Source: Candidatus Merdisoma merdipullorum
GTDB lineage: Bacteria; Bacillota; Clostridia; Lachnospirales; Lachnospiraceae
Direction: 5' to 3'
Assembly: GCA_018715645.1 (NCBI GenBank)
Contig: DVLE01000084.1
Span: 1-64,000, forward strand
Length of the DNA: 64,000 nt
Part shown: in pieces, positions 1 to 64,000 of the stretch
How the letters are laid out: each line of letters opens with the position of its first letter
Position numbering within the stretch: the stretch's first letter is position 1
Notes under the pieces: model-generated
Databases searched by the model: none
What the model was told of the DNA's origin: nothing
The model's input: only the letters and a program-made list of their open reading frames with translations
Position numbers and translations under genes: made by a program

Positions 1-800
1 TTGATAAAAAGAGGGAGAGGGAGGCTCTGTGGACCGCAGACCCTTTATTTTGGGCGCGTCACGCGCCAGTGCTGTTTCCGTTCGTGGGAAAGGTGAGCGG
101 AGGCTTCTATATATATGAAGGAAAGAAATACCCCATGGGACAGCATGGCTTCGCAAGAGACCGGAAGTTTGCGTGTACAGAGAGCGGAGAAGATTTTGTG
201 ACGCACAGACTCGTGTCGGACGAGGAGAGCAGAAAAGTTTACCCCTTCGACTTTGTACTGGAGATCACGCATAAAATAAAAGGAAACTGTGTAACAGTAG
301 AATGGAAGGTGGAAAATACGGGAGAGAAGCGGATGTACTTTTCTATCGGAGGACATCCGGGCTTTTGTATCACGCAGCAGGAAGGCTGCGGTCTGGTCTT
401 TGACGGGAAGGAAAGCCTGGAACGCGTGGCGATAGATCTGGCTACGGCCGGCGTGGACGCGGAACATCCGGAGACGTTGCCGCTTCAGAACGGCGTTTAT
501 ACTGTAGACGTCCATACCTTTGACAAAGACGCCCTGATTTTTGACCATGGCCAGGTTAAGAAAGTGGGCCTGGTGGATTCGGATGGGACGAGGCTGGTGA
601 CGCTTTGCTGTCCGGATGCTCTGAGCGTGGGAATCTGGGCTCCGGCGGGTGGAAAGGCGCCGTTTATCTGTCTGGAACCTTGGATTGGCAGATGCGATAA
701 TATGGGCTTTGAAGGGGAACTGAAGGATAAGTTTGACGAGCAGAGCCTGGAACCGGGCGGACGCTTCCTGTCGTCTTATGATATTTTGATTGGAGAATGA
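1..800 (+). CDS. Aldose 1-epimerase family protein (galactose mutarotase-like), 5' truncated by window edge
   Basis: Frame is open to the left edge (…ALWTADPLFWARHAPVLFPFVGKVSGG…); GGHPGF motif; TGA at 798-800. Confidence 0.8.
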   Translation, partial: DKKREREALWTADPLFWARHAPVLFPFVGKVSGGFYIYEGKKYPMGQHGFARDRKFACTESGEDFVTHRLVSDEESRKVYPFDFVLEITHKIKGNCVTVEWKVENTGEKRMYFSIGGHPGFCITQQEGCGLVFDGKESLERVAIDLATAGVDAEHPETLPLQNGVYTVDVHTFDKDALIFDHGQVKKVGLVDSDGTRLVTLCCPDALSVGIWAPAGGKAPFICLEPWIGRCDNMGFEGELKDKFDEQSLEPGGRFLSSYDILIGE

Positions 801-2272
801 GGATGAGAGCAGCAAGGGAACTGCTGAAAGATCTGGAATATGAGGTCTTAAGCGGAAGTATTGACGTAAATGTGAATGAACTCGTATACAACACGGCGAA
901 GGTTACAAAAGAGTGTATGTTCGTCTGTATCAAGGGGGCTTCCTTTGACAGCCATGAAGCTGCCGCGCAGGCGGCGGCAGGCGGAGCCGTCGTAATCGTG
1001 GCGGAGCGTCCTGTGGAGGCTCCGGCCGGAACCTGCGTGGTGCTGGTGAAGGACACCCGCTACGCGCTGGCGCTGATCTCAGCGGCTTATTTCGGCTATC
1101 CGGCCCGGAAGCTTAAAGTTATCGGCATTACCGGAACGAAGGGAAAGACGACTACGACCTTTATGATCCGTTCCATTCTGGAACACGCCGGGATCCGCAC
1201 AGGTCTTATCGGGACTATTGAGACGATCATCGGAGACCGCCATATTCCGGCCGGCAATACGACGCCGGAGTCTTATACGATTCAGGAATATTTCGCGGCC
1301 ATGGTGGAGGCAGGCTGCCAGGTCGTCGTGATGGAGGTATCCTCGCAGGGGCTGAAGCTTCACAGAACGGCCGGAATCCTGTTTGACATCGGAATCTTCA
1401 CGAATCTGGCTCCGGATCATATCGGTCCCAATGAACATGAGAGCTTTGAGGATTATCTGGAGTGCAAGAGCCGTCTGTTCCGTCAGTGCCGGATTGGAAT
1501 CGTAAATCTGGACGATGAGCATTGCGAACAGATTCTGGAAGGGCATACCTGCCAGGTGGAGACCTATGGATTTTCGGAAAAAGCAGATCTGCGCGCCTCC
1601 AATGTGGAGCTGGTAAGCCGTCCGGGCTTTTTGGGTGTGGCCTACCATGTATCCGGGCTTCTCGACCTGGATGTGGAGATCGATATGCCTGGAAGATTCA
1701 GCGTCTATAATTCTCTGGTGGCGATCGCGGTCTGCCGCCACTTTGAGATTTCCAAAGAGGATGTGCTGGAAGCCCTGGAAGTGGCTCAGACAAAGGGGCG
1801 GATTGAAAAAGTAAAGGTGTCGGATGACTTTACGCTGCTGATCGATTACGCGCACAACGCGATGAGCCTGGAAAGTCTTCTCACTACATTAAAGGAATAC
1901 CAGCCGAAGCGTCTGGTGTGTCTCTTTGGCTGCGGAGGAAACCGCTCCCGGATGCGGCGTTTTGAGATGGGAGAGGTGTCGGGACGCCTGGCGGATTTGA
2001 CTGTGATCACCTCAGACAATCCTCGTTTTGAGGAACCGCAGGCTATCATCGACGACATCAAGACAGGGATCAGCAAGACGACAGGAAAGTATATCGAGAT
2101 CGTCGATCGCAAGGAAGCGATTCGCTATGTGATAGAGCATGGACAGCCAGGCGATGTGATTGTTCTGGCTGGGAAGGGACACGAAGATTATCAGGAAATC
2201 CGGGGCGTCAAGTATCCGATGGATGAGCGGGTGCTGATCCGGGAGGTCCTTGAGGAGCTGGGAAGAAAGTGA
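797..2272 (+). CDS. murE: UDP-N-acetylmuramoyl-tripeptide synthetase MurE
   Basis: GITGTKGKTTTTFMI ATP-binding motif, Mur ligase domains, DNPRFEEP motif (DNPR is typical of meso-DAP-specific MurE). ATGA overlap with upstream gene. Confidence 0.93.
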   Translation: MRMRAARELLKDLEYEVLSGSIDVNVNELVYNTAKVTKECMFVCIKGASFDSHEAAAQAAAGGAVVIVAERPVEAPAGTCVVLVKDTRYALALISAAYFGYPARKLKVIGITGTKGKTTTTFMIRSILEHAGIRTGLIGTIETIIGDRHIPAGNTTPESYTIQEYFAAMVEAGCQVVVMEVSSQGLKLHRTAGILFDIGIFTNLAPDHIGPNEHESFEDYLECKSRLFRQCRIGIVNLDDEHCEQILEGHTCQVETYGFSEKADLRASNVELVSRPGFLGVAYHVSGLLDLDVEIDMPGRFSVYNSLVAIAVCRHFEISKEDVLEALEVAQTKGRIEKVKVSDDFTLLIDYAHNAMSLESLLTTLKEYQPKRLVCLFGCGGNRSRMRRFEMGEVSGRLADLTVITSDNPRFEEPQAIIDDIKTGISKTTGKYIEIVDRKEAIRYVIEHGQPGDVIVLAGKGHEDYQEIRGVKYPMDERVLIREVLEELGRK

Positions 2273-4536
2273 AATATGCCAATGTGATCGTGGACATTTC
2301 CCTGGATAAGCTGGACCGGACCTTTCAGTACCGGGTGCCGGCAGAACTTGAGGACGCGCTTGGCGTCGGTATGCAGGTGCTGGTCCCTTTTGGCAACGGC
2401 AGCCGCCGGCTTACGGCCTATGTGGTGGAGCTGACGGATGTGTGCGAATGGGAGCCGGAACGGGTGAAAGACATCATCGGGATCGCGGAAAAGGGAATAC
2501 GTCTGGAAGGACAGCTTATCGCGCTGGCCTCCTGGATGCGCCGGATGTATGGCTCCACGATGAACCAGGCGCTGAAGACTGTACTGCCGGTCCGCAGAGC
2601 CGTTCAGGAAAAGGTGAAGAAAAGCATCGTCCTGGCGGTTCCCAGGGAGGAAGCAGCGGGCAGCCTTAAGATTTTTGAAAAAAAGAATCAGAAGGCCAGA
2701 ATGCGGCTCATGGAGGCTCTTTTGAATGCGGAACCGGATGGAAATGGACTGGATTACAGCGGCGCGCTGAAGGAGCTTGGGATCACAGCCCAGACCATTA
2801 AGCCTCTGGCAGAGATGGGACTTGTCCGGGTGGAGGCGGATACGATATTCCGGAATCCGGTAAAGCCCTCGGAGGTACAGGCGCATCCTGTGATCTTGTA
2901 TCCCAGGCAGCAGGCGGTGGTGGACGGGATTCTCTCCCGCGCGGCAGCGGGCGATAAAAGGCCGTCTTTGATTCACGGCGTTACAGGAAGCGGCAAGACG
3001 GAGATCTATATGGAACTCATTGCCGCTGTTCTGGAGGCGGGAAAGCAGGCCATCGTCCTGATTCCGGAGATTGCGCTGACCTTTCAGACCGTACTCCGGT
3101 TTTATAAAAGGTTCGGCGATCAGGTGTCGATTATGCACTCCCGGCTATCAGCCGGCGAGCGGTACGATCAGTTTGAAAGAGCCAGAAAGGGAGAGGTTCG
3201 GGTGATGATCGGACCGCGTTCGGCTTTATTTACACCTTTTGACAGACTTGGAATCATTGTGATAGATGAGGAACATGAGGGAAGCTACAAGAGCGAGACA
3301 GTGCCGCGCTATCATGCGCGGGAGACGGCCATAGAACGCGCGCGCATGAGCGGAGCGTTCGTAGTGCTTGGCTCGGCCACACCCTCGGTGGATTCGTATG
3401 AAAAAGCACGGATTGGGGATTATCAGTTATATGAGCTTCCGGTTCGTGTGCCGGGACGCAAGCTTCCGGAGACGGAGATCGTGGATCTCCGCGAAGAACT
3501 GAGAATGGGAAATCGTTCCATTTTCAGCGCGCGGCTTGAGGAACTCATCAGAGACAGGCTTTCTAAAAAGCAGCAGGTCATGCTTTTTATCAATCGCCGG
3601 GGCTATGCGGGCTTTGTTTCTTGCAGAGCCTGCGGACATGTGATAAAATGTCCACATTGTGATGTGTCTTTATCCCTGCACAGGGGAGGCCGGATGGTCT
3701 GCCATTACTGCGGCTACCAGAGACCGGCGGAGAAAAAATGCCCTTCCTGCGGTTCCTCTTATATCGGAGCTTTCCGGGCCGGAACCCAGCAGGTGACAGA
3801 GCTTGTGCAGAAGGAATTTCCGGGTGTGCGGGTGCTGCGGATGGATTTTGACACGACAAAGCAAAAGGGAGGCCATGAGCAGATTCTGGAAGCCTTTTCC
3901 CGCGGGGAGGCGGACGTCCTTGTGGGAACCCAGATGATAGTAAAAGGGCATGATTTTCCGGGAGTGACGCTTGTGGGAATCCTGGCGGCGGATCTGTCTC
4001 TTTACGCGGGTGATTTCCATGCTTCTGAGCGAACCTTTCAGCTTCTCACACAGGCGGCTGGAAGGGCGGGACGGGGAGATGAAAGCGGAATCGCTGTCAT
4101 ACAGACCTACAGTCCCGATCACTACAGTGTGAAAGCGGCTGCGGCCCAGGATTACAAGAGCTTTTTTGAACAGGAAATGGCTTACCGGAGGCTTATGAAC
4201 TATCCTCCGGCCGCACATCTTCTGGCCCTGTATATGATGTCCGGACAGGAGGCGGCGCTGGAAGAAGGAGCGGAGCTTATCCGAAGTCTTACCTTTGAGG
4301 CTGTGCGCAGGCTTCAGAAGCATGAGGGGAAGGGCGCGGATATTCAGGTGATTGGTCCTGCGGAGGCAGGGCTCGCGAAGCTGAAGGATGTATACCGGAA
4401 GGTTTTGTATCTGAAATGCGGGGATCTTTCCGTACTGCTCGCCTGGAAGGAGAGCATGGAAGCGGAGTTTGGCAGAGAGGAAAGGCTCCGGGCTTTAAAT
4501 ATACAGTTTGATATGGATCCTGTGAATCCATTTTAA
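2269..4536 (+). CDS. priA: Primosomal protein N' (replication restart helicase PriA)
   Basis: GVTGSGKTEIYM Walker A, DEEHEGSYK, Zn-binding cysteines (CRACGHVIKCPHCDVSL…CHYCG…CPSCGS). GTG start. Confidence 0.95.
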   Translation: MKYANVIVDISLDKLDRTFQYRVPAELEDALGVGMQVLVPFGNGSRRLTAYVVELTDVCEWEPERVKDIIGIAEKGIRLEGQLIALASWMRRMYGSTMNQALKTVLPVRRAVQEKVKKSIVLAVPREEAAGSLKIFEKKNQKARMRLMEALLNAEPDGNGLDYSGALKELGITAQTIKPLAEMGLVRVEADTIFRNPVKPSEVQAHPVILYPRQQAVVDGILSRAAAGDKRPSLIHGVTGSGKTEIYMELIAAVLEAGKQAIVLIPEIALTFQTVLRFYKRFGDQVSIMHSRLSAGERYDQFERARKGEVRVMIGPRSALFTPFDRLGIIVIDEEHEGSYKSETVPRYHARETAIERARMSGAFVVLGSATPSVDSYEKARIGDYQLYELPVRVPGRKLPETEIVDLREELRMGNRSIFSARLEELIRDRLSKKQQVMLFINRRGYAGFVSCRACGHVIKCPHCDVSLSLHRGGRMVCHYCGYQRPAEKKCPSCGSSYIGAFRAGTQQVTELVQKEFPGVRVLRMDFDTTKQKGGHEQILEAFSRGEADVLVGTQMIVKGHDFPGVTLVGILAADLSLYAGDFHASERTFQLLTQAAGRAGRGDESGIAVIQTYSPDHYSVKAAAAQDYKSFFEQEMAYRRLMNYPPAAHLLALYMMSGQEAALEEGAELIRSLTFEAVRRLQKHEGKGADIQVIGPAEAGLAKLKDVYRKVLYLKCGDLSVLLAWKESMEAEFGREERLRALNIQFDMDPVNPF

Positions 4537-4553
4537 TACGGGAGGAAAAGAAA

Positions 4554-5033
4554 ATGGCGATTAGAAATATCAGAGAACTGGGAGACGATATTCTCAGGAA
4601 AAACTGCCGGGAGGTCAGGGAGATGACGCCCCGGCTGCGTGAGCTTATCGGGGATATGTATGATACGATGTACGAGGCTCAGGGCGTGGGACTTGCGGCT
4701 CCTCAGGTGGGAATCCTGAAGCGGATTGTCGTGATTGATGTGGACGGAACGCCCTATACCATGATCAATCCCAGGATTTTGGAGAGCCGGGATACGCAGA
4801 CGGGAAGCGAGGGCTGCTTAAGCGTACCGGGCAAGGCAGGAATTGTGACGCGTCCGGCTTATGTGAAAGCGGAAGCGTGGAACGAGGATATGGAACGGTA
4901 TGAGGTAGAGGCGGAGGGACTTCTTGCCCGCGCTATCTGCCATGAGCTTGATCATCTGGACGGCGTGATGTACGTGGATCTGGTGGAAGGAGACATCTAC
5001 GACGTGGAAGCCGCAGAGGAAGACGAGGAGTGA
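4554..5033 (+). CDS. def: Peptide deformylase
   Basis: GVGLAAPQVG, EGCLSVPG, HELDHLDG motifs. Confidence 0.96.
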   Translation: MAIRNIRELGDDILRKNCREVREMTPRLRELIGDMYDTMYEAQGVGLAAPQVGILKRIVVIDVDGTPYTMINPRILESRDTQTGSEGCLSVPGKAGIVTRPAYVKAEAWNEDMERYEVEAEGLLARAICHELDHLDGVMYVDLVEGDIYDVEAAEEDEE

Positions 5034-5037
5034 CAGC

Positions 5038-5973
5038 ATGAAAATTATTTTTATGGGAACGCCGGATTTTTCGGTGGGAACATTGGAGGCTTTGGCGGAC
5101 GCAGGCCATGAGATTACGCTGGTGGTGTCCCAGCCGGATAAGCCAAAGGGACGGGGCCATGAGCTGATGCCTACGGCGGTTAAGACCGCGGCTTTGAAGC
5201 GTGGGCTCAGAGTGTTCCAGCCAAAGCGGCTGCGGGATCCGGAGACGGTACGTGTGCTTCAGGAGACTCCGGCTGATGTGATTGTGGTGATTGCCTTTGG
5301 ACAGATTGTTCCGGCAGAGATTCTTCATATGAAGAAATATGGCTGCATCAATGTTCACGGCTCTCTGCTTCCCAAGTACCGGGGGGCAGCGCCGATTCAG
5401 TGGGCCGTCATCGACGGAGAAAAGGAAAGCGGCGTCACGATTATGCAGATGGACGAAGGCCTGGATACCGGCGATATGCTTCTGAAAGGAAGCGTGGAAC
5501 TAGATCCCAAGGAGACCAGCGGCAGTCTGTTTGAAAAGCTCTCGAAGCTTGGAGCGGATCTTTGTGTGGAAGCTCTGGAAAAGCTGGAAAAGGGAGAGCT
5601 GAAGCCCGAAAAGCAGGGAGAGACCACGACGGAGTACGCAAAAATGCTTACGAAGGAGATGGGAGAGCTTGATTTTTCCAGAAGCGCCGCCGCGCTGGAG
5701 CGTCTGATTCGGGGACTGAATCCCTGGCCCAGCGCGTATACGAGACTTGGAGACAAGACGTTAAAAATATGGGCGGCGGACGTATGCGAGAGGAAGGATG
5801 AGGGCGCCGCCTGCGGGGAGATAACAGAGGTGACCAAGGAAGCCTTCTGTGTGGCCTGCGGCGAGGGAGCGTTGAAGATCACAGAACTTCAGCTTCAGGG
5901 GAAAAAACGAATGGATACTGCGTCATTTTTAAGAGGCTTCCGCCTGGAGGCGGGAACAAGGCTTGGAAAGTGA
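5038..5973 (+). CDS. fmt: Methionyl-tRNA formyltransferase
   Basis: MKIIFMGTPDFSV, NVHGSLLPKYRGAAPIQWA motifs. Confidence 0.96.
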   Translation: MKIIFMGTPDFSVGTLEALADAGHEITLVVSQPDKPKGRGHELMPTAVKTAALKRGLRVFQPKRLRDPETVRVLQETPADVIVVIAFGQIVPAEILHMKKYGCINVHGSLLPKYRGAAPIQWAVIDGEKESGVTIMQMDEGLDTGDMLLKGSVELDPKETSGSLFEKLSKLGADLCVEALEKLEKGELKPEKQGETTTEYAKMLTKEMGELDFSRSAAALERLIRGLNPWPSAYTRLGDKTLKIWAADVCERKDEGAACGEITEVTKEAFCVACGEGALKITELQLQGKKRMDTASFLRGFRLEAGTRLGK

Positions 5974-5987
5974 GGAGATGAGCGTCT

Positions 5988-6698
5988 ATGCCTTATGGTT
6001 ACGGTTATTACTACTATTTTGATCCAACGTATATTCTGATTATTATCGGCGTTGTAATTTCCCTGTGGGCTTCGGCCAGGGTAAAGACCACCTACGCGAA
6101 ATACAGCAGGGTACGAAGCATGTCAGGGCTTACGGGAGCTCAGGCGGCGGAGAGGATCCTGCATTCTGCGGGAATCTATGATGTGCGGATCGAGCATGTT
6201 TCAGGTAATCTGACTGACCATTACGATCCCAAAAACCGGGTGCTGCGCCTGTCGGATTCTGTCTACAATTCCGCGTCCGTAGCGGCAGTCGGTGTGGCGG
6301 CTCATGAGTGCGGCCATGCGGTTCAGGATCAGAAGGACTATGCTCCTTTGCGTTTTCGCAATTCTCTGGTTCCAGTGGCAAATTTCGGAACAATGATGGC
6401 CTGGCCGATTATTTTAATAGGAATCATTTTTGCCAGCAGTCAGTTTTTGATTGATCTGGGTATTCTGCTTTTTTCCCTGGGCGTGCTGTTTCAGCTCGTG
6501 ACGCTGCCGGTGGAATTTAACGCTTCCAACCGGGCGATTCAGATTCTGGGAAATACAGGCATTCTTTACGAGGAAGAACTGAGACAGACGAAAAAGGTAT
6601 TGAGCGCGGCGGCTATGACCTATGTGGCAGCGGCGGCGGCTTCTATTCTGTCTCTACTTCGTCTGCTCATACTGTTCGGAGGACGGGATCGTGACTAA
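5988..6698 (+). CDS. Neutral zinc metallopeptidase, YugP-like membrane protein
   Basis: AAHECGHAVQ zinc-binding motif with TM segments; conserved position after fmt. Confidence 0.85.
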   Translation: MPYGYGYYYYFDPTYILIIIGVVISLWASARVKTTYAKYSRVRSMSGLTGAQAAERILHSAGIYDVRIEHVSGNLTDHYDPKNRVLRLSDSVYNSASVAAVGVAAHECGHAVQDQKDYAPLRFRNSLVPVANFGTMMAWPIILIGIIFASSQFLIDLGILLFSLGVLFQLVTLPVEFNASNRAIQILGNTGILYEEELRQTKKVLSAAAMTYVAAAAASILSLLRLLILFGGRDRD

Positions 6699-8097
6699 GG
6701 GGACGAATATCCGGGGACTCGCTCTGGGCGTACTGCTGGAGGTGTCGGGCGGCATGGAGTACAGCCATGTCGCCCTTCGGAATGTTCTGGAAAAATATCA
6801 ATATCTGGAAAAACAGGAACGCGCTTTTCTGACGCGGCTGGTGGAAGGTACCCTGGAGCGGCGTATCTGGCTGGATTATGTGATCGATCAGTTTTCCAGT
6901 GTCAAGGTCAGAAAGCAAAAGCCGGTGATTCGGGAAATTCTGCGTCTGTCCGTATATCAGCTTCAGTTCATGGACAGCGTACCGGACGCGGCGGTTGTGA
7001 GCGAGGCGGTAAAGCTTGCGGAAAAAAAGGGCTTTCGTCAGCTAAAAGGCTTTGTAAACGGGGTTCTGCGGAATGTCGCGAGAAATCTGACGGAACTTAA
7101 ATACCCTCCCAGAGAGCAAACTCTTTCGTATCTGTCCGTGCGCTATTCCATGCCGGAATGGATTGTGGAAGACTGGATCTTGGCCTACGGGGAGGAAACG
7201 GTCAAGCGGATGCTGGCTGCTTTCTATGAAAACCGTCCGACGACCATCCGGGTAAACGAAAGCCGCACAACGCCGGAGGAGCTTAAGGCAAAACTTCTCC
7301 GGCGCGGCGTAAACGTAAGTCAGGCTCCTTATCTGCCGTGCGCGCTTCAGATAGAAGGGTACGATTATCTGGGCGTTCTCCCTGAGTTCCGGGAAGGTTT
7401 GTTTCAGGTGCAGGATGTAAGCTCCATGCTGGCCGTGGAAGCGGCAGGCGTGAAGCCGGGGGATTACTGCATCGACGTCTGCGCGGCTCCCGGAGGAAAG
7501 AGCCTCTATCTGGCAGAGAAGACGGGAGAAAAGGGCCTGGTGGACGCAAGGGATCTGACGGAGTACAAAGCAGAGCTTATCCGGGAGAACGCGGAGCGTC
7601 TTCAGGCGGAGAACATAAAAGTATCAGTCCGGGATGCCTGTGTGCCGGATAAGGCGTCAGAAGGTCAGGCAGACGTTCTGCTTGCGGATCTTCCCTGTTC
7701 TGGCCTGGGAGTGCTGGGAAAGAAGACGGATCTCAAATACAGAATGAGCCGGGAGCAGCAGCAGGAACTGGCAGCTTTGCAGCGGAAAATTTTGAGCGTC
7801 GTGCAGGCATATGTAAAGCCTGGCGGCATATTGATTTACAGTACCTGTACGATCTGTCAGGCGGAGAATGAAGAAAATGTACGCTGGTTTCTGGAACAGT
7901 ATCCCTACGAGGCCGTTTCTATGGAGGACTGTCTGCCGGAGGAACTGCTGCGGGAGCTTTCACGGCAGCAGGAGGAAAAGCCTGGCGCCGGACTTCAGAA
8001 AAACACAGTACGGCAGGGGTATCTCCAGCTTCTTCCGGGAGTGCAGCGCTGCGACGGTTTTTTTATCGCAAAGTTCAGAAGGAAAATCGGGGAATAA
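6691..8097 (+). CDS. rsmB: 16S rRNA (cytosine967-C5)-methyltransferase RsmB
   Basis: NusB-like N-terminus, DVCAAPGGKSLYLAE, ADLPCSGLGVLGKK, STCT motifs; likely GTG start at 6691 (the ORF track extends further upstream). Confidence 0.92.
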   Translation: MTKGTNIRGLALGVLLEVSGGMEYSHVALRNVLEKYQYLEKQERAFLTRLVEGTLERRIWLDYVIDQFSSVKVRKQKPVIREILRLSVYQLQFMDSVPDAAVVSEAVKLAEKKGFRQLKGFVNGVLRNVARNLTELKYPPREQTLSYLSVRYSMPEWIVEDWILAYGEETVKRMLAAFYENRPTTIRVNESRTTPEELKAKLLRRGVNVSQAPYLPCALQIEGYDYLGVLPEFREGLFQVQDVSSMLAVEAAGVKPGDYCIDVCAAPGGKSLYLAEKTGEKGLVDARDLTEYKAELIRENAERLQAENIKVSVRDACVPDKASEGQADVLLADLPCSGLGVLGKKTDLKYRMSREQQQELAALQRKILSVVQAYVKPGGILIYSTCTICQAENEENVRWFLEQYPYEAVSMEDCLPEELLRELSRQQEEKPGAGLQKNTVRQGYLQLLPGVQRCDGFFIAKFRRKIGE

Positions 8098-8103
8098 ATC
8101 GTT

Positions 8104-9144
8104 ATGGATTTCAGAGACATTAAATCTCTTACGAGGGAAGAGCTTCGGGAAGAACTTCTGCGTAAAGGCGAAAAGGCCTTTCGGGCAGATCAGATCTACA
8201 GCTGGATGCACGAGAAGCTTGCCTCCGGCTTTCATGAAATGACGAATCTTTCCAGAACTTTAAGGGAAGCTCTGGAAAGAGAATATGAATACGTGAATCT
8301 GGAGATCGTAGAAGTACAGAGATCACGTTTGGACGGTACCTGTAAATATCTGTTCCGCCTGGCGGACGGCAATATGATAGAGAGTGTGCTGATGCGGTAT
8401 CATCACGGCAATTCCGTATGTATTTCTTCGCAGGCGGGCTGCCGTATGGGCTGCCGTTTCTGCGCCTCCACCATAGGAGGCCTTGTGCGGAATCTGCAGG
8501 CTTCGGAGATGCTGGATCAGATTTACCGGATACAAAAAGACAGCGGGGAACGTGTGTCAAACGTGGTCGTCATGGGAACCGGGGAACCGCTGGACAATTA
8601 TGAGAATCTGCTCCGTTTCCTGAAGATTCTGTCAGATGAGCATGGACTTCATATCAGCCAGCGGAATATCACTGTGTCCACCTGCGGGATCGCGCCCCGG
8701 ATTCGGGAGCTGGCAGAGGAGGACTTGTCCATCACACTGGCCCTGTCCCTGCACGCGGCTACTCAGGAGAAGCGGGAGGAGCTGATGCCGATAGCCCGGA
8801 AATACAAACTCCCGGAGGTGCTGGACGCCTGCGCGTATTATTATGACAAGACAGGACGAAGGCTGACCTTTGAGTACAGTCTGGTGGGCGGAGTGAACGA
8901 TCATCCGGAGGATGCAAGGCGTCTTTCAGCCCTTGCAAAGCCGCTTCACAGCCATATAAACCTGATTCCGGTGAATCCTGTGACAGAGCGGAAATACGTT
9001 CAGCCGGACAAAAAAGTTATCGGCAATTTCAAAAAGGAACTTGAAAAATACGGAATTAATGTTACTATTAGAAGGGAAATGGGGCGGGATATTGACGGCG
9101 CCTGCGGTCAGCTACGCAGGAGGTATCTCGAAACTGCCGAGTGA
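8104..9144 (+). CDS. rlmN: 23S rRNA (adenine2503-C2)-methyltransferase RlmN
   Basis: Radical SAM CxxxCxxC (CRMGCRFCAS), GTGEPLDNY, LALSLHA. Confidence 0.95.
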   Translation: MDFRDIKSLTREELREELLRKGEKAFRADQIYSWMHEKLASGFHEMTNLSRTLREALEREYEYVNLEIVEVQRSRLDGTCKYLFRLADGNMIESVLMRYHHGNSVCISSQAGCRMGCRFCASTIGGLVRNLQASEMLDQIYRIQKDSGERVSNVVVMGTGEPLDNYENLLRFLKILSDEHGLHISQRNITVSTCGIAPRIRELAEEDLSITLALSLHAATQEKREELMPIARKYKLPEVLDACAYYYDKTGRRLTFEYSLVGGVNDHPEDARRLSALAKPLHSHINLIPVNPVTERKYVQPDKKVIGNFKKELEKYGINVTIRREMGRDIDGACGQLRRRYLETAE

Positions 9145-9157
9145 AAGGAGGAGACGA

Positions 9158-9886
9158 ATGCTGAAAGCCTGGGGTATCAAGGATGTAGGGCGATGCCGAA
9201 GCATCAATCAGGATTATATCTTCGTATCAGAAGAACCCATGGGAAATCTGCCGAACCTGTTTCTGGTGGCAGACGGAATGGGCGGTCATAAAGCAGGCGA
9301 TCTGGCCTCCGAGTACACGGTTTCAAAGGTGTGCGAGGCAGTTACAAAGAGTATGCAGCAGATCCCGCTGCAGATTTTCAAGAGCGCATTTCAGTATGCA
9401 AATCAAAAGCTGATCGAGAAGGCGGGAGAATCCCCGGCCTACACGGGCATGGGAACGACGCTGGTGGCGGTTACGGTAAAGGCTGGGACCGCTTTTGTGG
9501 CAAATGTGGGGGACAGCCGCCTGTACAAGATTGGCGACAGGATCGAACAGATCACAGAGGATCATTCTCTGGTGGAAGAGATGGTCCGCATGGGAGAGAT
9601 TTCAAAAGAGGAGGCACGGAATCATCCCGAAAAGAATATTATCACAAGGGCAATCGGAGTGACTGAGACAGTGGAGCCGGACTATTTCGACACAAAGCTA
9701 GAGAGAGGCGAATGCCTCCTGCTGTGTTCGGATGGATTGAGCAACATGATAGAGGACGCACAGATTAAAAGAATTGTGAATCAAAGAACCGATGTCAGGT
9801 CCGCAGCCGAGGAACTGGTAAGAACAGCAAATCGGAACGGCGGAAAAGATAATATTGCAGTCGTACTGATTGAATGGAATGAGTAA
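9158..9886 (+). CDS. PP2C-family protein serine/threonine phosphatase (Stp/PrpC type)
   Basis: RSINQD, VADGMGGHKAGDLAS, VGDSRLY, CSDGLSNM motifs; start at ATG 9158 after AAAGGAGGAG. Confidence 0.93.
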   Translation: MLKAWGIKDVGRCRSINQDYIFVSEEPMGNLPNLFLVADGMGGHKAGDLASEYTVSKVCEAVTKSMQQIPLQIFKSAFQYANQKLIEKAGESPAYTGMGTTLVAVTVKAGTAFVANVGDSRLYKIGDRIEQITEDHSLVEEMVRMGEISKEEARNHPEKNIITRAIGVTETVEPDYFDTKLERGECLLLCSDGLSNMIEDAQIKRIVNQRTDVRSAAEELVRTANRNGGKDNIAVVLIEWNE

Positions 9887-9915
9887 AACGGAATCAGGGA
9901 TGATGAGGTGATAAA

Positions 9916-12405
9916 ATGGTAAGAATCGGAATGTTTTTAGGAGACCGCTATGAGATCCTGGAGAAGATAGGCTCCGGCGGCATGGCTCAGGTCTTTAAGG
10001 GAAAGGACCACAAGCTGAACCGTTTTGTGGCGGTCAAGGTACTGAAGGATGAGTTTGTGGAGGATAAGAATTTCGTCCGCAAGTTCAAGGAGGAGGCCCA
10101 GGCGGCCGCGGCTCTGGCTCATCCGAATATTGTGAATGTCTATGACGTAGGCGATGAGCAGAATATCAACTACATTGTCATGGAGCTGGTAGAAGGCATC
10201 ACGCTTAAGACGTATATCGAAAAAAAGGGCAGGCTGACGGTGAAAGAAGCCACCAGCATTGCCATTCAGGTGGCCTCCGGTCTGGAGATTGCGCACAATA
10301 ATCAGATTGTGCACAGAGACATCAAGCCGCAGAATATCATTATTTCCCGTGAAGGCAAGGTTAAGGTGACGGACTTCGGAATTGCGAAATCCGTTTCTTC
10401 CAATACAAATACGGCGGACGCCATGGGATCCGTGCATTATACGTCTCCGGAGCAGGCCAGAGGCGGATACAGCGATGCCAAGAGCGATATTTATTCTCTT
10501 GGCATTGTGATGTATGAGATGGTGACGGGACGTGTGCCGTTTGATGGCGAGACGACCGTTGTGGTGGCCGTGAAGCATCTGCAGGAGGACATTGTGTCTC
10601 CGCGGGTATATGCTTCCGACATTCCGGTCAGCCTGGAACACATTATTCTGAAATGTACGGAAAAGAGTCCGGATCGCCGTTATCCCAATGTGACGGAGCT
10701 GATCGCGGATCTGAAGCAGTCCCTGCTCACACCGGACGTAAATTTTGTAAAGGAAATCGTGCCGGACGGCGCCAAGACCGTGGCGATTACCAGGGATGAG
10801 ATTTCCAAGATCAAAAAGGAGACGGGAAGACTTCCCGTGGATGAGGACGATGCTGAGAGCAGGTACGCATACCTCGATCGTATGAATGATGACGACGAGT
10901 ATGACGACGACGAATACGATGACGAGTACGACGATGATGACGAATACGATGAGTATGATGACGACGAATATGACGATGAGTACGATGATGAGGAAGAATC
11001 GGACGATGAGGAGGACGATGACGACGAAGGAGGCGTGCTGGATCCGAAGCTGGAAAAAATCATGATGATCGGCGGTATCGCCGCAGCCGTTATTATCCTG
11101 ATCATTGTAATCGTGATCGTAGTAAGACTCGTGGGATTCGGAGGAGGCTCGAACAACAGCAGCAGCGACAACGAGCCAGAGATCGAAGATGTGATTGAGG
11201 AAAATCCGGTGGTTCCGGATCTTCTGGGAATGAGCTATTCAGAAGCCCAGGAGGCGCTGAACGAGCTGGGACTTGGAATCAAGGTCAGCGAGACCCGTTC
11301 CTCGGATGAATATGAGGCAGGCCAGATCATCGAGCAGAGCGTCGACAAGGGAACTGAGGTGGAGCCGAATACGACCATATATGTGGTGATCTGCGGAGAC
11401 GGCTCCAGCGTGGAGGTGCCGGATCTGGAGGATTATACAAGGGAGAGCGCGGTCAGCGCCCTTGAAAACCTGGGGCTCAGCGCAGATGTGACAGAGGAAT
11501 ATAATGACGACGTGGCCTCCGGCCGAGTGATTTCTACCAGCCCGAAAGCAGGCGAGAGCGTGGAGCGCGGAGGAGTCGTTAAAATCGTGATCAGTAAGGG
11601 CAGCGAGGAGGACGCCCAGGTTCAGGTTCCGGATCTGAGGAATAGAAGCGAGGCGACGGCGAAACAGCTTCTGAGCCAGGCGGAATTGAGTTCCGGCACA
11701 GTGACGACCGAAGCCAGCGATACGGTAGCGTCAGGAAATGTTATCTCCCAGAGTCCCTCAGCGGGAACTACGGTAGAGAAGGGTACGAGCGTCAGCTACG
11801 TGGTCAGCACGGGACCGGATACCGTATATATTGGAAACGCTATGAAGAACGGCAGCAGTGAAAGCGCTGTCACCGCTTACCTGACAGGCAGAGGGCTGAA
11901 GGTATCGCGTTCGGAGGAGTACAGCGACACAGTGGCTAAAGGCGATGTGATTTCCTACAATCCGGGCAATGGAAGCACGGTGGAGTATGGAAGCACGGTC
12001 AATATTGTGGTGAGTCTGGGACGGGAGCCTGTGACTACAGCCTCTGTACCGGATTTGACAGGAAGAACAGCGGATCAGGCCAGAAGCGCGCTGGGTTCCA
12101 ATTTCAGTCTGGGAGAAGTACAGAACGGAGACGAGGCTCCGGATTATACAAAGAATGGATTGATTTACTGGCAGAGCCATTCCGGCACGCAGCAGATAGG
12201 AACGACGATTTCCGTAAGAATCTATTCCAATATCCGCAGCTGTACGGATAAAGGAAAAGAGCATACAGCTCCGTCTGGTACCGGAGAGGGCGTGTCCACA
12301 ACCTGCACAGTGTGCGGAAGAACCTTCACGACTCCGACCACCTCGACGCCTACGACGCCAAGTGACGGTACAGGCAGTACATCCGGCGGCAACGCTGCCA
12401 CCTAA
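9916..12405 (+). CDS. prkC: Serine/threonine protein kinase with PASTA repeats (PrkC/PknB)
   Basis: GSGGMAQVFKG, HRDIKPQNI, DFGIAKS; Asp/Glu/Tyr-rich linker; TM segment; several PASTA repeats. Confidence 0.95.
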   Translation: MVRIGMFLGDRYEILEKIGSGGMAQVFKGKDHKLNRFVAVKVLKDEFVEDKNFVRKFKEEAQAAAALAHPNIVNVYDVGDEQNINYIVMELVEGITLKTYIEKKGRLTVKEATSIAIQVASGLEIAHNNQIVHRDIKPQNIIISREGKVKVTDFGIAKSVSSNTNTADAMGSVHYTSPEQARGGYSDAKSDIYSLGIVMYEMVTGRVPFDGETTVVVAVKHLQEDIVSPRVYASDIPVSLEHIILKCTEKSPDRRYPNVTELIADLKQSLLTPDVNFVKEIVPDGAKTVAITRDEISKIKKETGRLPVDEDDAESRYAYLDRMNDDDEYDDDEYDDEYDDDDEYDEYDDDEYDDEYDDEEESDDEEDDDDEGGVLDPKLEKIMMIGGIAAAVIILIIVIVIVVRLVGFGGGSNNSSSDNEPEIEDVIEENPVVPDLLGMSYSEAQEALNELGLGIKVSETRSSDEYEAGQIIEQSVDKGTEVEPNTTIYVVICGDGSSVEVPDLEDYTRESAVSALENLGLSADVTEEYNDDVASGRVISTSPKAGESVERGGVVKIVISKGSEEDAQVQVPDLRNRSEATAKQLLSQAELSSGTVTTEASDTVASGNVISQSPSAGTTVEKGTSVSYVVSTGPDTVYIGNAMKNGSSESAVTAYLTGRGLKVSRSEEYSDTVAKGDVISYNPGNGSTVEYGSTVNIVVSLGREPVTTASVPDLTGRTADQARSALGSNFSLGEVQNGDEAPDYTKNGLIYWQSHSGTQQIGTTISVRIYSNIRSCTDKGKEHTAPSGTGEGVSTTCTVCGRTFTTPTTSTPTTPSDGTGSTSGGNAAT

Positions 12406-12436
12406 AACCAGACAATCACCAAATGACAGGTAATTC

Positions 12437-13315
12437 ATGCAGGGAAAGATTATAAAGGGAATTGCCGGATTCTACTACGTTCACGCAGGAGAATCCGGCG
12501 TCTATGAATGTAAGGCAAAAGGGATATTCCGCAATCAGAAGGTCAAGCCCCTGGTGGGCGACGATGTGGAGATGACGGTCCTGGACGAGCAGGATAAGGA
12601 GGGGAATATCGAGGAGATTCTGCCCCGGAAAAACGAGCTGATTCGTCCTGCCGTGGCCAATATCGATCAGGCTCTGGTGATTTTCGCGGCGGCGAAGCCA
12701 AAGCCGAACTTTAATCTTCTGGATCGGTTTCTGATTCTGATGCAGTATCAACAGGTTCCGGCAGTGATTTGCTTTAACAAGCAGGACATTGTGACGGAAC
12801 AGGAGCTTGGAACTCTTAGGGACACTTACATAAGCGCAGGGTATGAGGTGCGTTTTACCAGCGCGCTGGATCAGACGGGTATTGGGGAAATCCGCGCGCT
12901 TCTGAAAGGCAAGACTACGGCGGTGGCGGGACCTTCCGGCGTCGGAAAGTCGTCTCTTATCAATCTCTTATCGCCGGAGGCGGGAATGGAGACGGGCGAC
13001 ATCAGCAGAAAGATTGAAAGAGGCAGACATACCACCCGCCATTCAGAACTCTTTGCGATAGATGGGAACAGCTATATCTGCGATACGCCGGGCTTTAGCT
13101 CCATTTATCTGCCGGATATGGAAAAAGAGGAGCTTGGCGGCTGCTTTCCGGAATTTCGGGAGTATGAAGATAGCTGTCGTTTTCAGGGCTGCGCTCATAT
13201 CCATGAGCCAGGCTGCGCGGTCAAGGAGGCTCTTTCGGAGGGCAGGATCAGTCCTGTTCGCTATGAGAACTATAAACTTTTATATGAGGAATTGAAAAAC
13301 AGGAGGAGGTATTGA
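12437..13315 (+). CDS. rsgA: Ribosome small subunit-dependent GTPase A
   Basis: GPSGVGKSSLINLL, circularly permuted GTPase (DTPGF after P-loop), C-terminal Cys/His zinc motif. Confidence 0.95.
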   Translation: MQGKIIKGIAGFYYVHAGESGVYECKAKGIFRNQKVKPLVGDDVEMTVLDEQDKEGNIEEILPRKNELIRPAVANIDQALVIFAAAKPKPNFNLLDRFLILMQYQQVPAVICFNKQDIVTEQELGTLRDTYISAGYEVRFTSALDQTGIGEIRALLKGKTTAVAGPSGVGKSSLINLLSPEAGMETGDISRKIERGRHTTRHSELFAIDGNSYICDTPGFSSIYLPDMEKEELGGCFPEFREYEDSCRFQGCAHIHEPGCAVKEALSEGRISPVRYENYKLLYEELKNRRRY

Positions 13316-13316
13316 C

Positions 13317-13970
13317 ATGAACAAGCTGGCGCCGTCGATTCTTTCGGCAGATTTTGCAGCTCTGGGCGAAGACGTAAAAAAGGTGGAGAAGGCCGGAGCC
13401 GAGTATCTTCATATTGATGTGATGGATGGGGCGTTTGTGCCCAGTCTGTCTCTGGGATTTCCGGTAATTGAATCGATTCGGAAAAATTCCGTGATGGTCT
13501 TTGACGTACATCTGATGATTTGTGATCCGGATCGTTATATTCAGGCTTTTGCGGACGCGGGAGCAGACATCATTACGGTTCACGCCGAGGCCTGCACTCA
13601 TCTGAACCGGACGATTGCATCCATAAAGGAAAAGGGAATTAGGGCAGGAGTGGCCTTGAATCCGGCTACGCCTCTTTCGGCTCTTGACTATATTCTGGAA
13701 GATGTGGATATGGCGCTTCTGATGACCGTGAATCCGGGCTTCGGAGGTCAGAAATATATCGAAAGCTGCACGCGAAAGATCCGCGAGCTTCGCCGTATGA
13801 TAGGCGAGCGCGGGCTTGAGACCGACATCGAAGTGGACGGCGGCATCAAACTGAACAACGTAAAGACGGTTCTGGAGGCGGGAGCCAATGTCATCGTAGC
13901 GGGCTCTGCGGTATTCTCCGGAGACGTGGAGAAGAATGTAACAGATTTTCTGGAGATTTTGAGGCAGTAA
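13317..13970 (+). CDS. rpe: Ribulose-phosphate 3-epimerase
   Basis: APSILSADFAALGE, HIDVMDGAFVPSLSLG, MTVNPGFGGQ. Confidence 0.96.
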   Translation: MNKLAPSILSADFAALGEDVKKVEKAGAEYLHIDVMDGAFVPSLSLGFPVIESIRKNSVMVFDVHLMICDPDRYIQAFADAGADIITVHAEACTHLNRTIASIKEKGIRAGVALNPATPLSALDYILEDVDMALLMTVNPGFGGQKYIESCTRKIRELRRMIGERGLETDIEVDGGIKLNNVKTVLEAGANVIVAGSAVFSGDVEKNVTDFLEILRQ

Positions 13971-14623
13971 TGAGAACTTTGATTGTAAGCGGGGGCAGAA
14001 TCGGAAGCGATTTTGCCCTGTCCTTTTTGAAAAATGAGACTTTTGATACTGTGATCGGCGTGGACAATGGGCTACGCTTTTTGTATGACAACGGGATCAG
14101 GCCGACTCATGTGGTCGGGGATTTTGATACGGCGGATCCGAAGCTTGTGGATTATTATCGGGGCAGAAAGGAAATAGAGCTGCGGACCTACAACCCGATC
14201 AAAGATTCCACGGATACGCAGATCGCCATTGAGCTGGCTCTGGAGCTTCACAGCACAGAGATTGTGATTCTGGGCGGTACCGGAAGCCGCATCGATCATG
14301 TGCTGGGAAATATCCAGAGTATGATGCTTGCGAAAAAGGCGGGAGTTTCCTGCCAGATCGTGGATGAGAACAACCGCATCCGGCTGATCGACGGAGAGAC
14401 CGTGCTTTCCAGGGAGGAACAGTATGGGAACTATGTATCCCTGATCCCTCTTACTACCGAGGTGACGGGCGTTGATCTGATCGGTTTTAAATATCCTTTG
14501 CGGGACTGGACGTTTACCAGCACAGGGAGCGCGGGCTTTGGAGTGAGCAATGAGATCGTGGAGGCAGAGGGAAGAATCAGGATAAAATCCGGGATCTTTG
14601 TGATGATCGAGGCGAAAGACTAA
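13970..14623 (+). CDS. Thiamine diphosphokinase
   Basis: GVDNGLRFL, GDFDTAD, STDTQIAIELAL, GGTGSRIDHVLGN motifs. Confidence 0.92.
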   Translation: MRTLIVSGGRIGSDFALSFLKNETFDTVIGVDNGLRFLYDNGIRPTHVVGDFDTADPKLVDYYRGRKEIELRTYNPIKDSTDTQIAIELALELHSTEIVILGGTGSRIDHVLGNIQSMMLAKKAGVSCQIVDENNRIRLIDGETVLSREEQYGNYVSLIPLTTEVTGVDLIGFKYPLRDWTFTSTGSAGFGVSNEIVEAEGRIRIKSGIFVMIEAKD

Positions 14624-14809
14624 ATGGAAACTGGTAGAAGTTTCAAAAAAATTTATAGAATCTTTATGTCTTTTTTTGTACCAAAACCATCCACAATTTT
14701 CCGGCGGTTTAAAAAAGCTTAGAATTTCTCTGAGGGACTACATTAAAAATTGTATACATTCGATAAAAAAGGCAAGAATATTGGCAGAAAGTGAAGAAAA
14801 CGGGCAGGA

Positions 14810-14838
14810 TTGACAAATGGAAGGCTTGCTGGCATAAT
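14810..14838 (+). promoter_or_regulatory. Sigma-A type promoter for the HPr-like gene
   Basis: TTGACA (14810-14815), 17-nt spacer, CATAAT (14833-14838). Confidence 0.65.
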
Positions 14839-14891
14839 ACCGTTACAATCCACTGTTACAGTATAATTTAACCTTTAAGGAGTGTATGTAA

Positions 14892-15119
14892 ATGCAGGAA
14901 AGAAAGATTAAACTGAATGCTGCCGAAGACGTAAAAGAGTTTGTGCGAAGCGCGAGCCAGTGTGACTTTGATGTGGATATATGCTACAACCGTGTGTTGA
15001 TCGATGCAAAGTCTCTCCTGGGCGTAATGAGCATGGACCTGAACCGGGAACTGATTGTGAAATGTCATGGAGAGAGCGGAGAGTTTGACCGTGTACTGTC
15101 CAAGTTCGCGGTGGCGTAA
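14892..15119 (+). CDS. HPr-family phosphocarrier-like protein (degenerate His region)
   Basis: 75 aa; C-terminal half resembles HPr (DAKSLLGVMSMDL); the GxHARP phosphohistidine motif is absent. Confidence 0.75.
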   Translation: MQERKIKLNAAEDVKEFVRSASQCDFDVDICYNRVLIDAKSLLGVMSMDLNRELIVKCHGESGEFDRVLSKFAVA

Positions 15120-15169
15120 CCGGGAGAATTCAGAGAATAGAAGAATGGAAGCAAGAAACAGATAGGCGG

Positions 15170-15199
15170 AAAAGAGTCTGGTTTACCGGACTCTTTTTT
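15170..15199 (+). terminator. Rho-independent terminator
   Basis: aaaagagtctgg-ttta-ccggactctttt followed by ttc; 12-bp stem with one GU pair. Confidence 0.8.
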
Positions 15200-15216
15200 C
15201 GTGCTACAATGATTTT

Positions 15217-17580
15217 ATGGACGAGAAAAAAACAGAGATTCGGATCTCCGTGCGTGCGCTCGTAGAATTTATTCTGCGGGAGGGAGATCTGGACAACCGG
15301 GTGACAGGAAAGGCAGATCTTCTGGCGATGCAGGCCGGAGGACGCCTGCACAGAAAAATTCAGAGACGTATGGGGGCCGAGTACAAAGCTGAGGTTCCTT
15401 TAAAGATAACGGTTCCGATGGAGGGCTTTGACTGTCTGGTGGAGGGACGGGCCGACGGGATCTTCACAGAGGACGAGTTGGTCTATATCGATGAAATCAA
15501 AGGCGTATACCGGGATCTGAAGCTGATAGGAGAACCCCTGGGCGTACATCTGGCTCAGGCGTTGTGTTATGCCTATATCTATACCAGTCAAAACGGGCTT
15601 GAACGGATCGGGGTGCAGATGACGTATGGGAATCTGGAAACGGAGGAGCTTAAATTTTTCCGTGAAATCCGGGAGCGGGGGGAGCTTGAGGACTGGTTTT
15701 CGGGACTCATGAAGGAATATGAGAAATGGGCCCGGTTTCAGACGGAGTGGAAGGAGAGCCGGAAGGCAAGTATCCGTCCGCTGGAATTTCCCTTTCCCTA
15801 CCGGGAGGGCCAGCGGGATCTGGCAGCCGGCGTATACCGGACGATAGCCCGGAAAAAGCGCCTGTTCATCCAGGCGCCCACCGGCGTAGGCAAGACGATG
15901 TCCACGGTGTTCCCGGCTGTGAAGGCGGTGGGGGAAGGTCTTGGAGATCGCATTTTTTACCTGACCGCAAAGACTGTGACGCGCACAGTCGCCGAGGAAG
16001 CCTTTGATATTCTCCGGCAGAACGGACTTCGGATGAAGACCGTGACGCTGACGGCCAAGGAGAAGCTCTGCATCTGCGAGGAAACCCAGTGCAATCCCGA
16101 AGCCTGTCTCTATGCAAAAGGGCATTTTGACCGGATCAACGAAGCCGTCTACGAGCTTTTGACGGAAGGACCGGACAGGCTGGACCGGGAGACGCTGCTT
16201 TCACAGGCTCATAAGCATCAGGTCTGTCCCTTTGAACTGAGCCTCGACACGGCTTCCTGGACGGACGCCGTGATCTGCGACTACAATTACGTCTTTGATC
16301 CGAATGTACGCCTGAAACGCTTTTTCGCGGAGGGAGTGAAAGGAGATTATCTCTTTCTCATCGACGAGGCCCACAATCTGGTGGAGCGGGGAAGGGAAAT
16401 GTTCAGCGCCTCTCTCTGCAAGGAGGATTTTCTGGAACTGAAGCGAAAACTGAAGGGCAGATACAAGAAGGCTGAGCGTTGTCTGGAACGCTGCAACAAA
16501 TATCTTCTGAGACTGAAAAAGGAATGTGAGACCTATCAGCTTCATGAGGATGTGGGCGCCTTCCAGCTTCAGCTTCTTTCCCTCTCCACAGAGCTTGACC
16601 GGATCCGTGAGGAAGGAGCCGAACCGGAGCTTTTGAAGGATGTTCTGGATTTCTGGTTCCAGGTTCGGGATTTTCTGAATACGGCCGACCGTCTGAATGA
16701 TAATTATGTGATTTACAGTGAGATCGGAGAGGATGGCCGCTTTCGGCTGAAGCTTTACTGTGTGGAGATCGCGGAAAATCTGCGGGAGTGTCTCGACAAG
16801 GGGAGGGCGGCAGTGTTTTTTTCCGCCACCCTGCTTCCGATGCCCTATTATAAGCACCTGCTGGGCGACGAGAATGACTATGCAGTCTATGCCCGTTCCC
16901 CCTTTTCGCCGGAAAAGCGCCTTCTCCTGCTGTGCCAGGATGTGAGCAGCCGCTATACCAGAAGAAACCGGACGGAGTACGAACGGATCGCGGCCTGGCT
17001 GGCGGCTATGGCTGAGGGAAAGAAGGGGAATTATCTGGCCTTCTTTCCGTCCTACCGGATGATGCTGGACGTCTATGATATTTTCGAGGAGCAGTACGGC
17101 GGCAATGTGGAATGTGTGCTTCAGAGATCTGGCATGAAGGAGGAGGAGAGAGAGGCGTTTTTGGAACGGTTCCGGGAGCAGAGCGGAAGTTCCCTTCTGG
17201 GCTTTTGCGTACTGGGAGGCATTTTCTCTGAGGGGATCGATCTGAAGCATGAGGCGTTGATCGGGGCGGCTGTCGTCGGCACAGGACTTCCTCTGGTCTG
17301 CCATGAACGGGAGATCCTGCGGAACTATTATGAGGAGCGCCATATGGATGGTTTTGCCTATGCCTACCGTTATCCGGGCATGAACAAGGTACTTCAGGCC
17401 GCGGGGCGCGTGATTCGCACAGATGAAGATCAGGGAGTGATTTTGCTTCTTGACGACCGGTTTCAGGGAAGCGATTACCGGAGGCTGTTTCCGTTGGAAT
17501 GGGAAGGCTTTCAGGTATGCCGGCTGCCGGACGCAGAGAAACGAATTAAGAAATTTTGGCAAGAGCATTGCTCAGAATGA
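15217..17580 (+). CDS. ATP-dependent DNA helicase, XPD/DinG superfamily, with N-terminal PD-(D/E)XK nuclease-like domain
   Basis: GRADGI…YIDEIKG…QALCYAY (RecB/Cas4-like nuclease motifs), QAPTGVGKTMSTVFPA Walker A, Fe-S type cysteines (CICEETQCNPEAC…CPFE), DEAHNL, QAAGRVIR. Confidence 0.88.
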   Translation: MDEKKTEIRISVRALVEFILREGDLDNRVTGKADLLAMQAGGRLHRKIQRRMGAEYKAEVPLKITVPMEGFDCLVEGRADGIFTEDELVYIDEIKGVYRDLKLIGEPLGVHLAQALCYAYIYTSQNGLERIGVQMTYGNLETEELKFFREIRERGELEDWFSGLMKEYEKWARFQTEWKESRKASIRPLEFPFPYREGQRDLAAGVYRTIARKKRLFIQAPTGVGKTMSTVFPAVKAVGEGLGDRIFYLTAKTVTRTVAEEAFDILRQNGLRMKTVTLTAKEKLCICEETQCNPEACLYAKGHFDRINEAVYELLTEGPDRLDRETLLSQAHKHQVCPFELSLDTASWTDAVICDYNYVFDPNVRLKRFFAEGVKGDYLFLIDEAHNLVERGREMFSASLCKEDFLELKRKLKGRYKKAERCLERCNKYLLRLKKECETYQLHEDVGAFQLQLLSLSTELDRIREEGAEPELLKDVLDFWFQVRDFLNTADRLNDNYVIYSEIGEDGRFRLKLYCVEIAENLRECLDKGRAAVFFSATLLPMPYYKHLLGDENDYAVYARSPFSPEKRLLLLCQDVSSRYTRRNRTEYERIAAWLAAMAEGKKGNYLAFFPSYRMMLDVYDIFEEQYGGNVECVLQRSGMKEEEREAFLERFREQSGSSLLGFCVLGGIFSEGIDLKHEALIGAAVVGTGLPLVCHEREILRNYYEERHMDGFAYAYRYPGMNKVLQAAGRVIRTDEDQGVILLLDDRFQGSDYRRLFPLEWEGFQVCRLPDAEKRIKKFWQEHCSE

Positions 17581-18263
17581 GGAAACGTATGCAGAGAAAA
17601 AGATTATGGATAAGCTGTATCGTGGCGGTGTTCATCCTTCTGGCCGCAGCCTGCCTGTACCATTTCCGCTATCTGGTGCTGGGACCAAGCAGCGCGCCTG
17701 TCCGGGCCAAGGAAAATGAGGATTTTCAGATCGCGGATATTAGGAGCAGCGTTGACCGGGATGGAGACGGCATAGACGATCAGACGGACATCCTTGAGGG
17801 CGCAAGGGATTATATCGCCACACGCCCCATTTATAAAAGCAAGTACTATGACACAGGCTATCCTGACGATGGCTTTGGCGTCTGCACGGACGTAGTGGCG
17901 AATGCCCTGCGGAGCGCGGGATATGATTTGCAGGAGCTGGTGGATCAGGATATTTTGGAGAATCCCCAGGACTATGAGATCGAGAAGCCGGATGCGAACA
18001 TCGATTTTCGCCGGGTAAGGAATCTGCGGGTATATTTCTCGCACACCGCGATCCCACTGACGACGGACATTTACGACATCGGCCAGTGGCAGGGCGGCGA
18101 CATTGTAATTTTTGAGAAACACATCGGAATCGTGTCCGATAAACGAAACAATGATGGGGTGGCCTATGTGATTCACCACAGCGGCGGCCCTCAGGCCTCC
18201 TACGAGGAGGATATTTTGGAGAAAAGGGACGACATTGTGGGGCATTACCGGGTGAGCGAGTGA
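17577..18263 (+). CDS. DUF1287 domain-containing protein
   Basis: N-terminal TM, SVDRDGDGIDDQTDILEGARDYI, GVCTDVVANALRSAGYDL, GDIVIFEKHIGIVSD. ATG at 17577 overlaps the helicase stop. Confidence 0.85.
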   Translation: MRKRMQRKRLWISCIVAVFILLAAACLYHFRYLVLGPSSAPVRAKENEDFQIADIRSSVDRDGDGIDDQTDILEGARDYIATRPIYKSKYYDTGYPDDGFGVCTDVVANALRSAGYDLQELVDQDILENPQDYEIEKPDANIDFRRVRNLRVYFSHTAIPLTTDIYDIGQWQGGDIVIFEKHIGIVSDKRNNDGVAYVIHHSGGPQASYEEDILEKRDDIVGHYRVSE

Positions 18264-20542
18264 GACTCCGCCTCCCCTTTTGTCCCCACGGTATTTTTAT
18301 GAGCAAGGCGCTTCCGGGACAGGAGCCAGAGAACCAGAAGCAGGGCCGTCAGAAGGGAGACGGCGTCTCCGACGCGGTAAAATCCGGGAAGCTCAAAGCG
18401 GACGGTGACAGTTCCCTCTGAAGCCTCCGGAAGCATGACGCGCAGGCGAAGCAGTTCGCCGGCATCGGTATCCAGTTCCTGTCCATTCTCGTCATAGGCA
18501 TGGAAGCAGGGATAATTATTGAAAGGAAGATCCACATAGCTGTCTAAGCCGCCTTCTGCCTTGGAATAGGTGAAGGCGGCGTTCGTGCCTTCGCGGAAGG
18601 TATCGGTGACGGTGACGCCTTCTGAGGGAAGGAATACAGCCTCCCTTTCCAGCAGGGCTTCGTCCAGGAAGGAGATGTCGTCCGGATTCATCACATAGAG
18701 GGAATCTGTGTCCATGACATGATCCAACTGGTTGTCCCAGGATACGAAGATCTCCGCCTCATCTGCATAATTGCTGAAATACATACCGGAGGAATACACG
18801 GAAAGTCCGGCGCAGAGCAGGAATAAAAGCTTCTGATGCTCAGAGGATTGGATGAGGCCGCAGATTCCCACGGCCGCCGTCACGCAGAGAAAGGCAGTGG
18901 CAAACGGAAGGAAGCGGAACGGGAATTGAATATTTCCGGCCAGCCGGTCTATGACACTGTTGGACTGAAGAAGTTCCCAGGGAAAGTAGACCGACGAGGC
19001 GTAGAGGGAAAAACCGCCCAGCGCAAGGCACCATTTTCCGAGCTTCAGCGGAAGATCCTGAGATTTCCGTGAGAAGCAGACAAAGAGAAAGATCAAAGAG
19101 CCAAGCAGGAGAACGAGGCCTACGGAGAAGGGCATCTCCCCGCTGACGCTTCCGATATGGAAGGCGTCTCCGGAAGGATTGTTCACTCCGGTGTCAAAAA
19201 GCTGAAGGGCATAGAGAGCCTGGCTGTTCAGATCCCGCACTTCACCCAGGGCGGAGACCGGATAGCGCATCATGTCAAGCAGGGGCAGGATGAACCACAG
19301 ATTCAGAAGCACCGTGGCACCGGCTGCCAGAAAGAGACGTAAAAGGCGCTTCGGCTCTCTGAGATGACGGATATGGCACAGGGCAAAAACGACGGAAAAG
19401 GCGATGGCCAGCTCTGTCGTGATCAGGTGAGACTGGAGCAGAGCAGTAAAGGCCAGTGCAGCGGTGAGCCATTTCCGGGACTCGCCGAGAAAGAGCTGGT
19501 ACATACCGAGCATCAGAAGCGGCAGGAAAATAGAGGCCATCATTTCGCCGATAGCCGCTCTTGTGTAGAGATTGATCAGCCGGTACTGGGCCAAGGTGTA
19601 GAGAAAGGCGGCTGTCAGACCGATTTTGCGGGAATGGCACAGGCGGGAGAAGGAGTAATATCCGATCCCGGCTGCGGCAAAATTGCAGGCGACAAGCAGC
19701 AGCTTATAACAGCCAATCGGAGACATCCCCAGAAGGCTGAACAGGGCAAAAGGATAGAGAAGGAGCTCCGGGTAAAAGACAGACTCCATGTAGGTAAAGC
19801 CCTGGTACATCTGGCTGTGGATACGGACCGGAAACTGTCCCTCCAGCAGACCTTCCGCCACGTTAAAGAGCCGGGAATAGTGGAAATAGATGTCATGTCC
19901 GTCCAGCAGTCCGGGAACGGAGAGAGGAGCGGACGACCACAGGGCCGCAAAGGCAAGCAGGATCAAGGTCTCAGGGCGCAGTTTTCTTCTGGAACGGACG
20001 AAGAAAAGGAGAGCCGAGAGAAGGAGAAGCAGAGCCGCGCAGATATAAGGATCCCGGTACAGACCGCTCTCCGACAGCAGGTAAATGCTGTGAAATTCCA
20101 TGGGCTGCGCTGCGTGTACCCGGAACTGCACGTAGCGGCCGGATTCCTCTATCTGGCAGGTCAGAGTGACCGTCGTATCCCCGGATGCGGGAATCTGCGC
20201 GGAAGCCAGCACCTGTCCGGCAGTGTTGTCAGAATTTACATAGGTCGGATCAAAGAGTTCTACACTGCTCCCCTCCTCCTCTGACACAACAGAGAGAGTA
20301 ATCTGATAGGTACCCTGCTTCAGATAACAGAGATCCGAGGTCAGCGTCACGCCGCTTCCCTCCTCGGAGACTGTGAGTATGCCGTCCTCCCTGCGCTCGA
20401 CGCCTGCGGCATCTTCCGGGAAGCTCATGCTGTCCATAAGGAAGATGCGCTCCATGTAATCCTGAAAGGGAGAAGCCAGGATGAGAAATAATAAAAGAAT
20501 GGTCAGAAGAAGCTGGCCTTTGCATTGCTTTATCAGATTCAT
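18245..20542 (-). CDS. Large polytopic membrane protein, PTPS-related / YfhO-like family (copy 1)
   Basis: MNLIKQCKGQLLLTILLLF…GHDIYFHYSRLFNVAEGLLEGQFPVRIHSQMYQGFTYMESVFYPELLLYPFALF; multiple TM segments. Confidence 0.8.
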   Translation of the reverse strand: MNLIKQCKGQLLLTILLLFLILASPFQDYMERIFLMDSMSFPEDAAGVERREDGILTVSEEGSGVTLTSDLCYLKQGTYQITLSVVSEEEGSSVELFDPTYVNSDNTAGQVLASAQIPASGDTTVTLTCQIEESGRYVQFRVHAAQPMEFHSIYLLSESGLYRDPYICAALLLLLSALLFFVRSRRKLRPETLILLAFAALWSSAPLSVPGLLDGHDIYFHYSRLFNVAEGLLEGQFPVRIHSQMYQGFTYMESVFYPELLLYPFALFSLLGMSPIGCYKLLLVACNFAAAGIGYYSFSRLCHSRKIGLTAAFLYTLAQYRLINLYTRAAIGEMMASIFLPLLMLGMYQLFLGESRKWLTAALAFTALLQSHLITTELAIAFSVVFALCHIRHLREPKRLLRLFLAAGATVLLNLWFILPLLDMMRYPVSALGEVRDLNSQALYALQLFDTGVNNPSGDAFHIGSVSGEMPFSVGLVLLLGSLIFLFVCFSRKSQDLPLKLGKWCLALGGFSLYASSVYFPWELLQSNSVIDRLAGNIQFPFRFLPFATAFLCVTAAVGICGLIQSSEHQKLLFLLCAGLSVYSSGMYFSNYADEAEIFVSWDNQLDHVMDTDSLYVMNPDDISFLDEALLEREAVFLPSEGVTVTDTFREGTNAAFTYSKAEGGLDSYVDLPFNNYPCFHAYDENGQELDTDAGELLRLRVMLPEASEGTVTVRFELPGFYRVGDAVSLLTALLLVLWLLSRKRLAHKNTVGTKGEAESHSLTR

Positions 20543-20557
20543 ATGTCTGCTCCTGTC

Positions 20558-21433
20558 TTAAAAATACTGAATAAACTGCCGTGCGGCGGGGCTTAGGGGA
20601 AGCTGCTCGCTGTGTACGATCATAAGCTGACGGGGCGGCAGCTCCTCGGCCAGCGTCAGCGGAAAGAGATCGGAGGAGTTCGCGGGCAGGCAGTAATCGG
20701 GGACGAAGGCGATTCCCAGACCGATAGAAGCCAGATCCAGCAGGAGATCGTTGCTGCTCAGCTCAATCTCCGGCACCAAATCAAGCTGATGCTGTAAAAA
20801 GAGGTTGTGCAGGTATTCGCTGGTGGTACTCTGGCGTGTCAGCATGAGAATCGGATAATTCAAAAGATCGCGGAAGGTCAGCTTTTGATGTTCCAGGTTG
20901 AAATAGCTTCGGCTGGCGATAAAGACATCCTGGAAACTGCGTACCTTTTTCATGTGCCCGGAATTTCCCAGGCGGGAGTTCGGGTAGTTTGTGAAAATCA
21001 GGTCCACCTGACCGTTCTCCAGCAGATCTACGCAGCCGATAGAAGTCTGGTTCGTGACCTTGATATGGATGCCTGGATATTCCTTGTGGAAGCGGCTCAG
21101 GTACGGAACCAGAAAATAGCGGCAGATGGTGTCGCTGGCGCCGATGCGGAGCTGGCCGCCGCCCAGGGAATCTGCTTCCATGAGCTGGTTCTCTCCCCGC
21201 ATGATGAGATTGACCGCAGGTTCGATGTGGCGCATCAGGATTTCCCCCTCAGGGGTGAGCTGCACTTTCTTTGTGCTGCGGATAAAAAGCTCCTGCCCCA
21301 GCTTTTTTTCAAGCACCTTAATCGACTGACTGACTGCAGACTGGGAGATAAAAAGCTGCTTGGAAGCTTCGGAAAAGCTTAGGGAAAGGGCTACGTGATA
21401 AAAAACCTTGTAAAGTTCATAATTGATGTCCAT
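20558..21433 (-). CDS. LysR family transcriptional regulator
   Basis: N-terminal HTH (FSEASKQLFISQSAVSQSIKVLEKKLGQELFIRSTKKVQLTPEGE) and LysR substrate-binding domain. Confidence 0.95.
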   Translation of the reverse strand: MDINYELYKVFYHVALSLSFSEASKQLFISQSAVSQSIKVLEKKLGQELFIRSTKKVQLTPEGEILMRHIEPAVNLIMRGENQLMEADSLGGGQLRIGASDTICRYFLVPYLSRFHKEYPGIHIKVTNQTSIGCVDLLENGQVDLIFTNYPNSRLGNSGHMKKVRSFQDVFIASRSYFNLEHQKLTFRDLLNYPILMLTRQSTTSEYLHNLFLQHQLDLVPEIELSSNDLLLDLASIGLGIAFVPDYCLPANSSDLFPLTLAEELPPRQLMIVHSEQLPLSPAARQFIQYF

Positions 21434-21449
21434 ACCGGACTCCTCCTTT

Positions 21450-23720
21450 TCAGTCAGTCTTTGCAGTCAGGCGCTTCTGCCGCAGGGACAGAATGACGAG
21501 TGCGATCAGAGCGCAGAGAGTCAGAAGGGAGACCGCGTCGCCTACATGCCAGAGTGCAGGTATCTCAAAGCTTACCGTTACGGTTCCGGAATCAGCTTCT
21601 TCCGGCAGCAGGACGCGCAGGCGGAGCATCTCGCCTGTTTTCGTTGCGAGCTCTTTTCCGTTCTCATCGAACGCGTGGTAGAAAGGATAATAATTTAGCG
21701 GGACGTCCACCCAGGACTCCCCTTCTGCATCTGATTTTTCCCAGGAAAAGGCGGCTTTTGTGCCGTCCCGGCTGACACTGCTTAAGGCGACGCCATCAGA
21801 AGCGGTAAAGATGATGCTCTGCGCGCGGATCCGCCGTTCGCTGACATAATCCCCGCTGTCGTTGATGAGATAGAGGGCATCGCTGTCCTCTGCGTGATCC
21901 ATTTGCTCATTCCAGGAGACATAAACCTCTGCTTCGTTGGAAAAATTACTGAAATAACTTCCGGCAGACCAGGTCAGAAAGAAGAGGCAGCCAAAAAAGA
22001 GAAGCTGCCTTATCGGCCTTTCTCTGGAAAACCCATGCAGGGCGATGGCTGAAACGATACAGAGAAACAGCGTCGCAAACGGAAGAAAACGGGAAGCAAA
22101 CTGAATCGTTCCAGCGACCTGGTTGATAATCCCGATTTTCTGCAGAGCTTCCCAGGGGAAATAGATGGTGGAGGCGTAGACGGACAGAGCGCCGAGGGTA
22201 AGGCACCAGAAACCAAGTCTTTTCTGTCGGACAGGAAGTTTCGTTTTTTTTCGGAAACAGAGCATGACAAAGAGCAGGCTTCCGGCCAGCAGAAGAAGTC
22301 CGATGGAATAGGGCATCTCTCCGGCGATGCTTCCGCGGCCCTCTGCTACGCCGGCCGGATTGTTCAGCGCGGTGTCAAAGAGCTGGATTGCATAGAGAGA
22401 ATAGCCGGCCAGATTGCGGGAATCGCCAAGGAAAGCTACAGGAAGGCGCAGCATATAAAGCAGCGGGATCATATACCAGAGATTCAGAAGAACTGTAACG
22501 GATCCGGCGACGATAAGGTGCAGCAGGCGTCTTCCCTCTTTCAGGCGGCGAATACTGAAAAGCCCAAAAAGTACGGAAAAGCCTAAGGCCAGAATCGTAG
22601 AAATCATATGGGAGTGAAACAGGCCGGTAAAGGCAAGGCAGGCCGCGAACCAGCGCTTGGAATCACCGTAGAAAAGCTGGTACATACCAAGCAGCAAAAG
22701 TGGCAGAAAAACAGACGCCAGCACTTCACCTATCGCTGCGCGGGTATAGAGATTAATCAGACGGTAGGTGGAGAGTGTATAGAACACTGCAGTGACAAGG
22801 CCAATATTTCGGGAACGGCAGAGCCGGGAAAACGCATAGTAAGAAACGCCCGCCGTAGCCAGGTTGACGGACAGAAGCAGCAGCCGGTAGCAGCCAATGG
22901 GTGACAGACCAAGCCGTATGAGAAAAGCAAAGGGATACAGCAGCGTCTCTGGATAAAAGACAGGACTCATGTAGCCAAACCCCTGAAACATACCGGTGTG
23001 AATGCGTACAGGCAAGGAACCGGAGTACAGATCCTCTGAGAGAGCAAAGAGTCTGCCGTAATGAAAATACATGTCGTGGCCTTTTGGGAGCCACGGAAAG
23101 CACAGCGGCATCGAGGACCAGACAGCGGCAAAGGACAGGAGCAGCAGAACCTCCGGACGGATTCTGCGCCTGCTTCGGTACAGGAGGAGCAGTCCGGAGC
23201 ACAGCAGAAGAAGACAGGCGTAAATCAGAGGATCCTGGTAAAGACCGGTTTCAGAGAGCAGATAGATTCCCTGAAATTCCAGCGCTGAGCTGCTTTGAAC
23301 CAGGAAGCGGACGCAGGACACGTAATCTTCGATGGTAAAAGACAGCGTGATCAGATTTTCTTCGGGAGAGACCAGACTTTCTGCAAGCACATGCCCTGCA
23401 GTGTTATCCTCCTGAAGGGAAAGAGCGTCGACGACTTCCACGGAATTATCCTCCGCGGCTGTTACGATCGAAAAAGTCACCTGATAGGAACCTTTTTTCA
23501 GGTAATACGGGTCGCTTTCCAGAGTCAGCTTTCCGGCTCCTTCCGGAATGTACAGATCTTCTCCCGTCTCGCCTGCGATTCCCGCGGACGCTTCGGGGTA
23601 ATTCATATCTGCCGCTGTAAGACGGCGTTCTGTATAATCCTGGAACGGCATAATGAGAATCGCAATGAACAGCAGCAGTGTGCCCAGAAGCTGTCCCTTG
23701 CAGGTGCGAATCAGATTCAT
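21450..23720 (-). CDS. Large polytopic membrane protein, PTPS-related / YfhO-like family (copy 2)
   Basis: Paralog of 18245-20542: MNLIRTCKGQLLGTLLLF…GHDMYFHYGRLFALSEDLYSGSLPVRIHTGMFQGFGYMSPVFYPETLLYPFAFL. Confidence 0.8.
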   Translation of the reverse strand: MNLIRTCKGQLLGTLLLFIAILIMPFQDYTERRLTAADMNYPEASAGIAGETGEDLYIPEGAGKLTLESDPYYLKKGSYQVTFSIVTAAEDNSVEVVDALSLQEDNTAGHVLAESLVSPEENLITLSFTIEDYVSCVRFLVQSSSALEFQGIYLLSETGLYQDPLIYACLLLLCSGLLLLYRSRRRIRPEVLLLLSFAAVWSSMPLCFPWLPKGHDMYFHYGRLFALSEDLYSGSLPVRIHTGMFQGFGYMSPVFYPETLLYPFAFLIRLGLSPIGCYRLLLLSVNLATAGVSYYAFSRLCRSRNIGLVTAVFYTLSTYRLINLYTRAAIGEVLASVFLPLLLLGMYQLFYGDSKRWFAACLAFTGLFHSHMISTILALGFSVLFGLFSIRRLKEGRRLLHLIVAGSVTVLLNLWYMIPLLYMLRLPVAFLGDSRNLAGYSLYAIQLFDTALNNPAGVAEGRGSIAGEMPYSIGLLLLAGSLLFVMLCFRKKTKLPVRQKRLGFWCLTLGALSVYASTIYFPWEALQKIGIINQVAGTIQFASRFLPFATLFLCIVSAIALHGFSRERPIRQLLFFGCLFFLTWSAGSYFSNFSNEAEVYVSWNEQMDHAEDSDALYLINDSGDYVSERRIRAQSIIFTASDGVALSSVSRDGTKAAFSWEKSDAEGESWVDVPLNYYPFYHAFDENGKELATKTGEMLRLRVLLPEEADSGTVTVSFEIPALWHVGDAVSLLTLCALIALVILSLRQKRLTAKTD

Positions 23721-23968
23721 AACAGCGACTCCTCCATGTTGATAATTTGCAGCTTTTTGGCTATTATAGCATATCTGGACAAGAGATAAAAGCTATTAGA
23801 TATGATTATAAGTAATTTTAAATCTATTAATTATACTTATAGAAGTTTTTATGCTATGATAGAGGCAAGAAGTGTTTCATCAAATGTTATATTATGGTAT
23901 AATAAAATTCATCAATTAAGTGTAAAAACGTAAAGTAATCGGAAGCCAGAGAATGCAGGAGGTCTTAT

Positions 23969-26900
23969 ATGGGAGAGGTACGAAGAATCTATGTGGAAAA
24001 GAAGGAAGCCTTTGCGGTAAAGGCACGGGAGCTTCAGGAGGAAATCCGGAGTTATCTGGGCATCGAGGGCGTGACGGGCGTGCGCGTGCTGATGCGCTAC
24101 GACGTGGAGAATATTTCGGACGAGGTGTATGAACGCGCCTGCCGTACCGTATTTTCCGAGCCTCCGGTGGATCTGCTCTATGAGGAGAACTTTGAGACGG
24201 CGCCGGGAGCGCGTGTATTCAGCGTGGAGTATCTGCCGGGACAGTTCGACCAGAGAGCGGACTCGGCGGTGCAGTGCGTCCGTTTTCTGAGAGAGGACGA
24301 GGAACCGGTGATCCGTACGGCGACTACCTATGTGATCGAGGGAAATATTTCTGATGAAGAGCTTGCTTCGATCAAAAGCTTCTGCATCAATCCTGTGGAT
24401 TCCCGGCAGTCTGACGAGGAAAAGCCGGAGACGCTGGTGACGGTATTCGACGAGCCTGCGGATGTAAAAATCTTTGACGGCTTTTGTGAAATGGACGAGG
24501 CCGCTTTAAAGGAGCTGTACGCTTCCCTGAATCTGGCCATGACCTTCCGTGATTTTCTGCACATTCAGAACTATTTCCGGGGAGAGGAGAAGCGGGATCC
24601 GTCCATGACCGAGATCCGGGTGCTGGACACCTACTGGTCGGATCACTGCCGCCATACTACCTTCTCCACGGAGCTTACGGATGTGAGCTTTGGGGAGGGA
24701 TACTACCGGAAGCCCATTGAGGAGACTTATCAGCAGTATCTTGCCGATCGGGCTGAGATCTTCAAAGGACGCAAGGATAAGTTTGTCTGCCTGATGGACC
24801 TGGCGCTCATGGCTATGCGCAAGCTGAAGGCGGAGGGAAAGCTTGAGGACCAGGAGGAATCCGAGGAAATCAACGCCTGCTCTATCGTGGTGCCCGTGGA
24901 AGTGGACGGGCAGACCGAGGAATGGCTGGTGAATTTTAAAAACGAAACGCACAATCATCCGACGGAGATCGAGCCCTTCGGAGGGGCTGCGACCTGCCTG
25001 GGCGGCGCGATCCGCGATCCGCTGTCGGGAAGAACTTATGTATATCAGGCCATGCGTGTGACCGGAGCTGCCGATCCTACAGTGTCCGTGAAGGAAACCA
25101 TGAAGGGCAAGCTGCCCCAGAAGAAGCTGGTGCGTGGAGCGGCTTTAGGGTACAGCTCCTACGGAAACCAGATTGGTCTGGCCACGGGTTACGTAAAGGA
25201 GATCTATCATCCCGATTACGTGGCGAAGCGTATGGAGATCGGAGCTGTCATGGGAGCGGCTCCCCGCCGCGATGTGATTCGGGAATCTTCCGATCCGGGA
25301 GATCTGATTATTTTGCTTGGCGGCCGGACAGGGCGCGACGGCTGCGGCGGCGCGACCGGTTCCTCCAAGGTACACACGGAGGCTTCCATCGAGACCTGCG
25401 GTGCGGAGGTGCAGAAGGGAAACGCGCCTACAGAGCGAAAGATTCAGAGATTGTTCCGCCGTCCGGAGGTTACCCGTCTCATTAAGAAGTGCAACGATTT
25501 TGGCGCCGGCGGCGTATCGGTGGCTATCGGCGAGCTGGCTGCGGGACTGCGGGTAAACCTGGATCTGGTTCCGAAGAAGTACGCGGGCCTGGACGGAACG
25601 GAGATCGCGATCTCCGAGTCTCAGGAGCGTATGGCGGTCGTCGTGGACAAGAAGGATGAAGCGGCTTTCCTGGCTTACGCGGCGGAGGAAAACCTGGAGG
25701 CGACGACGGTGGCCGTGGTAACGGAGAGTCCGAGGCTTGTGCTTCTCTGGAGGGGAAAGGAGATCGTCAATATCTCCAGAGCCTTCCTGGATACGAACGG
25801 AGCGCACCAGGAGACGACCGTGGCCGTGGATCTGCCCGATGAGAATCAGAAATATTTTGTGAGAAATGATGTGGATGACGTCCGCGGAAAGTGGATGGAT
25901 ACGCTGAAAGATCTGAATGTCTGCTCCCAGAAGGGACTTGTGGAGATGTTTGACAGCTCCATCGGAGCAGGCAGCGTGCTGATGCCCTATGGCGGCAAAT
26001 ATCAGCTTACCGAGACCCAGGCTATGGTGGCGAAGCTTCCGGTGCTGAAGGGAAAGACCGACACGGTAACGATGATGAGTTATGGCTTTGATCCGTATCT
26101 GTCAAGCTGGAGCCCCTATCACGGAGCCGTCTACGCGGTGATCGAGTCTGTAGCCAGAATCGTGGCTTCCGGCGGAGACTACCGGAAGATCCGGTTCACC
26201 TTCCAGGAATATTTCCGGCGCATGACAGAAGATCCGCACCGTTGGAGTCAGCCTTTCGCGGCGCTTCTCGGAGCCTACAGCGCGCAGCTTGGCTTCGGCC
26301 TGCCCTCCATCGGAGGAAAGGACAGTATGTCGGGAACCTTCAACGACATTGATGTTCCGCCGACGCTGGTTTCCTTTGCCGTGGACATCGGAAGCTATCG
26401 GAATATTATCACGCCGGAGCTTAAGAAGGCAGGAAATAAGCTGGTGCTGCTTCGCATCGACCGGGATGCTTATGATCTGCCGGATTACGGACAGATTAAA
26501 GATCTGTATGGAAAATTCTTTGAGGATGTAAAGGCGGGACGTATCATTTCCGCTTACGCTCTGGACGGCTCCGGTCTGGCGGCGGCTGTCAGCAAGATGT
26601 CCTTTGGAAATAAGCTTGGCGTTAAGATTGAGCATAATGTGGATCCGAGAGATCTGTTTACCGCAGGCTTCGGAAATATTGTGGCCGAGGTTCCCGACGG
26701 ACGGGTGGGTGAGCTGGCCATTACCTACACGCTGATCGGTGAAGTGACGGAAAGCGGCATTTCCTACGGCAATATGCGGATGGATACAGAAGAAGCCCTT
26801 TCTGCCTGGGAGGAGCCGTTGGAGAAGGTATTCCCGACGGTGGCCGTTCCGGGTGCGGAAAGCCTGGAAAGCCCGCTGTACCATGCGGATAAGGTCTATG

Positions 26901-27718
26901 TATGCCGCCATAAGACGGCCAGACCGACCGTGTTTATTCCGGTATTTCCGGGTACGAACTGCGAATATGACAGCGCGAAAGCTTTTGAGCGCGCGGGCGC
27001 TGATGTGGTGACAAAGGTATTCCGGAACCTGACGGCTTCCGACATCCGGGAGTCCGTGGAGGTCTTTGAAAAGGCCATCAGCCAGGCTCAGATCATCATG
27101 TTCCCCGGCGGCTTTTCTGCAGGCGACGAACCGGATGGTTCCGCAAAATTCTTTGCGACAGCCTTCCAGAACGCCCGGATCAAGGAAGCGGTTATGAAGC
27201 TTCTGAACGAGTGCGACGGTCTGGCTCTTGGAATCTGCAACGGTTTCCAGGCTTTGATTAAGCTTGGTCTGGTACCCTACGGCGAGATCGTGGGACAGAC
27301 GGAAGATTCCCCGACTCTGACCTTCAACACCATCAACCGCCATGTGTCAAAGATGGTTTATACAAAGGTAATGACGGACAAGTCTCCGTGGCTTGCTCTG
27401 GCTGAAACAGGCAAGACCTACGTCAATCCGGCTTCTCACGGAGAAGGCCGCTTTGTGGCAAGCAAAGAATGGATTGACAGGCTTTTTGCGAACGGACAGG
27501 TAGCTACCCAGTATGTGACGCCGGAGGGTGAGGCCAGCATGGACGAGTACTGGAATGTGAACGGCTCCTATGCGGCCATTGAGGGAATCACAAGCCCGGA
27601 CGGCAGAGTACTCGGAAAGATGGCGCACAGTGAGCGCCGGGACGAGGCAGTGGCGATCAATATCTACGGAGAGCAGGATATGAAGATCTTTGAGTCCGGC
27701 GTAGCCTATTTCAAATAA
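23969..27718 (+). CDS. purL: Phosphoribosylformylglycinamidine synthase, single-chain
   Basis: 1249 aa; NHPTEIEPFGGAATCLGGAIRDP; C-terminal glutaminase region FPGTNCEYDSAKAFE…LGICNGFQALIKLGLVP. Confidence 0.95.
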   Translation: MGEVRRIYVEKKEAFAVKARELQEEIRSYLGIEGVTGVRVLMRYDVENISDEVYERACRTVFSEPPVDLLYEENFETAPGARVFSVEYLPGQFDQRADSAVQCVRFLREDEEPVIRTATTYVIEGNISDEELASIKSFCINPVDSRQSDEEKPETLVTVFDEPADVKIFDGFCEMDEAALKELYASLNLAMTFRDFLHIQNYFRGEEKRDPSMTEIRVLDTYWSDHCRHTTFSTELTDVSFGEGYYRKPIEETYQQYLADRAEIFKGRKDKFVCLMDLALMAMRKLKAEGKLEDQEESEEINACSIVVPVEVDGQTEEWLVNFKNETHNHPTEIEPFGGAATCLGGAIRDPLSGRTYVYQAMRVTGAADPTVSVKETMKGKLPQKKLVRGAALGYSSYGNQIGLATGYVKEIYHPDYVAKRMEIGAVMGAAPRRDVIRESSDPGDLIILLGGRTGRDGCGGATGSSKVHTEASIETCGAEVQKGNAPTERKIQRLFRRPEVTRLIKKCNDFGAGGVSVAIGELAAGLRVNLDLVPKKYAGLDGTEIAISESQERMAVVVDKKDEAAFLAYAAEENLEATTVAVVTESPRLVLLWRGKEIVNISRAFLDTNGAHQETTVAVDLPDENQKYFVRNDVDDVRGKWMDTLKDLNVCSQKGLVEMFDSSIGAGSVLMPYGGKYQLTETQAMVAKLPVLKGKTDTVTMMSYGFDPYLSSWSPYHGAVYAVIESVARIVASGGDYRKIRFTFQEYFRRMTEDPHRWSQPFAALLGAYSAQLGFGLPSIGGKDSMSGTFNDIDVPPTLVSFAVDIGSYRNIITPELKKAGNKLVLLRIDRDAYDLPDYGQIKDLYGKFFEDVKAGRIISAYALDGSGLAAAVSKMSFGNKLGVKIEHNVDPRDLFTAGFGNIVAEVPDGRVGELAITYTLIGEVTESGISYGNMRMDTEEALSAWEEPLEKVFPTVAVPGAESLESPLYHADKVYVCRHKTARPTVFIPVFPGTNCEYDSAKAFERAGADVVTKVFRNLTASDIRESVEVFEKAISQAQIIMFPGGFSAGDEPDGSAKFFATAFQNARIKEAVMKLLNECDGLALGICNGFQALIKLGLVPYGEIVGQTEDSPTLTFNTINRHVSKMVYTKVMTDKSPWLALAETGKTYVNPASHGEGRFVASKEWIDRLFANGQVATQYVTPEGEASMDEYWNVNGSYAAIEGITSPDGRVLGKMAHSERRDEAVAINIYGEQDMKIFESGVAYFK

Positions 27719-27815
27719 AAATCAAAAGAATATCTGTAAAACATACATGGTGCAGGAGGATTCCGCATTCGGTCTGAAAAGACTGGATGCGGATACTCTT
27801 GTCGGAGGACAAAAG

Positions 27816-29345
27816 ATGAAGCTTCTGAAGCTGGCTGACAGGACGGTATCCGTTCTGGGATTGCTGCTGTTTGGAACGCTGACGGGCGTCAGCCTGTTTA
27901 CAACTGTATATTTTCGGACCACCTATGAGGAGGTCCCTTACCAGGCCGGGGATATTTTTCCGATGGTTCTGGCAGTCTGCGCGCTGCTTGTCTGGCTGAT
28001 GTATGGCGTATCCGCCTGGATTTTGAAAAAAGAAGAAGGCCAGGAAAAACGGATTCGGATTCTGTTGGCGGCGGTGCTTCTGTATGCCCTCGCATTTACG
28101 GTCTGGTGGGTTTTCGCCGCGAAGTGTATTCCGGTAGGGGATCAGGCTTCCGTCTGCAAGGCGGCGGAGGGCTTCCAAAACGGAGATTACTCGATGCTGA
28201 CCATGGATTCCTATGAGCGGTATCTGTATATTCATCCTCATCAGCTTGGGCTTACGGCTCTGATTGAGTTTATCTTTGCCGTCTTTGGAAATGGAAATCA
28301 GATAGCCTTTCAGTTGGCCAACTGTCTGGGCGTGCTGGTCTGCCTGTACAGCGGCTATCGGATCACAAGGCTTTTGACCGAGGACAGGAGAGCCTGGATC
28401 TTTTATCTTCTGCTGGCCGCGGCCTACTTTCCTCTGTTTTTCTATGTAACCTTTGTCTATGGAGAGATTCCTTCCCTGGCCTGTTCTCTGGCTGCGGTCT
28501 GGTGCTTCCTGGAATACCGGAAGCATGGAGGAGCGGCTTGGTTCGCGGGCTGCTGTCTTGGCTGCGCGCTGGCCTGCCTGATTCGCAACAACAGCCTGAT
28601 CCTGTTGGTGGCCTTTGTGCTGGTACTGCTTGTATCGGCGGCGGGGGAGAGAAAGCTTCGCCCAGTGGCGGCAGCCGTTCTTCTGGTCGCCGTGTTCTTT
28701 GGCGCCCGCTTCTGTTTGCATACCGTGTATGAGCAGAGATCCGGAGAGAACATCAATACGGGAGCGCCGATGATTCTCTATGTAGCCATGGGAATGCAGG
28801 AGGGAGAAAGCGCTCCCGGCTGGTCCAATGGCTACATCCTCCATAATTACTGGGGAGAATCAGAATTTGACGCTGAGGCGTCCACGGCCATGGCCGTTCA
28901 GGACATAGAGACATCCCTGGAAGAATTTGCGGAAGATCCGCCTTACGCGTTTCGTTTTTATCTGGAAAAGTTTACAAGTCAGTGGAATGATCCCACATAC
29001 CAGTGCTTTGTGATGACGTATACGAACGGTTCCGCGCGCGGTCCCGTGGCGAACAGCATGTACGATGGAAAGCTTCATGCGCTGATGATCTGGTTTATGA
29101 ATGAGTACCAGAGTCTCGTTTTTGCGGGAGCGTTTCTGTGGCTGCTGTTTGGGTTCTGGAAGAAGAAAGGGCTGGAAGCTCAGATACTTCTGATAACGGT
29201 CATCGGAGGCTTTCTGTTTCATATGATCTGGGAGGCAAAGGGACGCTATATTCTTCCCTATTTTGTGATGATGCTCCCGATGGCGGCCGCAGGACTGGCC
29301 GAGCTTTCCCTGCGCGTGCGAAACCTGTTCGCGGCGCGTGCATAA
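27816..29345 (+). CDS. Polytopic membrane protein, glycosyltransferase (GT-C / family 39)-like
   Basis: Multiple TM segments; ATG 27816 preceded by GGAGGAC. Family call is tentative. Confidence 0.6.
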   Translation: MKLLKLADRTVSVLGLLLFGTLTGVSLFTTVYFRTTYEEVPYQAGDIFPMVLAVCALLVWLMYGVSAWILKKEEGQEKRIRILLAAVLLYALAFTVWWVFAAKCIPVGDQASVCKAAEGFQNGDYSMLTMDSYERYLYIHPHQLGLTALIEFIFAVFGNGNQIAFQLANCLGVLVCLYSGYRITRLLTEDRRAWIFYLLLAAAYFPLFFYVTFVYGEIPSLACSLAAVWCFLEYRKHGGAAWFAGCCLGCALACLIRNNSLILLVAFVLVLLVSAAGERKLRPVAAAVLLVAVFFGARFCLHTVYEQRSGENINTGAPMILYVAMGMQEGESAPGWSNGYILHNYWGESEFDAEASTAMAVQDIETSLEEFAEDPPYAFRFYLEKFTSQWNDPTYQCFVMTYTNGSARGPVANSMYDGKLHALMIWFMNEYQSLVFAGAFLWLLFGFWKKKGLEAQILLITVIGGFLFHMIWEAKGRYILPYFVMMLPMAAAGLAELSLRVRNLFAARA

Positions 29346-29398
29346 GTCATTTTAAATTACACATAATAGTTTCAACACTATTTATGGAGGTAATGAAA

Positions 29399-29767
29399 AT
29401 GACAAGATTGGACTGCACCGTGACAAGCTGCCTGTACAATAAGGAACACTGCTGCTGCAAGGACAATATCGAGGTGGGAGGCGTATCGGGCGGATTCAGG
29501 AACAGCGCGCAGGAGGCGCCTTCCGGGGAAAATCACGCCCGCCATTCCAGGGATACCTGCTGCGTCAGCTTTCGGGAACGGGGAGAGGGCGGCGTGCGAA
29601 GCTCCGTAGACATCCCTACAAAGAATACGGACGTGGCCTGCCGCGTGATGGAATGCACCTTCAACGCAGGCTGCCACTGCCAGGCAAAGCATATTGGCAT
29701 CGCGGGAGGAGCAGCCTGCGACTGTGATGATACGGAGTGTACTACATTCCGGTGTAAGTGCGACTGA
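29399..29767 (+). CDS. DUF1540-type cysteine-rich protein (two cysteine clusters)
   Basis: ATG 29399 with GGAGG 8 nt upstream; MTRLDCTVTSCLYNKEHCCCKDNI…CRVMECTFNAGCHCQAKHIGI…CDCDDTECTTFRCKCD. ORF track start is too far upstream. Confidence 0.85.
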   Translation: MTRLDCTVTSCLYNKEHCCCKDNIEVGGVSGGFRNSAQEAPSGENHARHSRDTCCVSFRERGEGGVRSSVDIPTKNTDVACRVMECTFNAGCHCQAKHIGIAGGAACDCDDTECTTFRCKCD

Positions 29768-29771
29768 GAGC

Positions 29772-30146
29772 CTAGGATACCATTCCTCCCAGGGTGCCGC
29801 CCGCCATACAGAGAATCAGCGTGGTGACAAAGTTTGAGGAGGTTCCGGAAAAGCCCTGGCCTACAGCCAGAGAGATGATGGCCAGCACGGCGAAATAGAG
29901 CAGGCCAAAGGCCCCGCCCCAGATAAATTTTCTGGTTTTCATCATCTTCCCTTCCAGAAAACCGCCGAGAAAGCAGGCGATGACATAGATAGCGATGATG
30001 CCGACATTCACGATGGATTCCGCAAGCTGCAGCTTATACAGCAGAAAGGCAAGCAGAAGGAGCAGAAGCCCTGTGACGATATAAGCGGCAAGCAATGCTT
30101 TGACCATCCGCACGGCGGCGTCCTGACAGGCTTTTCCTTTTTCCAT
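29772..30146 (-). CDS. TIGR04086-family small membrane protein
   Basis: 124 aa with about 4 TM segments; small membrane protein next to a SCIFF locus, as remembered for TIGR04086. Confidence 0.7.
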   Translation of the reverse strand: MEKGKACQDAAVRMVKALLAAYIVTGLLLLLLAFLLYKLQLAESIVNVGIIAIYVIACFLGGFLEGKMMKTRKFIWGGAFGLLYFAVLAIISLAVGQGFSGTSSNFVTTLILCMAGGTLGGMVS

Positions 30147-30262
30147 AACGATTCCTCCCGGATCTCAATCTGATTATGATGCAGTGACGATGCTGATAGT
30201 TACTGTTCACTCTACTATATGAAGACGTACGGAAAAAAATACTTTTAAATCCGACCTTGGTA

Positions 30263-30271
30263 TGGTATAAT
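30263..30271 (+). promoter_or_regulatory. Extended -10 promoter for SCIFF precursor gene
   Basis: TGGTATAAT (TGn + TATAAT) about 47 nt upstream of the scfA ATG. Confidence 0.5.
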
Positions 30272-30317
30272 ACCGACAGACGTACGAAACTCGGTTAGAT
30301 TAAGGAGGGAAGTTATA

Positions 30318-30461
30318 ATGAAGCACATCAAGACATTGAACACACAGATTCTGCAGAACACTGTGAAGAAGGGCGGATGTGGAGAGTGCCAGACATCTTG
30401 CCAGTCTGCATGCAAGACATCCTGTACCGTTGGTAATCAGACGTGTGAGCAGCACAAATAA
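30318..30461 (+). CDS. scfA: SCIFF (six cysteines in forty-five residues) ranthipeptide precursor
   Basis: MKHIKTLNTQILQNTVKKGGCGECQTSCQSACKTSCTVGNQTCEQHK* (47 aa, 6 Cys), TAAGGAGGG ribosome-binding site, directly upstream of a radical SAM/SPASM maturase. Below the ORF-track size cutoff. Confidence 0.95.
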   Translation: MKHIKTLNTQILQNTVKKGGCGECQTSCQSACKTSCTVGNQTCEQHK

Positions 30462-30471
30462 AAGTCAATCT

Positions 30472-30500
30472 GCCGGAGCCGGGAGGAGCCTGGCTCCGGC
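30472..30500 (+). terminator. Hairpin immediately downstream of scfA (terminator or mRNA 3' stabiliser)
   Basis: gccggagcc (30472-30480) / ggctccggc (30492-30500) 9-bp stem; following T-run is weak. Confidence 0.55.
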
Positions 30501-30507
30501 TTACTGC

Positions 30508-30584
30508 TTTTATTTCATAGGAAAGACCGTGTTACGTTAATGTGTGAAAGCAAAGTAGAAAAAGGTCTTTCCTATGAAATAAAA
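30508..30584. repeat. 21-bp perfect inverted repeat
   Basis: ttttatttcataggaaagacc (30508-30528) and ggtctttcctatgaaataaaa (30564-30584), 35-nt spacer. Confidence 0.9.
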
Positions 30585-30652
30585 TGCACTTCGTGCAAGG
30601 ATGCGCAGCTCGCGGAGAGGAAATTGCTGCTTTGCAGCCCGCTCGCGCGCGG

Positions 30653-30680
30653 AGAATTTCGCGAGCGAAATTCTTTTTTA
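30653..30680 (+). terminator. Terminator-like hairpin between scfA and scfB
   Basis: agaatttcg-cgag-cgaaattct followed by tttttt. Confidence 0.65.
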
Positions 30681-30705
30681 TGGGAAATATATGCGCGATG
30701 CACAG

Positions 30706-30748
30706 GGATGTCTCAAGAGCCGTCGGATGGGCGGTTTTTGAGACATCC
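30706..30748. repeat. 11-bp inverted repeat upstream of scfB
   Basis: ggatgtctcaa (30706-30716) / ttgagacatcc (30738-30748). Confidence 0.8.
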
Positions 30749-30786
30749 TTGTTCTGCGCGGTTTTACATAGTAAGGAGCTTTAGAT

Positions 30787-32148
30787 ATGATTCATCGCTA
30801 TTATAATAACGGTTATTATATTGTACTGGACGTGAACAGCGGAGCTGTTCATGTGGTGGACGAGGCGGCTTATGAGGTGATTGGCCTCTATGAGAACTGT
30901 ACGCCGGAAGAAATTGTGGAGCGCTTAAAGGACAGGTGGCCGGAAGATGAGCTTCGGGAGATCCTGGAGGATGTGGAAACTTTAAAACAGCAGGGAACAC
31001 TGTTTACGGAAGATACCTACAAGGACAGAGTGATTGATTTCAAAAAGCGTTCTACGGTCGTCAAGGCTTTGTGCCTGCATATCGCGCACGACTGCAACCT
31101 GGCCTGCCGCTACTGTTTTGCGGAGGAGGGCGAGTACCACGGGCGCCGGGCGCTGATGAGCTATGAGGTAGGCCGTCAGGCTCTCGATTTCCTGATTGCC
31201 AATTCAGGAAACCGTAAGAACCTGGAAGTAGACTTTTTCGGCGGAGAGCCTCTGATGAACTGGCAGGTAGTAAAGGACCTGGTAGCTTATGGACGTGAGC
31301 AGGAAAAAATTCACGACAAGAAGTTTCGCTTTACGCTGACTACTAACGGCATTCTTCTGAATGACGAGGTGCAGGAATTCGTCAACCGGGAGATGAGCAA
31401 CGTAGTCTTGAGTATTGACGGACGCAAAGAAGTCAACGACAAGATGCGTCCCTTTCGGAATGGACGTGGAAGCTATGATCTGATTGTGCCGAAGTTTCAG
31501 AAGCTGGCGGAAAGCAGGAATCAGAACAATTACTATGTGCGCGGAACCTTTACCCGCAATAATCTGGATTTTTCCGAGGATGTCCTTCATCTGGCGGACC
31601 TGGGCTTCAAGCAGATCTCAGTGGAGCCTGTGGTGGCTGCTCCTGAGGAGCCATACGCCCTGCGCGAGGAAGACATTCCGGTTCTCTGCGAGCAGTATGA
31701 CAGGCTGGCCGCCGAGATGGTTCGCCGCCATGGAAAGGAAAATGATTTTAACTTTTTCCACTTTATGATTGATCTGACCGGAGGTCCCTGCGTCTACAAG
31801 CGGCTGTCGGGCTGCGGATCAGGAACCGAGTATCTGGCAGTGACGCCCTGGGGAGATCTCTACCCCTGTCATCAGTTTGTGGGAAATGAAAAGTTTTTAA
31901 TGGGAAATGTCTTTGAGGGCGTGACCAACACGGAGCTTCGGGACGAGTTTAAGTGCTGCAATGTATACGCGAAGGAAAAATGTCAGAAGTGCTTTGCGAA
32001 GTTCTACTGCAGCGGCGGCTGCGCGGCCAACTCCTACAATTTCCACGGTTCCATCAACGATGCCTATGACATCGGCTGCGAGCTTCAGAAAAAGCGTGTG
32101 GAGTGCGCGATCATGATTAAGGCTGCCACGGCAGAGGCGCAGGAATAG
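30787..32148 (+). CDS. scfB: SCIFF maturase: radical SAM/SPASM thioether-forming peptide maturase
   Basis: N-terminal RRE-like region, HIAHDCNLACRYCFAEEG (CxxxCxxC), FFGGEPLMN, SPASM cysteines (CCNVYAKEKCQKCFAKFYCSGGCAANSY). Confidence 0.95.
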   Translation: MIHRYYNNGYYIVLDVNSGAVHVVDEAAYEVIGLYENCTPEEIVERLKDRWPEDELREILEDVETLKQQGTLFTEDTYKDRVIDFKKRSTVVKALCLHIAHDCNLACRYCFAEEGEYHGRRALMSYEVGRQALDFLIANSGNRKNLEVDFFGGEPLMNWQVVKDLVAYGREQEKIHDKKFRFTLTTNGILLNDEVQEFVNREMSNVVLSIDGRKEVNDKMRPFRNGRGSYDLIVPKFQKLAESRNQNNYYVRGTFTRNNLDFSEDVLHLADLGFKQISVEPVVAAPEEPYALREEDIPVLCEQYDRLAAEMVRRHGKENDFNFFHFMIDLTGGPCVYKRLSGCGSGTEYLAVTPWGDLYPCHQFVGNEKFLMGNVFEGVTNTELRDEFKCCNVYAKEKCQKCFAKFYCSGGCAANSYNFHGSINDAYDIGCELQKKRVECAIMIKAATAEAQE

Positions 32149-32153
32149 TATTT

Positions 32154-33872
32154 ATGAAAGAAAAATGGGTGGAAGCGCCAAAGATTCAGGGAAATCAGGA
32201 GCTGGCGCAGAAATTTTCGGTAAGTCCCATGGCCATGAGGCTGATACGCAGCCGCGCGGGAGAAAGCGAGGAAGAAGTACGGGAGTATCTTTGCGGAAGC
32301 ATAGAAGAACTTTCCGACGCCTGCCAGATGAAGGGAATGAGGGAGGCCGTCTCGCTTCTGCGGGAAAAGATCCGGGAAGGAGCCCGTATACGGATTATCG
32401 GGGATTACGACATTGATGGAGTCAACGCTACGCACATTCTGATAACGGCGCTCAGGCGAGCAGGGGCCGATGCGGATACGGTGATTCCGGATCGGCTCAA
32501 AGATGGATACGGAATCAATGAACACCTGATCGGAAATGCAAAGGAGGCAGGCATCGATACGATCGTCACCTGCGACAACGGCATCGCGGCGGCTCAGGAG
32601 ATCGCCTATGCGAAAGGGCTGGGCATGACTGTAATCGTCACCGATCATCATGATATACCCTACCGGGAGGAAGCGGATGGAAGCCGCACGACGATTCTTC
32701 CTCCGGCGGATGTGATCGTGAATCCGAAGCAGGCGGACTGTCCCTATCCGTTTAAAAAGCTCTGCGGGGCTGCGGTGGCCTGGCGTCTGGCCGAGGCCCT
32801 TTACCGGGAGGAGGGAATCCCGCGGGAAGAATTCCTCGATCTGGCAGAGTTCGCGGCGGTGGCTACGATAGGAGACATCGTAGACTTGACGGGAGAGAAC
32901 CGGATTATTGCAAAATACGGAATGAAACGGCTGGAACAGACAAAAAATCCTGGATACCGGGCTTTGCTGGCCGTGAATGGTCTTCTGGACAAAAAACTTA
33001 CCGCTTATCACATCAGTTTCGTCATCGGTCCCTGTATCAATGCCAGCGGACGCCTGGACACAGCCAGACGGGCCTTGCGGCTTCTGGGCGCGGAGACGGA
33101 GGCAGAAGCGGAAGAACTGGCCGGAGACCTTAAGGCATTGAATGACAGCCGCAAGGACCTGACGGTGAAAGGGACGGAAAAGGCCATTCAGTTAATTGAA
33201 ACTACGGATTTAAAGCAGGACCGGGTACTGGTTGTCTACCTTCCGGACTGCCATGAAAGTCTTGCGGGAATCATTGCCGGGCGTATCCGGGAACGGTATT
33301 TCAGGCCCTGCTTTGTGCTGACGGATGGAGAGGAAGGCGTCAAGGGTTCCGGGCGTTCCATTCCGGGCTACCATATGTTTGAGGAGATGACGCGTATCCG
33401 GGAGCTGTTCACGAAATTCGGCGGTCATCCGATGGCGGCGGGCTGTTCCCTGAAGCCGGAAAATGTGGAGCCGTTCCGGAAAGCTATCAATGAAAACTGC
33501 CGTTTAAGCGCCGAAGATCTTCTGCCGATGATCAGCTATGACGCAGTTTTGCCGATCTGTTACGCGGGGGAGCAGATCATCCGGGAGTTGGAGCTTCTGG
33601 AACCCTTCGGCAAGGGAAACGAAAAGCCCCTGTTTGCTGCGGCGGATCTGAGCGTGAAAAGCGCCCGCATCATCGGGAAAAACCAAAATGTGCTGAAGAC
33701 GGTCCTGGAAGGACCGGATGGGACAAGGCTTGACGCCATAAGCTTCGGAGATGTGCAGGGGAATCTGGAATATATTGAAGCAAAAGAAAAAATCTGCATC
33801 CTCTATTACCCTGAGATAAACGAATATCAGGGAAGACGAAGCGTACAGCTTGTGGTGGAGAGTTTTCGGTAA
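32154..33872 (+). CDS. recJ: Single-stranded-DNA-specific exonuclease RecJ
   Basis: GDYDIDGVNATHI, VTDHHD, DHH/DHHA1 organisation (GGHPMAAG). Confidence 0.93.
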   Translation: MKEKWVEAPKIQGNQELAQKFSVSPMAMRLIRSRAGESEEEVREYLCGSIEELSDACQMKGMREAVSLLREKIREGARIRIIGDYDIDGVNATHILITALRRAGADADTVIPDRLKDGYGINEHLIGNAKEAGIDTIVTCDNGIAAAQEIAYAKGLGMTVIVTDHHDIPYREEADGSRTTILPPADVIVNPKQADCPYPFKKLCGAAVAWRLAEALYREEGIPREEFLDLAEFAAVATIGDIVDLTGENRIIAKYGMKRLEQTKNPGYRALLAVNGLLDKKLTAYHISFVIGPCINASGRLDTARRALRLLGAETEAEAEELAGDLKALNDSRKDLTVKGTEKAIQLIETTDLKQDRVLVVYLPDCHESLAGIIAGRIRERYFRPCFVLTDGEEGVKGSGRSIPGYHMFEEMTRIRELFTKFGGHPMAAGCSLKPENVEPFRKAINENCRLSAEDLLPMISYDAVLPICYAGEQIIRELELLEPFGKGNEKPLFAAADLSVKSARIIGKNQNVLKTVLEGPDGTRLDAISFGDVQGNLEYIEAKEKICILYYPEINEYQGRRSVQLVVESFR

Positions 33873-33877
33873 AATAT

Positions 33878-33920
33878 AAGAGGTGGTTCTGGGGAGGTTC
33901 CTCAGAGCTGCCTCTTTTTA
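33878..33920 (+). terminator. Rho-independent terminator after recJ
   Basis: aagaggtggttct…agagctgcctctt (13 bp allowing GU) followed by tttta. Confidence 0.7.
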
Positions 33921-33976
33921 TCCATAATTGACAAGGGCATACTCAGTCAGAGTGGCTTTTGCCTGACCTATAGCGG

Positions 33977-34771
33977 TTAAAGCAAATACCTGGACACAAG
34001 TCTTTTTATCAGTCTGGTGTCCAGAATGGTTTTTTCTGTTTCAAAGGTCAGGATCAGCCGCTCTCCGGGAAAAATGCCGTTATCTTCATAGGCCAGAATT
34101 TTTTTGACTGCATTCTGCGCATAGCCGGGATCGTCCATTCTGCCGTCATGCTCCCAGTAAATCTCGGATCCAGACTTTTTTGACAGAAAAGTAAAATCAG
34201 GATGGACTGTCCCGAAGCCCTTCAGATGCAAGGGACGCTCGTATTTATAGGGAATCCCGTTCTGATGAAAATAATCTGCTAATATCTTTTCGGATTTTGA
34301 ACGAACTCTCTCCCCTCTTTCAGTCAAAATAACGGGAATATCTTCCCGAAATTCCTTTTGGATATAATCCTTTTCTTCCCATGCGGCCAATCGCTGAGCC
34401 CAGGTTGGCTCCGCCGGCTGAATCAGCTTTTGTTTTTCGGGGTTCTCTTTCAGGTAAATTTGTTCCAGCTCCTCGTCTTCATATTCTCTTGTGAGTATCC
34501 GAAGCTGTGAGAGTCTTCTCTGAACAAGCTTTAAGACTTTTTCGTCATAGGATTTTTGAGCAAGTTCACGAATCAGCCCTTCTTTGTTTTTGGGAATATA
34601 GGTTCCATTCCTTCGTCCGCCCGGCGTGCAATGATAATATTGAGTCCATTTTCCGCTGGAAGATATACGCAGCCTACCCTGCGGGACATCTTTTAATTGT
34701 TCGGTTGTCTTTTGAAGTATATGCTCTAGTCTGGCCTGCTCCTGGAGCAGCATTTCTTTTAATGTTGTCAT
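33977..34771 (-). CDS. Hypothetical protein with PD-(D/E)XK nuclease-like C-terminal domain
   Basis: RSKSEKILADYFHQNGIPYKYERPL…HPDFTFL…EIYWEHDG; ATG at 34771 with AGGAGG (cctcct on + strand). Confidence 0.65.
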   Translation of the reverse strand: MTTLKEMLLQEQARLEHILQKTTEQLKDVPQGRLRISSSGKWTQYYHCTPGGRRNGTYIPKNKEGLIRELAQKSYDEKVLKLVQRRLSQLRILTREYEDEELEQIYLKENPEKQKLIQPAEPTWAQRLAAWEEKDYIQKEFREDIPVILTERGERVRSKSEKILADYFHQNGIPYKYERPLHLKGFGTVHPDFTFLSKKSGSEIYWEHDGRMDDPGYAQNAVKKILAYEDNGIFPGERLILTFETEKTILDTRLIKRLVSRYLL

Positions 34772-34814
34772 ATAATACCTCCTTTTTAACAAGAATTGTT
34801 GAATTTCCAGTCTC

Positions 34815-35017
34815 CTACGGATACAAATCCGAAATTCGGTCTAAACATCCGTAGAAAATCGTCGGAGTCTACGGATGCAAATCCGGGCATCCAGTGGAAA
34901 CATCGGTAGGAAATCGCCGGAATCTACGGATGCAAATCCGGAAACCTGACAAATCATCTGTAGAGAACCGCCAGAATCTACGGATACAGATTTGGAATCT
35001 CGTCGAACTATCCGTAG
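34815..35017 (+). repeat. Tandem palindromic repeat array A: 4 units, 54-55 nt period
   Basis: CTACGGAT at 34815, 34869, 34924, 34978, each closed by ATCCGTAG or a near variant. Confidence 0.92.
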
Positions 35018-35281
35018 AACCTGTTTTTTGTGTTGTATAAGTGGAATACTGGCTGCTGAAGGTAGGAGACAGCCGCAGATTTGTTTGAAAGTCCCTGGAA
35101 ATGGATGCTTCCGGACTGAAAAAAAGTTGACATAATTTATTATACGTCACTTTTCCGAGAAAGTCCATCGCTATTCGATTCGACGCAGCAGGAGTGACGT
35201 CGGAGAGAGACGATGGGGTTGGCCGCAGACTGGATCGCTTGGACTGTTGTCCTTCGCCCGCCCCGTGTTTTACGCAAAATC

Positions 35282-35310
35282 TTGTCAAATACGCCCTTTC
35301 ATGCTATAAT
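35282..35310 (+). promoter_or_regulatory. Sigma-A type promoter for apt
   Basis: TTGTCA (35282-35287), 17-nt spacer, TATAAT (35305-35310) with TGC extended -10. Confidence 0.75.
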
Positions 35311-35399
35311 GTGCGCGTATGCAATGAGCCGTGCGGGGGCGTGACGGCTTATTTGGCGGGGAAAAGTTACAAAACCTTAGAAAAGGGGAATGATAGATG

Positions 35400-35924
35400 A
35401 TGAAGAAGCTTGAAGATTATGTAAGAAGCATCCCGGATTTTCCGGAGGAAGGAATCATTTTCAGAGACATCACCTCAGTGCTGCAGGACGCAGACGGTCT
35501 GCAGCTTGCGATTGATTCCATGCAGGATTTGCTGAAAGACGTGGATTTTGACGTGGTGGTGGGTACGGAGTCCAGAGGTTTTGTTCTGGGAACCCCGATT
35601 GCCTACAATCTGCATAAGCCCTTTGTGCTGGTGCGTAAGCAGGGAAAGCTGCCCTGCGAGACCGTGTCGAAGGAGTATGATCTTGAGTACGGCAGCGCCG
35701 TAATTGAGATGCACAAGGATTCCATCAAGCCGGGACAGAAGGTTGTGCTGGTGGACGATCTGATCGCGACGGGAGGAACGATTCAGGCAGCAGCGGAGCT
35801 GGTGGAGGAGCTTGGCGGAGAAGTGGTAAAGATTATTTTCCTGATGGAGCTGGCAGGGCTGAAGGGGCGGGAGCGTCTGAAAAAGTACGACGTGGCCTCT
35901 GTGATCTGCTATGAGGGAAAATAG
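35400..35924 (+). CDS. apt: Adenine phosphoribosyltransferase
   Basis: IPDFPEEGIIFRDIT, VLVDDLIATGGT. Start could be 35397 or 35400. Confidence 0.95.
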   Translation: MKKLEDYVRSIPDFPEEGIIFRDITSVLQDADGLQLAIDSMQDLLKDVDFDVVVGTESRGFVLGTPIAYNLHKPFVLVRKQGKLPCETVSKEYDLEYGSAVIEMHKDSIKPGQKVVLVDDLIATGGTIQAAAELVEELGGEVVKIIFLMELAGLKGRERLKKYDVASVICYEGK

Positions 35925-36008
35925 ACGATAGAGAGATTTACGTATGCGGCGCTTTGCGGACAGAGGGGAACGAAAAGCCGACGATGAAGCAAAAGGCAGG
36001 TGTTGACA

Positions 36009-38315
36009 ATGGCAGATATGAAGATTGGCGTAAAAAACCGGGATATGGAAGTAAATCGGGATGACGAGAACGTAAAGGCCATGCAGGACTTTACGAGTCC
36101 GGATGTGCTTTACAAGGAGCTGATCAACAGTGTGCTTAAGTATCATCCGTCTACCGACATCAGCATGATTGAGAAGGCTTACCGGATCGCTTCTGAGGCC
36201 CATCAGGGGCAGATGCGCAAATCAGGCGAGCCGTATATCATTCATCCGCTCTGTGTGGCGATCATTCTGGCGGATCTGGAGCTTGACAAAGAGACGATAG
36301 TTGCGGGACTTCTGCATGACGCGGTGGAAGATACCGTGATGACGACGGACGAGATCGCTCAGGAGTTTGGCGACGAGGTGGCGCTTCTGGTGGACGGCGT
36401 CACAAAGCTGGGCCAGTTGTCCTATTCGGCGGATAAGATAGAGATCCAGGCGGAGAATCTGCGAAAGATGTTCCTTGCCATGGCGAAGGACATCCGCGTA
36501 ATTCTGATTAAGCTGGCCGACCGCCTTCACAATATGCGTACCCTTCAGTACATGAAGCCGGAGAAGCAGAAGGAGAAGGCCAGGGAGACCATGGACATCT
36601 ACGCGCCGATTGCGCAGAGGCTTGGTATCTCCAAAGTGAAAAATGAGCTGGATGATTTGTCTCTGAAGTATCTGGAACCGGAGGTTTACTATGACCTGAA
36701 GGAACAGATTTCAGAGAAGCGCAGCGTCCGGGAGGCCTTCGTTCAGAGTATTGTGGACGAGGTCAAGAAGCACATGGAAAATGCGGGAATTGAGGCCCAT
36801 GTGGACGGACGTGTAAAGCACTTTTTCAGCATCTATAAGAAAATGGTAAACCAGCATAAGACGCTGGATCAGATATACGATCTGTTCGCGGTCCGCATCA
36901 TCGTGGAGACGGTCAAGGACTGTTACGCGGCCCTGGGCGTGATCCATGAGATGTATAAGCCGATTCCGGGACGTTTTAAGGACTATATCGCGATGCCGAA
37001 GGCAAATATGTATCAGTCCCTTCATACGACGCTGATAGGTCCCAACGGCCAGCCTTTTGAGATTCAGATCCGGACTTATGAAATGCACAAGACCGCGGAA
37101 TACGGTATCGCGGCTCACTGGAAATATAAGGAGAGCAGCGACGGCAAGAAGCCCGTGGATCAGCAGGAAGCAGAGAAGATGACCTGGCTGCGTCAGATTC
37201 TGGAATGGCAGCGGGATATGTCTGACAACAGAGAGTTCATGAATCTGCTGAAAAGCGATTTGGACCTGTTTTCCGAAAGCGTCTACTGCTTTACGCCGAC
37301 GGGAGATGTGAAGACGCTTCCCAGCGGTTCTACCCCCATCGATTTCGCCTACAGCGTACACAGCGCCGTGGGCAACAGGATGATTGGCGCCAGGGTGAAT
37401 GGAAAGCTGGTGACGATCGACTATAAGATTCAAAACGGCGATCGGATTGAAATCATTACTTCTCAGAATTCCAGAGGACCGAGCCGTGACTGGCTGAATG
37501 TGGTAAAGAGTACCCAGGCCAAGAACAAGATCAATCAGTGGTTCAAGAACCAGTTTAAGGAAGAAAATATATTAAAGGGCAAGGAGATGCTTGCGCAGTA
37601 CTGCAAGCTGAAATCCATAAATATGCCCAGCGTCCTAAAGCCTGAGTATCAGAACGCGGTAATGCGTAAATATGGCTTTAAGGACTGGGATTCCGTGCTT
37701 GCGGCCATCGGTCATGGAGGCCTGAAGGAAGGTCAGGTCATCAACAAGATGGTGGAGGAGTACGAGAAGATCCACAAGAAAGAGATCACCGACGAAAAGG
37801 TTATGGAGGCGGTGACGGAGAATAAGAACAACAAGCTCAAGCTTGCCAAGTCCAAGAGCGGTATCGTTGTAAAGGGACTGACGGATGTGTCCGTGCGGTT
37901 TTCCAAGTGCTGCAACCCGGTTCCCGGCGACGAGATCGTAGGCTTTGTGACAAGGGGACGGGGCGTGTCCATTCACCGTACCGACTGCATCAATGTGATC
38001 AATCTGCAGGAGTCAGAGCGGCAAAGGCTCATCGACGCGGAGTGGCAGGATGTGGGCCAGTCGTCCTCCAAGGAAAAGTACGCCACGGAGATCAAGATTT
38101 ATGCCAATAACCGCACTGGTCTTCTGGTGGATATTTCCCGTATTTTCACAGAGCGGGGCATCGATATGACGAGCATGAACGTGAGGACCAGCAAGCAGGG
38201 AACCGCGACGATCTCCATCACCTTCGACATTGGAGGCAAAGAGGAGCTGCAGAGGATTGCGGAAAAGCTGTATCAGGTGGAGAGCGTACTGGATGTGGAG
38301 CGCGCCACAGGCTGA
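36009..38315 (+). CDS. relA: Bifunctional (p)ppGpp synthetase/hydrolase RelA/SpoT
   Basis: HD domain (GLLHDAVEDT), synthetase, TGS (VYCFTPTGDVKTLPSGSTPIDFAY) and ACT domains. Upstream GTG at 36000 is an alternative start. Confidence 0.95.
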   Translation: MADMKIGVKNRDMEVNRDDENVKAMQDFTSPDVLYKELINSVLKYHPSTDISMIEKAYRIASEAHQGQMRKSGEPYIIHPLCVAIILADLELDKETIVAGLLHDAVEDTVMTTDEIAQEFGDEVALLVDGVTKLGQLSYSADKIEIQAENLRKMFLAMAKDIRVILIKLADRLHNMRTLQYMKPEKQKEKARETMDIYAPIAQRLGISKVKNELDDLSLKYLEPEVYYDLKEQISEKRSVREAFVQSIVDEVKKHMENAGIEAHVDGRVKHFFSIYKKMVNQHKTLDQIYDLFAVRIIVETVKDCYAALGVIHEMYKPIPGRFKDYIAMPKANMYQSLHTTLIGPNGQPFEIQIRTYEMHKTAEYGIAAHWKYKESSDGKKPVDQQEAEKMTWLRQILEWQRDMSDNREFMNLLKSDLDLFSESVYCFTPTGDVKTLPSGSTPIDFAYSVHSAVGNRMIGARVNGKLVTIDYKIQNGDRIEIITSQNSRGPSRDWLNVVKSTQAKNKINQWFKNQFKEENILKGKEMLAQYCKLKSINMPSVLKPEYQNAVMRKYGFKDWDSVLAAIGHGGLKEGQVINKMVEEYEKIHKKEITDEKVMEAVTENKNNKLKLAKSKSGIVVKGLTDVSVRFSKCCNPVPGDEIVGFVTRGRGVSIHRTDCINVINLQESERQRLIDAEWQDVGQSSSKEKYATEIKIYANNRTGLLVDISRIFTERGIDMTSMNVRTSKQGTATISITFDIGGKEELQRIAEKLYQVESVLDVERATG

Positions 38316-38380
38316 CCGTGAGGCTGCGCGTTCTGTGAGGCGAGAAAAAGGCATACCCGGCGCGGCGGCAGGAGGTTGAT

Positions 38381-39013
38381 ATGAAAGTAGAGAGTATGGT
38401 TTTGGGCGCGGTGGCGACCAACTGCTATTTTTTGATAAATGAAGAAACGAAGGAGACCATCGTTGTGGATCCGGCTGACAGTCCGGATGTGATCCTGAAA
38501 AAAGCCGCGGACGAGGGGCTTGCGTTGAAAGCTGTGTTCCTGACTCACGGCCACGGCGATCACATCATGGCTGTACAGGCGCTGCGGGAAAGAACGGGAA
38601 TCCCGGTCTATGCCTGCAAAGCGGAGGAGGAGCTTTTGGCGGATCCGAACCGGAATCTGTCCGCGGCTCTCTTTGGAAAGCCGGTTTCTCTGAAGGCAGA
38701 TATGCTGATAGAGGATGGGAAAGAGCTTCTTGTGGCCGGAATGAAGTTCCAGATGCTTGCCACGCCGGGACATACGCCGGGCGGCTGCTGCTATTACAAT
38801 GAGGAGGCGGGTGTTCTGCTTTCCGGCGACACATTGTTCTGCGGCTCTGTGGGCCGGACGGATTTTCCGGGCGGAAGCATGGGAACGCTGGTGCGCTCCA
38901 TAGAGGAAAAGCTGATGACGCTTCCTGATGAAACCAGGGTTTATCCGGGCCACCAGGAGGAGACGACCATCGGCGCGGAGCGACGCTATAATCCATACTT
39001 AAGAGGCGTTTGA
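38381..39013 (+). CDS. MBL-fold metallo-hydrolase (glyoxalase II-like)
   Basis: THGHGDHI, GHTPGG, SGDTLF, PGHQEETTI. Confidence 0.93.
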   Translation: MKVESMVLGAVATNCYFLINEETKETIVVDPADSPDVILKKAADEGLALKAVFLTHGHGDHIMAVQALRERTGIPVYACKAEEELLADPNRNLSAALFGKPVSLKADMLIEDGKELLVAGMKFQMLATPGHTPGGCCYYNEEAGVLLSGDTLFCGSVGRTDFPGGSMGTLVRSIEEKLMTLPDETRVYPGHQEETTIGAERRYNPYLRGV

Positions 39014-39014
39014 T

Positions 39015-40481
39015 ATGATTGAGGTTAAGATAAATGACGAGAGCTTCGCGTACGACATCCATTCCCTGATTCAGGCGTTCTATCCGGGAGTGGAGGTGCA
39101 AGTCCGTCAGAAGGACACATTTACAGAAGACACGCCCCTGAAAATGGAGGCGTCTGTGGATGATAAGGAAATCAGCTTTTCCCTCTGGGAAGACGGGGCC
39201 TTTCAGCGGAAAGGCCATATTTATGTACAGGATGCGGACAGAAAGGCAGTCAAAAATCAGCTTAAGAAGCTGCTGTACCGGGAGCTGTGCGCTTTTACCG
39301 GGAAGACGCTGCCCTGGGGGACGCTGACAGGGATCCGCCCCGTAAAGATTCCGATGGCGATGCTGGAGGAGGGCAAATCAAATCTTGAGATCGCCCGCTA
39401 TATGTGGGAGACCTACGACTGCAGCAAGGAAAAGGCTGCCCTCGCTATCTCCATTGCAAACCAGGAGAGGGAGGTCTTAAAGGGACTCGATTACGAAAAC
39501 GGATACAGCCTCTATGTGGGGATTCCCTTCTGTCCAAGCATCTGTCTGTACTGTTCTTTTTCCTCCTCCCCCATCAAGCTCTGGGAAAAGCGGATTGAGG
39601 ACTATCTGGAAGCCCTCTTTTTGGAGCTTGCTTTTCTGGGAAGGGCTTATGCGGGACGAAAGCTGAATACTGTGTATGTGGGCGGCGGCACGCCTACGAC
39701 GCTGAACGCTTCTCAGCTTGACAGGCTGCTGTCCTGCATTGAGGAAAATTTTGATCTTCGTTATCTGCGGGAGCTGACCGTGGAAGCCGGACGTCCCGAC
39801 AGTGTAACGCCTGAAAAGCTGCGCGCCCTGAAGGCGCACCGGGTGACGAGGATTTCTGTGAATCCTCAGACGATGAATCAGAAAACCCTGGATCTGATAG
39901 GAAGAAAGCATACGACGGAACAGACGAAGGAAGCCTTTCACATGGCAAGAGAGGAAGGCTTTGACAATATCAATATGGACCTGATCGTAGGACTGCCGGG
40001 CGAGGGGATCGAGGACGTGCGCCACACAATGGAGGAGCTGCGTCTTCTTGATCCGGACAGCATCACCGTCCATTCTCTGGCGGTCAAGAGAGCTGCGAGG
40101 CTGAAGCTTTTTCGGGATACCTACGAAGAAATGGGATTCCAGAACAGCCAGGAGATCATGGATCTCACTTACCGGTACTGTGTGGAGCAGGGCGCTTATC
40201 CCTATTACCTGTACCGTCAGAAAAATATGGCAGGCAACTTTGAAAATGTGGGCTACGCCAAGGTTGACAAAGCGGGAATTTACAATATACTGATTATGGA
40301 AGAAAAACAGACGATTCTGGCTGCAGGAGCAGGAGGATCTTCCAAATTTGTCTTTGCCGCCGATCACATTGAGCGTGTGGAGAACGTCAAGGATGTGACG
40401 CAGTATATCGGCCGTATCGACGAGATGATCGGGCGCAAACGAAGCTTTATGGAAGCCCATGGTCTTTGGAAAGAGAGTTAG
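39015..40481 (+). CDS. hemZ: Oxygen-independent coproporphyrinogen dehydrogenase-like HemZ
   Basis: GIPFCPSICLYCSF radical SAM motif, VGGGTPTTL, N-terminal extension typical of HemZ. Confidence 0.88.
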   Translation: MIEVKINDESFAYDIHSLIQAFYPGVEVQVRQKDTFTEDTPLKMEASVDDKEISFSLWEDGAFQRKGHIYVQDADRKAVKNQLKKLLYRELCAFTGKTLPWGTLTGIRPVKIPMAMLEEGKSNLEIARYMWETYDCSKEKAALAISIANQEREVLKGLDYENGYSLYVGIPFCPSICLYCSFSSSPIKLWEKRIEDYLEALFLELAFLGRAYAGRKLNTVYVGGGTPTTLNASQLDRLLSCIEENFDLRYLRELTVEAGRPDSVTPEKLRALKAHRVTRISVNPQTMNQKTLDLIGRKHTTEQTKEAFHMAREEGFDNINMDLIVGLPGEGIEDVRHTMEELRLLDPDSITVHSLAVKRAARLKLFRDTYEEMGFQNSQEIMDLTYRYCVEQGAYPYYLYRQKNMAGNFENVGYAKVDKAGIYNILIMEEKQTILAAGAGGSSKFVFAADHIERVENVKDVTQYIGRIDEMIGRKRSFMEAHGLWKES

Positions 40482-40489
40482 AGGCAGGA

Positions 40490-41098
40490 ATGGACAAAGC
40501 GACACCCCTTTCCTTTTTTGAGGAGGATATTACAGAAGAAATCAATCATGGAATCCGGGTAAGCAACCTGGCTTATTATGTGGCGAAAAGTCTGGGACTT
40601 TATGAAAACCAATGTCATGCCCTGGCCGTGGCGGGCATGGTCCATGATATAGGAAAGCTGCGGGTGTCCGCCTATCTGTATGGACGTCATGAGGACACAC
40701 TGAAGATAGAGGAAATGAAATACGTGCGGATGCACCCAAGACTGGGCTACGAGCTGTTGATGCGCCATGACTATTCAGATTTTATCGTGGAAAGCATTTT
40801 GTATCACCATGAGAATTACGACGGCTCAGGATACCCGGAGAACCTGGCAGGACCGCAGATTCCCCTGGGAGCGAGAATCCTGAGAGTCTGCGACGTGTAT
40901 GCGGCCCTGACGTCGGATCGCCCTTACCGAAAGGCATTTGATCCGGAGACAGCCGTGGAACTGATGATTGAGGAAGTAAAAAATTTTGATATGAAAGTAT
41001 TTCTGGCCTTCCAGAGAACGATTCACGAGGAGGAACTTCAGCAGAAATGGGAGATTCCGCATATGAAGGTTAGGATTACAGAGGAGGAGACGATATGA
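40490..41098 (+). CDS. HD-GYP-like phosphohydrolase
   Basis: [41 protein letters not shown]. Likely ATG 40490. Confidence 0.88.
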
Positions 41099-42336
41099 TT
41101 ACACAGGCTCCAAGAGGAGTGGAAGACTGGTACGGCGAGCGGATGTACAGGCGCGCCTGGGTGGAACGTCAGGCGAGAGAACTGGCCCGCACCTACAATA
41201 TGACAGAGATCATTACGCCGATGTTTGAGCATACGGTCCTGTTTCAGAGAGGCGTAGGCGAGACCACGGACGTGGTTCAGAAGGAGATGTATACCTTCAC
41301 GGACAAAGGAGACAGAAGCATTACGCTGAAGCCGGAAGGCACGGCGGGAACCATGCGCGCTTATCTGGAGCATAATATGTACGCCAATCCGGCGCCTACG
41401 AAGCTTTACTACGTGACGCAGGCGTTCCGGTATGAGAAGCCCCAGAGTGGGCGTCTCCGCCAGCATCACCAGTTCGGCGTGGAGTTTGTGGGCTCTAAGA
41501 GTCCTCTGGCGGAAGTGGAAGTGATTTCCCTGGCAGCTGCCCTTATCCGGAAGCTGGGACTGAAAGATATAAAGCTTCATATCAACAGCATCGGCTGTCC
41601 GAACTGCAAGAAGGATTACAATGACGCCCTGCTTGCCTATCTGAGAAAGCATGAGGAACACTTATGCCCTACTTGCCGGGAAAGGATGCAGAAGAATCCC
41701 ATGCGCGTCATCGACTGCAAGGTTCCGGAGTGTAAGGAGATTATCAAGGACGCGCCCCGGACCATCGATTATTTGGACGAGGAGTGCCGCACGCATTTCG
41801 AGGAGCTTCAGAAGCTTCTGACCGAGCTGGAGATACCGTTTGAGGTGGATACGGGAATTGTCCGCGGTCTGGACTATTATACGAAGACTGTGTTTGAGTT
41901 TGTGAACTCCGAAGGCTTCACCCTCTGCGGAGGAGGACGTTACGACGGGCTGATCCATGAGATCGACGAGAAGCACGACATTCCCTCCGTGGGCTTTGGT
42001 ATGGGAATCGAAAGAATTCTCTATTTCCTGGAAAAAGAGGGAGTAGAGCTTCCTGCTATGGAGACGCCGGATCTCTATGTGGGAATCCTGGGCGCCGACG
42101 CAAGAGCGAAAGCGTATAAGCTGGTAAATGAGATCCGCGGTCACGGCCTGATCGTGGAGACGGATTACATGGACAGAAGCGTCAAGGCGCAGATGAAGTA
42201 TGCCAATAAGATTGGAGCCAAGAAGGTTGTGATTATCGGCGCGGACGAGCTTGAAAAAGGAACCGTCCAGGTAAAAGATATGGCGACCGGAGAGCAGACG
42301 GAGGCCAGACTTTCAGAGCTTGCGAGCCTGTTCTGA
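41095..42336 (+). CDS. hisS: Histidyl-tRNA synthetase
   Basis: [35 protein letters not shown]. Confidence 0.96.
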
Positions 42337-42380
42337 TGTCTGTGGTGTCCGTGTCAGATAGAATTAGGAGGAGAAAAGAG

Positions 42381-44147
42381 ATGTTTCAGTCAAGAACACA
42401 TACCTGCAATGAGCTTCGGCTCTCGGACGCAGGAAAGACCGTGACCATCGTAGGATGGTATGAGAACCTGCGTAAAGTCAGCAAGAACCTGGGATTTCTG
42501 ATTCTGCGCGATTTTTATGGAACCACCCAGGCCGTTATTGAAACGGAAGAAATGATGGCGAGGCTGTCAGGCGTAAATACAGAATCCACGCTGTCTATCA
42601 CAGGCGTGGTGCGCGAGCGTTCCAGCAAGAATCCGGCTCTGCCTACCGGAGTGATCGAGGTAGTTCCCACCGACATCCAGGTGCTTGGACGCTGCCGTTA
42701 CAATGAGCTGCCTTTTGAGATCAACCGCTCCAAGGAAGCGGACGAGAACACGAGATTGAAATACCGTTATCTGGATCTGCGGAATCCTGCGGTTAAGGAT
42801 CGCATCATCCTGCGCTGCAACGTGGTGGCGGAGCTTCGCAGGAGTATGACGGAGCATGGCTTCCTGGAGATTACCACACCGATTCTGACCTGTTCCTCTC
42901 CGGAGGGCGCGAGAGATTATCTGGTACCGTCCAGAAATCATCCGGGCAAGTTTTACGCTCTGCCCCAGGCGCCGCAGCAGTTTAAGCAGCTTTTGATGAC
43001 GTCAGGTTTTGACCGTTATTTCCAGATTGCTCCCTGCTTCCGCGACGAGGATGCGAGAGCGGACCGTTCTCCGGGAGAGTTTTATCAGCTTGATATGGAG
43101 ATGGCGTTCGCAAGCCAGGAGGATGTCTTTGCAGTTCTGGAGGACGTGCTTCCCCCGATCTTTGCGAAATATGGCGTCTATAAGACGGCGTCCAGTGCGC
43201 CCTTTAAGCGTATCTCTTATCATGACGCTATGGAGATTTACGGCTCCGACAAGCCGGATCTGAGAATTGACCTGACGCTTCAGGATGCCACGAAGGTCAT
43301 GGAAGGCTGCGGTTTCGGCCCGTTTGAGGGACAGACGGTCAAGGCTGTGGTATTCAGTGATTTTAAGGCAACCCGCAAAGTGATTGACAAGATCTGCGCC
43401 GACGTGGAGGTGCAGACCGGAAATAAAGCCTTCTGGTTCCGTCTCGATGAAAACGGCGAGCTGGTGGGCGGTATCTCGAAATTCCTGGCGGATCGGAAGG
43501 AAGCTGTGATCGAAGCTCTGTCCTTGAAGCCCGGTGATTTTGTAGGACTGGCAGCAGGAAAGAAGCTGGCTGCGCAGAAGACAGCAGGCGTGCTTCGCAA
43601 GGTCCTTGGCAATACGGTGGAAGGCCATATGAACAAGGAGTGCTATGAGTTCTGCTGGATCGTAGACTTCCCGATGTATGAGATCGGAGAGGAGTCCGGT
43701 CAGCTTGAGTTCTGCCACAATCCGTTCTCGATGCCCCAGGGAGGCATGAAGGATCTGCTGGAAAAGGATCCGCTGGACATCTACGCATATCAGTACGATC
43801 TGGTCTGCAACGGCGTAGAGCTGTCCTCCGGAGCTGTTCGTAACCACGATCCGGAGATTATGGTGAAGGCTTTTGAGATCGTAGGACTGGGCGAGGAGGA
43901 TGTGAAGGCTAAGTTCCCCGCCATGTACAACGCATTCTGCTATGGAGCTCCGCCTCACGCAGGCATCGCTCCGGGCGTGGACCGTATGGTTATGCTCATC
44001 GCAGGCGAGGAGAGCATTCGTGAGATCATCCCGTTCCCGATGAACAAGACGGCTCAGGATGTCATGATGGGCGCTCCGGCGGAGGTAGATCCCCAGCAGC
44101 TCAAAGACGTGCATATTCAGGTAGTCATGCCGCAGGCCAATAGCTGA
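42381..44147 (+). CDS. aspS: Aspartyl-tRNA synthetase
   Basis: RTHTCNELRLSDAGKTVTIVGWY, FRDEDARADRSPGEFYQLDMEM, GIAPGVDRMVMLI; ATG 42381 after TTAGGAGGAG. Confidence 0.95.
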   Translation: MFQSRTHTCNELRLSDAGKTVTIVGWYENLRKVSKNLGFLILRDFYGTTQAVIETEEMMARLSGVNTESTLSITGVVRERSSKNPALPTGVIEVVPTDIQVLGRCRYNELPFEINRSKEADENTRLKYRYLDLRNPAVKDRIILRCNVVAELRRSMTEHGFLEITTPILTCSSPEGARDYLVPSRNHPGKFYALPQAPQQFKQLLMTSGFDRYFQIAPCFRDEDARADRSPGEFYQLDMEMAFASQEDVFAVLEDVLPPIFAKYGVYKTASSAPFKRISYHDAMEIYGSDKPDLRIDLTLQDATKVMEGCGFGPFEGQTVKAVVFSDFKATRKVIDKICADVEVQTGNKAFWFRLDENGELVGGISKFLADRKEAVIEALSLKPGDFVGLAAGKKLAAQKTAGVLRKVLGNTVEGHMNKECYEFCWIVDFPMYEIGEESGQLEFCHNPFSMPQGGMKDLLEKDPLDIYAYQYDLVCNGVELSSGAVRNHDPEIMVKAFEIVGLGEEDVKAKFPAMYNAFCYGAPPHAGIAPGVDRMVMLIAGEESIREIIPFPMNKTAQDVMMGAPAEVDPQQLKDVHIQVVMPQANS

Positions 44148-44164
44148 CACTGATTCAGAAAAAA

Positions 44165-44200
44165 TATCGCCCCATCATCAGCTTCGATGATGGGGCGATA
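44165..44200. terminator. Bidirectional terminator between aspS and the convergent small gene
   Basis: tatcgccccatcatc-agcttc-gatgatggggcgata, perfect 15-bp stem flanked by A-run and CTTTAA. Confidence 0.85.
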
Positions 44201-44202
44201 CT

Positions 44203-44451
44203 TTAATCCAATCGCTCGCCGCAATTATGACAGATGCTCTGCGACGCCCAACGAAAATTCAACAACTTTTTACAGTGCGGACATCGTAAGAAGATGAACC
44301 CAAAAACAAGATCACCGATCAAAAGAAACGTCGCGCCGGCAATGATTTCCCGCCGGACAAAGGCTAAGGCGGGAATATTGGATAAGAGGCATAGGCCTAT
44401 TCCCACGACGGCAATTCCGTTGAGTATATTTCTGCATTTCCTTGGCTTCAT
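44203..44451 (-). CDS. Small membrane protein with C-terminal zinc ribbon
   Basis: Two hydrophobic segments, then RCPHCKKLLNFRWASQSICHNCGERLD. Confidence 0.7.
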   Translation of the reverse strand: MKPRKCRNILNGIAVVGIGLCLLSNIPALAFVRREIIAGATFLLIGDLVFGFIFLRCPHCKKLLNFRWASQSICHNCGERLD

Positions 44452-44710
44452 TTCAACCTCCAGCGCAATACGGATTCTATGTTCTTTTCTCTGTTTGCCC
44501 TTATCAATTAAGGTACCCTTGTCAATTTAGAATAGAATACACTGGTATTGTTAAAAATAGCGTGGCGGCAATGTAAAATATTTGTAAATAAGGCTTTGTT
44601 TTAAACCTGTTCCAGCCATTGTTTGATAAAGTAAAGGGCGCTGCCGATGGCAGGAGCCAGAGGACCATGCTGTCCTGCGGCCATTACTTTTTGAAGTAAT
44701 CAGCCCCGGC

Positions 44711-45022
44711 CTACGGATAAAAAGCCAGAAATCGCGGATAGTATCCGTAGAAATGAGCTTTAGTCTACGGATAAAAAAGCCGGAAATCGCGTGTTGCATC
44801 CGTAGAAATCGACACCAGCCTACGGATAGAAAACCGAAAATCCCAGATTGTATCCGTAGAAATCGACACCAGCCTACGGATAAAAAGCCGGAAATCCCCG
44901 ATAGCATCCGTAGAAATAGGCCTTAGTCTACGGATAAAAAAGCCGGAAATCGCGTGTTGCATCCGTAGAAATGGGCCTTAGTCTACGGATAGAAAGCCGA
45001 AAATCCCCGATAGTATCCGTAG
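44711..45022 (+). repeat. Tandem palindromic repeat array B: 6 units, 54-55 nt period
   Basis: CTACGGAT at 44711, 44765, 44820, 44874, 44928, 44983, each closed by ATCCGTAG; last stem ends 45022. Confidence 0.95.
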
Positions 45023-45089
45023 TCCACTGGAAATGGAATGGCTTAAGCTTCTATTTTGCAGAAGGATAGGCGGAACCACCAATAAAAAA

Positions 45090-45106
45090 AGTATACTTTG
45101 TATACT
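45090..45106. promoter_or_regulatory. Operator-like perfect palindrome
   Basis: AGTATAC-TTT-GTATACT. Confidence 0.45.
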
Positions 45107-45359
45107 GACACTATGCCTTCAGCAGAGAAAACATCTCCGGATACAAAGCGTTCATCTCCTCCAGGAAAGCAAAAGACAGCCATCGCCGCCCAAGGTCAGA
45201 ATGATATGCGCGCAGCCGCACTTTTTGAAGCCGTTGAATGCTCTGTATATCATAAGCTGACAGGCCTCTCCAATTCCCTATTGCATTGGTATTGGAGGGG
45301 CCTGTAAAATATAATAATAAAGATATTTTACGGCCAATTACAGAGTAAGGAGAGATTCT

Positions 45360-46874
45360 ATGTTGTATTATCTCGGAATCGATAACGGAGGGACGGCTAC
45401 CAAAGCGGCTGTCTTTGATGAAAACGGACGGGAGCTTGCCTGCGCCGGAACGGATACGGTCATGCTGGTTCCTGAGCCTGGATTTACGGAACGTGATATG
45501 GAGGAAATGTGGGAAGCCAACTGCCGGGTGATCCGCGAGGCGCTTGAAAAGGCGGGAGTCTCCGGGAAGGAGATTGCCTGCGTGGCAGTCTGCGGACACG
45601 GCAAAGGGCTGTATCTTTGGGGAAAGGACGGAAAACCTGTCCGGAACGGAATTATTTCTACAGATAACCGTGCCTTGAGCTATCCGCAGAAATGGAAGCA
45701 GGACGGAACGGAAGAAAAGGTGTTTGCGCGCTCCTGTCAGCATATCCTGAGCAGCCAGCCAGTCTCTCTGCTTGCCTGGCTGAAGGATCATGAGCCGGAG
45801 ACACTGGAAAGAACCCGCTGGATCTTTGCCTGCAAGGATTATGTCAGGTTCCGGCTGACCGGAGAGGCCTATGGAGAGCGTACGGATTATTCCGGCTGCA
45901 ATCTGGTCAATCTTCATACGGGGGAGTATGACGAGGAGCTTTTGGCGCTGTTCGGCCTTTCCGAATGCAGGGACAAGCTGCCGCCGCTCAGGCTTTCGAC
46001 GGATGTCTGCGGCCATGTCACCAGGGAGGCAGCAGAAAGGACCGGGCTGAAAGAGGGAACCCCCGTGGCCGGAGGAGCCTTTGATATTGACGCCTGCGCG
46101 CTGGCTGTGGGAATCACCGATGAGGAGCATCTGTGCATGATTGCAGGGACCTGGAGCATCAATGAGTATATTGCCAGAGAACCAGTGCTGGACGGAAGCG
46201 TCATGATGAATTCTTTTTACTGTCTGCCAGGTTATTATCTGGTGGAGGAGTGCAGTCCCACGTCGGCGGGCAACAACGAGTGGTTTGTGAAGACACTGCT
46301 GCCGGAGCTGCGTGAGGAATGCAGTAAGACAGGGAAAAGCATCTATGAATTGCTGAACGCCTGGGTGGAGGAGATTCCTGCGGAAGAACCCTGTCCTGTT
46401 TATCTGCCCTTTTTAATGGGAAGCAACGTGCATCCAAAGGCCGGCGGCAGCTTTGTGGGAATCAGTAACTATCATACCAGGAAGCACCTGCTGCGGAGTG
46501 TTTATGAGGGGGTAACCTTCTCGCACCGCTATCATCTGGAAAAGCTTCTGAAGACCAGAAAGGATGCGCCCAGGTCCATCCGGCTGGCGGGAGGGGCGGC
46601 CCGCTCCGCCGTGTGGACGCAGATGTTCGCGGATGTGATGAAGCTTCCAGTGGAATGCGTCGACGTTCGGGAGACGGGCGCCGCCGGCTGTGCCGTGATC
46701 TGTGCGGCGGCCTGCGGCGGTTCCGCGAATGTGGAGGAGGCCGTGAAGCGGATGTGCCGGGTGAAACCTCCGGTCTTTCCTGATCCGGCGAAGGCGGCAG
46801 TCTATGACAGGAAATACGAACGCTACTGCAGGACCATCGAGGCGCTTGATAAGGTGTGGGACGCTTACCCTTAA
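45360..46874 (+). CDS. FGGY-family carbohydrate kinase (xylulose-kinase-like)
   Basis: GIDNGGTATKAAVFD, GGAFDIDACALAVG, RLAGGAARSAVWTQMFADV. Confidence 0.92.
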   Translation: MLYYLGIDNGGTATKAAVFDENGRELACAGTDTVMLVPEPGFTERDMEEMWEANCRVIREALEKAGVSGKEIACVAVCGHGKGLYLWGKDGKPVRNGIISTDNRALSYPQKWKQDGTEEKVFARSCQHILSSQPVSLLAWLKDHEPETLERTRWIFACKDYVRFRLTGEAYGERTDYSGCNLVNLHTGEYDEELLALFGLSECRDKLPPLRLSTDVCGHVTREAAERTGLKEGTPVAGGAFDIDACALAVGITDEEHLCMIAGTWSINEYIAREPVLDGSVMMNSFYCLPGYYLVEECSPTSAGNNEWFVKTLLPELREECSKTGKSIYELLNAWVEEIPAEEPCPVYLPFLMGSNVHPKAGGSFVGISNYHTRKHLLRSVYEGVTFSHRYHLEKLLKTRKDAPRSIRLAGGAARSAVWTQMFADVMKLPVECVDVRETGAAGCAVICAAACGGSANVEEAVKRMCRVKPPVFPDPAKAAVYDRKYERYCRTIEALDKVWDAYP

Positions 46875-46889
46875 GTTTACAAGGAATAT

Positions 46890-46918
46890 TTGACGAATAC
46901 CCGTCTATGTGCTAAACT
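46890..46918 (+). promoter_or_regulatory. Promoter upstream of cobalamin riboswitch
   Basis: TTGACG (46890-46895), 17-nt spacer, TAAACT (46913-46918). Confidence 0.55.
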
Positions 46919-46939
46919 ATAGGGCGAAATCAGGATAAT

Positions 46940-47130
46940 AAGGAAAGCGGGAGAGTGCGCGCCGCAGGGCGCGAAAAAGGGAATCAGGTGAAAAACCTGA
47001 GCGATCCGGTCACTGTAAGCAGGAGATTCTGTCCGGGAGGCCATTGCGTGAAGTGCGTGAGAAGGCGGATGGAAGGAAGGCGTCGGTATGAGAAGCGACA
47101 TCGCCGGAAGCTGCGAGCCAGGAAACCTGC
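46940..47130 (+). ncRNA. Cobalamin (B12) riboswitch aptamer
   Basis: AAGGGAATCAGGTGAAAAACCTGAGCGATCCGGTCACTGTAAGCAGGAG and B12 box GAGCCAGGAAACCTGC, upstream of a B12 operon. Outer boundaries approximate. Confidence 0.9.
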
Positions 47131-47184
47131 TCTTTTGCTCTGTCTGGACAGGCTTCCGAGAAAAGCGGTTCCAAGGATGATTGT

Positions 47185-47219
47185 AGGGAGGGATCTGTCT
47201 TGTACAGCTCCCTCTTTTT
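47185..47219 (+). terminator. Riboswitch expression-platform terminator
   Basis: agggag…ctgt-cttgt-acag-ctccct followed by ctttttat. Confidence 0.7.
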
Positions 47220-47275
47220 ATGCCGTACCTGTACAGGCGGACATCCGACAGGCAGAGGACAGGGAAGGAACGAGT

Positions 47276-47974
47276 ATGTCAGAACAATTTTCAAGGACGG
47301 AGCTTCTTCTGGGAAAAGAAGCGATGGAAATTCTGAAGCGATCGAGAGTGGCGGTCTTTGGCATCGGCGGCGTAGGCGGCTATGTGGTGGAGGCGCTGGC
47401 CAGGAGCGGCGTGGGAGCCTTTGATTTGACGGATAAGGACAGGGTATGCCTGTCGAATCTGAACCGCCAGATTATCGCAACTCATAAGACTATCGGGAGA
47501 TATAAGACAGAGGTAATGCGGGAGCGGATCCTGGACATCAATCCGGAGGCAAAGGTATACACTCACGAGTGTTTTTTCCTGCCGGATACGAAGGAACAGT
47601 TTGATTTTTCCGAATATACCTATGTGGTGGATGCTGTGGATACCGTGACCGCCAAACTTTTGCTGGCGGAGCTGTCCAAGGAGGCGGGGGTTCCGATCAT
47701 CAGCAGCATGGGAGCCGGAAATAAGCTGAATCCTTTTCTGTTTGAGACTGCGGATATATATGAGACATCCGTCTGTCCGCTGGCCCGTGTTATGCGGCGT
47801 GAGCTGAAAAAGAGAGGTATTGAGCATTTGAAGGTGGTATATTCCAAGGAGAAGCCGATCCGGCCTTTGGAAGAAACTTCAGCTCCGGGCTCCACGGCCT
47901 TTGTGCCGTCGGTGGCCGGACTTCTGATAGCCAGCGAAGTCATCCGGGACTTGACAAAAGATGCCGGAAGATAA
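47276..47974 (+). CDS. tcdA: ThiF/E1-like protein, tRNA threonylcarbamoyladenosine dehydratase (TcdA-like)
   Basis: VFGIGGVGGYVVEALARSGVGAFDLTDKDRVCLSNLNRQI; ATG 47276. The ORF-track start (46955) runs through the riboswitch. Confidence 0.85.
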   Translation: MSEQFSRTELLLGKEAMEILKRSRVAVFGIGGVGGYVVEALARSGVGAFDLTDKDRVCLSNLNRQIIATHKTIGRYKTEVMRERILDINPEAKVYTHECFFLPDTKEQFDFSEYTYVVDAVDTVTAKLLLAELSKEAGVPIISSMGAGNKLNPFLFETADIYETSVCPLARVMRRELKKRGIEHLKVVYSKEKPIRPLEETSAPGSTAFVPSVAGLLIASEVIRDLTKDAGR

Positions 47975-47989
47975 AGGGAGAATGGAAAA

Positions 47990-48691
47990 ATGAAAGGGAA
48001 ATTGTATGGAATCGGCGTGGGACCGGGAGATCCGGAACTTCTTACGCTGAAAGCAAAGAGGATTCTGGACGCGGCGGATGTGATCGCGGTTCCGGTAAAA
48101 GAAAAGGGAGAGAAAAGCACGGCGCTGGAGATTATCCGCCCGGTTACGGAACTGGAAGGAAAAGAAATTCTGGAAGTGGTGTTCCGCATGGCGAGGGATG
48201 AAGGAGAGCGCAGGCGCTGCCGGGAGGCCGCCGCGGACCAGCTTGCAAAGCTTTTGGACCAGGGAAGGAACGTGGCGATGATCACTCTCGGCGACGTAGC
48301 GGTCTACAGTACCTATATGTATGTGAACCAATATGTGGCGGAGCGCGGCTATGAGACGGAGCTGATTCCGGGCATTCCTTCTTTCTGCAGCGGAGCTTCG
48401 GCGGCGGGACTGCCGCTCATGGAGGGAAATGAGTCGCTGGTAATCGTGCCTTCCGTGCGGGAGAGCGAAGCTCTGGAAAGGGCGATCGCGGATTTTGACA
48501 ATGTAGTGGTGATGAAGGCCGGCGGCAGCATCGGACGCATCGGAGAACTGCTTGACAAATATGAATGTCCCAGGGAATGCGCGTGTGTTTTGAGTTGTGT
48601 AGGGATGGAGGATGAATATATCGGACCTCTTAATCCGGAACGGGAGTACAGCTATTTTACAACCGTATTGATCAAGAAAAAGGGAAAGTGA
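47990..48691 (+). CDS. cbiL: Precorrin-2/cobalt-factor II C20-methyltransferase
   Basis: GIGVGPGDPELLTLKAKRIL, LGDVAVYSTY; position in cbi operon. Confidence 0.92.
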   Translation: MKGKLYGIGVGPGDPELLTLKAKRILDAADVIAVPVKEKGEKSTALEIIRPVTELEGKEILEVVFRMARDEGERRRCREAAADQLAKLLDQGRNVAMITLGDVAVYSTYMYVNQYVAERGYETELIPGIPSFCSGASAAGLPLMEGNESLVIVPSVRESEALERAIADFDNVVVMKAGGSIGRIGELLDKYECPRECACVLSCVGMEDEYIGPLNPEREYSYFTTVLIKKKGK

Positions 48692-48725
48692 ATTTCCGCA
48701 GAGCGGAAAGAGAGGAGTCGGAAGT

Positions 48726-49484
48726 ATGGTATCGTTTATTGGAGCAGGACCGGGAGATCCGGAGCTTTTGACGATTAAAGGAAAGAAACTGATTGACAGC
48801 GCGGATGTAATCATTTATGCGGGTTCTCTGGTGAACCCACAGGTTCTGGCGGACGCAAAGCCGGACGCAGTTATCTACAACAGCGCGGGCATGACGCTGG
48901 AAGAAGTGCTGGACGTTATGAAAGATGCGGAAAGCAAGGGGCTGAAAACAGTCCGGGTACACACGGGAGATCCGGCGGTATTTGGCGCCCACAGGGAGCA
49001 GATGGATGCTCTGGAGCGTATGGGAATCGAGTATGAGGTGATTCCGGGCGTCAGCTCTTTTCTTGCGACGGCAGCCGTTCTCAAAAAAGAATATACCCTT
49101 CCGGGCGTCAGCCAGACCGTGATCCTTACGAGGATGGAGGGCCGCACGCCTATGCCGGAGGGAGAGAAGCTTGCAGATTTGGCGAAGCATCATGCGACTA
49201 TGATCATTTTCCTGAGCATCGGCATGATCGAGGAGCTGGCGGAAACTCTGCGAAAGGAATACCGTCCGGATACGCCGGTGGCTGTGGTGTATAAGGCTAC
49301 CTGGGAGGATCAGAAGATTGTACGCGGTACACTTCGGGACATCGCGGAGAAGGTACGGGAGGCCGGGATCCGAAAGACGGCCCTGACCGTAGTCGGAGAT
49401 TTTCTGGGTGATGAGTATGAGCTGTCGAAGCTTTATGATAAGACTTTCACACATGAGTTCAGAAAGGGAGTAGAAAAGGCATGA
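48726..49484 (+). CDS. cbiF: Precorrin-4/cobalt-precorrin-4 C11-methyltransferase
   Basis: FIGAGPGDPELLTIKGKKLIDSADVIIYAGSLVNP, HTGDPAVFGAHREQMDAL. Confidence 0.94.
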   Translation: MVSFIGAGPGDPELLTIKGKKLIDSADVIIYAGSLVNPQVLADAKPDAVIYNSAGMTLEEVLDVMKDAESKGLKTVRVHTGDPAVFGAHREQMDALERMGIEYEVIPGVSSFLATAAVLKKEYTLPGVSQTVILTRMEGRTPMPEGEKLADLAKHHATMIIFLSIGMIEELAETLRKEYRPDTPVAVVYKATWEDQKIVRGTLRDIAEKVREAGIRKTALTVVGDFLGDEYELSKLYDKTFTHEFRKGVEKA

Positions 49485-50668
49485 GCATCCGGCTTGTCAG
49501 CATCAGTCATAAAACGGCGCCCCTGGAGATCCGGGAGCTTTTTGCCTTTACGGGAGAGCAGCAGCAGGAACTGATGCGCGCGCTGATCTCAGAGGGCGGA
49601 GCGGCGGAATGCGTAGTCATATCCACCTGCAACCGGACAGAGGTCTATACTTATTATTCGGATCAGGAGAATCAGAGAAAGAATCTGTTTACCCTTCAGC
49701 AGCAGCTTATTCTGCGGGAGGCCGGAGCCTCAGGGGATCCGAACGTGGCGGATTATCTGCGTTTTTATCAGGAGGAAAAGGCGGTCTGTCATCTGTTTTC
49801 CGTGGCGGCGGGGCTGGATTCCATGGTGGTCGGAGAGGATCAGATTCTTGGCCAGGTGAAGAAAGCGCAGGAGCAGGCCCAGGAGGCGGGAACTGCCGGA
49901 AAGTATCTGAATACGCTGTTCCGTTATGCCATCACCTGTTCCAAAAAAATCAAGACAGAGACGGATCTCTCAAAGACGGCAGTCTCTACCGCTACGCTGG
50001 CGGTCAAGGCGGCGGACGAGGCCCTTGGCGGCCTTGAGGGGAAGCGCGTGATGGTTATCGGCGGCACGGGCCAGATCGGGGGGATTGTGCTGAAGAATCT
50101 TTACAGCATGAAAGGGCTTCACATCTACAGCACGATTCGGAATGTAACCCTGACTCACGACGCCCATATCAAGAGTGAATCCAATACGCTGATTGACTAC
50201 AAGGACAGGTATGAATATCTGGATGATATGGACGTGGTAATCAGCGCTACAGCAAGTCCCCACTATACCCTGACCTGCGCGAAGGTAAAGGAGAGACTGA
50301 AAACAGACAAGCCAAGAGTCTTTGTGGATCTGGCGGTTCCCGTGGACATTGAGGAGAGCATCGCCGGACTCCCCAGGACCTTCTTTTACAATATGGATGA
50401 TTTTGAGGAGCTTGCAAGAGCCAACAACCAGGCAAAAAAGCAGGCGGTCCGTCAGGCCGGAGAGATCCTGGACGAGTATGAGGAAGACTTTATGCGCTGG
50501 ATGATTTTCCAGCAGGCCGTGCCTCAGATTCAGGAGACAAAGGCATGGCTTGAGGAGGAGGCCGAACGCAAAGGGCTGGACAGAGCCATAGACAAGCTGT
50601 TTTACCGGATTCGGGAAAACGCGGCCCCTGAGGAGCTGCGGGCATTTTTCCGCTGTATCCGGCCTTAG
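49481..50668 (+). CDS. hemA: Glutamyl-tRNA reductase
   Basis: ISHKTAPLEIRE, STCNRTEVY, VAAGLDSMVVGEDQILGQVK. Confidence 0.94.
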   Translation: MSIRLVSISHKTAPLEIRELFAFTGEQQQELMRALISEGGAAECVVISTCNRTEVYTYYSDQENQRKNLFTLQQQLILREAGASGDPNVADYLRFYQEEKAVCHLFSVAAGLDSMVVGEDQILGQVKKAQEQAQEAGTAGKYLNTLFRYAITCSKKIKTETDLSKTAVSTATLAVKAADEALGGLEGKRVMVIGGTGQIGGIVLKNLYSMKGLHIYSTIRNVTLTHDAHIKSESNTLIDYKDRYEYLDDMDVVISATASPHYTLTCAKVKERLKTDKPRVFVDLAVPVDIEESIAGLPRTFFYNMDDFEELARANNQAKKQAVRQAGEILDEYEEDFMRWMIFQQAVPQIQETKAWLEEEAERKGLDRAIDKLFYRIRENAAPEELRAFFRCIRP

Positions 50669-50737
50669 AGGAAGAAACCTGTAGTGGATGTCATCGGAAT
50701 CGCTTCAGACGAAGCGGGCGGAACAAAAGGAGAAAAA

Positions 50738-51472
50738 ATGGGAAAATTATACGTAGTGGGCTTTGGCCCAGGCGGCTATGAGCATATGACCGCCAAATGT
50801 ATCGACGTGATCGAGAAGGCGGATATTGTCACAGGATATACGACTTATGTGGAAATGCTGAAGGAGTTCTTCCCGGACAAAAAGTATCTGGCGACTCCGA
50901 TGATGCAGGAGGTGAAACGCTGCCGCATGGCGGTGGAGGAGGCCATGAAGGATCAGACGGTGGCGATGGTAAGCTCCGGCGACAGCGGCATATACGGCAT
51001 GGCCGGCATCATCTACCAGGTGGCTGAGGAAATGAACGCGGATATAGAGATTGAGACGGTTCCGGGAGTGACGGCGGCCAGCGCGGCAGCGTCTGTCCTG
51101 GGCGCCCCTCTGATGCATGATTTCGCGGTGATCAGTCTGAGCGATCTGATGACGCCGCTTGATCTGATTATGAAGCGGATTGACTGCGCGGGACAGGGAG
51201 ATCTGATCGTCTGCCTTTACAATCCAAAGAGTAAGAAGCGGACGGGTTATGTGGAGCAGGCAGCCGACATCCTGATGAAATACAGAGATAAGGATACGCC
51301 GGCAGGCATCGTGCGCCATGCAGGACGCAAGGGCGAGAGCAGCCGGATCACGACGCTGGAAAAGTTAAAGGATGAGGAAATCGATATGTTCAGCGTCGTA
51401 CTGATCGGAAATTCGCAGACCTATGTAAGCGGAGGGCGCATGATCACGCCGAGAGGCTATCGCCTGGGATGA
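50738..51472 (+). CDS. cbiH: Precorrin-3B/cobalt-factor III C17-methyltransferase
   Basis: VVGFGPGGYEHMTAKCIDVIEKADIVTGYTTY, SSGDSGIYGMAG; ATG 50738. Confidence 0.93.
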   Translation: MGKLYVVGFGPGGYEHMTAKCIDVIEKADIVTGYTTYVEMLKEFFPDKKYLATPMMQEVKRCRMAVEEAMKDQTVAMVSSGDSGIYGMAGIIYQVAEEMNADIEIETVPGVTAASAAASVLGAPLMHDFAVISLSDLMTPLDLIMKRIDCAGQGDLIVCLYNPKSKKRTGYVEQAADILMKYRDKDTPAGIVRHAGRKGESSRITTLEKLKDEEIDMFSVVLIGNSQTYVSGGRMITPRGYRLG

Positions 51473-51482
51473 GGGAGGAAAG

Positions 51483-53861
51483 ATGAAAATTCGGATAGGA
51501 ACCAGAAAAAGCAGGTTGGCCCTGATTCAGACGGATCTGGTGCGGCTGCGGATAGAAGCGGCATTTCCCGAAGTCGAGGTGGAGATCGTGGAAATGTCCA
51601 CAAAGGGAGACGAGCTTCTGGACCGTTCCCTGACTTCCTTTGGCGGGAAGGGAGTCTTTACCAGAGAGCTTGAGGAGGCGCTCCTGGAGGAGAAAATTGA
51701 TCTGGCCGTACACAGCGCCAAGGATATGCCGATGGAATTTCCGGAGGGCCTGTATATCGGGGCGGTACTTCCCAGGGCGGATGTCCGGGATGTGCTGGTG
51801 ACCAGAAGCGGCGTCCGTGCGGCAGATCTGGCGCCGGGCAGCATTGTGGGAACCAGCTCCCTGCGCCGGGAACTTCAGATAAAGGAACTCAATCCCATGG
51901 TGCAGATAAAGCTCCTGCGCGGCAATGTACAGACCAGGATACGGAAGCTTAAAGAGGGCGGGTATGACGCGATTCTTCTGGCTGCCGCAGGCCTTGAGCG
52001 CCTGGGAATCACAGAGGAAGAAGGAATCTGCCTGGAATACCTGGATCCGGAGGAATTTCTTCCGGCCGCCGGACAGGGAATTCTGGCGGTGGAGGCTAAG
52101 GAAGGCCGCCTGACGGAGATCCTTTCGGCCATCCATTGCCCGGAGGCGGCTCTTGAGCTGGAAGCAGAGAGAAGTTTTCTGAAGGCCATCGGCGGAAGCT
52201 GCAATGCTCCGGCCGCCGGTCTGTGCAGACTGGAAGAAGGAAGGCTTCATATGAAGGTCCTCTACGCGCCGGAGGGAACGAAACTTCGCCGGGCGGAAGA
52301 AAGCGATGAACCTGCGGCGGCCAGACGGCTTGGGGAAACCCTGGCCCGGAAAGTGAAACGGGGAAAGGTCTGGCTTCTGGGCGCAGGCCCAGGGGATATG
52401 GGGCTTTTGACGGAGAAGGCCCTTGCGGCTGTCCGTGCGGCGGACGTTCTCGTCTATGACAATCTGGCTTCCGCCGCCGTCTTAAACGAAGCGAGGCGGG
52501 ACGCGGAGCTTATCTATGCGGGAAAGCGGGCAGACAGGCATCATCTTCGCCAGGAGGAGACGAATGCTTTGCTGGTGGAAAAGGCCCTGGAAGGAAAGAA
52601 CGTGGCCCGTGTAAAGGGAGGCGATCCCTTTATCTTCGGACGGGGCGGCGAAGAAGCCCAGGAGCTTTTAAAGGCTGGCGTGGAGTTTGAGATCATTCCG
52701 GGGGTATCGTCCTCCTACGCGGCTCCGGCCTATGCGGGCATTCCCGTGACGCACAGGGATTACGCTTCCTCCTTTCATGTGATCACAGGTCATGAGAGCG
52801 CGTCGAAAGAGGGAACAGTCCTCGATTACGCTACCCTTGCCCGCGAGGAGGGAACTCTGGTGTTCCTGATGGGACTTCGGGGACTGCCCCGCATTGCTTC
52901 AGAGCTTATGAAAAACGGAAAAGATCCGAAGACGCCCGCGGCGGTGATTCAGGAAGGAACCACAGCCCGTCAGAGAACGGTATTCGGAACGCTTCAAAAT
53001 ATCGCGGACAGGGCGAAGGAGGCGGGCATTCAGACGCCGGCGATTACCCTGATAGGCGGCGTGGCAGCTCTGGGAGAGCAGCTTTCCTGGCGGGGAAAGG
53101 GAGCTTTGTCCGGCGTGCGGGTGCTGCTCACAGGCACGCCGTCCATGTGTGAGAAGCAGAAGCGTGTGCTGGAGGAGGATGGGGCAGAAGTGATTCCCTT
53201 CAGCCTGATCGATACCAGGGAACTTGAGGAGCCTGTGTTTCTTCAGGCCATGGAGGAGCTTTCTTCTTATACCTGGCTGGTCTTTACCAGCAGCAACGGT
53301 GTGGAGTTGTTTTTGAAGGCGCTGAAGAAGGAGAGAAAGGATATTCGGAAGCTTTCCGGGCTTCGCTTTGCTGTGATCGGAGAGGGAACGAAGATGGCTT
53401 TGGAGAATGCCGGCATCTATGCGGATTTTGTGCCGTCCCGGTATTCCAGCGAGGATATGGCAAGGGAATGGATTCCAGAGCTGACGCCTTCAGACCGGGT
53501 GCTTCTTCTGCGTGCCAGGGAAGCTTCGCAGAAGCTTCCTGAGGCTCTGGGGGAGGCAGGCATTCCCTGTACGGACGCGCCTCTCTATGAAACGGTGCGG
53601 GATGAGCGCAAGGCGGAAGAATTGAACCGCCTGCTGGCGGATGTGGATTATGTGACCTTTGCCAGCGCTTCGGCGGTGAAGGCTTTTGCCGCGTTTGTTC
53701 CTGAGCCGGAAAAGCTTCCGGCAAAGGCTGTCTGCATCGGACCGGTGACGGAAAAGGCTGCCGCGAAGGCCGGGATTCCCGTCTATGCCAGCGCGGTTGT
53801 CTATACGGCGGAGGGAATACGGGACGTACTGAGGAAGGACCGGAAATATGGAAGGATATAA
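51483..53861 (+). CDS. Trifunctional fusion: porphobilinogen deaminase (HemC) - uroporphyrinogen-III C-methyltransferase (CobA) - uroporphyrinogen-III synthase (HemD)
   Basis: HemC: KIRIGTRKSRLALIQTDLV, GGSCNAPAA; CobA: GAGPGDMGLLTEKAL…VKGGDPFIFGRGGEEAQ; HemD: LTGTPSMCEKQKRVLEEDGAEVIPFSLI…VFTSSNGVELF. Confidence 0.95.
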   Translation: MKIRIGTRKSRLALIQTDLVRLRIEAAFPEVEVEIVEMSTKGDELLDRSLTSFGGKGVFTRELEEALLEEKIDLAVHSAKDMPMEFPEGLYIGAVLPRADVRDVLVTRSGVRAADLAPGSIVGTSSLRRELQIKELNPMVQIKLLRGNVQTRIRKLKEGGYDAILLAAAGLERLGITEEEGICLEYLDPEEFLPAAGQGILAVEAKEGRLTEILSAIHCPEAALELEAERSFLKAIGGSCNAPAAGLCRLEEGRLHMKVLYAPEGTKLRRAEESDEPAAARRLGETLARKVKRGKVWLLGAGPGDMGLLTEKALAAVRAADVLVYDNLASAAVLNEARRDAELIYAGKRADRHHLRQEETNALLVEKALEGKNVARVKGGDPFIFGRGGEEAQELLKAGVEFEIIPGVSSSYAAPAYAGIPVTHRDYASSFHVITGHESASKEGTVLDYATLAREEGTLVFLMGLRGLPRIASELMKNGKDPKTPAAVIQEGTTARQRTVFGTLQNIADRAKEAGIQTPAITLIGGVAALGEQLSWRGKGALSGVRVLLTGTPSMCEKQKRVLEEDGAEVIPFSLIDTRELEEPVFLQAMEELSSYTWLVFTSSNGVELFLKALKKERKDIRKLSGLRFAVIGEGTKMALENAGIYADFVPSRYSSEDMAREWIPELTPSDRVLLLRAREASQKLPEALGEAGIPCTDAPLYETVRDERKAEELNRLLADVDYVTFASASAVKAFAAFVPEPEKLPAKAVCIGPVTEKAAAKAGIPVYASAVVYTAEGIRDVLRKDRKYGRI

Positions 53862-54939
53862 CAACGAGGAGGGCTTTCTTCACGGCGGCGATCTGGAAGG
53901 GATGGCCAGGAAGATTGGACGGAAGCCCTCGGAGCTTTTGGATTTTTCTGCGAACATCAATCCTCTTGGGATGCCTCCCGGCGTCCGGGAAGCCGTTGTG
54001 GAAAGTCTGGATGCCTCGCTGGCTTACCCGGATCCCTTCTGCAGAAGGCTAAGAGCGGCTCTGGCGGACCATACAGGCTGGAAGGAGGAGTACATTCTGT
54101 GCGGGAACGGGGGCGCAGATTTGATATACCGATTGGTATACGCCCTGCGTCCGAAAAAGGCTCTTGTGACGGCGCCGGCTTTCGCCGAGTATGAGGAAGC
54201 CCTGGCGCAGACAGGGACGGAGATTCTGTTTCATGAGCTGGGCGCGGAGTTTGCTGTGACGGAAGACTTTCTCTCCAGGCTGGAATCGGAGCTTGATCTG
54301 GTCTTTCTCTGTAATCCAAACAATCCCACAGGGCTTTTGACGGAAAAAAGGCTGGTGCGGGAGCTTCTTTTAAGAGCGAAAGAGCTTGGCATCCGGGTAT
54401 GTCTGGATGAGTGCTTTCTGGATTTTGTGCGGGACAGTCAGGCGTATTCAGCTGAGGAGTTTTTGGAGGAATATCCGAATCTGCTGATTCTGAAGTCTTT
54501 TACAAAGCTTTACGCGATTCCGGGACTGCGGCTTGGCTATGTGCTTTCGTCAGACCGGGAGCTTCTTAGGAGGATGCAGAAAGCCGGGCAGCCCTGGGCG
54601 GTGTCGGAGCCGGCTCAGGCAGCGGGAATCGCGGCGCTCAAGGCAGAGGGCTTTCAGAAAGATACGATTTCGCTCGTGGAGGCGGAGCGTGCGTTTTTAA
54701 AAAAGGCTCTGGAAGGGCTGGGCCTGCGGGTTCTGGACGGAAAGGCCAATTATCTGTGCTTTCGCGCGGCGGGGGACGCCTCGCTGGCGCAGAGGCTTCT
54801 TGGGGAAGGAATTTTGCTCCGCTCCTGCGGAAATTACCGGGGAATGGGGCAGGACTGGTACCGGACGGCGGTCCGTACCAGAAAGGAAAATGAGAGACTT
54901 TTGGAGGCGCTTGGAAAGGTGTGCGTGAAACATGAGTGA
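53848..54939 (+). CDS. cobD: Threonine-phosphate decarboxylase CobD (PLP-dependent)
   Basis: [13 protein letters not shown]…[37 protein letters not shown]. Confidence 0.9.
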
Positions 54940-56449
54940 AAAGAAAAAAAAGGCCAGGGTTATCATGGTGCAGGGGACCATGTCCAATGCGGGAAAAAGC
55001 TTTCTGGTGGCGGGGCTTTGCCGTGTATTTTGGCAGGACGGATACCGGGCGGCTCCTTTTAAATCCCAGAATATGGCCCTCAATTCCTATATCACGAAGG
55101 ATGGACTGGAGATCGGCCGCGCTCAGGCCATGCAGGCGGAGGCTGCCGGAATCGAGCCGACGGTGGAGATGAATCCGATTCTTTTGAAGCCTACCAGCAA
55201 TGTGGGAAGTCAGGTCATCGTAAACGGCGAGGTCCTCGGCAATATGAAAGCCATGGATTACTACGCAAAGAAAAAGCAGTTCATTCCTGCGATCGAAAAG
55301 GCTTTCGATAAGCTGTCCCAGGAATACGACGTCATTGTCATTGAAGGGGCGGGAAGCCCTGCGGAGATCAACCTGAAGGAGAATGACATCGTCAATATGG
55401 GAATGGCCCGGATTGCGAAGGCGCCTGTGCTGCTCTGCGGCGACATCGACAGAGGCGGCGTATTCGCTTCTCTGTACGGCACGGTGAAGCTTCTCACGGA
55501 GGAGGAGCAGGCCATGATCAAAGGGCTGGTGATCAATAAATTCCGGGGAGATGTGGAAATCCTGAAGCCTGGTCTTCAGATGATTGAGGAAAAGACCGGG
55601 ATTCCAGTGGTTGGCGTCGTTCCCATGACGCCGCTGGACATTGACGATGAAGACAGCCTTTCCGATCGCCTGACGCATACGGCGAAAAAGGGAGGCATGG
55701 ATCTGGCGGTTATCCGTCTGCCCCATATTTCCAATTTTACGGATTTCAATGTGTTTGAGCGCATGGACGGCGTATCGCTGCGGTATGTGGGCAATACGGA
55801 GGAACTTGGAACTCCGGATCTGATTTTCCTGCCCGGCACCAAAAACACCATGGACGATCTGGCATGGCTCAGGGAATCCGGTATGGAGACAGCCATCCTG
55901 CGCTGTTCTGAGCAGCAGATTCCTGTGGTGGGAATCTGCGGCGGCTATCAGATGCTTGGCGAAATCCTGGAAGATCCGGAGGGCGTGGAGCATGGAGGGA
56001 CCATGCGCGGTATGGGGCTTCTCCACACAAGGACCGTATTTTCGGAGGCAAAGACAAGGACTCAAACAGTAGGGCGTATTGCAGACGATACTGTCTGGGG
56101 AGAGTTTTCCGGATGCAAGGTTCAGGGCTATGAGATTCATATGGGAAGGACCGAAAAGACCGGGGACTGCAGGGAGACGGTTTATCTGGAGGACGGCCGT
56201 CTTGACGGACTTTCCAATCCGGAGGGGACGGTATTCGGCACCTATCTTCACGGCATTTTCGATTATGGAGATCTGGCAGCCATGACCGTCAGCCGTCTGA
56301 TGAGACGAAAGGGGCTGGATCCGAAGAACTGGCATTTTGATCCGGAGGAGCATAAGAGACAGGAGTACGATAAGCTGGCGGATCTGGTAAGGAACTCGTT
56401 GGATATGAACAGGATCTATGAGATATTAGAGGCAGGGATAAGATGTTAG
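54932..56449 (+). CDS. cbiP: Cobyric acid synthase
   Basis: [51 protein letters not shown]. Confidence 0.95.
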
Positions 56450-57075
56450 AGAAGATTGAAATCGTAAAACCCATGGAAATCGAAAAACGGAGCATGGAGA
56501 TCATTGCAAAGGAACTGGGCGGAAGAACCTGGCCGGAGCCGGAATTTTCCGTGGTCAAGCGCTGTATTCACACGTCGGCGGACTTTGATTACGCGGATAA
56601 TCTCTGTTTTTCCGAGGGGGCGGTGCAAAAAGGCATCGACGCCCTGAATGCCGGCGCTTCCATCGTGACGGACACGAATATGGCGGCTTCCGGAATTAAT
56701 AAAAAGCGTATGACTGAGTGCGGCGGCACGGTCTATTGCTTTATGAACAGGCCGGATGTGGCAGAGGAAGCGCGTGAGCGCGGCTGCACCCGTGCCGCAG
56801 TCTGCATGGAAAAGGCAGCGGAGCTTAAAGGACCGTTGATTATCGCGGTAGGAAACGCGCCGACGGCTTTAATTCGCCTCTATGAGCTGATTCAGGAAGA
56901 ACGGATACGTCCGGCGCTGATCATCGGAGCTCCTGTGGGCTTCGTGAACGTGGTGGAAGCCAAAGAGCTGATTATGACGGCAGGCGTACCCTATATTGTT
57001 CCCCGCGGACGAAAGGGAGGCAGCAATATCGCGGCGGCTATCTGCAATGCGATGCTGTATCAGGGCGGAAGGTAG
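56443..57075 (+). CDS. cbiC: Precorrin-8X/cobalt-precorrin-8 methylmutase
   Basis: [42 protein letters not shown]. Confidence 0.95.
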
Positions 57076-57195
57076 CGCCGGCGTGAGCAGTCCCCATTGG
57101 CGAAGCTGATTTTCGCAGGGCTGCAAATCGCAACTGTGAAGGTGCGGAGCAGTTACCCTTGTCAATTAGGGGTACAGAAAAGGATAAAAGAAAGG

Positions 57196-58266
57196 ATGGC
57201 GGCAAAGGTGAAACTGGAGGAATATATCGCACAGATAAAGCCCTATAACAAGGAGGCGGAGGAAGCGGCCTGGAAGTATTGGGACTCCCTTTGCAAACCC
57301 TTACGCGGTATGGGAATGCTGGAGGAGATGGTTGTACAGCTTGCTGGAATCTACGGAACGGAAAAGGTAGAGGATCCGAATCCGGTCGTAGTTATTATGG
57401 GAGCGGACAACGGCGTGGTGGCTGAGGGCGTAAGCCAGACGGGCAGCGAGGTCACGGCTCAGGTCCTTGAAAATATGGGAGAGCGGATTTCTTCCGTCTG
57501 CATTCTGGCCCGCCAGGAGGGAATCGAGGTGATTCCCGTAAATATCGGAATGCTGACGGACGGGAAGCATCCCCGGATCTGGAACCGGGCGGTCCGCTAT
57601 GGAACCGGAAACATTGCAAAGGAACCGGCCATGAGCCGGGAGGAGGCCAAGCGGGCGATTCAGACCGGAATCGAGACCGTGAAGGAGCTGTACGGACAGG
57701 GGTATCGTATGATTATCACCGGAGAGATGGGAATCGGCAACACAACGCCCAGCTCCGCCATGGCTTCCGTTCTCCTTTCCAGAGATCCGGCGGAGGTGAC
57801 CGGACGGGGAGCAGGGCTTTCGACTGCCGGACTGGAACATAAGATTGAGGTAATCCGCCAGGCGATAGCCGTGAATAAGCCGGATAAGGATGACATTCTG
57901 GACGTTCTTTCCAAGGTCGGCAGTCTGGACATCGCAGGAATGCTTGGCTGCTATCTCGGCGGCGCGATTGTAGGCGTGCCGGTTCTGATTGACGGCTTTA
58001 TTTCTTCGGTAGCGGCTTACTGCGCGGTAAAGCTGGCCCCGGCCTGCAGGCCGTATCTGGTGGCGACCCACTGCTCCGCCGAGCCTGCCGGAAAGATGAT
58101 GCTGGAAGCGCTTGGCATGGAAGTGCCCATTCACGCAGGAATGCACCTGGGCGAAGGAACAGGCGCCGTGACCGCTTACAGTCTCTACAAATATGCGCTC
58201 GCCCTCTATCATGGCCTTCCCAGCTTTGCGGAAGGAAATGTGGAGGAATATACCCATCAGGTGTAA
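57196..58266 (+). CDS. cobT: Nicotinate-nucleotide-dimethylbenzimidazole phosphoribosyltransferase
   Basis: VVIMGADNGVVAEGVS, GEMGIGNTTPSSAM, HLGEGTGAV; ATG 57196 preferred over the track's 57097. Confidence 0.94.
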   Translation: MAAKVKLEEYIAQIKPYNKEAEEAAWKYWDSLCKPLRGMGMLEEMVVQLAGIYGTEKVEDPNPVVVIMGADNGVVAEGVSQTGSEVTAQVLENMGERISSVCILARQEGIEVIPVNIGMLTDGKHPRIWNRAVRYGTGNIAKEPAMSREEAKRAIQTGIETVKELYGQGYRMIITGEMGIGNTTPSSAMASVLLSRDPAEVTGRGAGLSTAGLEHKIEVIRQAIAVNKPDKDDILDVLSKVGSLDIAGMLGCYLGGAIVGVPVLIDGFISSVAAYCAVKLAPACRPYLVATHCSAEPAGKMMLEALGMEVPIHAGMHLGEGTGAVTAYSLYKYALALYHGLPSFAEGNVEEYTHQV

Positions 58267-58434
58267 GCTTTTTGTATCCTGTGTCCGTCCCTTCGTGTGC
58301 ATCCATATGTCCGTGACGGACAGCTTCCCTGTCCGCCCCGGAGCATACGTCTGCCACAAAGAGGCCGTACACATGGATGACAAAAAGCTCTGCGGAGATT
58401 GCGGGCGGAGGACGGGAAGTAAAGGGGGATCTGG

Positions 58435-59574
58435 ATGCTGGATCAGTACGTTTATAAAAATCATAAAAGGCTTCGTATGGGCTACACGACTGGTTCCTGC
58501 GCGGCTGCGGCCGCTAAGGCCGCAGCCTGGATGCTGCTTGGCGGAACGCTGGTTTCTGAGGTGAAGCTTATGACGCCGAAGGGGATTGAGTTAAGCCTTG
58601 AGGTGCTGGATTCGAAGATAGGGCCGGAGGCTGCGTCCTGTGCGATCCGCAAGGACGCGGGGGACGATCCGGATGTGACGGATGGGCTGAAAATCTATGC
58701 CTCTGTACGAAAGACGGAGGAGCCGGGCGTGCGGATTGACGGCGGCGAGGGCGTTGGACGCGTGACGCGCGCCGGACTGGAACAGCCTGTGGGAGCGGCG
58801 GCTATCAATAAAGTCCCGCGGCAGATGATCCGGGAGGGCGTAGAGAAGATCTGCAGGCAACTGGGCTGGGACGGCGGTATGGCTGTGACGATCTCGATTC
58901 CGGGCGGCGAGGAACTGGCAGCGAAAACCTTTAATCCCCGGCTCGGTATCGTGGGCGGCATTTCGGTTCTGGGGACCAGCGGTATCGTGGAGCCCATGAG
59001 CGAGGAGGCTCTGATTCAGACCATCCGGGTGGATATACGGATGCAGCTCGCCCAGGGACGCAGGTATCTGGTGCTTGTGCCTGGCAATTATGGGCTGGAT
59101 TATCTGAATGCCTATCACCCGGAATTGCTGAAAAATTCAGTGAAATACAGCAATTTTCTGGGCGACGCCATTGATGCGGCTGTGGAATTCGGGGCCAGGG
59201 GAATCCTGCTGGCCGGTCATATTGGAAAGCTGGTCAAGCTGGCCGGTGGTATTATGAATACCCACTCACGCAATGCGGACAGCCGCATGGAGATTTTGAC
59301 GGCTCACGCGGCGGTTCTGGGAGCGGATCGCAGAACGGCGGAGGCTTTGATGAACTGCGTTACGACGGATGAGGCGTTGGAAATTCTGGACAGGCAGGGA
59401 CTTCTTCCGGGCGTTATGGAACGTCTGGTGGAACGCATGGAGTTTTACGTGGATCACAGAAGCGGGCACAGCCTGGAAAGGGGAATCCTTGTCTTTTCCC
59501 AGACGAAGGGAACCCTGGGGAAAAGTAAAGGTGCGGACAGACTGCTGGAACAGCTAGGCAGGGAGCTGGGATAG
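58435..59574 (+). CDS. cbiD: Cobalt-precorrin-5B C1-methyltransferase CbiD
   Basis: MGYTTGSCAAAAAKAA, DAGDDPDVTDG, GTSGIVEPMSEEAL. Confidence 0.95.
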   Translation: MLDQYVYKNHKRLRMGYTTGSCAAAAAKAAAWMLLGGTLVSEVKLMTPKGIELSLEVLDSKIGPEAASCAIRKDAGDDPDVTDGLKIYASVRKTEEPGVRIDGGEGVGRVTRAGLEQPVGAAAINKVPRQMIREGVEKICRQLGWDGGMAVTISIPGGEELAAKTFNPRLGIVGGISVLGTSGIVEPMSEEALIQTIRVDIRMQLAQGRRYLVLVPGNYGLDYLNAYHPELLKNSVKYSNFLGDAIDAAVEFGARGILLAGHIGKLVKLAGGIMNTHSRNADSRMEILTAHAAVLGADRRTAEALMNCVTTDEALEILDRQGLLPGVMERLVERMEFYVDHRSGHSLERGILVFSQTKGTLGKSKGADRLLEQLGRELG

Positions 59575-59595
59575 GACGGAAAGGAGCGCGGACAT

Positions 59596-60642
59596 TTGAA
59601 GTATGCGGTGATTGCTTTTACCAGAGCGGGCAGCCGGTATGCGGTACGCATTTCGGAAGCGATGCGGGAACGGGGAGCTGACTGCGAGGCTTTTGGAAAA
59701 GGAAAGGAAGCGGAAGCCTGGGGCGTCCATCCGGTGCAGGAAAGCCTTCGGAATTGGACGGAAAAAGAATTCCGGGAATGCGACGGACTTATCTTCGTGG
59801 GAGCGGCAGGCATCGCAGTACGCGCCATCGCGCCCTTTGTACAGAGCAAAGCTTCGGATCCGGCCGTGCTTTGCATGGATGAGCAGGGACATTTTGTGAT
59901 CTCTTTGCTGTCCGGACATCTGGGCGGAGCCAATGAACTGACACGGGAGATTGCTCTGCTGTGCGGGGCGGTGCCGGTGATCACGACGGCTACAGACGCG
60001 GGAGGCCGCTTCTCCGTCGATGATTTTGCCCGCAGGGGAAATCTGTATCTGGACAGCCTGAAGCTGGCGAAGGAGATCGCGGCAGATGTGCTGGAACAGC
60101 GCGCCATTGGCCTGTATAGTGATTTTGAGCTTTGCGGCCCCATTCCTCCGGAATTGTCCTGTCAGAAGCGGGACGGGATTGGCATCAGTATTTCGCTGGA
60201 TGAGACCTATGATCCCTTTCCCAGAACCCTTCATCTGGTGCCGCGGATCGCGGCGCTTGGGATCGGCTGTAAAAAGGGAACGCCTGCGGAGCGGATCGAA
60301 GGGCTTGTGAGAAAGGTGTTTCAGGAAAATCAGCTTTCCCTGCACAGCATAGGAAAAGTGGCCTCCATAGATTTAAAGAAAAAGGAGCCGGGGCTTTTGG
60401 AGTTCTGCAGGAAGTGGCAGCTTCCTCTTGTGACTTATACGGCGGAGGAGCTTTCTCAGGTGGAAGGGGAAGAAAAGTTTACGGAGTCGGAATTTGTAAA
60501 GCAGACCGTGGGAGTGGGAAATGTCTGTGAGCGAAGCGCATTGAAGGCAGCAGGCAGAAAAAAGCTTTTGCAGGGAAAGGTTGCGGAAGGCGGCGTGACA
60601 GTCGCAGTGGCCTTGCAGGAGTATAAAGTATATTTTACATGA
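59596..60642 (+). CDS. cbiG: Cobalt-precorrin 5A hydrolase CbiG
   Basis: GLIFVGAAGIAVRAIAPFVQSKASDPAVLCMDEQGHFVISLLSGHLGGANELT; C-terminal GIGCKKGTP…VGVGNVCERSAL. Confidence 0.95.
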   Translation: MKYAVIAFTRAGSRYAVRISEAMRERGADCEAFGKGKEAEAWGVHPVQESLRNWTEKEFRECDGLIFVGAAGIAVRAIAPFVQSKASDPAVLCMDEQGHFVISLLSGHLGGANELTREIALLCGAVPVITTATDAGGRFSVDDFARRGNLYLDSLKLAKEIAADVLEQRAIGLYSDFELCGPIPPELSCQKRDGIGISISLDETYDPFPRTLHLVPRIAALGIGCKKGTPAERIEGLVRKVFQENQLSLHSIGKVASIDLKKKEPGLLEFCRKWQLPLVTYTAEELSQVEGEEKFTESEFVKQTVGVGNVCERSALKAAGRKKLLQGKVAEGGVTVAVALQEYKVYFT

Positions 60643-60711
60643 GAATTGGAAGTGTCAGTTCATAGGCGGCTGTTGGACGGATTATCAGAATAGAAAGCGG
60701 AAGGTAGAAAA

Positions 60712-62748
60712 ATGAAGCAGGCAGTTGTTTTTGCAGGGACAATAGAAGGAAGGCTTCTCAGTGAGTGGCTGGCGTCAGAAGGAGTGGATACCCTGGTCAG
60801 TGTGGCGACTGAATACGGACGGCAGCTCCTTGAGCCGCAGACAGGGCTTGAAGTGCGCCAGGGAAGGCTTTCCACGGAGGAGATGCAGGAGCTTTTTGAG
60901 AAAGAGGGAAGGCCGCTCGTTCTGGATGTGACGCATCCATACGCGTCCGTGGCTTCTGAGAATATTCATGCGGCCTGTGAAAAGACGGGCTGCCGCTATC
61001 TGCGTCTGATCCGTCCTTCGGTTTCTGTACAAGAGCGGGAGGCTGATCGGGGTGATCTGGTTGTCATGGACAGCGTGGAGGAAGCGGTAGACTGGCTGTC
61101 CGGAACGACAGGCAGGATTCTCACGACGACAGGCAGCAAGGAGCTTTCCAAGTTTACGAAGCTTCCGGGATACCAGGAAAGGGTTTATGCAAGGGTACTG
61201 TCCACGCCGGAGGTGGTACGCCAGTGTACGGAACTCGGCTTTACGGGTCAGCATCTGATCTGTATGCAGGGACCGTTTTCCAGGGAATTGAATCTCGCGA
61301 TGCTGCGCCAGATTGGGGCCTCCTATCTGGTGACAAAGGAATCCGGCCGTGCCGGAGGCTTTCCGGAAAAGCTTTTGGCGGCTCAGGAAGCCGGCGCCAA
61401 ACTTGTTTTGATCGGACGGCCGCCGGAGCAGGAAGGGCTTTCCATAGAGGAGGGCGTCCGGTTTCTGATGAAGTATTTTTCTCTGGGAGAACCAGAGTTT
61501 TTGCAGGCAGGGGAGAAGTCTCTGCCCGCCCGCAGGGCGAGTCTTGTGGGAATTGGCATGGGGACGCCGGAAACTATGACGAAGGAGGCGGAGGATGCCT
61601 TCCGGGAAGCGGATTGTATCCTGGGCTCCGGCCGTATGCTGGATACCTTCCGGGGCTGGGGAAAGCCTCTGTGCGACGCCTACGATCCGGGAAAGATGCT
61701 CGCTTTTGTAAAGGAGCATCCGCAGTACCGCAAGATCGCTGTGGCATTGTCCGGCGACGTGGGCTTCTACAGCGGAGCCAAAAGGCTGACGGCGGCCTTT
61801 GAGGAGGAAGAAATAGAGACAAGGCTGATTCCGGGCGTTTCCTCTGTGGCCTATTTCTGCAGCCGCCTGAAAATCTCCTGGGAGGACGTAAAGCTTACGA
61901 GCATCCACGGACGAAGGAAGAATCTGATCGGGGCTGTCCGGGAGAACCGGCGGACTTTTACGCTTCTTGGAGGAAAGGCTCCGATGAAGCTTCTTTGTGA
62001 GGAGCTTTTGGAGTATGGGCTGCCGGAAGTTACGCTGTATGTGGGGGAAAGGCTTCACTATCCGGACGAGCGTATCACAAAGGGAAGTCCTGCGGAGCTG
62101 AAAGGTAAGACCTTTGACGGACTCTGTGTGGCGCTGATTGAAAATCCCGGCTATCATGACGGGGTACGGTCCTGTATCCCGGACGAGGAATTCCTGCGGG
62201 GCAGCGCGCCCATGACAAAGAGCGAGGTCCGCAGCCTTTCTGTGGCAAAGCTTGGCCTGTCCAGAGATTCGGTGGCCTGGGACGTGGGCGCCGGCACGGG
62301 TTCCGTCACGATAGAGATGGCTCTGGCTGCCTCGGAAGGGCAGGTCTTCGCTGTCGAAAAAAAGCCGGAGGCAGCGGCTCTGATTCGGGAAAACTGCCGC
62401 AGATTCGGCACGCCCAACGTGCAGGTGACGGAAGGGACGGCGCCGGAGGCATTAAAGGATCTGCCTGCGCCTACACATGTGTTTATCGGCGGATCGTCAG
62501 GAAATTTGCGGGAAATTCTGGAACTTTTACTGGAAAAGAATCCAAAGGTGCGGCTGGTGATAAACGCGATTACGCTGGAAACGGTCGGCGAGGCAAATGC
62601 CTGCCTGAAAGAGCTGCCCTTTACGGATGTTGAGATCACGCAGATTCAGGCGGCAAAGTCGAAAAAGGTGGGTTCCTACCAGATGATGCTGGGGCAGAAT
62701 CCGGTCTATATCTTTGCGTGTACGGGAAAGGGGGAGGCTTACAGGTGA
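60712..62748 (+). CDS. Trifunctional fusion CbiJ (precorrin-6A reductase) - CbiE - CbiT (precorrin-6Y methyltransferase/decarboxylase)
   Basis: CbiJ: VVFAGTIEGRLLSEWLA…LVLDVTHPYA; CbiE: LVGIGMGTPETMTKEAEDAF…LSGDVGFYSGAKRL; CbiT: DVGAGTGSVTIEMAL…FIGGSSGNL. Confidence 0.94.
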   Translation: MKQAVVFAGTIEGRLLSEWLASEGVDTLVSVATEYGRQLLEPQTGLEVRQGRLSTEEMQELFEKEGRPLVLDVTHPYASVASENIHAACEKTGCRYLRLIRPSVSVQEREADRGDLVVMDSVEEAVDWLSGTTGRILTTTGSKELSKFTKLPGYQERVYARVLSTPEVVRQCTELGFTGQHLICMQGPFSRELNLAMLRQIGASYLVTKESGRAGGFPEKLLAAQEAGAKLVLIGRPPEQEGLSIEEGVRFLMKYFSLGEPEFLQAGEKSLPARRASLVGIGMGTPETMTKEAEDAFREADCILGSGRMLDTFRGWGKPLCDAYDPGKMLAFVKEHPQYRKIAVALSGDVGFYSGAKRLTAAFEEEEIETRLIPGVSSVAYFCSRLKISWEDVKLTSIHGRRKNLIGAVRENRRTFTLLGGKAPMKLLCEELLEYGLPEVTLYVGERLHYPDERITKGSPAELKGKTFDGLCVALIENPGYHDGVRSCIPDEEFLRGSAPMTKSEVRSLSVAKLGLSRDSVAWDVGAGTGSVTIEMALAASEGQVFAVEKKPEAAALIRENCRRFGTPNVQVTEGTAPEALKDLPAPTHVFIGGSSGNLREILELLLEKNPKVRLVINAITLETVGEANACLKELPFTDVEITQIQAAKSKKVGSYQMMLGQNPVYIFACTGKGEAYR

Positions 62749-64000
62749 AGCTGCCAAGAGTGATGCTTTCCGCTCCTGCAAGCGGCAGCGGAAAGACGCT
62801 GATCACCTGCGGGATTTTGCAGGCTTTTGTAAACCGGGGATACAAGACGGCCTCCTTTAAATGTGGGCCTGATTATATTGATCCCATGTTTCACAGCCGC
62901 GTGATTGGTACGGAGTCAGGAAATCTGGATACTTTTTTTACGGATTACAAGACGACACGGTATCTGTTCGGACACATTGCTTCGGAGGCGGAGATCTCAG
63001 TCATTGAAGGCGTCATGGGCTATTATGATGGCCTTGGCGGAATTTCAGAGAGGGCAAGCTCTGCGGATGTGGCGGCAGCTCTGGAAGCGCCGGTGGTGCT
63101 GGTGGTAAACTGCCGGGGCATGAGTATTTCCGTGCTTGCGCTTATCAAAGGATTTCTGGAGTTTGAGCGTCCAAGGCGTATTCAGGGCGTGATCTTAAAC
63201 CAGCTTCCGGCTGGGCTGTATCAGGACCTGAAGGACGAGATCGAGTCGCGGATTCCGGTCAGAGTGCTGGGCTATGTGCCAAAGACCGAGGAGCTTGCTC
63301 TGGAAAGCCGCCATCTGGGGCTTGTGCTGCCCGACGAAGTGGAAAAGCTGAAGGAAAAGCTGAACCGGCTGGCGTCGCTTTTAGAGGAGACGGTGGATCT
63401 GGACGCGCTTATGGCCATGGCCTATGAAGCGCCGGAGCTTGCTTTTGAAACTCCAAAGCTTCCGAAGCTTTCCGGAACGAGTACGGTCAGAATCGGAGTG
63501 GCCAGGGACGAAGCCTTCTGCTTTACCTATCGGGATAATCTTCATATGCTGGAACAAATGGGAGCCGAGCTTGTGCCATTTTCCCCTCTTTCGGATCAAA
63601 ACCTTCCTGAAGGGATTCAGGGCTTGATCTTAAGCGGAGGTTATCCGGAGCTTCATGCGGCGAGACTGTCTGAAAATCAGTCCATGCGGGAGGAGATTCG
63701 CCGGGCGGTGACCGGAGGGATTCCCTGTATCGCCGAGTGCGGCGGCTTTTTGTATCTGCACAGATCGCTGGAGGGCGAGGATGGGAAAACATATCCGATG
63801 GCGGGAGTGTTTGACGCGGCTGCCTACCGGACCGGAAAGCTGTCGAGATTTGGCTATATTACGCTGACGGCCAGACAGTCCCAGCTTCTTCTGCCGGAAG
63901 GCGGCCAGATCCGGGGACATGAATTTCACTATTGGGAAAGTGAGAGCTGCGGGGCTTCCATGCGGGCGAAGAAGCCTTTGCGGAAGCGGAGCTGGGACTG
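62745..64000 (+). CDS. cbiA: Cobyrinic acid a,c-diamide synthase CbiA, truncated by right window edge
   Basis: GTG start overlapping upstream stop; SAPASGSGKTLITCGILQAF, VMGYYDGLGG, GGYPELHA, IAECGGFLYL, GHEFHYWES. Open to window end, so absent from the ORF track. Confidence 0.93.
   Translation, partial: MKLPRVMLSAPASGSGKTLITCGILQAFVNRGYKTASFKCGPDYIDPMFHSRVIGTESGNLDTFFTDYKTTRYLFGHIASEAEISVIEGVMGYYDGLGGISERASSADVAAALEAPVVLVVNCRGMSISVLALIKGFLEFERPRRIQGVILNQLPAGLYQDLKDEIESRIPVRVLGYVPKTEELALESRHLGLVLPDEVEKLKEKLNRLASLLEETVDLDALMAMAYEAPELAFETPKLPKLSGTSTVRIGVARDEAFCFTYRDNLHMLEQMGAELVPFSPLSDQNLPEGIQGLILSGGYPELHAARLSENQSMREEIRRAVTGGIPCIAECGGFLYLHRSLEGEDGKTYPMAGVFDAAAYRTGKLSRFGYITLTARQSQLLLPEGGQIRGHEFHYWESESCGASMRAKKPLRKRSWD

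Follow-up and report, generated by a model that had tools for sequence, protein, structure and literature searches.

A predicted PD-(D/E)XK nuclease and helically phased arrays of paired inverted half-sites: a probable two-part chromosomal system in Candidatus Merdisoma merdipullorum and other Lachnospiraceae

The nuclease gene and the palindromic repeats described here probably form a two-part chromosomal system, consisting of a single-gene nuclease and tandem arrays of paired inverted half-sites, which resembles the REPtrons and is built on an unrelated enzyme. The analysis concerned a window of 64,000 nucleotides of Candidatus Merdisoma merdipullorum (contig DVLE01000084.1 of assembly GCA_018715645.1, positions 1 to 64,000) and was extended to the whole genome and to other Lachnospiraceae. 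The nuclease system is common in this major gut family, being present in about a third of the sampled genomes, and no published description of it was found in literature searches.

Palindromic arrays in Candidatus Merdisoma merdipullorum

At least 11 arrays with 52 units in total are present in the genome, and arrays A and B of the window are two among them (Table 1). Each unit consists of an inverted pair of CTACGG-type half-sites occupying 40 bp, followed by a 14-bp linker. In arrays A and B the unit reads CTACGGAT-N24(25)-ATCCGTAG, with a linker of exactly 14 nt. Unit starts are 54 bp apart in both arrays, and 55 bp apart when the interior carries one extra base; both spacings of an earlier note on this DNA were recovered, while the strict alternation it described was found to be a 54-bp period with occasional 55. 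Among the 11 arrays, half-sites are 95% identical between arrays versus 51% for interiors, in agreement with the common stem, similar linker and diverged interiors first noticed in arrays A and B. Within a single array, interiors and linkers are near-copies and unit-to-unit similarity is 68-88%. The paired half-site motif is far more frequent in the genome than expected by chance, with 12 perfect copies versus 0 for a reversed control, and 61 versus 8 when up to three mismatches are allowed. The units of this genome end in GTAG, and the open reading frames crossing the arrays represent repeat sequence read as codons, as had been suspected.

Table 1. Features of the nuclease locus and of arrays A and B (window positions)
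Feature	Position	Strand	Details
Segment with nuclease gene and array A	33873..35275		Missing from the recJ-apt interval of the congeners compared
Nuclease gene (264 aa, predicted PD-(D/E)XK), putative partner of the arrays	33980..34771	-	Homologues, AF2 model, invariant residues, PADLOC match
Array A	34815..35017		4 units of 40-41 bp (two half-sites of 8 around an interior of 24/25), 14-bp linkers
Array A unit 1	34815..34854		CTACGGAT...ATCCGTAG
Array A unit 2	34869..34909		41 bp; right half-site ATCGGTAG
Array A unit 3	34924..34963		Right half-site ATCTGTAG
Array A unit 4	34978..35017		
Predicted sigma-70-like promoter of nuclease gene	35139..35167	-	10/12 consensus positions; consensus match only
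Array B	44711..45022		6 units, 54/55-bp period; no adjoining nuclease gene

Arrays A and B each lie between divergent genes, the nuclease gene and apt (plus strand) for array A, and an 82-aa ORF from 44451 (minus strand) and a kinase gene at 45360 (plus strand) for array B. As a genome-wide rule such placement was rejected, since the arrays on contigs C5, C17, C39 and C93 are flanked by co-directional genes. The genes flanking the dispersed arrays are unrelated to each other. Nine of the arrays, and the partner status of the minus-strand gene beside array A, had been overlooked in the earlier note, whose interval (34815-45022) begins just past this gene.

The nuclease and its locus

Array A adjoins the nuclease gene on the upstream side, at a distance of 43 bp from the start codon, and would be situated inside the 5' untranslated region if the predicted promoter is used. 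One full-length nuclease gene accompanies the 11 arrays in this genome. A profile search of Pfam and NCBIfam gave no match to the protein. Its AF2 model (pLDDT 94.9) comprises an N-terminal domain, built as a helix, a three-stranded sheet and a long helix, and a domain with a restriction-endonuclease-like fold, which together with conserved acidic residues places the predicted protein in the PD-(D/E)XK superfamily. Foldseek matches of the model (DrdV, BamHI, Bax1, TnsA-like and DUF559 proteins) are weak but consistent. Residues E161, D192, E207, H208 and E244 are invariant among 40 aligned homologues, and the canonical lysine of the superfamily has apparently been replaced by His208. Standalone proteins of ~100 aa that match the N-terminal domain hit DUF6788 (PF20586), which has no known function, below the cut-off (E 2.5e-4 to 1.5e-3); no such hit was obtained with the nuclease.

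Comparison with congeners suggests that the nuclease gene and array A were inserted as a pair between recJ and apt. These two genes are adjacent in 13 congeners, and in seven of them the gap is bordered by aligned sequence, the end of recJ on one side and the apt promoter (35276-35308) on the other. A MITE or insertion sequence would be expected to show terminal inverted repeats and a target-site duplication. Empty sites were found at recJ-apt and at groEL-guaB, with flanks too diverged for exact ends to be given; at these strongly diverged boundaries neither a target duplication nor any other sign of how movement occurred was seen. The arrays are recent in Candidatus Merdisoma merdipullorum.

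Distribution and linkage in Lachnospiraceae

Homologues of the nuclease are present in 85 of 250 Lachnospiraceae genomes, in a patchy distribution and with several paralogues per genome. A tandem array is located directly upstream of 47 of the 83 nuclease genes with enough upstream sequence, versus 1 of 62 control ORFs (Fisher p 4e-14), and no upstream array was found for the other 36 at the threshold used. The linkage is an underestimate, because contigs break preferentially 5' of the nuclease gene (13 breaks within 700 bp on the 5' side versus 1 on the 3' side). The earlier note would have given up its proposal had the repeat been confined to two loci and absent from relatives; with 11 arrays in this genome and a family-wide system, the opposite was found.

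No neighbouring gene is common to the nuclease loci, the commonest occurring in 7 of 91, and these loci lack the conserved methyltransferase partner expected of a restriction-modification system. No full-length homologue was detected among 72,556 plasmids. A phage collection yielded a single homologue, on a 4.2-kb fecal contig with 32% identity, and the repeat of this genome was not found in viral contigs. A plasmid or phage origin was rejected on these results.

Helical phasing and site sequences

The array periods cluster at 51-56, 61-64 and 73-75 bp, which are 5, 6 or 7 turns of B-DNA. Tested against a 10.5-bp helix, the periods gave V values of 0.78-0.83 with 14-40 protein clusters, reached by none of 20,000 null draws, and the best fitting helix repeat is 10.55 bp. 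The period class follows the nuclease tree. Whole-turn unit lengths point to a new protein-DNA system. The repeat sequence turns over from genus to genus but the quantisation in helical turns is kept, which argues strongly for a DNA-bound protein assembly with a spacing that is under base-pair-exact selection. The dispersed protein-binding element put forward earlier as one candidate role gains support from these periods, the fixed spacing and sites that are conserved while interiors drift.

Half-sites range from 7 to 10 bp across the system and their sequence varies with lineage. Three unrelated genomes with different sites (G233, G126 and G303) carry nuclease-linked and dispersed arrays of identical geometry. 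G233 encodes one nuclease and at least six arrays with GYACGGAC sites. In G126, with seven nucleases, arrays of TACGCGCA with a 64-bp period and arrays of TTTGTTCGC with a 74-bp period match their respective nuclease-linked arrays, and of the four cis arrays in G303 one is matched by the distant array. Controls with the pattern reversed yielded 0 in both G233 and G126, and in the arrays of these two genomes the spacing does not vary by even one base pair across long stretches. The GTAG end is missing from the units of G233, G126 and most other lineages.

Below about 60% protein identity, site sequence did not track the protein overall (shared 6-mers over all pairs, Mantel r 0.04, p 0.23), because sites are common to close relatives only. 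Residue Q44 of the nuclease gave 12/31 versus 0/18 in relation to TACG sites, a difference confounded by ancestry, and the residue was not significant when tested on arms; a recognition code at this position may be regarded as only a lead.

Proposed mechanism and alternative explanations

One array precedes the nuclease gene and several others occupy different intergenic regions. We infer that the half-sites are bound by their cognate nuclease, and that its N-terminal sheet domain is probably what recognises them. Whole-turn spacing would bring the bound molecules onto one face of the DNA and allow cooperative assembly. The nuclease domain would then act on array DNA, most likely by cutting between units, and repair of such cuts over evolutionary time could lengthen and homogenise the arrays and seed them elsewhere, much as REPINs are spread by RAYT enzymes. 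We hold it moderately probable that this represents an undescribed class of system, in which a sequence-specific nuclease co-evolves with helically phased arrays of its own sites, with many independent specificities and unit lengths of 5, 6 or 7 turns. The nuclease-array complex would, with similar confidence, be a self-propagating (or domesticated) chromosomal element.

Site conservation in dispersed arrays could instead reflect a host function. In that case the arrays would serve to regulate genes or organise the chromosome, and the nuclease would have been domesticated as a regulator that binds DNA or as a bridging protein. Such a role would fit the conservation of widely separated sites amid drifting flanks, the helix-phased units and the base-pair-constant spacing in G126 and G233. 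The five invariant residues would, however, be superfluous in a pure regulator, the array-flanking genes are unrelated and the arrays are recent, so that we consider this explanation unlikely.

Host defence is also an unlikely reading, and a slightly poorer one: the chromosomal arrays would hold a reservoir of nuclease and repress its gene, and the enzyme would be set free or switched on to act against incoming DNA. The nearest match of the catalytic domain is the related C-terminal PD-(D/E)XK domain of the PADLOC candidate defence proteins PDC-S68/PDC-S69 (E 3e-29 for PDC-S68, confined to model positions 1089-1217), and the patchy distribution, multiple paralogues and cis array at the 5' end of the gene would fit. 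Against this, no conserved partner defence gene lies beside the nuclease, a phage link is so far absent and a reservoir would not need ten dispersed arrays. The PDC-S68 models are moreover multi-domain proteins of about 1200 aa versus 264 aa here, and other matches to the domain are large RecD-like helicase fusions; unlike both, the protein described here combines the domain with a small N-terminal one and is accompanied by an array.

A multi-hairpin RNA had also been suggested as a role of the arrays. That they encode such a structured RNA, as a substrate or tool of the nuclease, is now very improbable. Folding of single units of this genome is indeed better than that of shuffled sequences (z -2.2 to -4.7) and the predicted promoter would transcribe array A, but no compensatory changes occur over 44 units, paired cells are fewer than in shuffles, no Rfam match covers the array and an RNA would have no reason to follow a helical-turn period. 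As the stems lack compensatory changes, a binding array at the DNA level is favoured. Neutral slippage with an incidental nuclease, which would give the observed similarity within one array, can hardly be credited given the half-site conservation across arrays, fixed spacing, quantised periods and upstream association relative to controls.

Comparison with known systems

In REP/REPIN-RAYT systems (REPtrons), an enzyme gene is flanked by palindromic repeats and related palindromes are dispersed in intergenic DNA (PMC3733652, PMC8049555). The nuclease-array system shares the enzyme gene with repeats, the scattering of palindromes of one family through intergenic DNA, chromosomal inheritance and absence from plasmids. 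The enzyme differs, being an HUH tyrosine transposase (RAYT) in REPtrons and a predicted PD-(D/E)XK nuclease here, as do the repeats, which are single-strand hairpins in REPtrons and here long tandem arrays with a helix-phased period and conserved half-sites. REPtrons carry hundreds of singlets and doublets, in contrast to about 50 units in about 10 arrays here. Of the GTAG or CGTC expected at one end of a REPtron repeat, GTAG is found in this genome, while most other lineages have neither. The earlier suggestion of a palindrome amplified by a transposase thus holds for the dedicated enzyme gene and the many dispersed copies but not for the kind of enzyme: the sole Y1 transposase found in the assembly is an ordinary IS200-type gene on another contig (C85), and RAYT/IS200 mobilisation was rejected. 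A REPtron counterpart on an unrelated enzyme is the designation that we find the most fitting, again as a probable one.

In each lineage the nuclease comes with apparent target sites of its own. This makes site-recognition rules, the spread of intergenic repeats and the persistence of REP-like repeats testable in a one-gene system, and the many site specificities may yield new DNA-binding nucleases.

Tandem repeats of similar unit size beside a nuclease gene also recall CRISPR arrays. These were excluded, as the interiors are near-copies and not unique spacers, the repeats occur at many loci and the periods follow helical turns. Tn7 ends carry phased arrays of TnsB sites, used with the PD-(D/E)XK nuclease TnsA. 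Phased protein-binding sites and a nuclease of the same superfold would be common to both systems, but here TnsB/C-like partners and paired ends are lacking and the arrays are solitary. The TnsA-like protein among the Foldseek matches is a viral protein of weak fold similarity.

Repeat arrays in the genome and conservation of their units

Re-measured on the sequence, arrays A and B, the two tandem palindrome arrays of the window, agreed with their description in an earlier note. Each unit consists of two inverted 8-bp half-sites enclosing 24 bp (25 bp in three of the ten units); the linker after it measures exactly 14 bp. The genome-wide motif scan proposed in that note was performed with the paired pattern, and yielded 12 perfect copies versus none with a reversed control and, at up to three mismatches, 61 copies versus 8. 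Instead of only two loci, 11 arrays with a total of 52 units (four to six per array) could be identified, which is a minimum because the assembly is in 97 contigs and about 87% complete.

Features identified in the window and in related loci
Feature	Position	Strand	Remarks
Nuclease gene	window 33980-34771	minus	adjoins array A
Array A	window 34815-35017
Array B	window 44711-45022
Arrays of the own genome	contigs C5, C11, C17, C19, C39, C60, C61, C69, C81, C93		A and B on C61
Second palindromic element	L119:764; L120:2800, 2861; L121:3351, 3459; L122:1644
Standalone N-terminal-domain proteins	L194 (G000:C10:17901-18095); L185, L186, L188, L189, L193	minus (L194)	~100 aa
N-terminal domain with different C-terminal region	L190:1477-2178	+	C-terminal region unrecognised
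Extra tandem repeats in G233	L034:2323-2655		40-45 bp
Cobalamin riboswitch	window 46936-47148	+	Rfam RF00174, 91.5 bits
Short tandem repeat	window 10886-11028		periods 15-54 bp

With one consensus per array, identity between arrays was 95% at half-site positions and 51% in the interiors, bearing out the claim that the arrays have a common stem and diverged interiors. Half-sites have the core CTACGG and two less strictly conserved bases, with one-sided variants (CTACGGAG, CTACGGAA or CTACGGTRC) in some arrays. Two further conspicuous elements, AAA immediately interior to the left half-site and GA..T at the centre, resemble a footprint. A multi-hairpin RNA, among the roles suggested earlier, is not supported by the 44 aligned units, in which no 'stem' change affected both sides of a pair (shuffles expect 1.6) and several one-sided changes break the pairing; what is conserved in the half-sites is the sequence, not the pairing.

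The partner nuclease

In a search of all GTDB genome contigs, the two-unit pattern matched only two other records, both of Lachnospiraceae (one is Candidatus Fimousia; family placement by name and nuclease match rather than taxonomy look-up); the repeat occurs in relatives. In one record (L014) the gene immediately downstream of the array encodes a homologue of the nuclease beside array A, at 60% identity. The genome of the other has four homologues.

No family was found for this protein of 264 residues in Pfam and NCBIfam searches. The PADLOC candidates PDC-S68 match its C-terminal half through their own C-terminal domain, and Foldseek placed the nuclease domain weakly among restriction-endonuclease-like folds; the AlphaFold2 model is confident (pLDDT 94.9). 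The nuclease is probably an active enzyme, since all 40 aligned homologues retain E161, D192, E207, H208 and E244. The N-terminal part, predicted to bind DNA, comprises a helix, a three-stranded sheet and a long helix. Relatives of this domain exist as standalone proteins, with a weak match to DUF6788 below the cut-off, and in one protein joined to another C-terminal region. RecD-like helicases in other Bacillota families (L172, L173, L176) carry the PD-(D/E)XK domain at their C-terminus.

Homologues were present in 85 of 250 Lachnospiraceae genomes, with a maximum of eight in one genome, and a sample from across the phylum gave no full-length match outside the family. Linkage was analysed for 91 loci, 83 of them with enough upstream sequence, counting arrays up to 700 bp upstream. 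A tandem array preceded 47 of the 83 nuclease genes; among 62 control genes drawn from these loci only 1 had an array (p 4e-14), which is a second one of the nuclease-linked kind. Downstream arrays were rarer (11/90). Contigs ended just 5' of the nuclease gene 13 times versus 1, as repeats would cause, and the linkage is therefore underestimated. No second gene was common to the loci, the commonest neighbour family occurring in 7 of 91. The nuclease-array association is general.

Site sequences, periods and dispersal

Site sequences vary between lineages (e.g. GCGGTCAC, GTCCGTGC, TTTACTATGCC, GACACGCAAA, TTTTGTTCGC), and closely related nucleases have sites with similar cores, TACGG within the own clade and TGACC in L023, L026 and L031. 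Upstream-array periods fall into classes of 51-56, 61-64 and 73-75 bp, with empty gaps between them. Against a 10.5-bp helix at phase zero, the V statistic was 0.78-0.83 with 14, 23, 29 or 40 protein clusters, a range reached by none of 20,000 null draws; the best-fitting helical repeat was 10.55 bp per turn. Period class agreed with the nuclease tree in 95-100% above 50% identity and in 27% below 35%. In several separate clades it has jumped by one or two turns. This quantisation in helical turns is the strongest sign that whatever reads the units does so on double-stranded DNA and needs them on one face.

Dispersal of arrays is also general. Genome G233 encodes one nuclease with GYACGGAC sites, and on other contigs these sites form further arrays in which the spacing alternates, with few exceptions, between 24 bp and 13 bp. 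The 24-bp inner spacing is common to G233 and the window species, whose nucleases are 44% identical. Extra tandem repeats separate the G233 nuclease from its 53-bp array. G126 encodes seven nucleases, and its TACGCGCA arrays (eight loci, spacing 21 then 27 bp, period 64) and TTTGTTCGC arrays (three loci, period 74) each match the array beside one paralogue. Each of the four nucleases of G303 has its own array, and a distant array matches one of the four. Nearly all dispersed arrays in the own genome, G233 and G126 have a complete unit at both ends.

In 13 congeners recJ and apt are adjacent, while the own genome carries about 1.4 kb with the nuclease and array between them; the recJ end and apt promoter still align on either side. 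The groEL-guaB array was not present in the congeners compared, nor was the own repeat as a whole found in congeners.

Proposed mechanism

In the best supported reading, the nuclease would bind its own half-sites cooperatively along the phased arrays. Repair of cuts made between units may then spread the arrays, which would explain their whole-unit ends, within-array similarity and dispersal. If the predicted promoter is right, transcription would pass through array A before reaching the nuclease gene, which binding would then repress as well. A defence reservoir is possible, as are regulatory or architectural functions of the arrays. Spread by cutting and repair would parallel that of REPINs by RAYTs, through another chemistry; the system would work like a REPtron (REP/REPIN palindromes plus RAYT transposase), yet lacks its defining enzyme. 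No published description of a nuclease-array system was found in the open-access literature searched.

Other elements

A second palindromic element, ATAATGTC-N4/5-GACATTAT, was seen about 50-260 bp from 4 of the 11 own arrays and at no position in the 64-kb window; it is probably another dispersed repeat family. The cobalamin riboswitch lies upstream of genes resembling those of cobalamin/tetrapyrrole synthesis. The short tandem repeat of the window, with GAT/GAC/GAA-rich units, is probably an acidic coding repeat.
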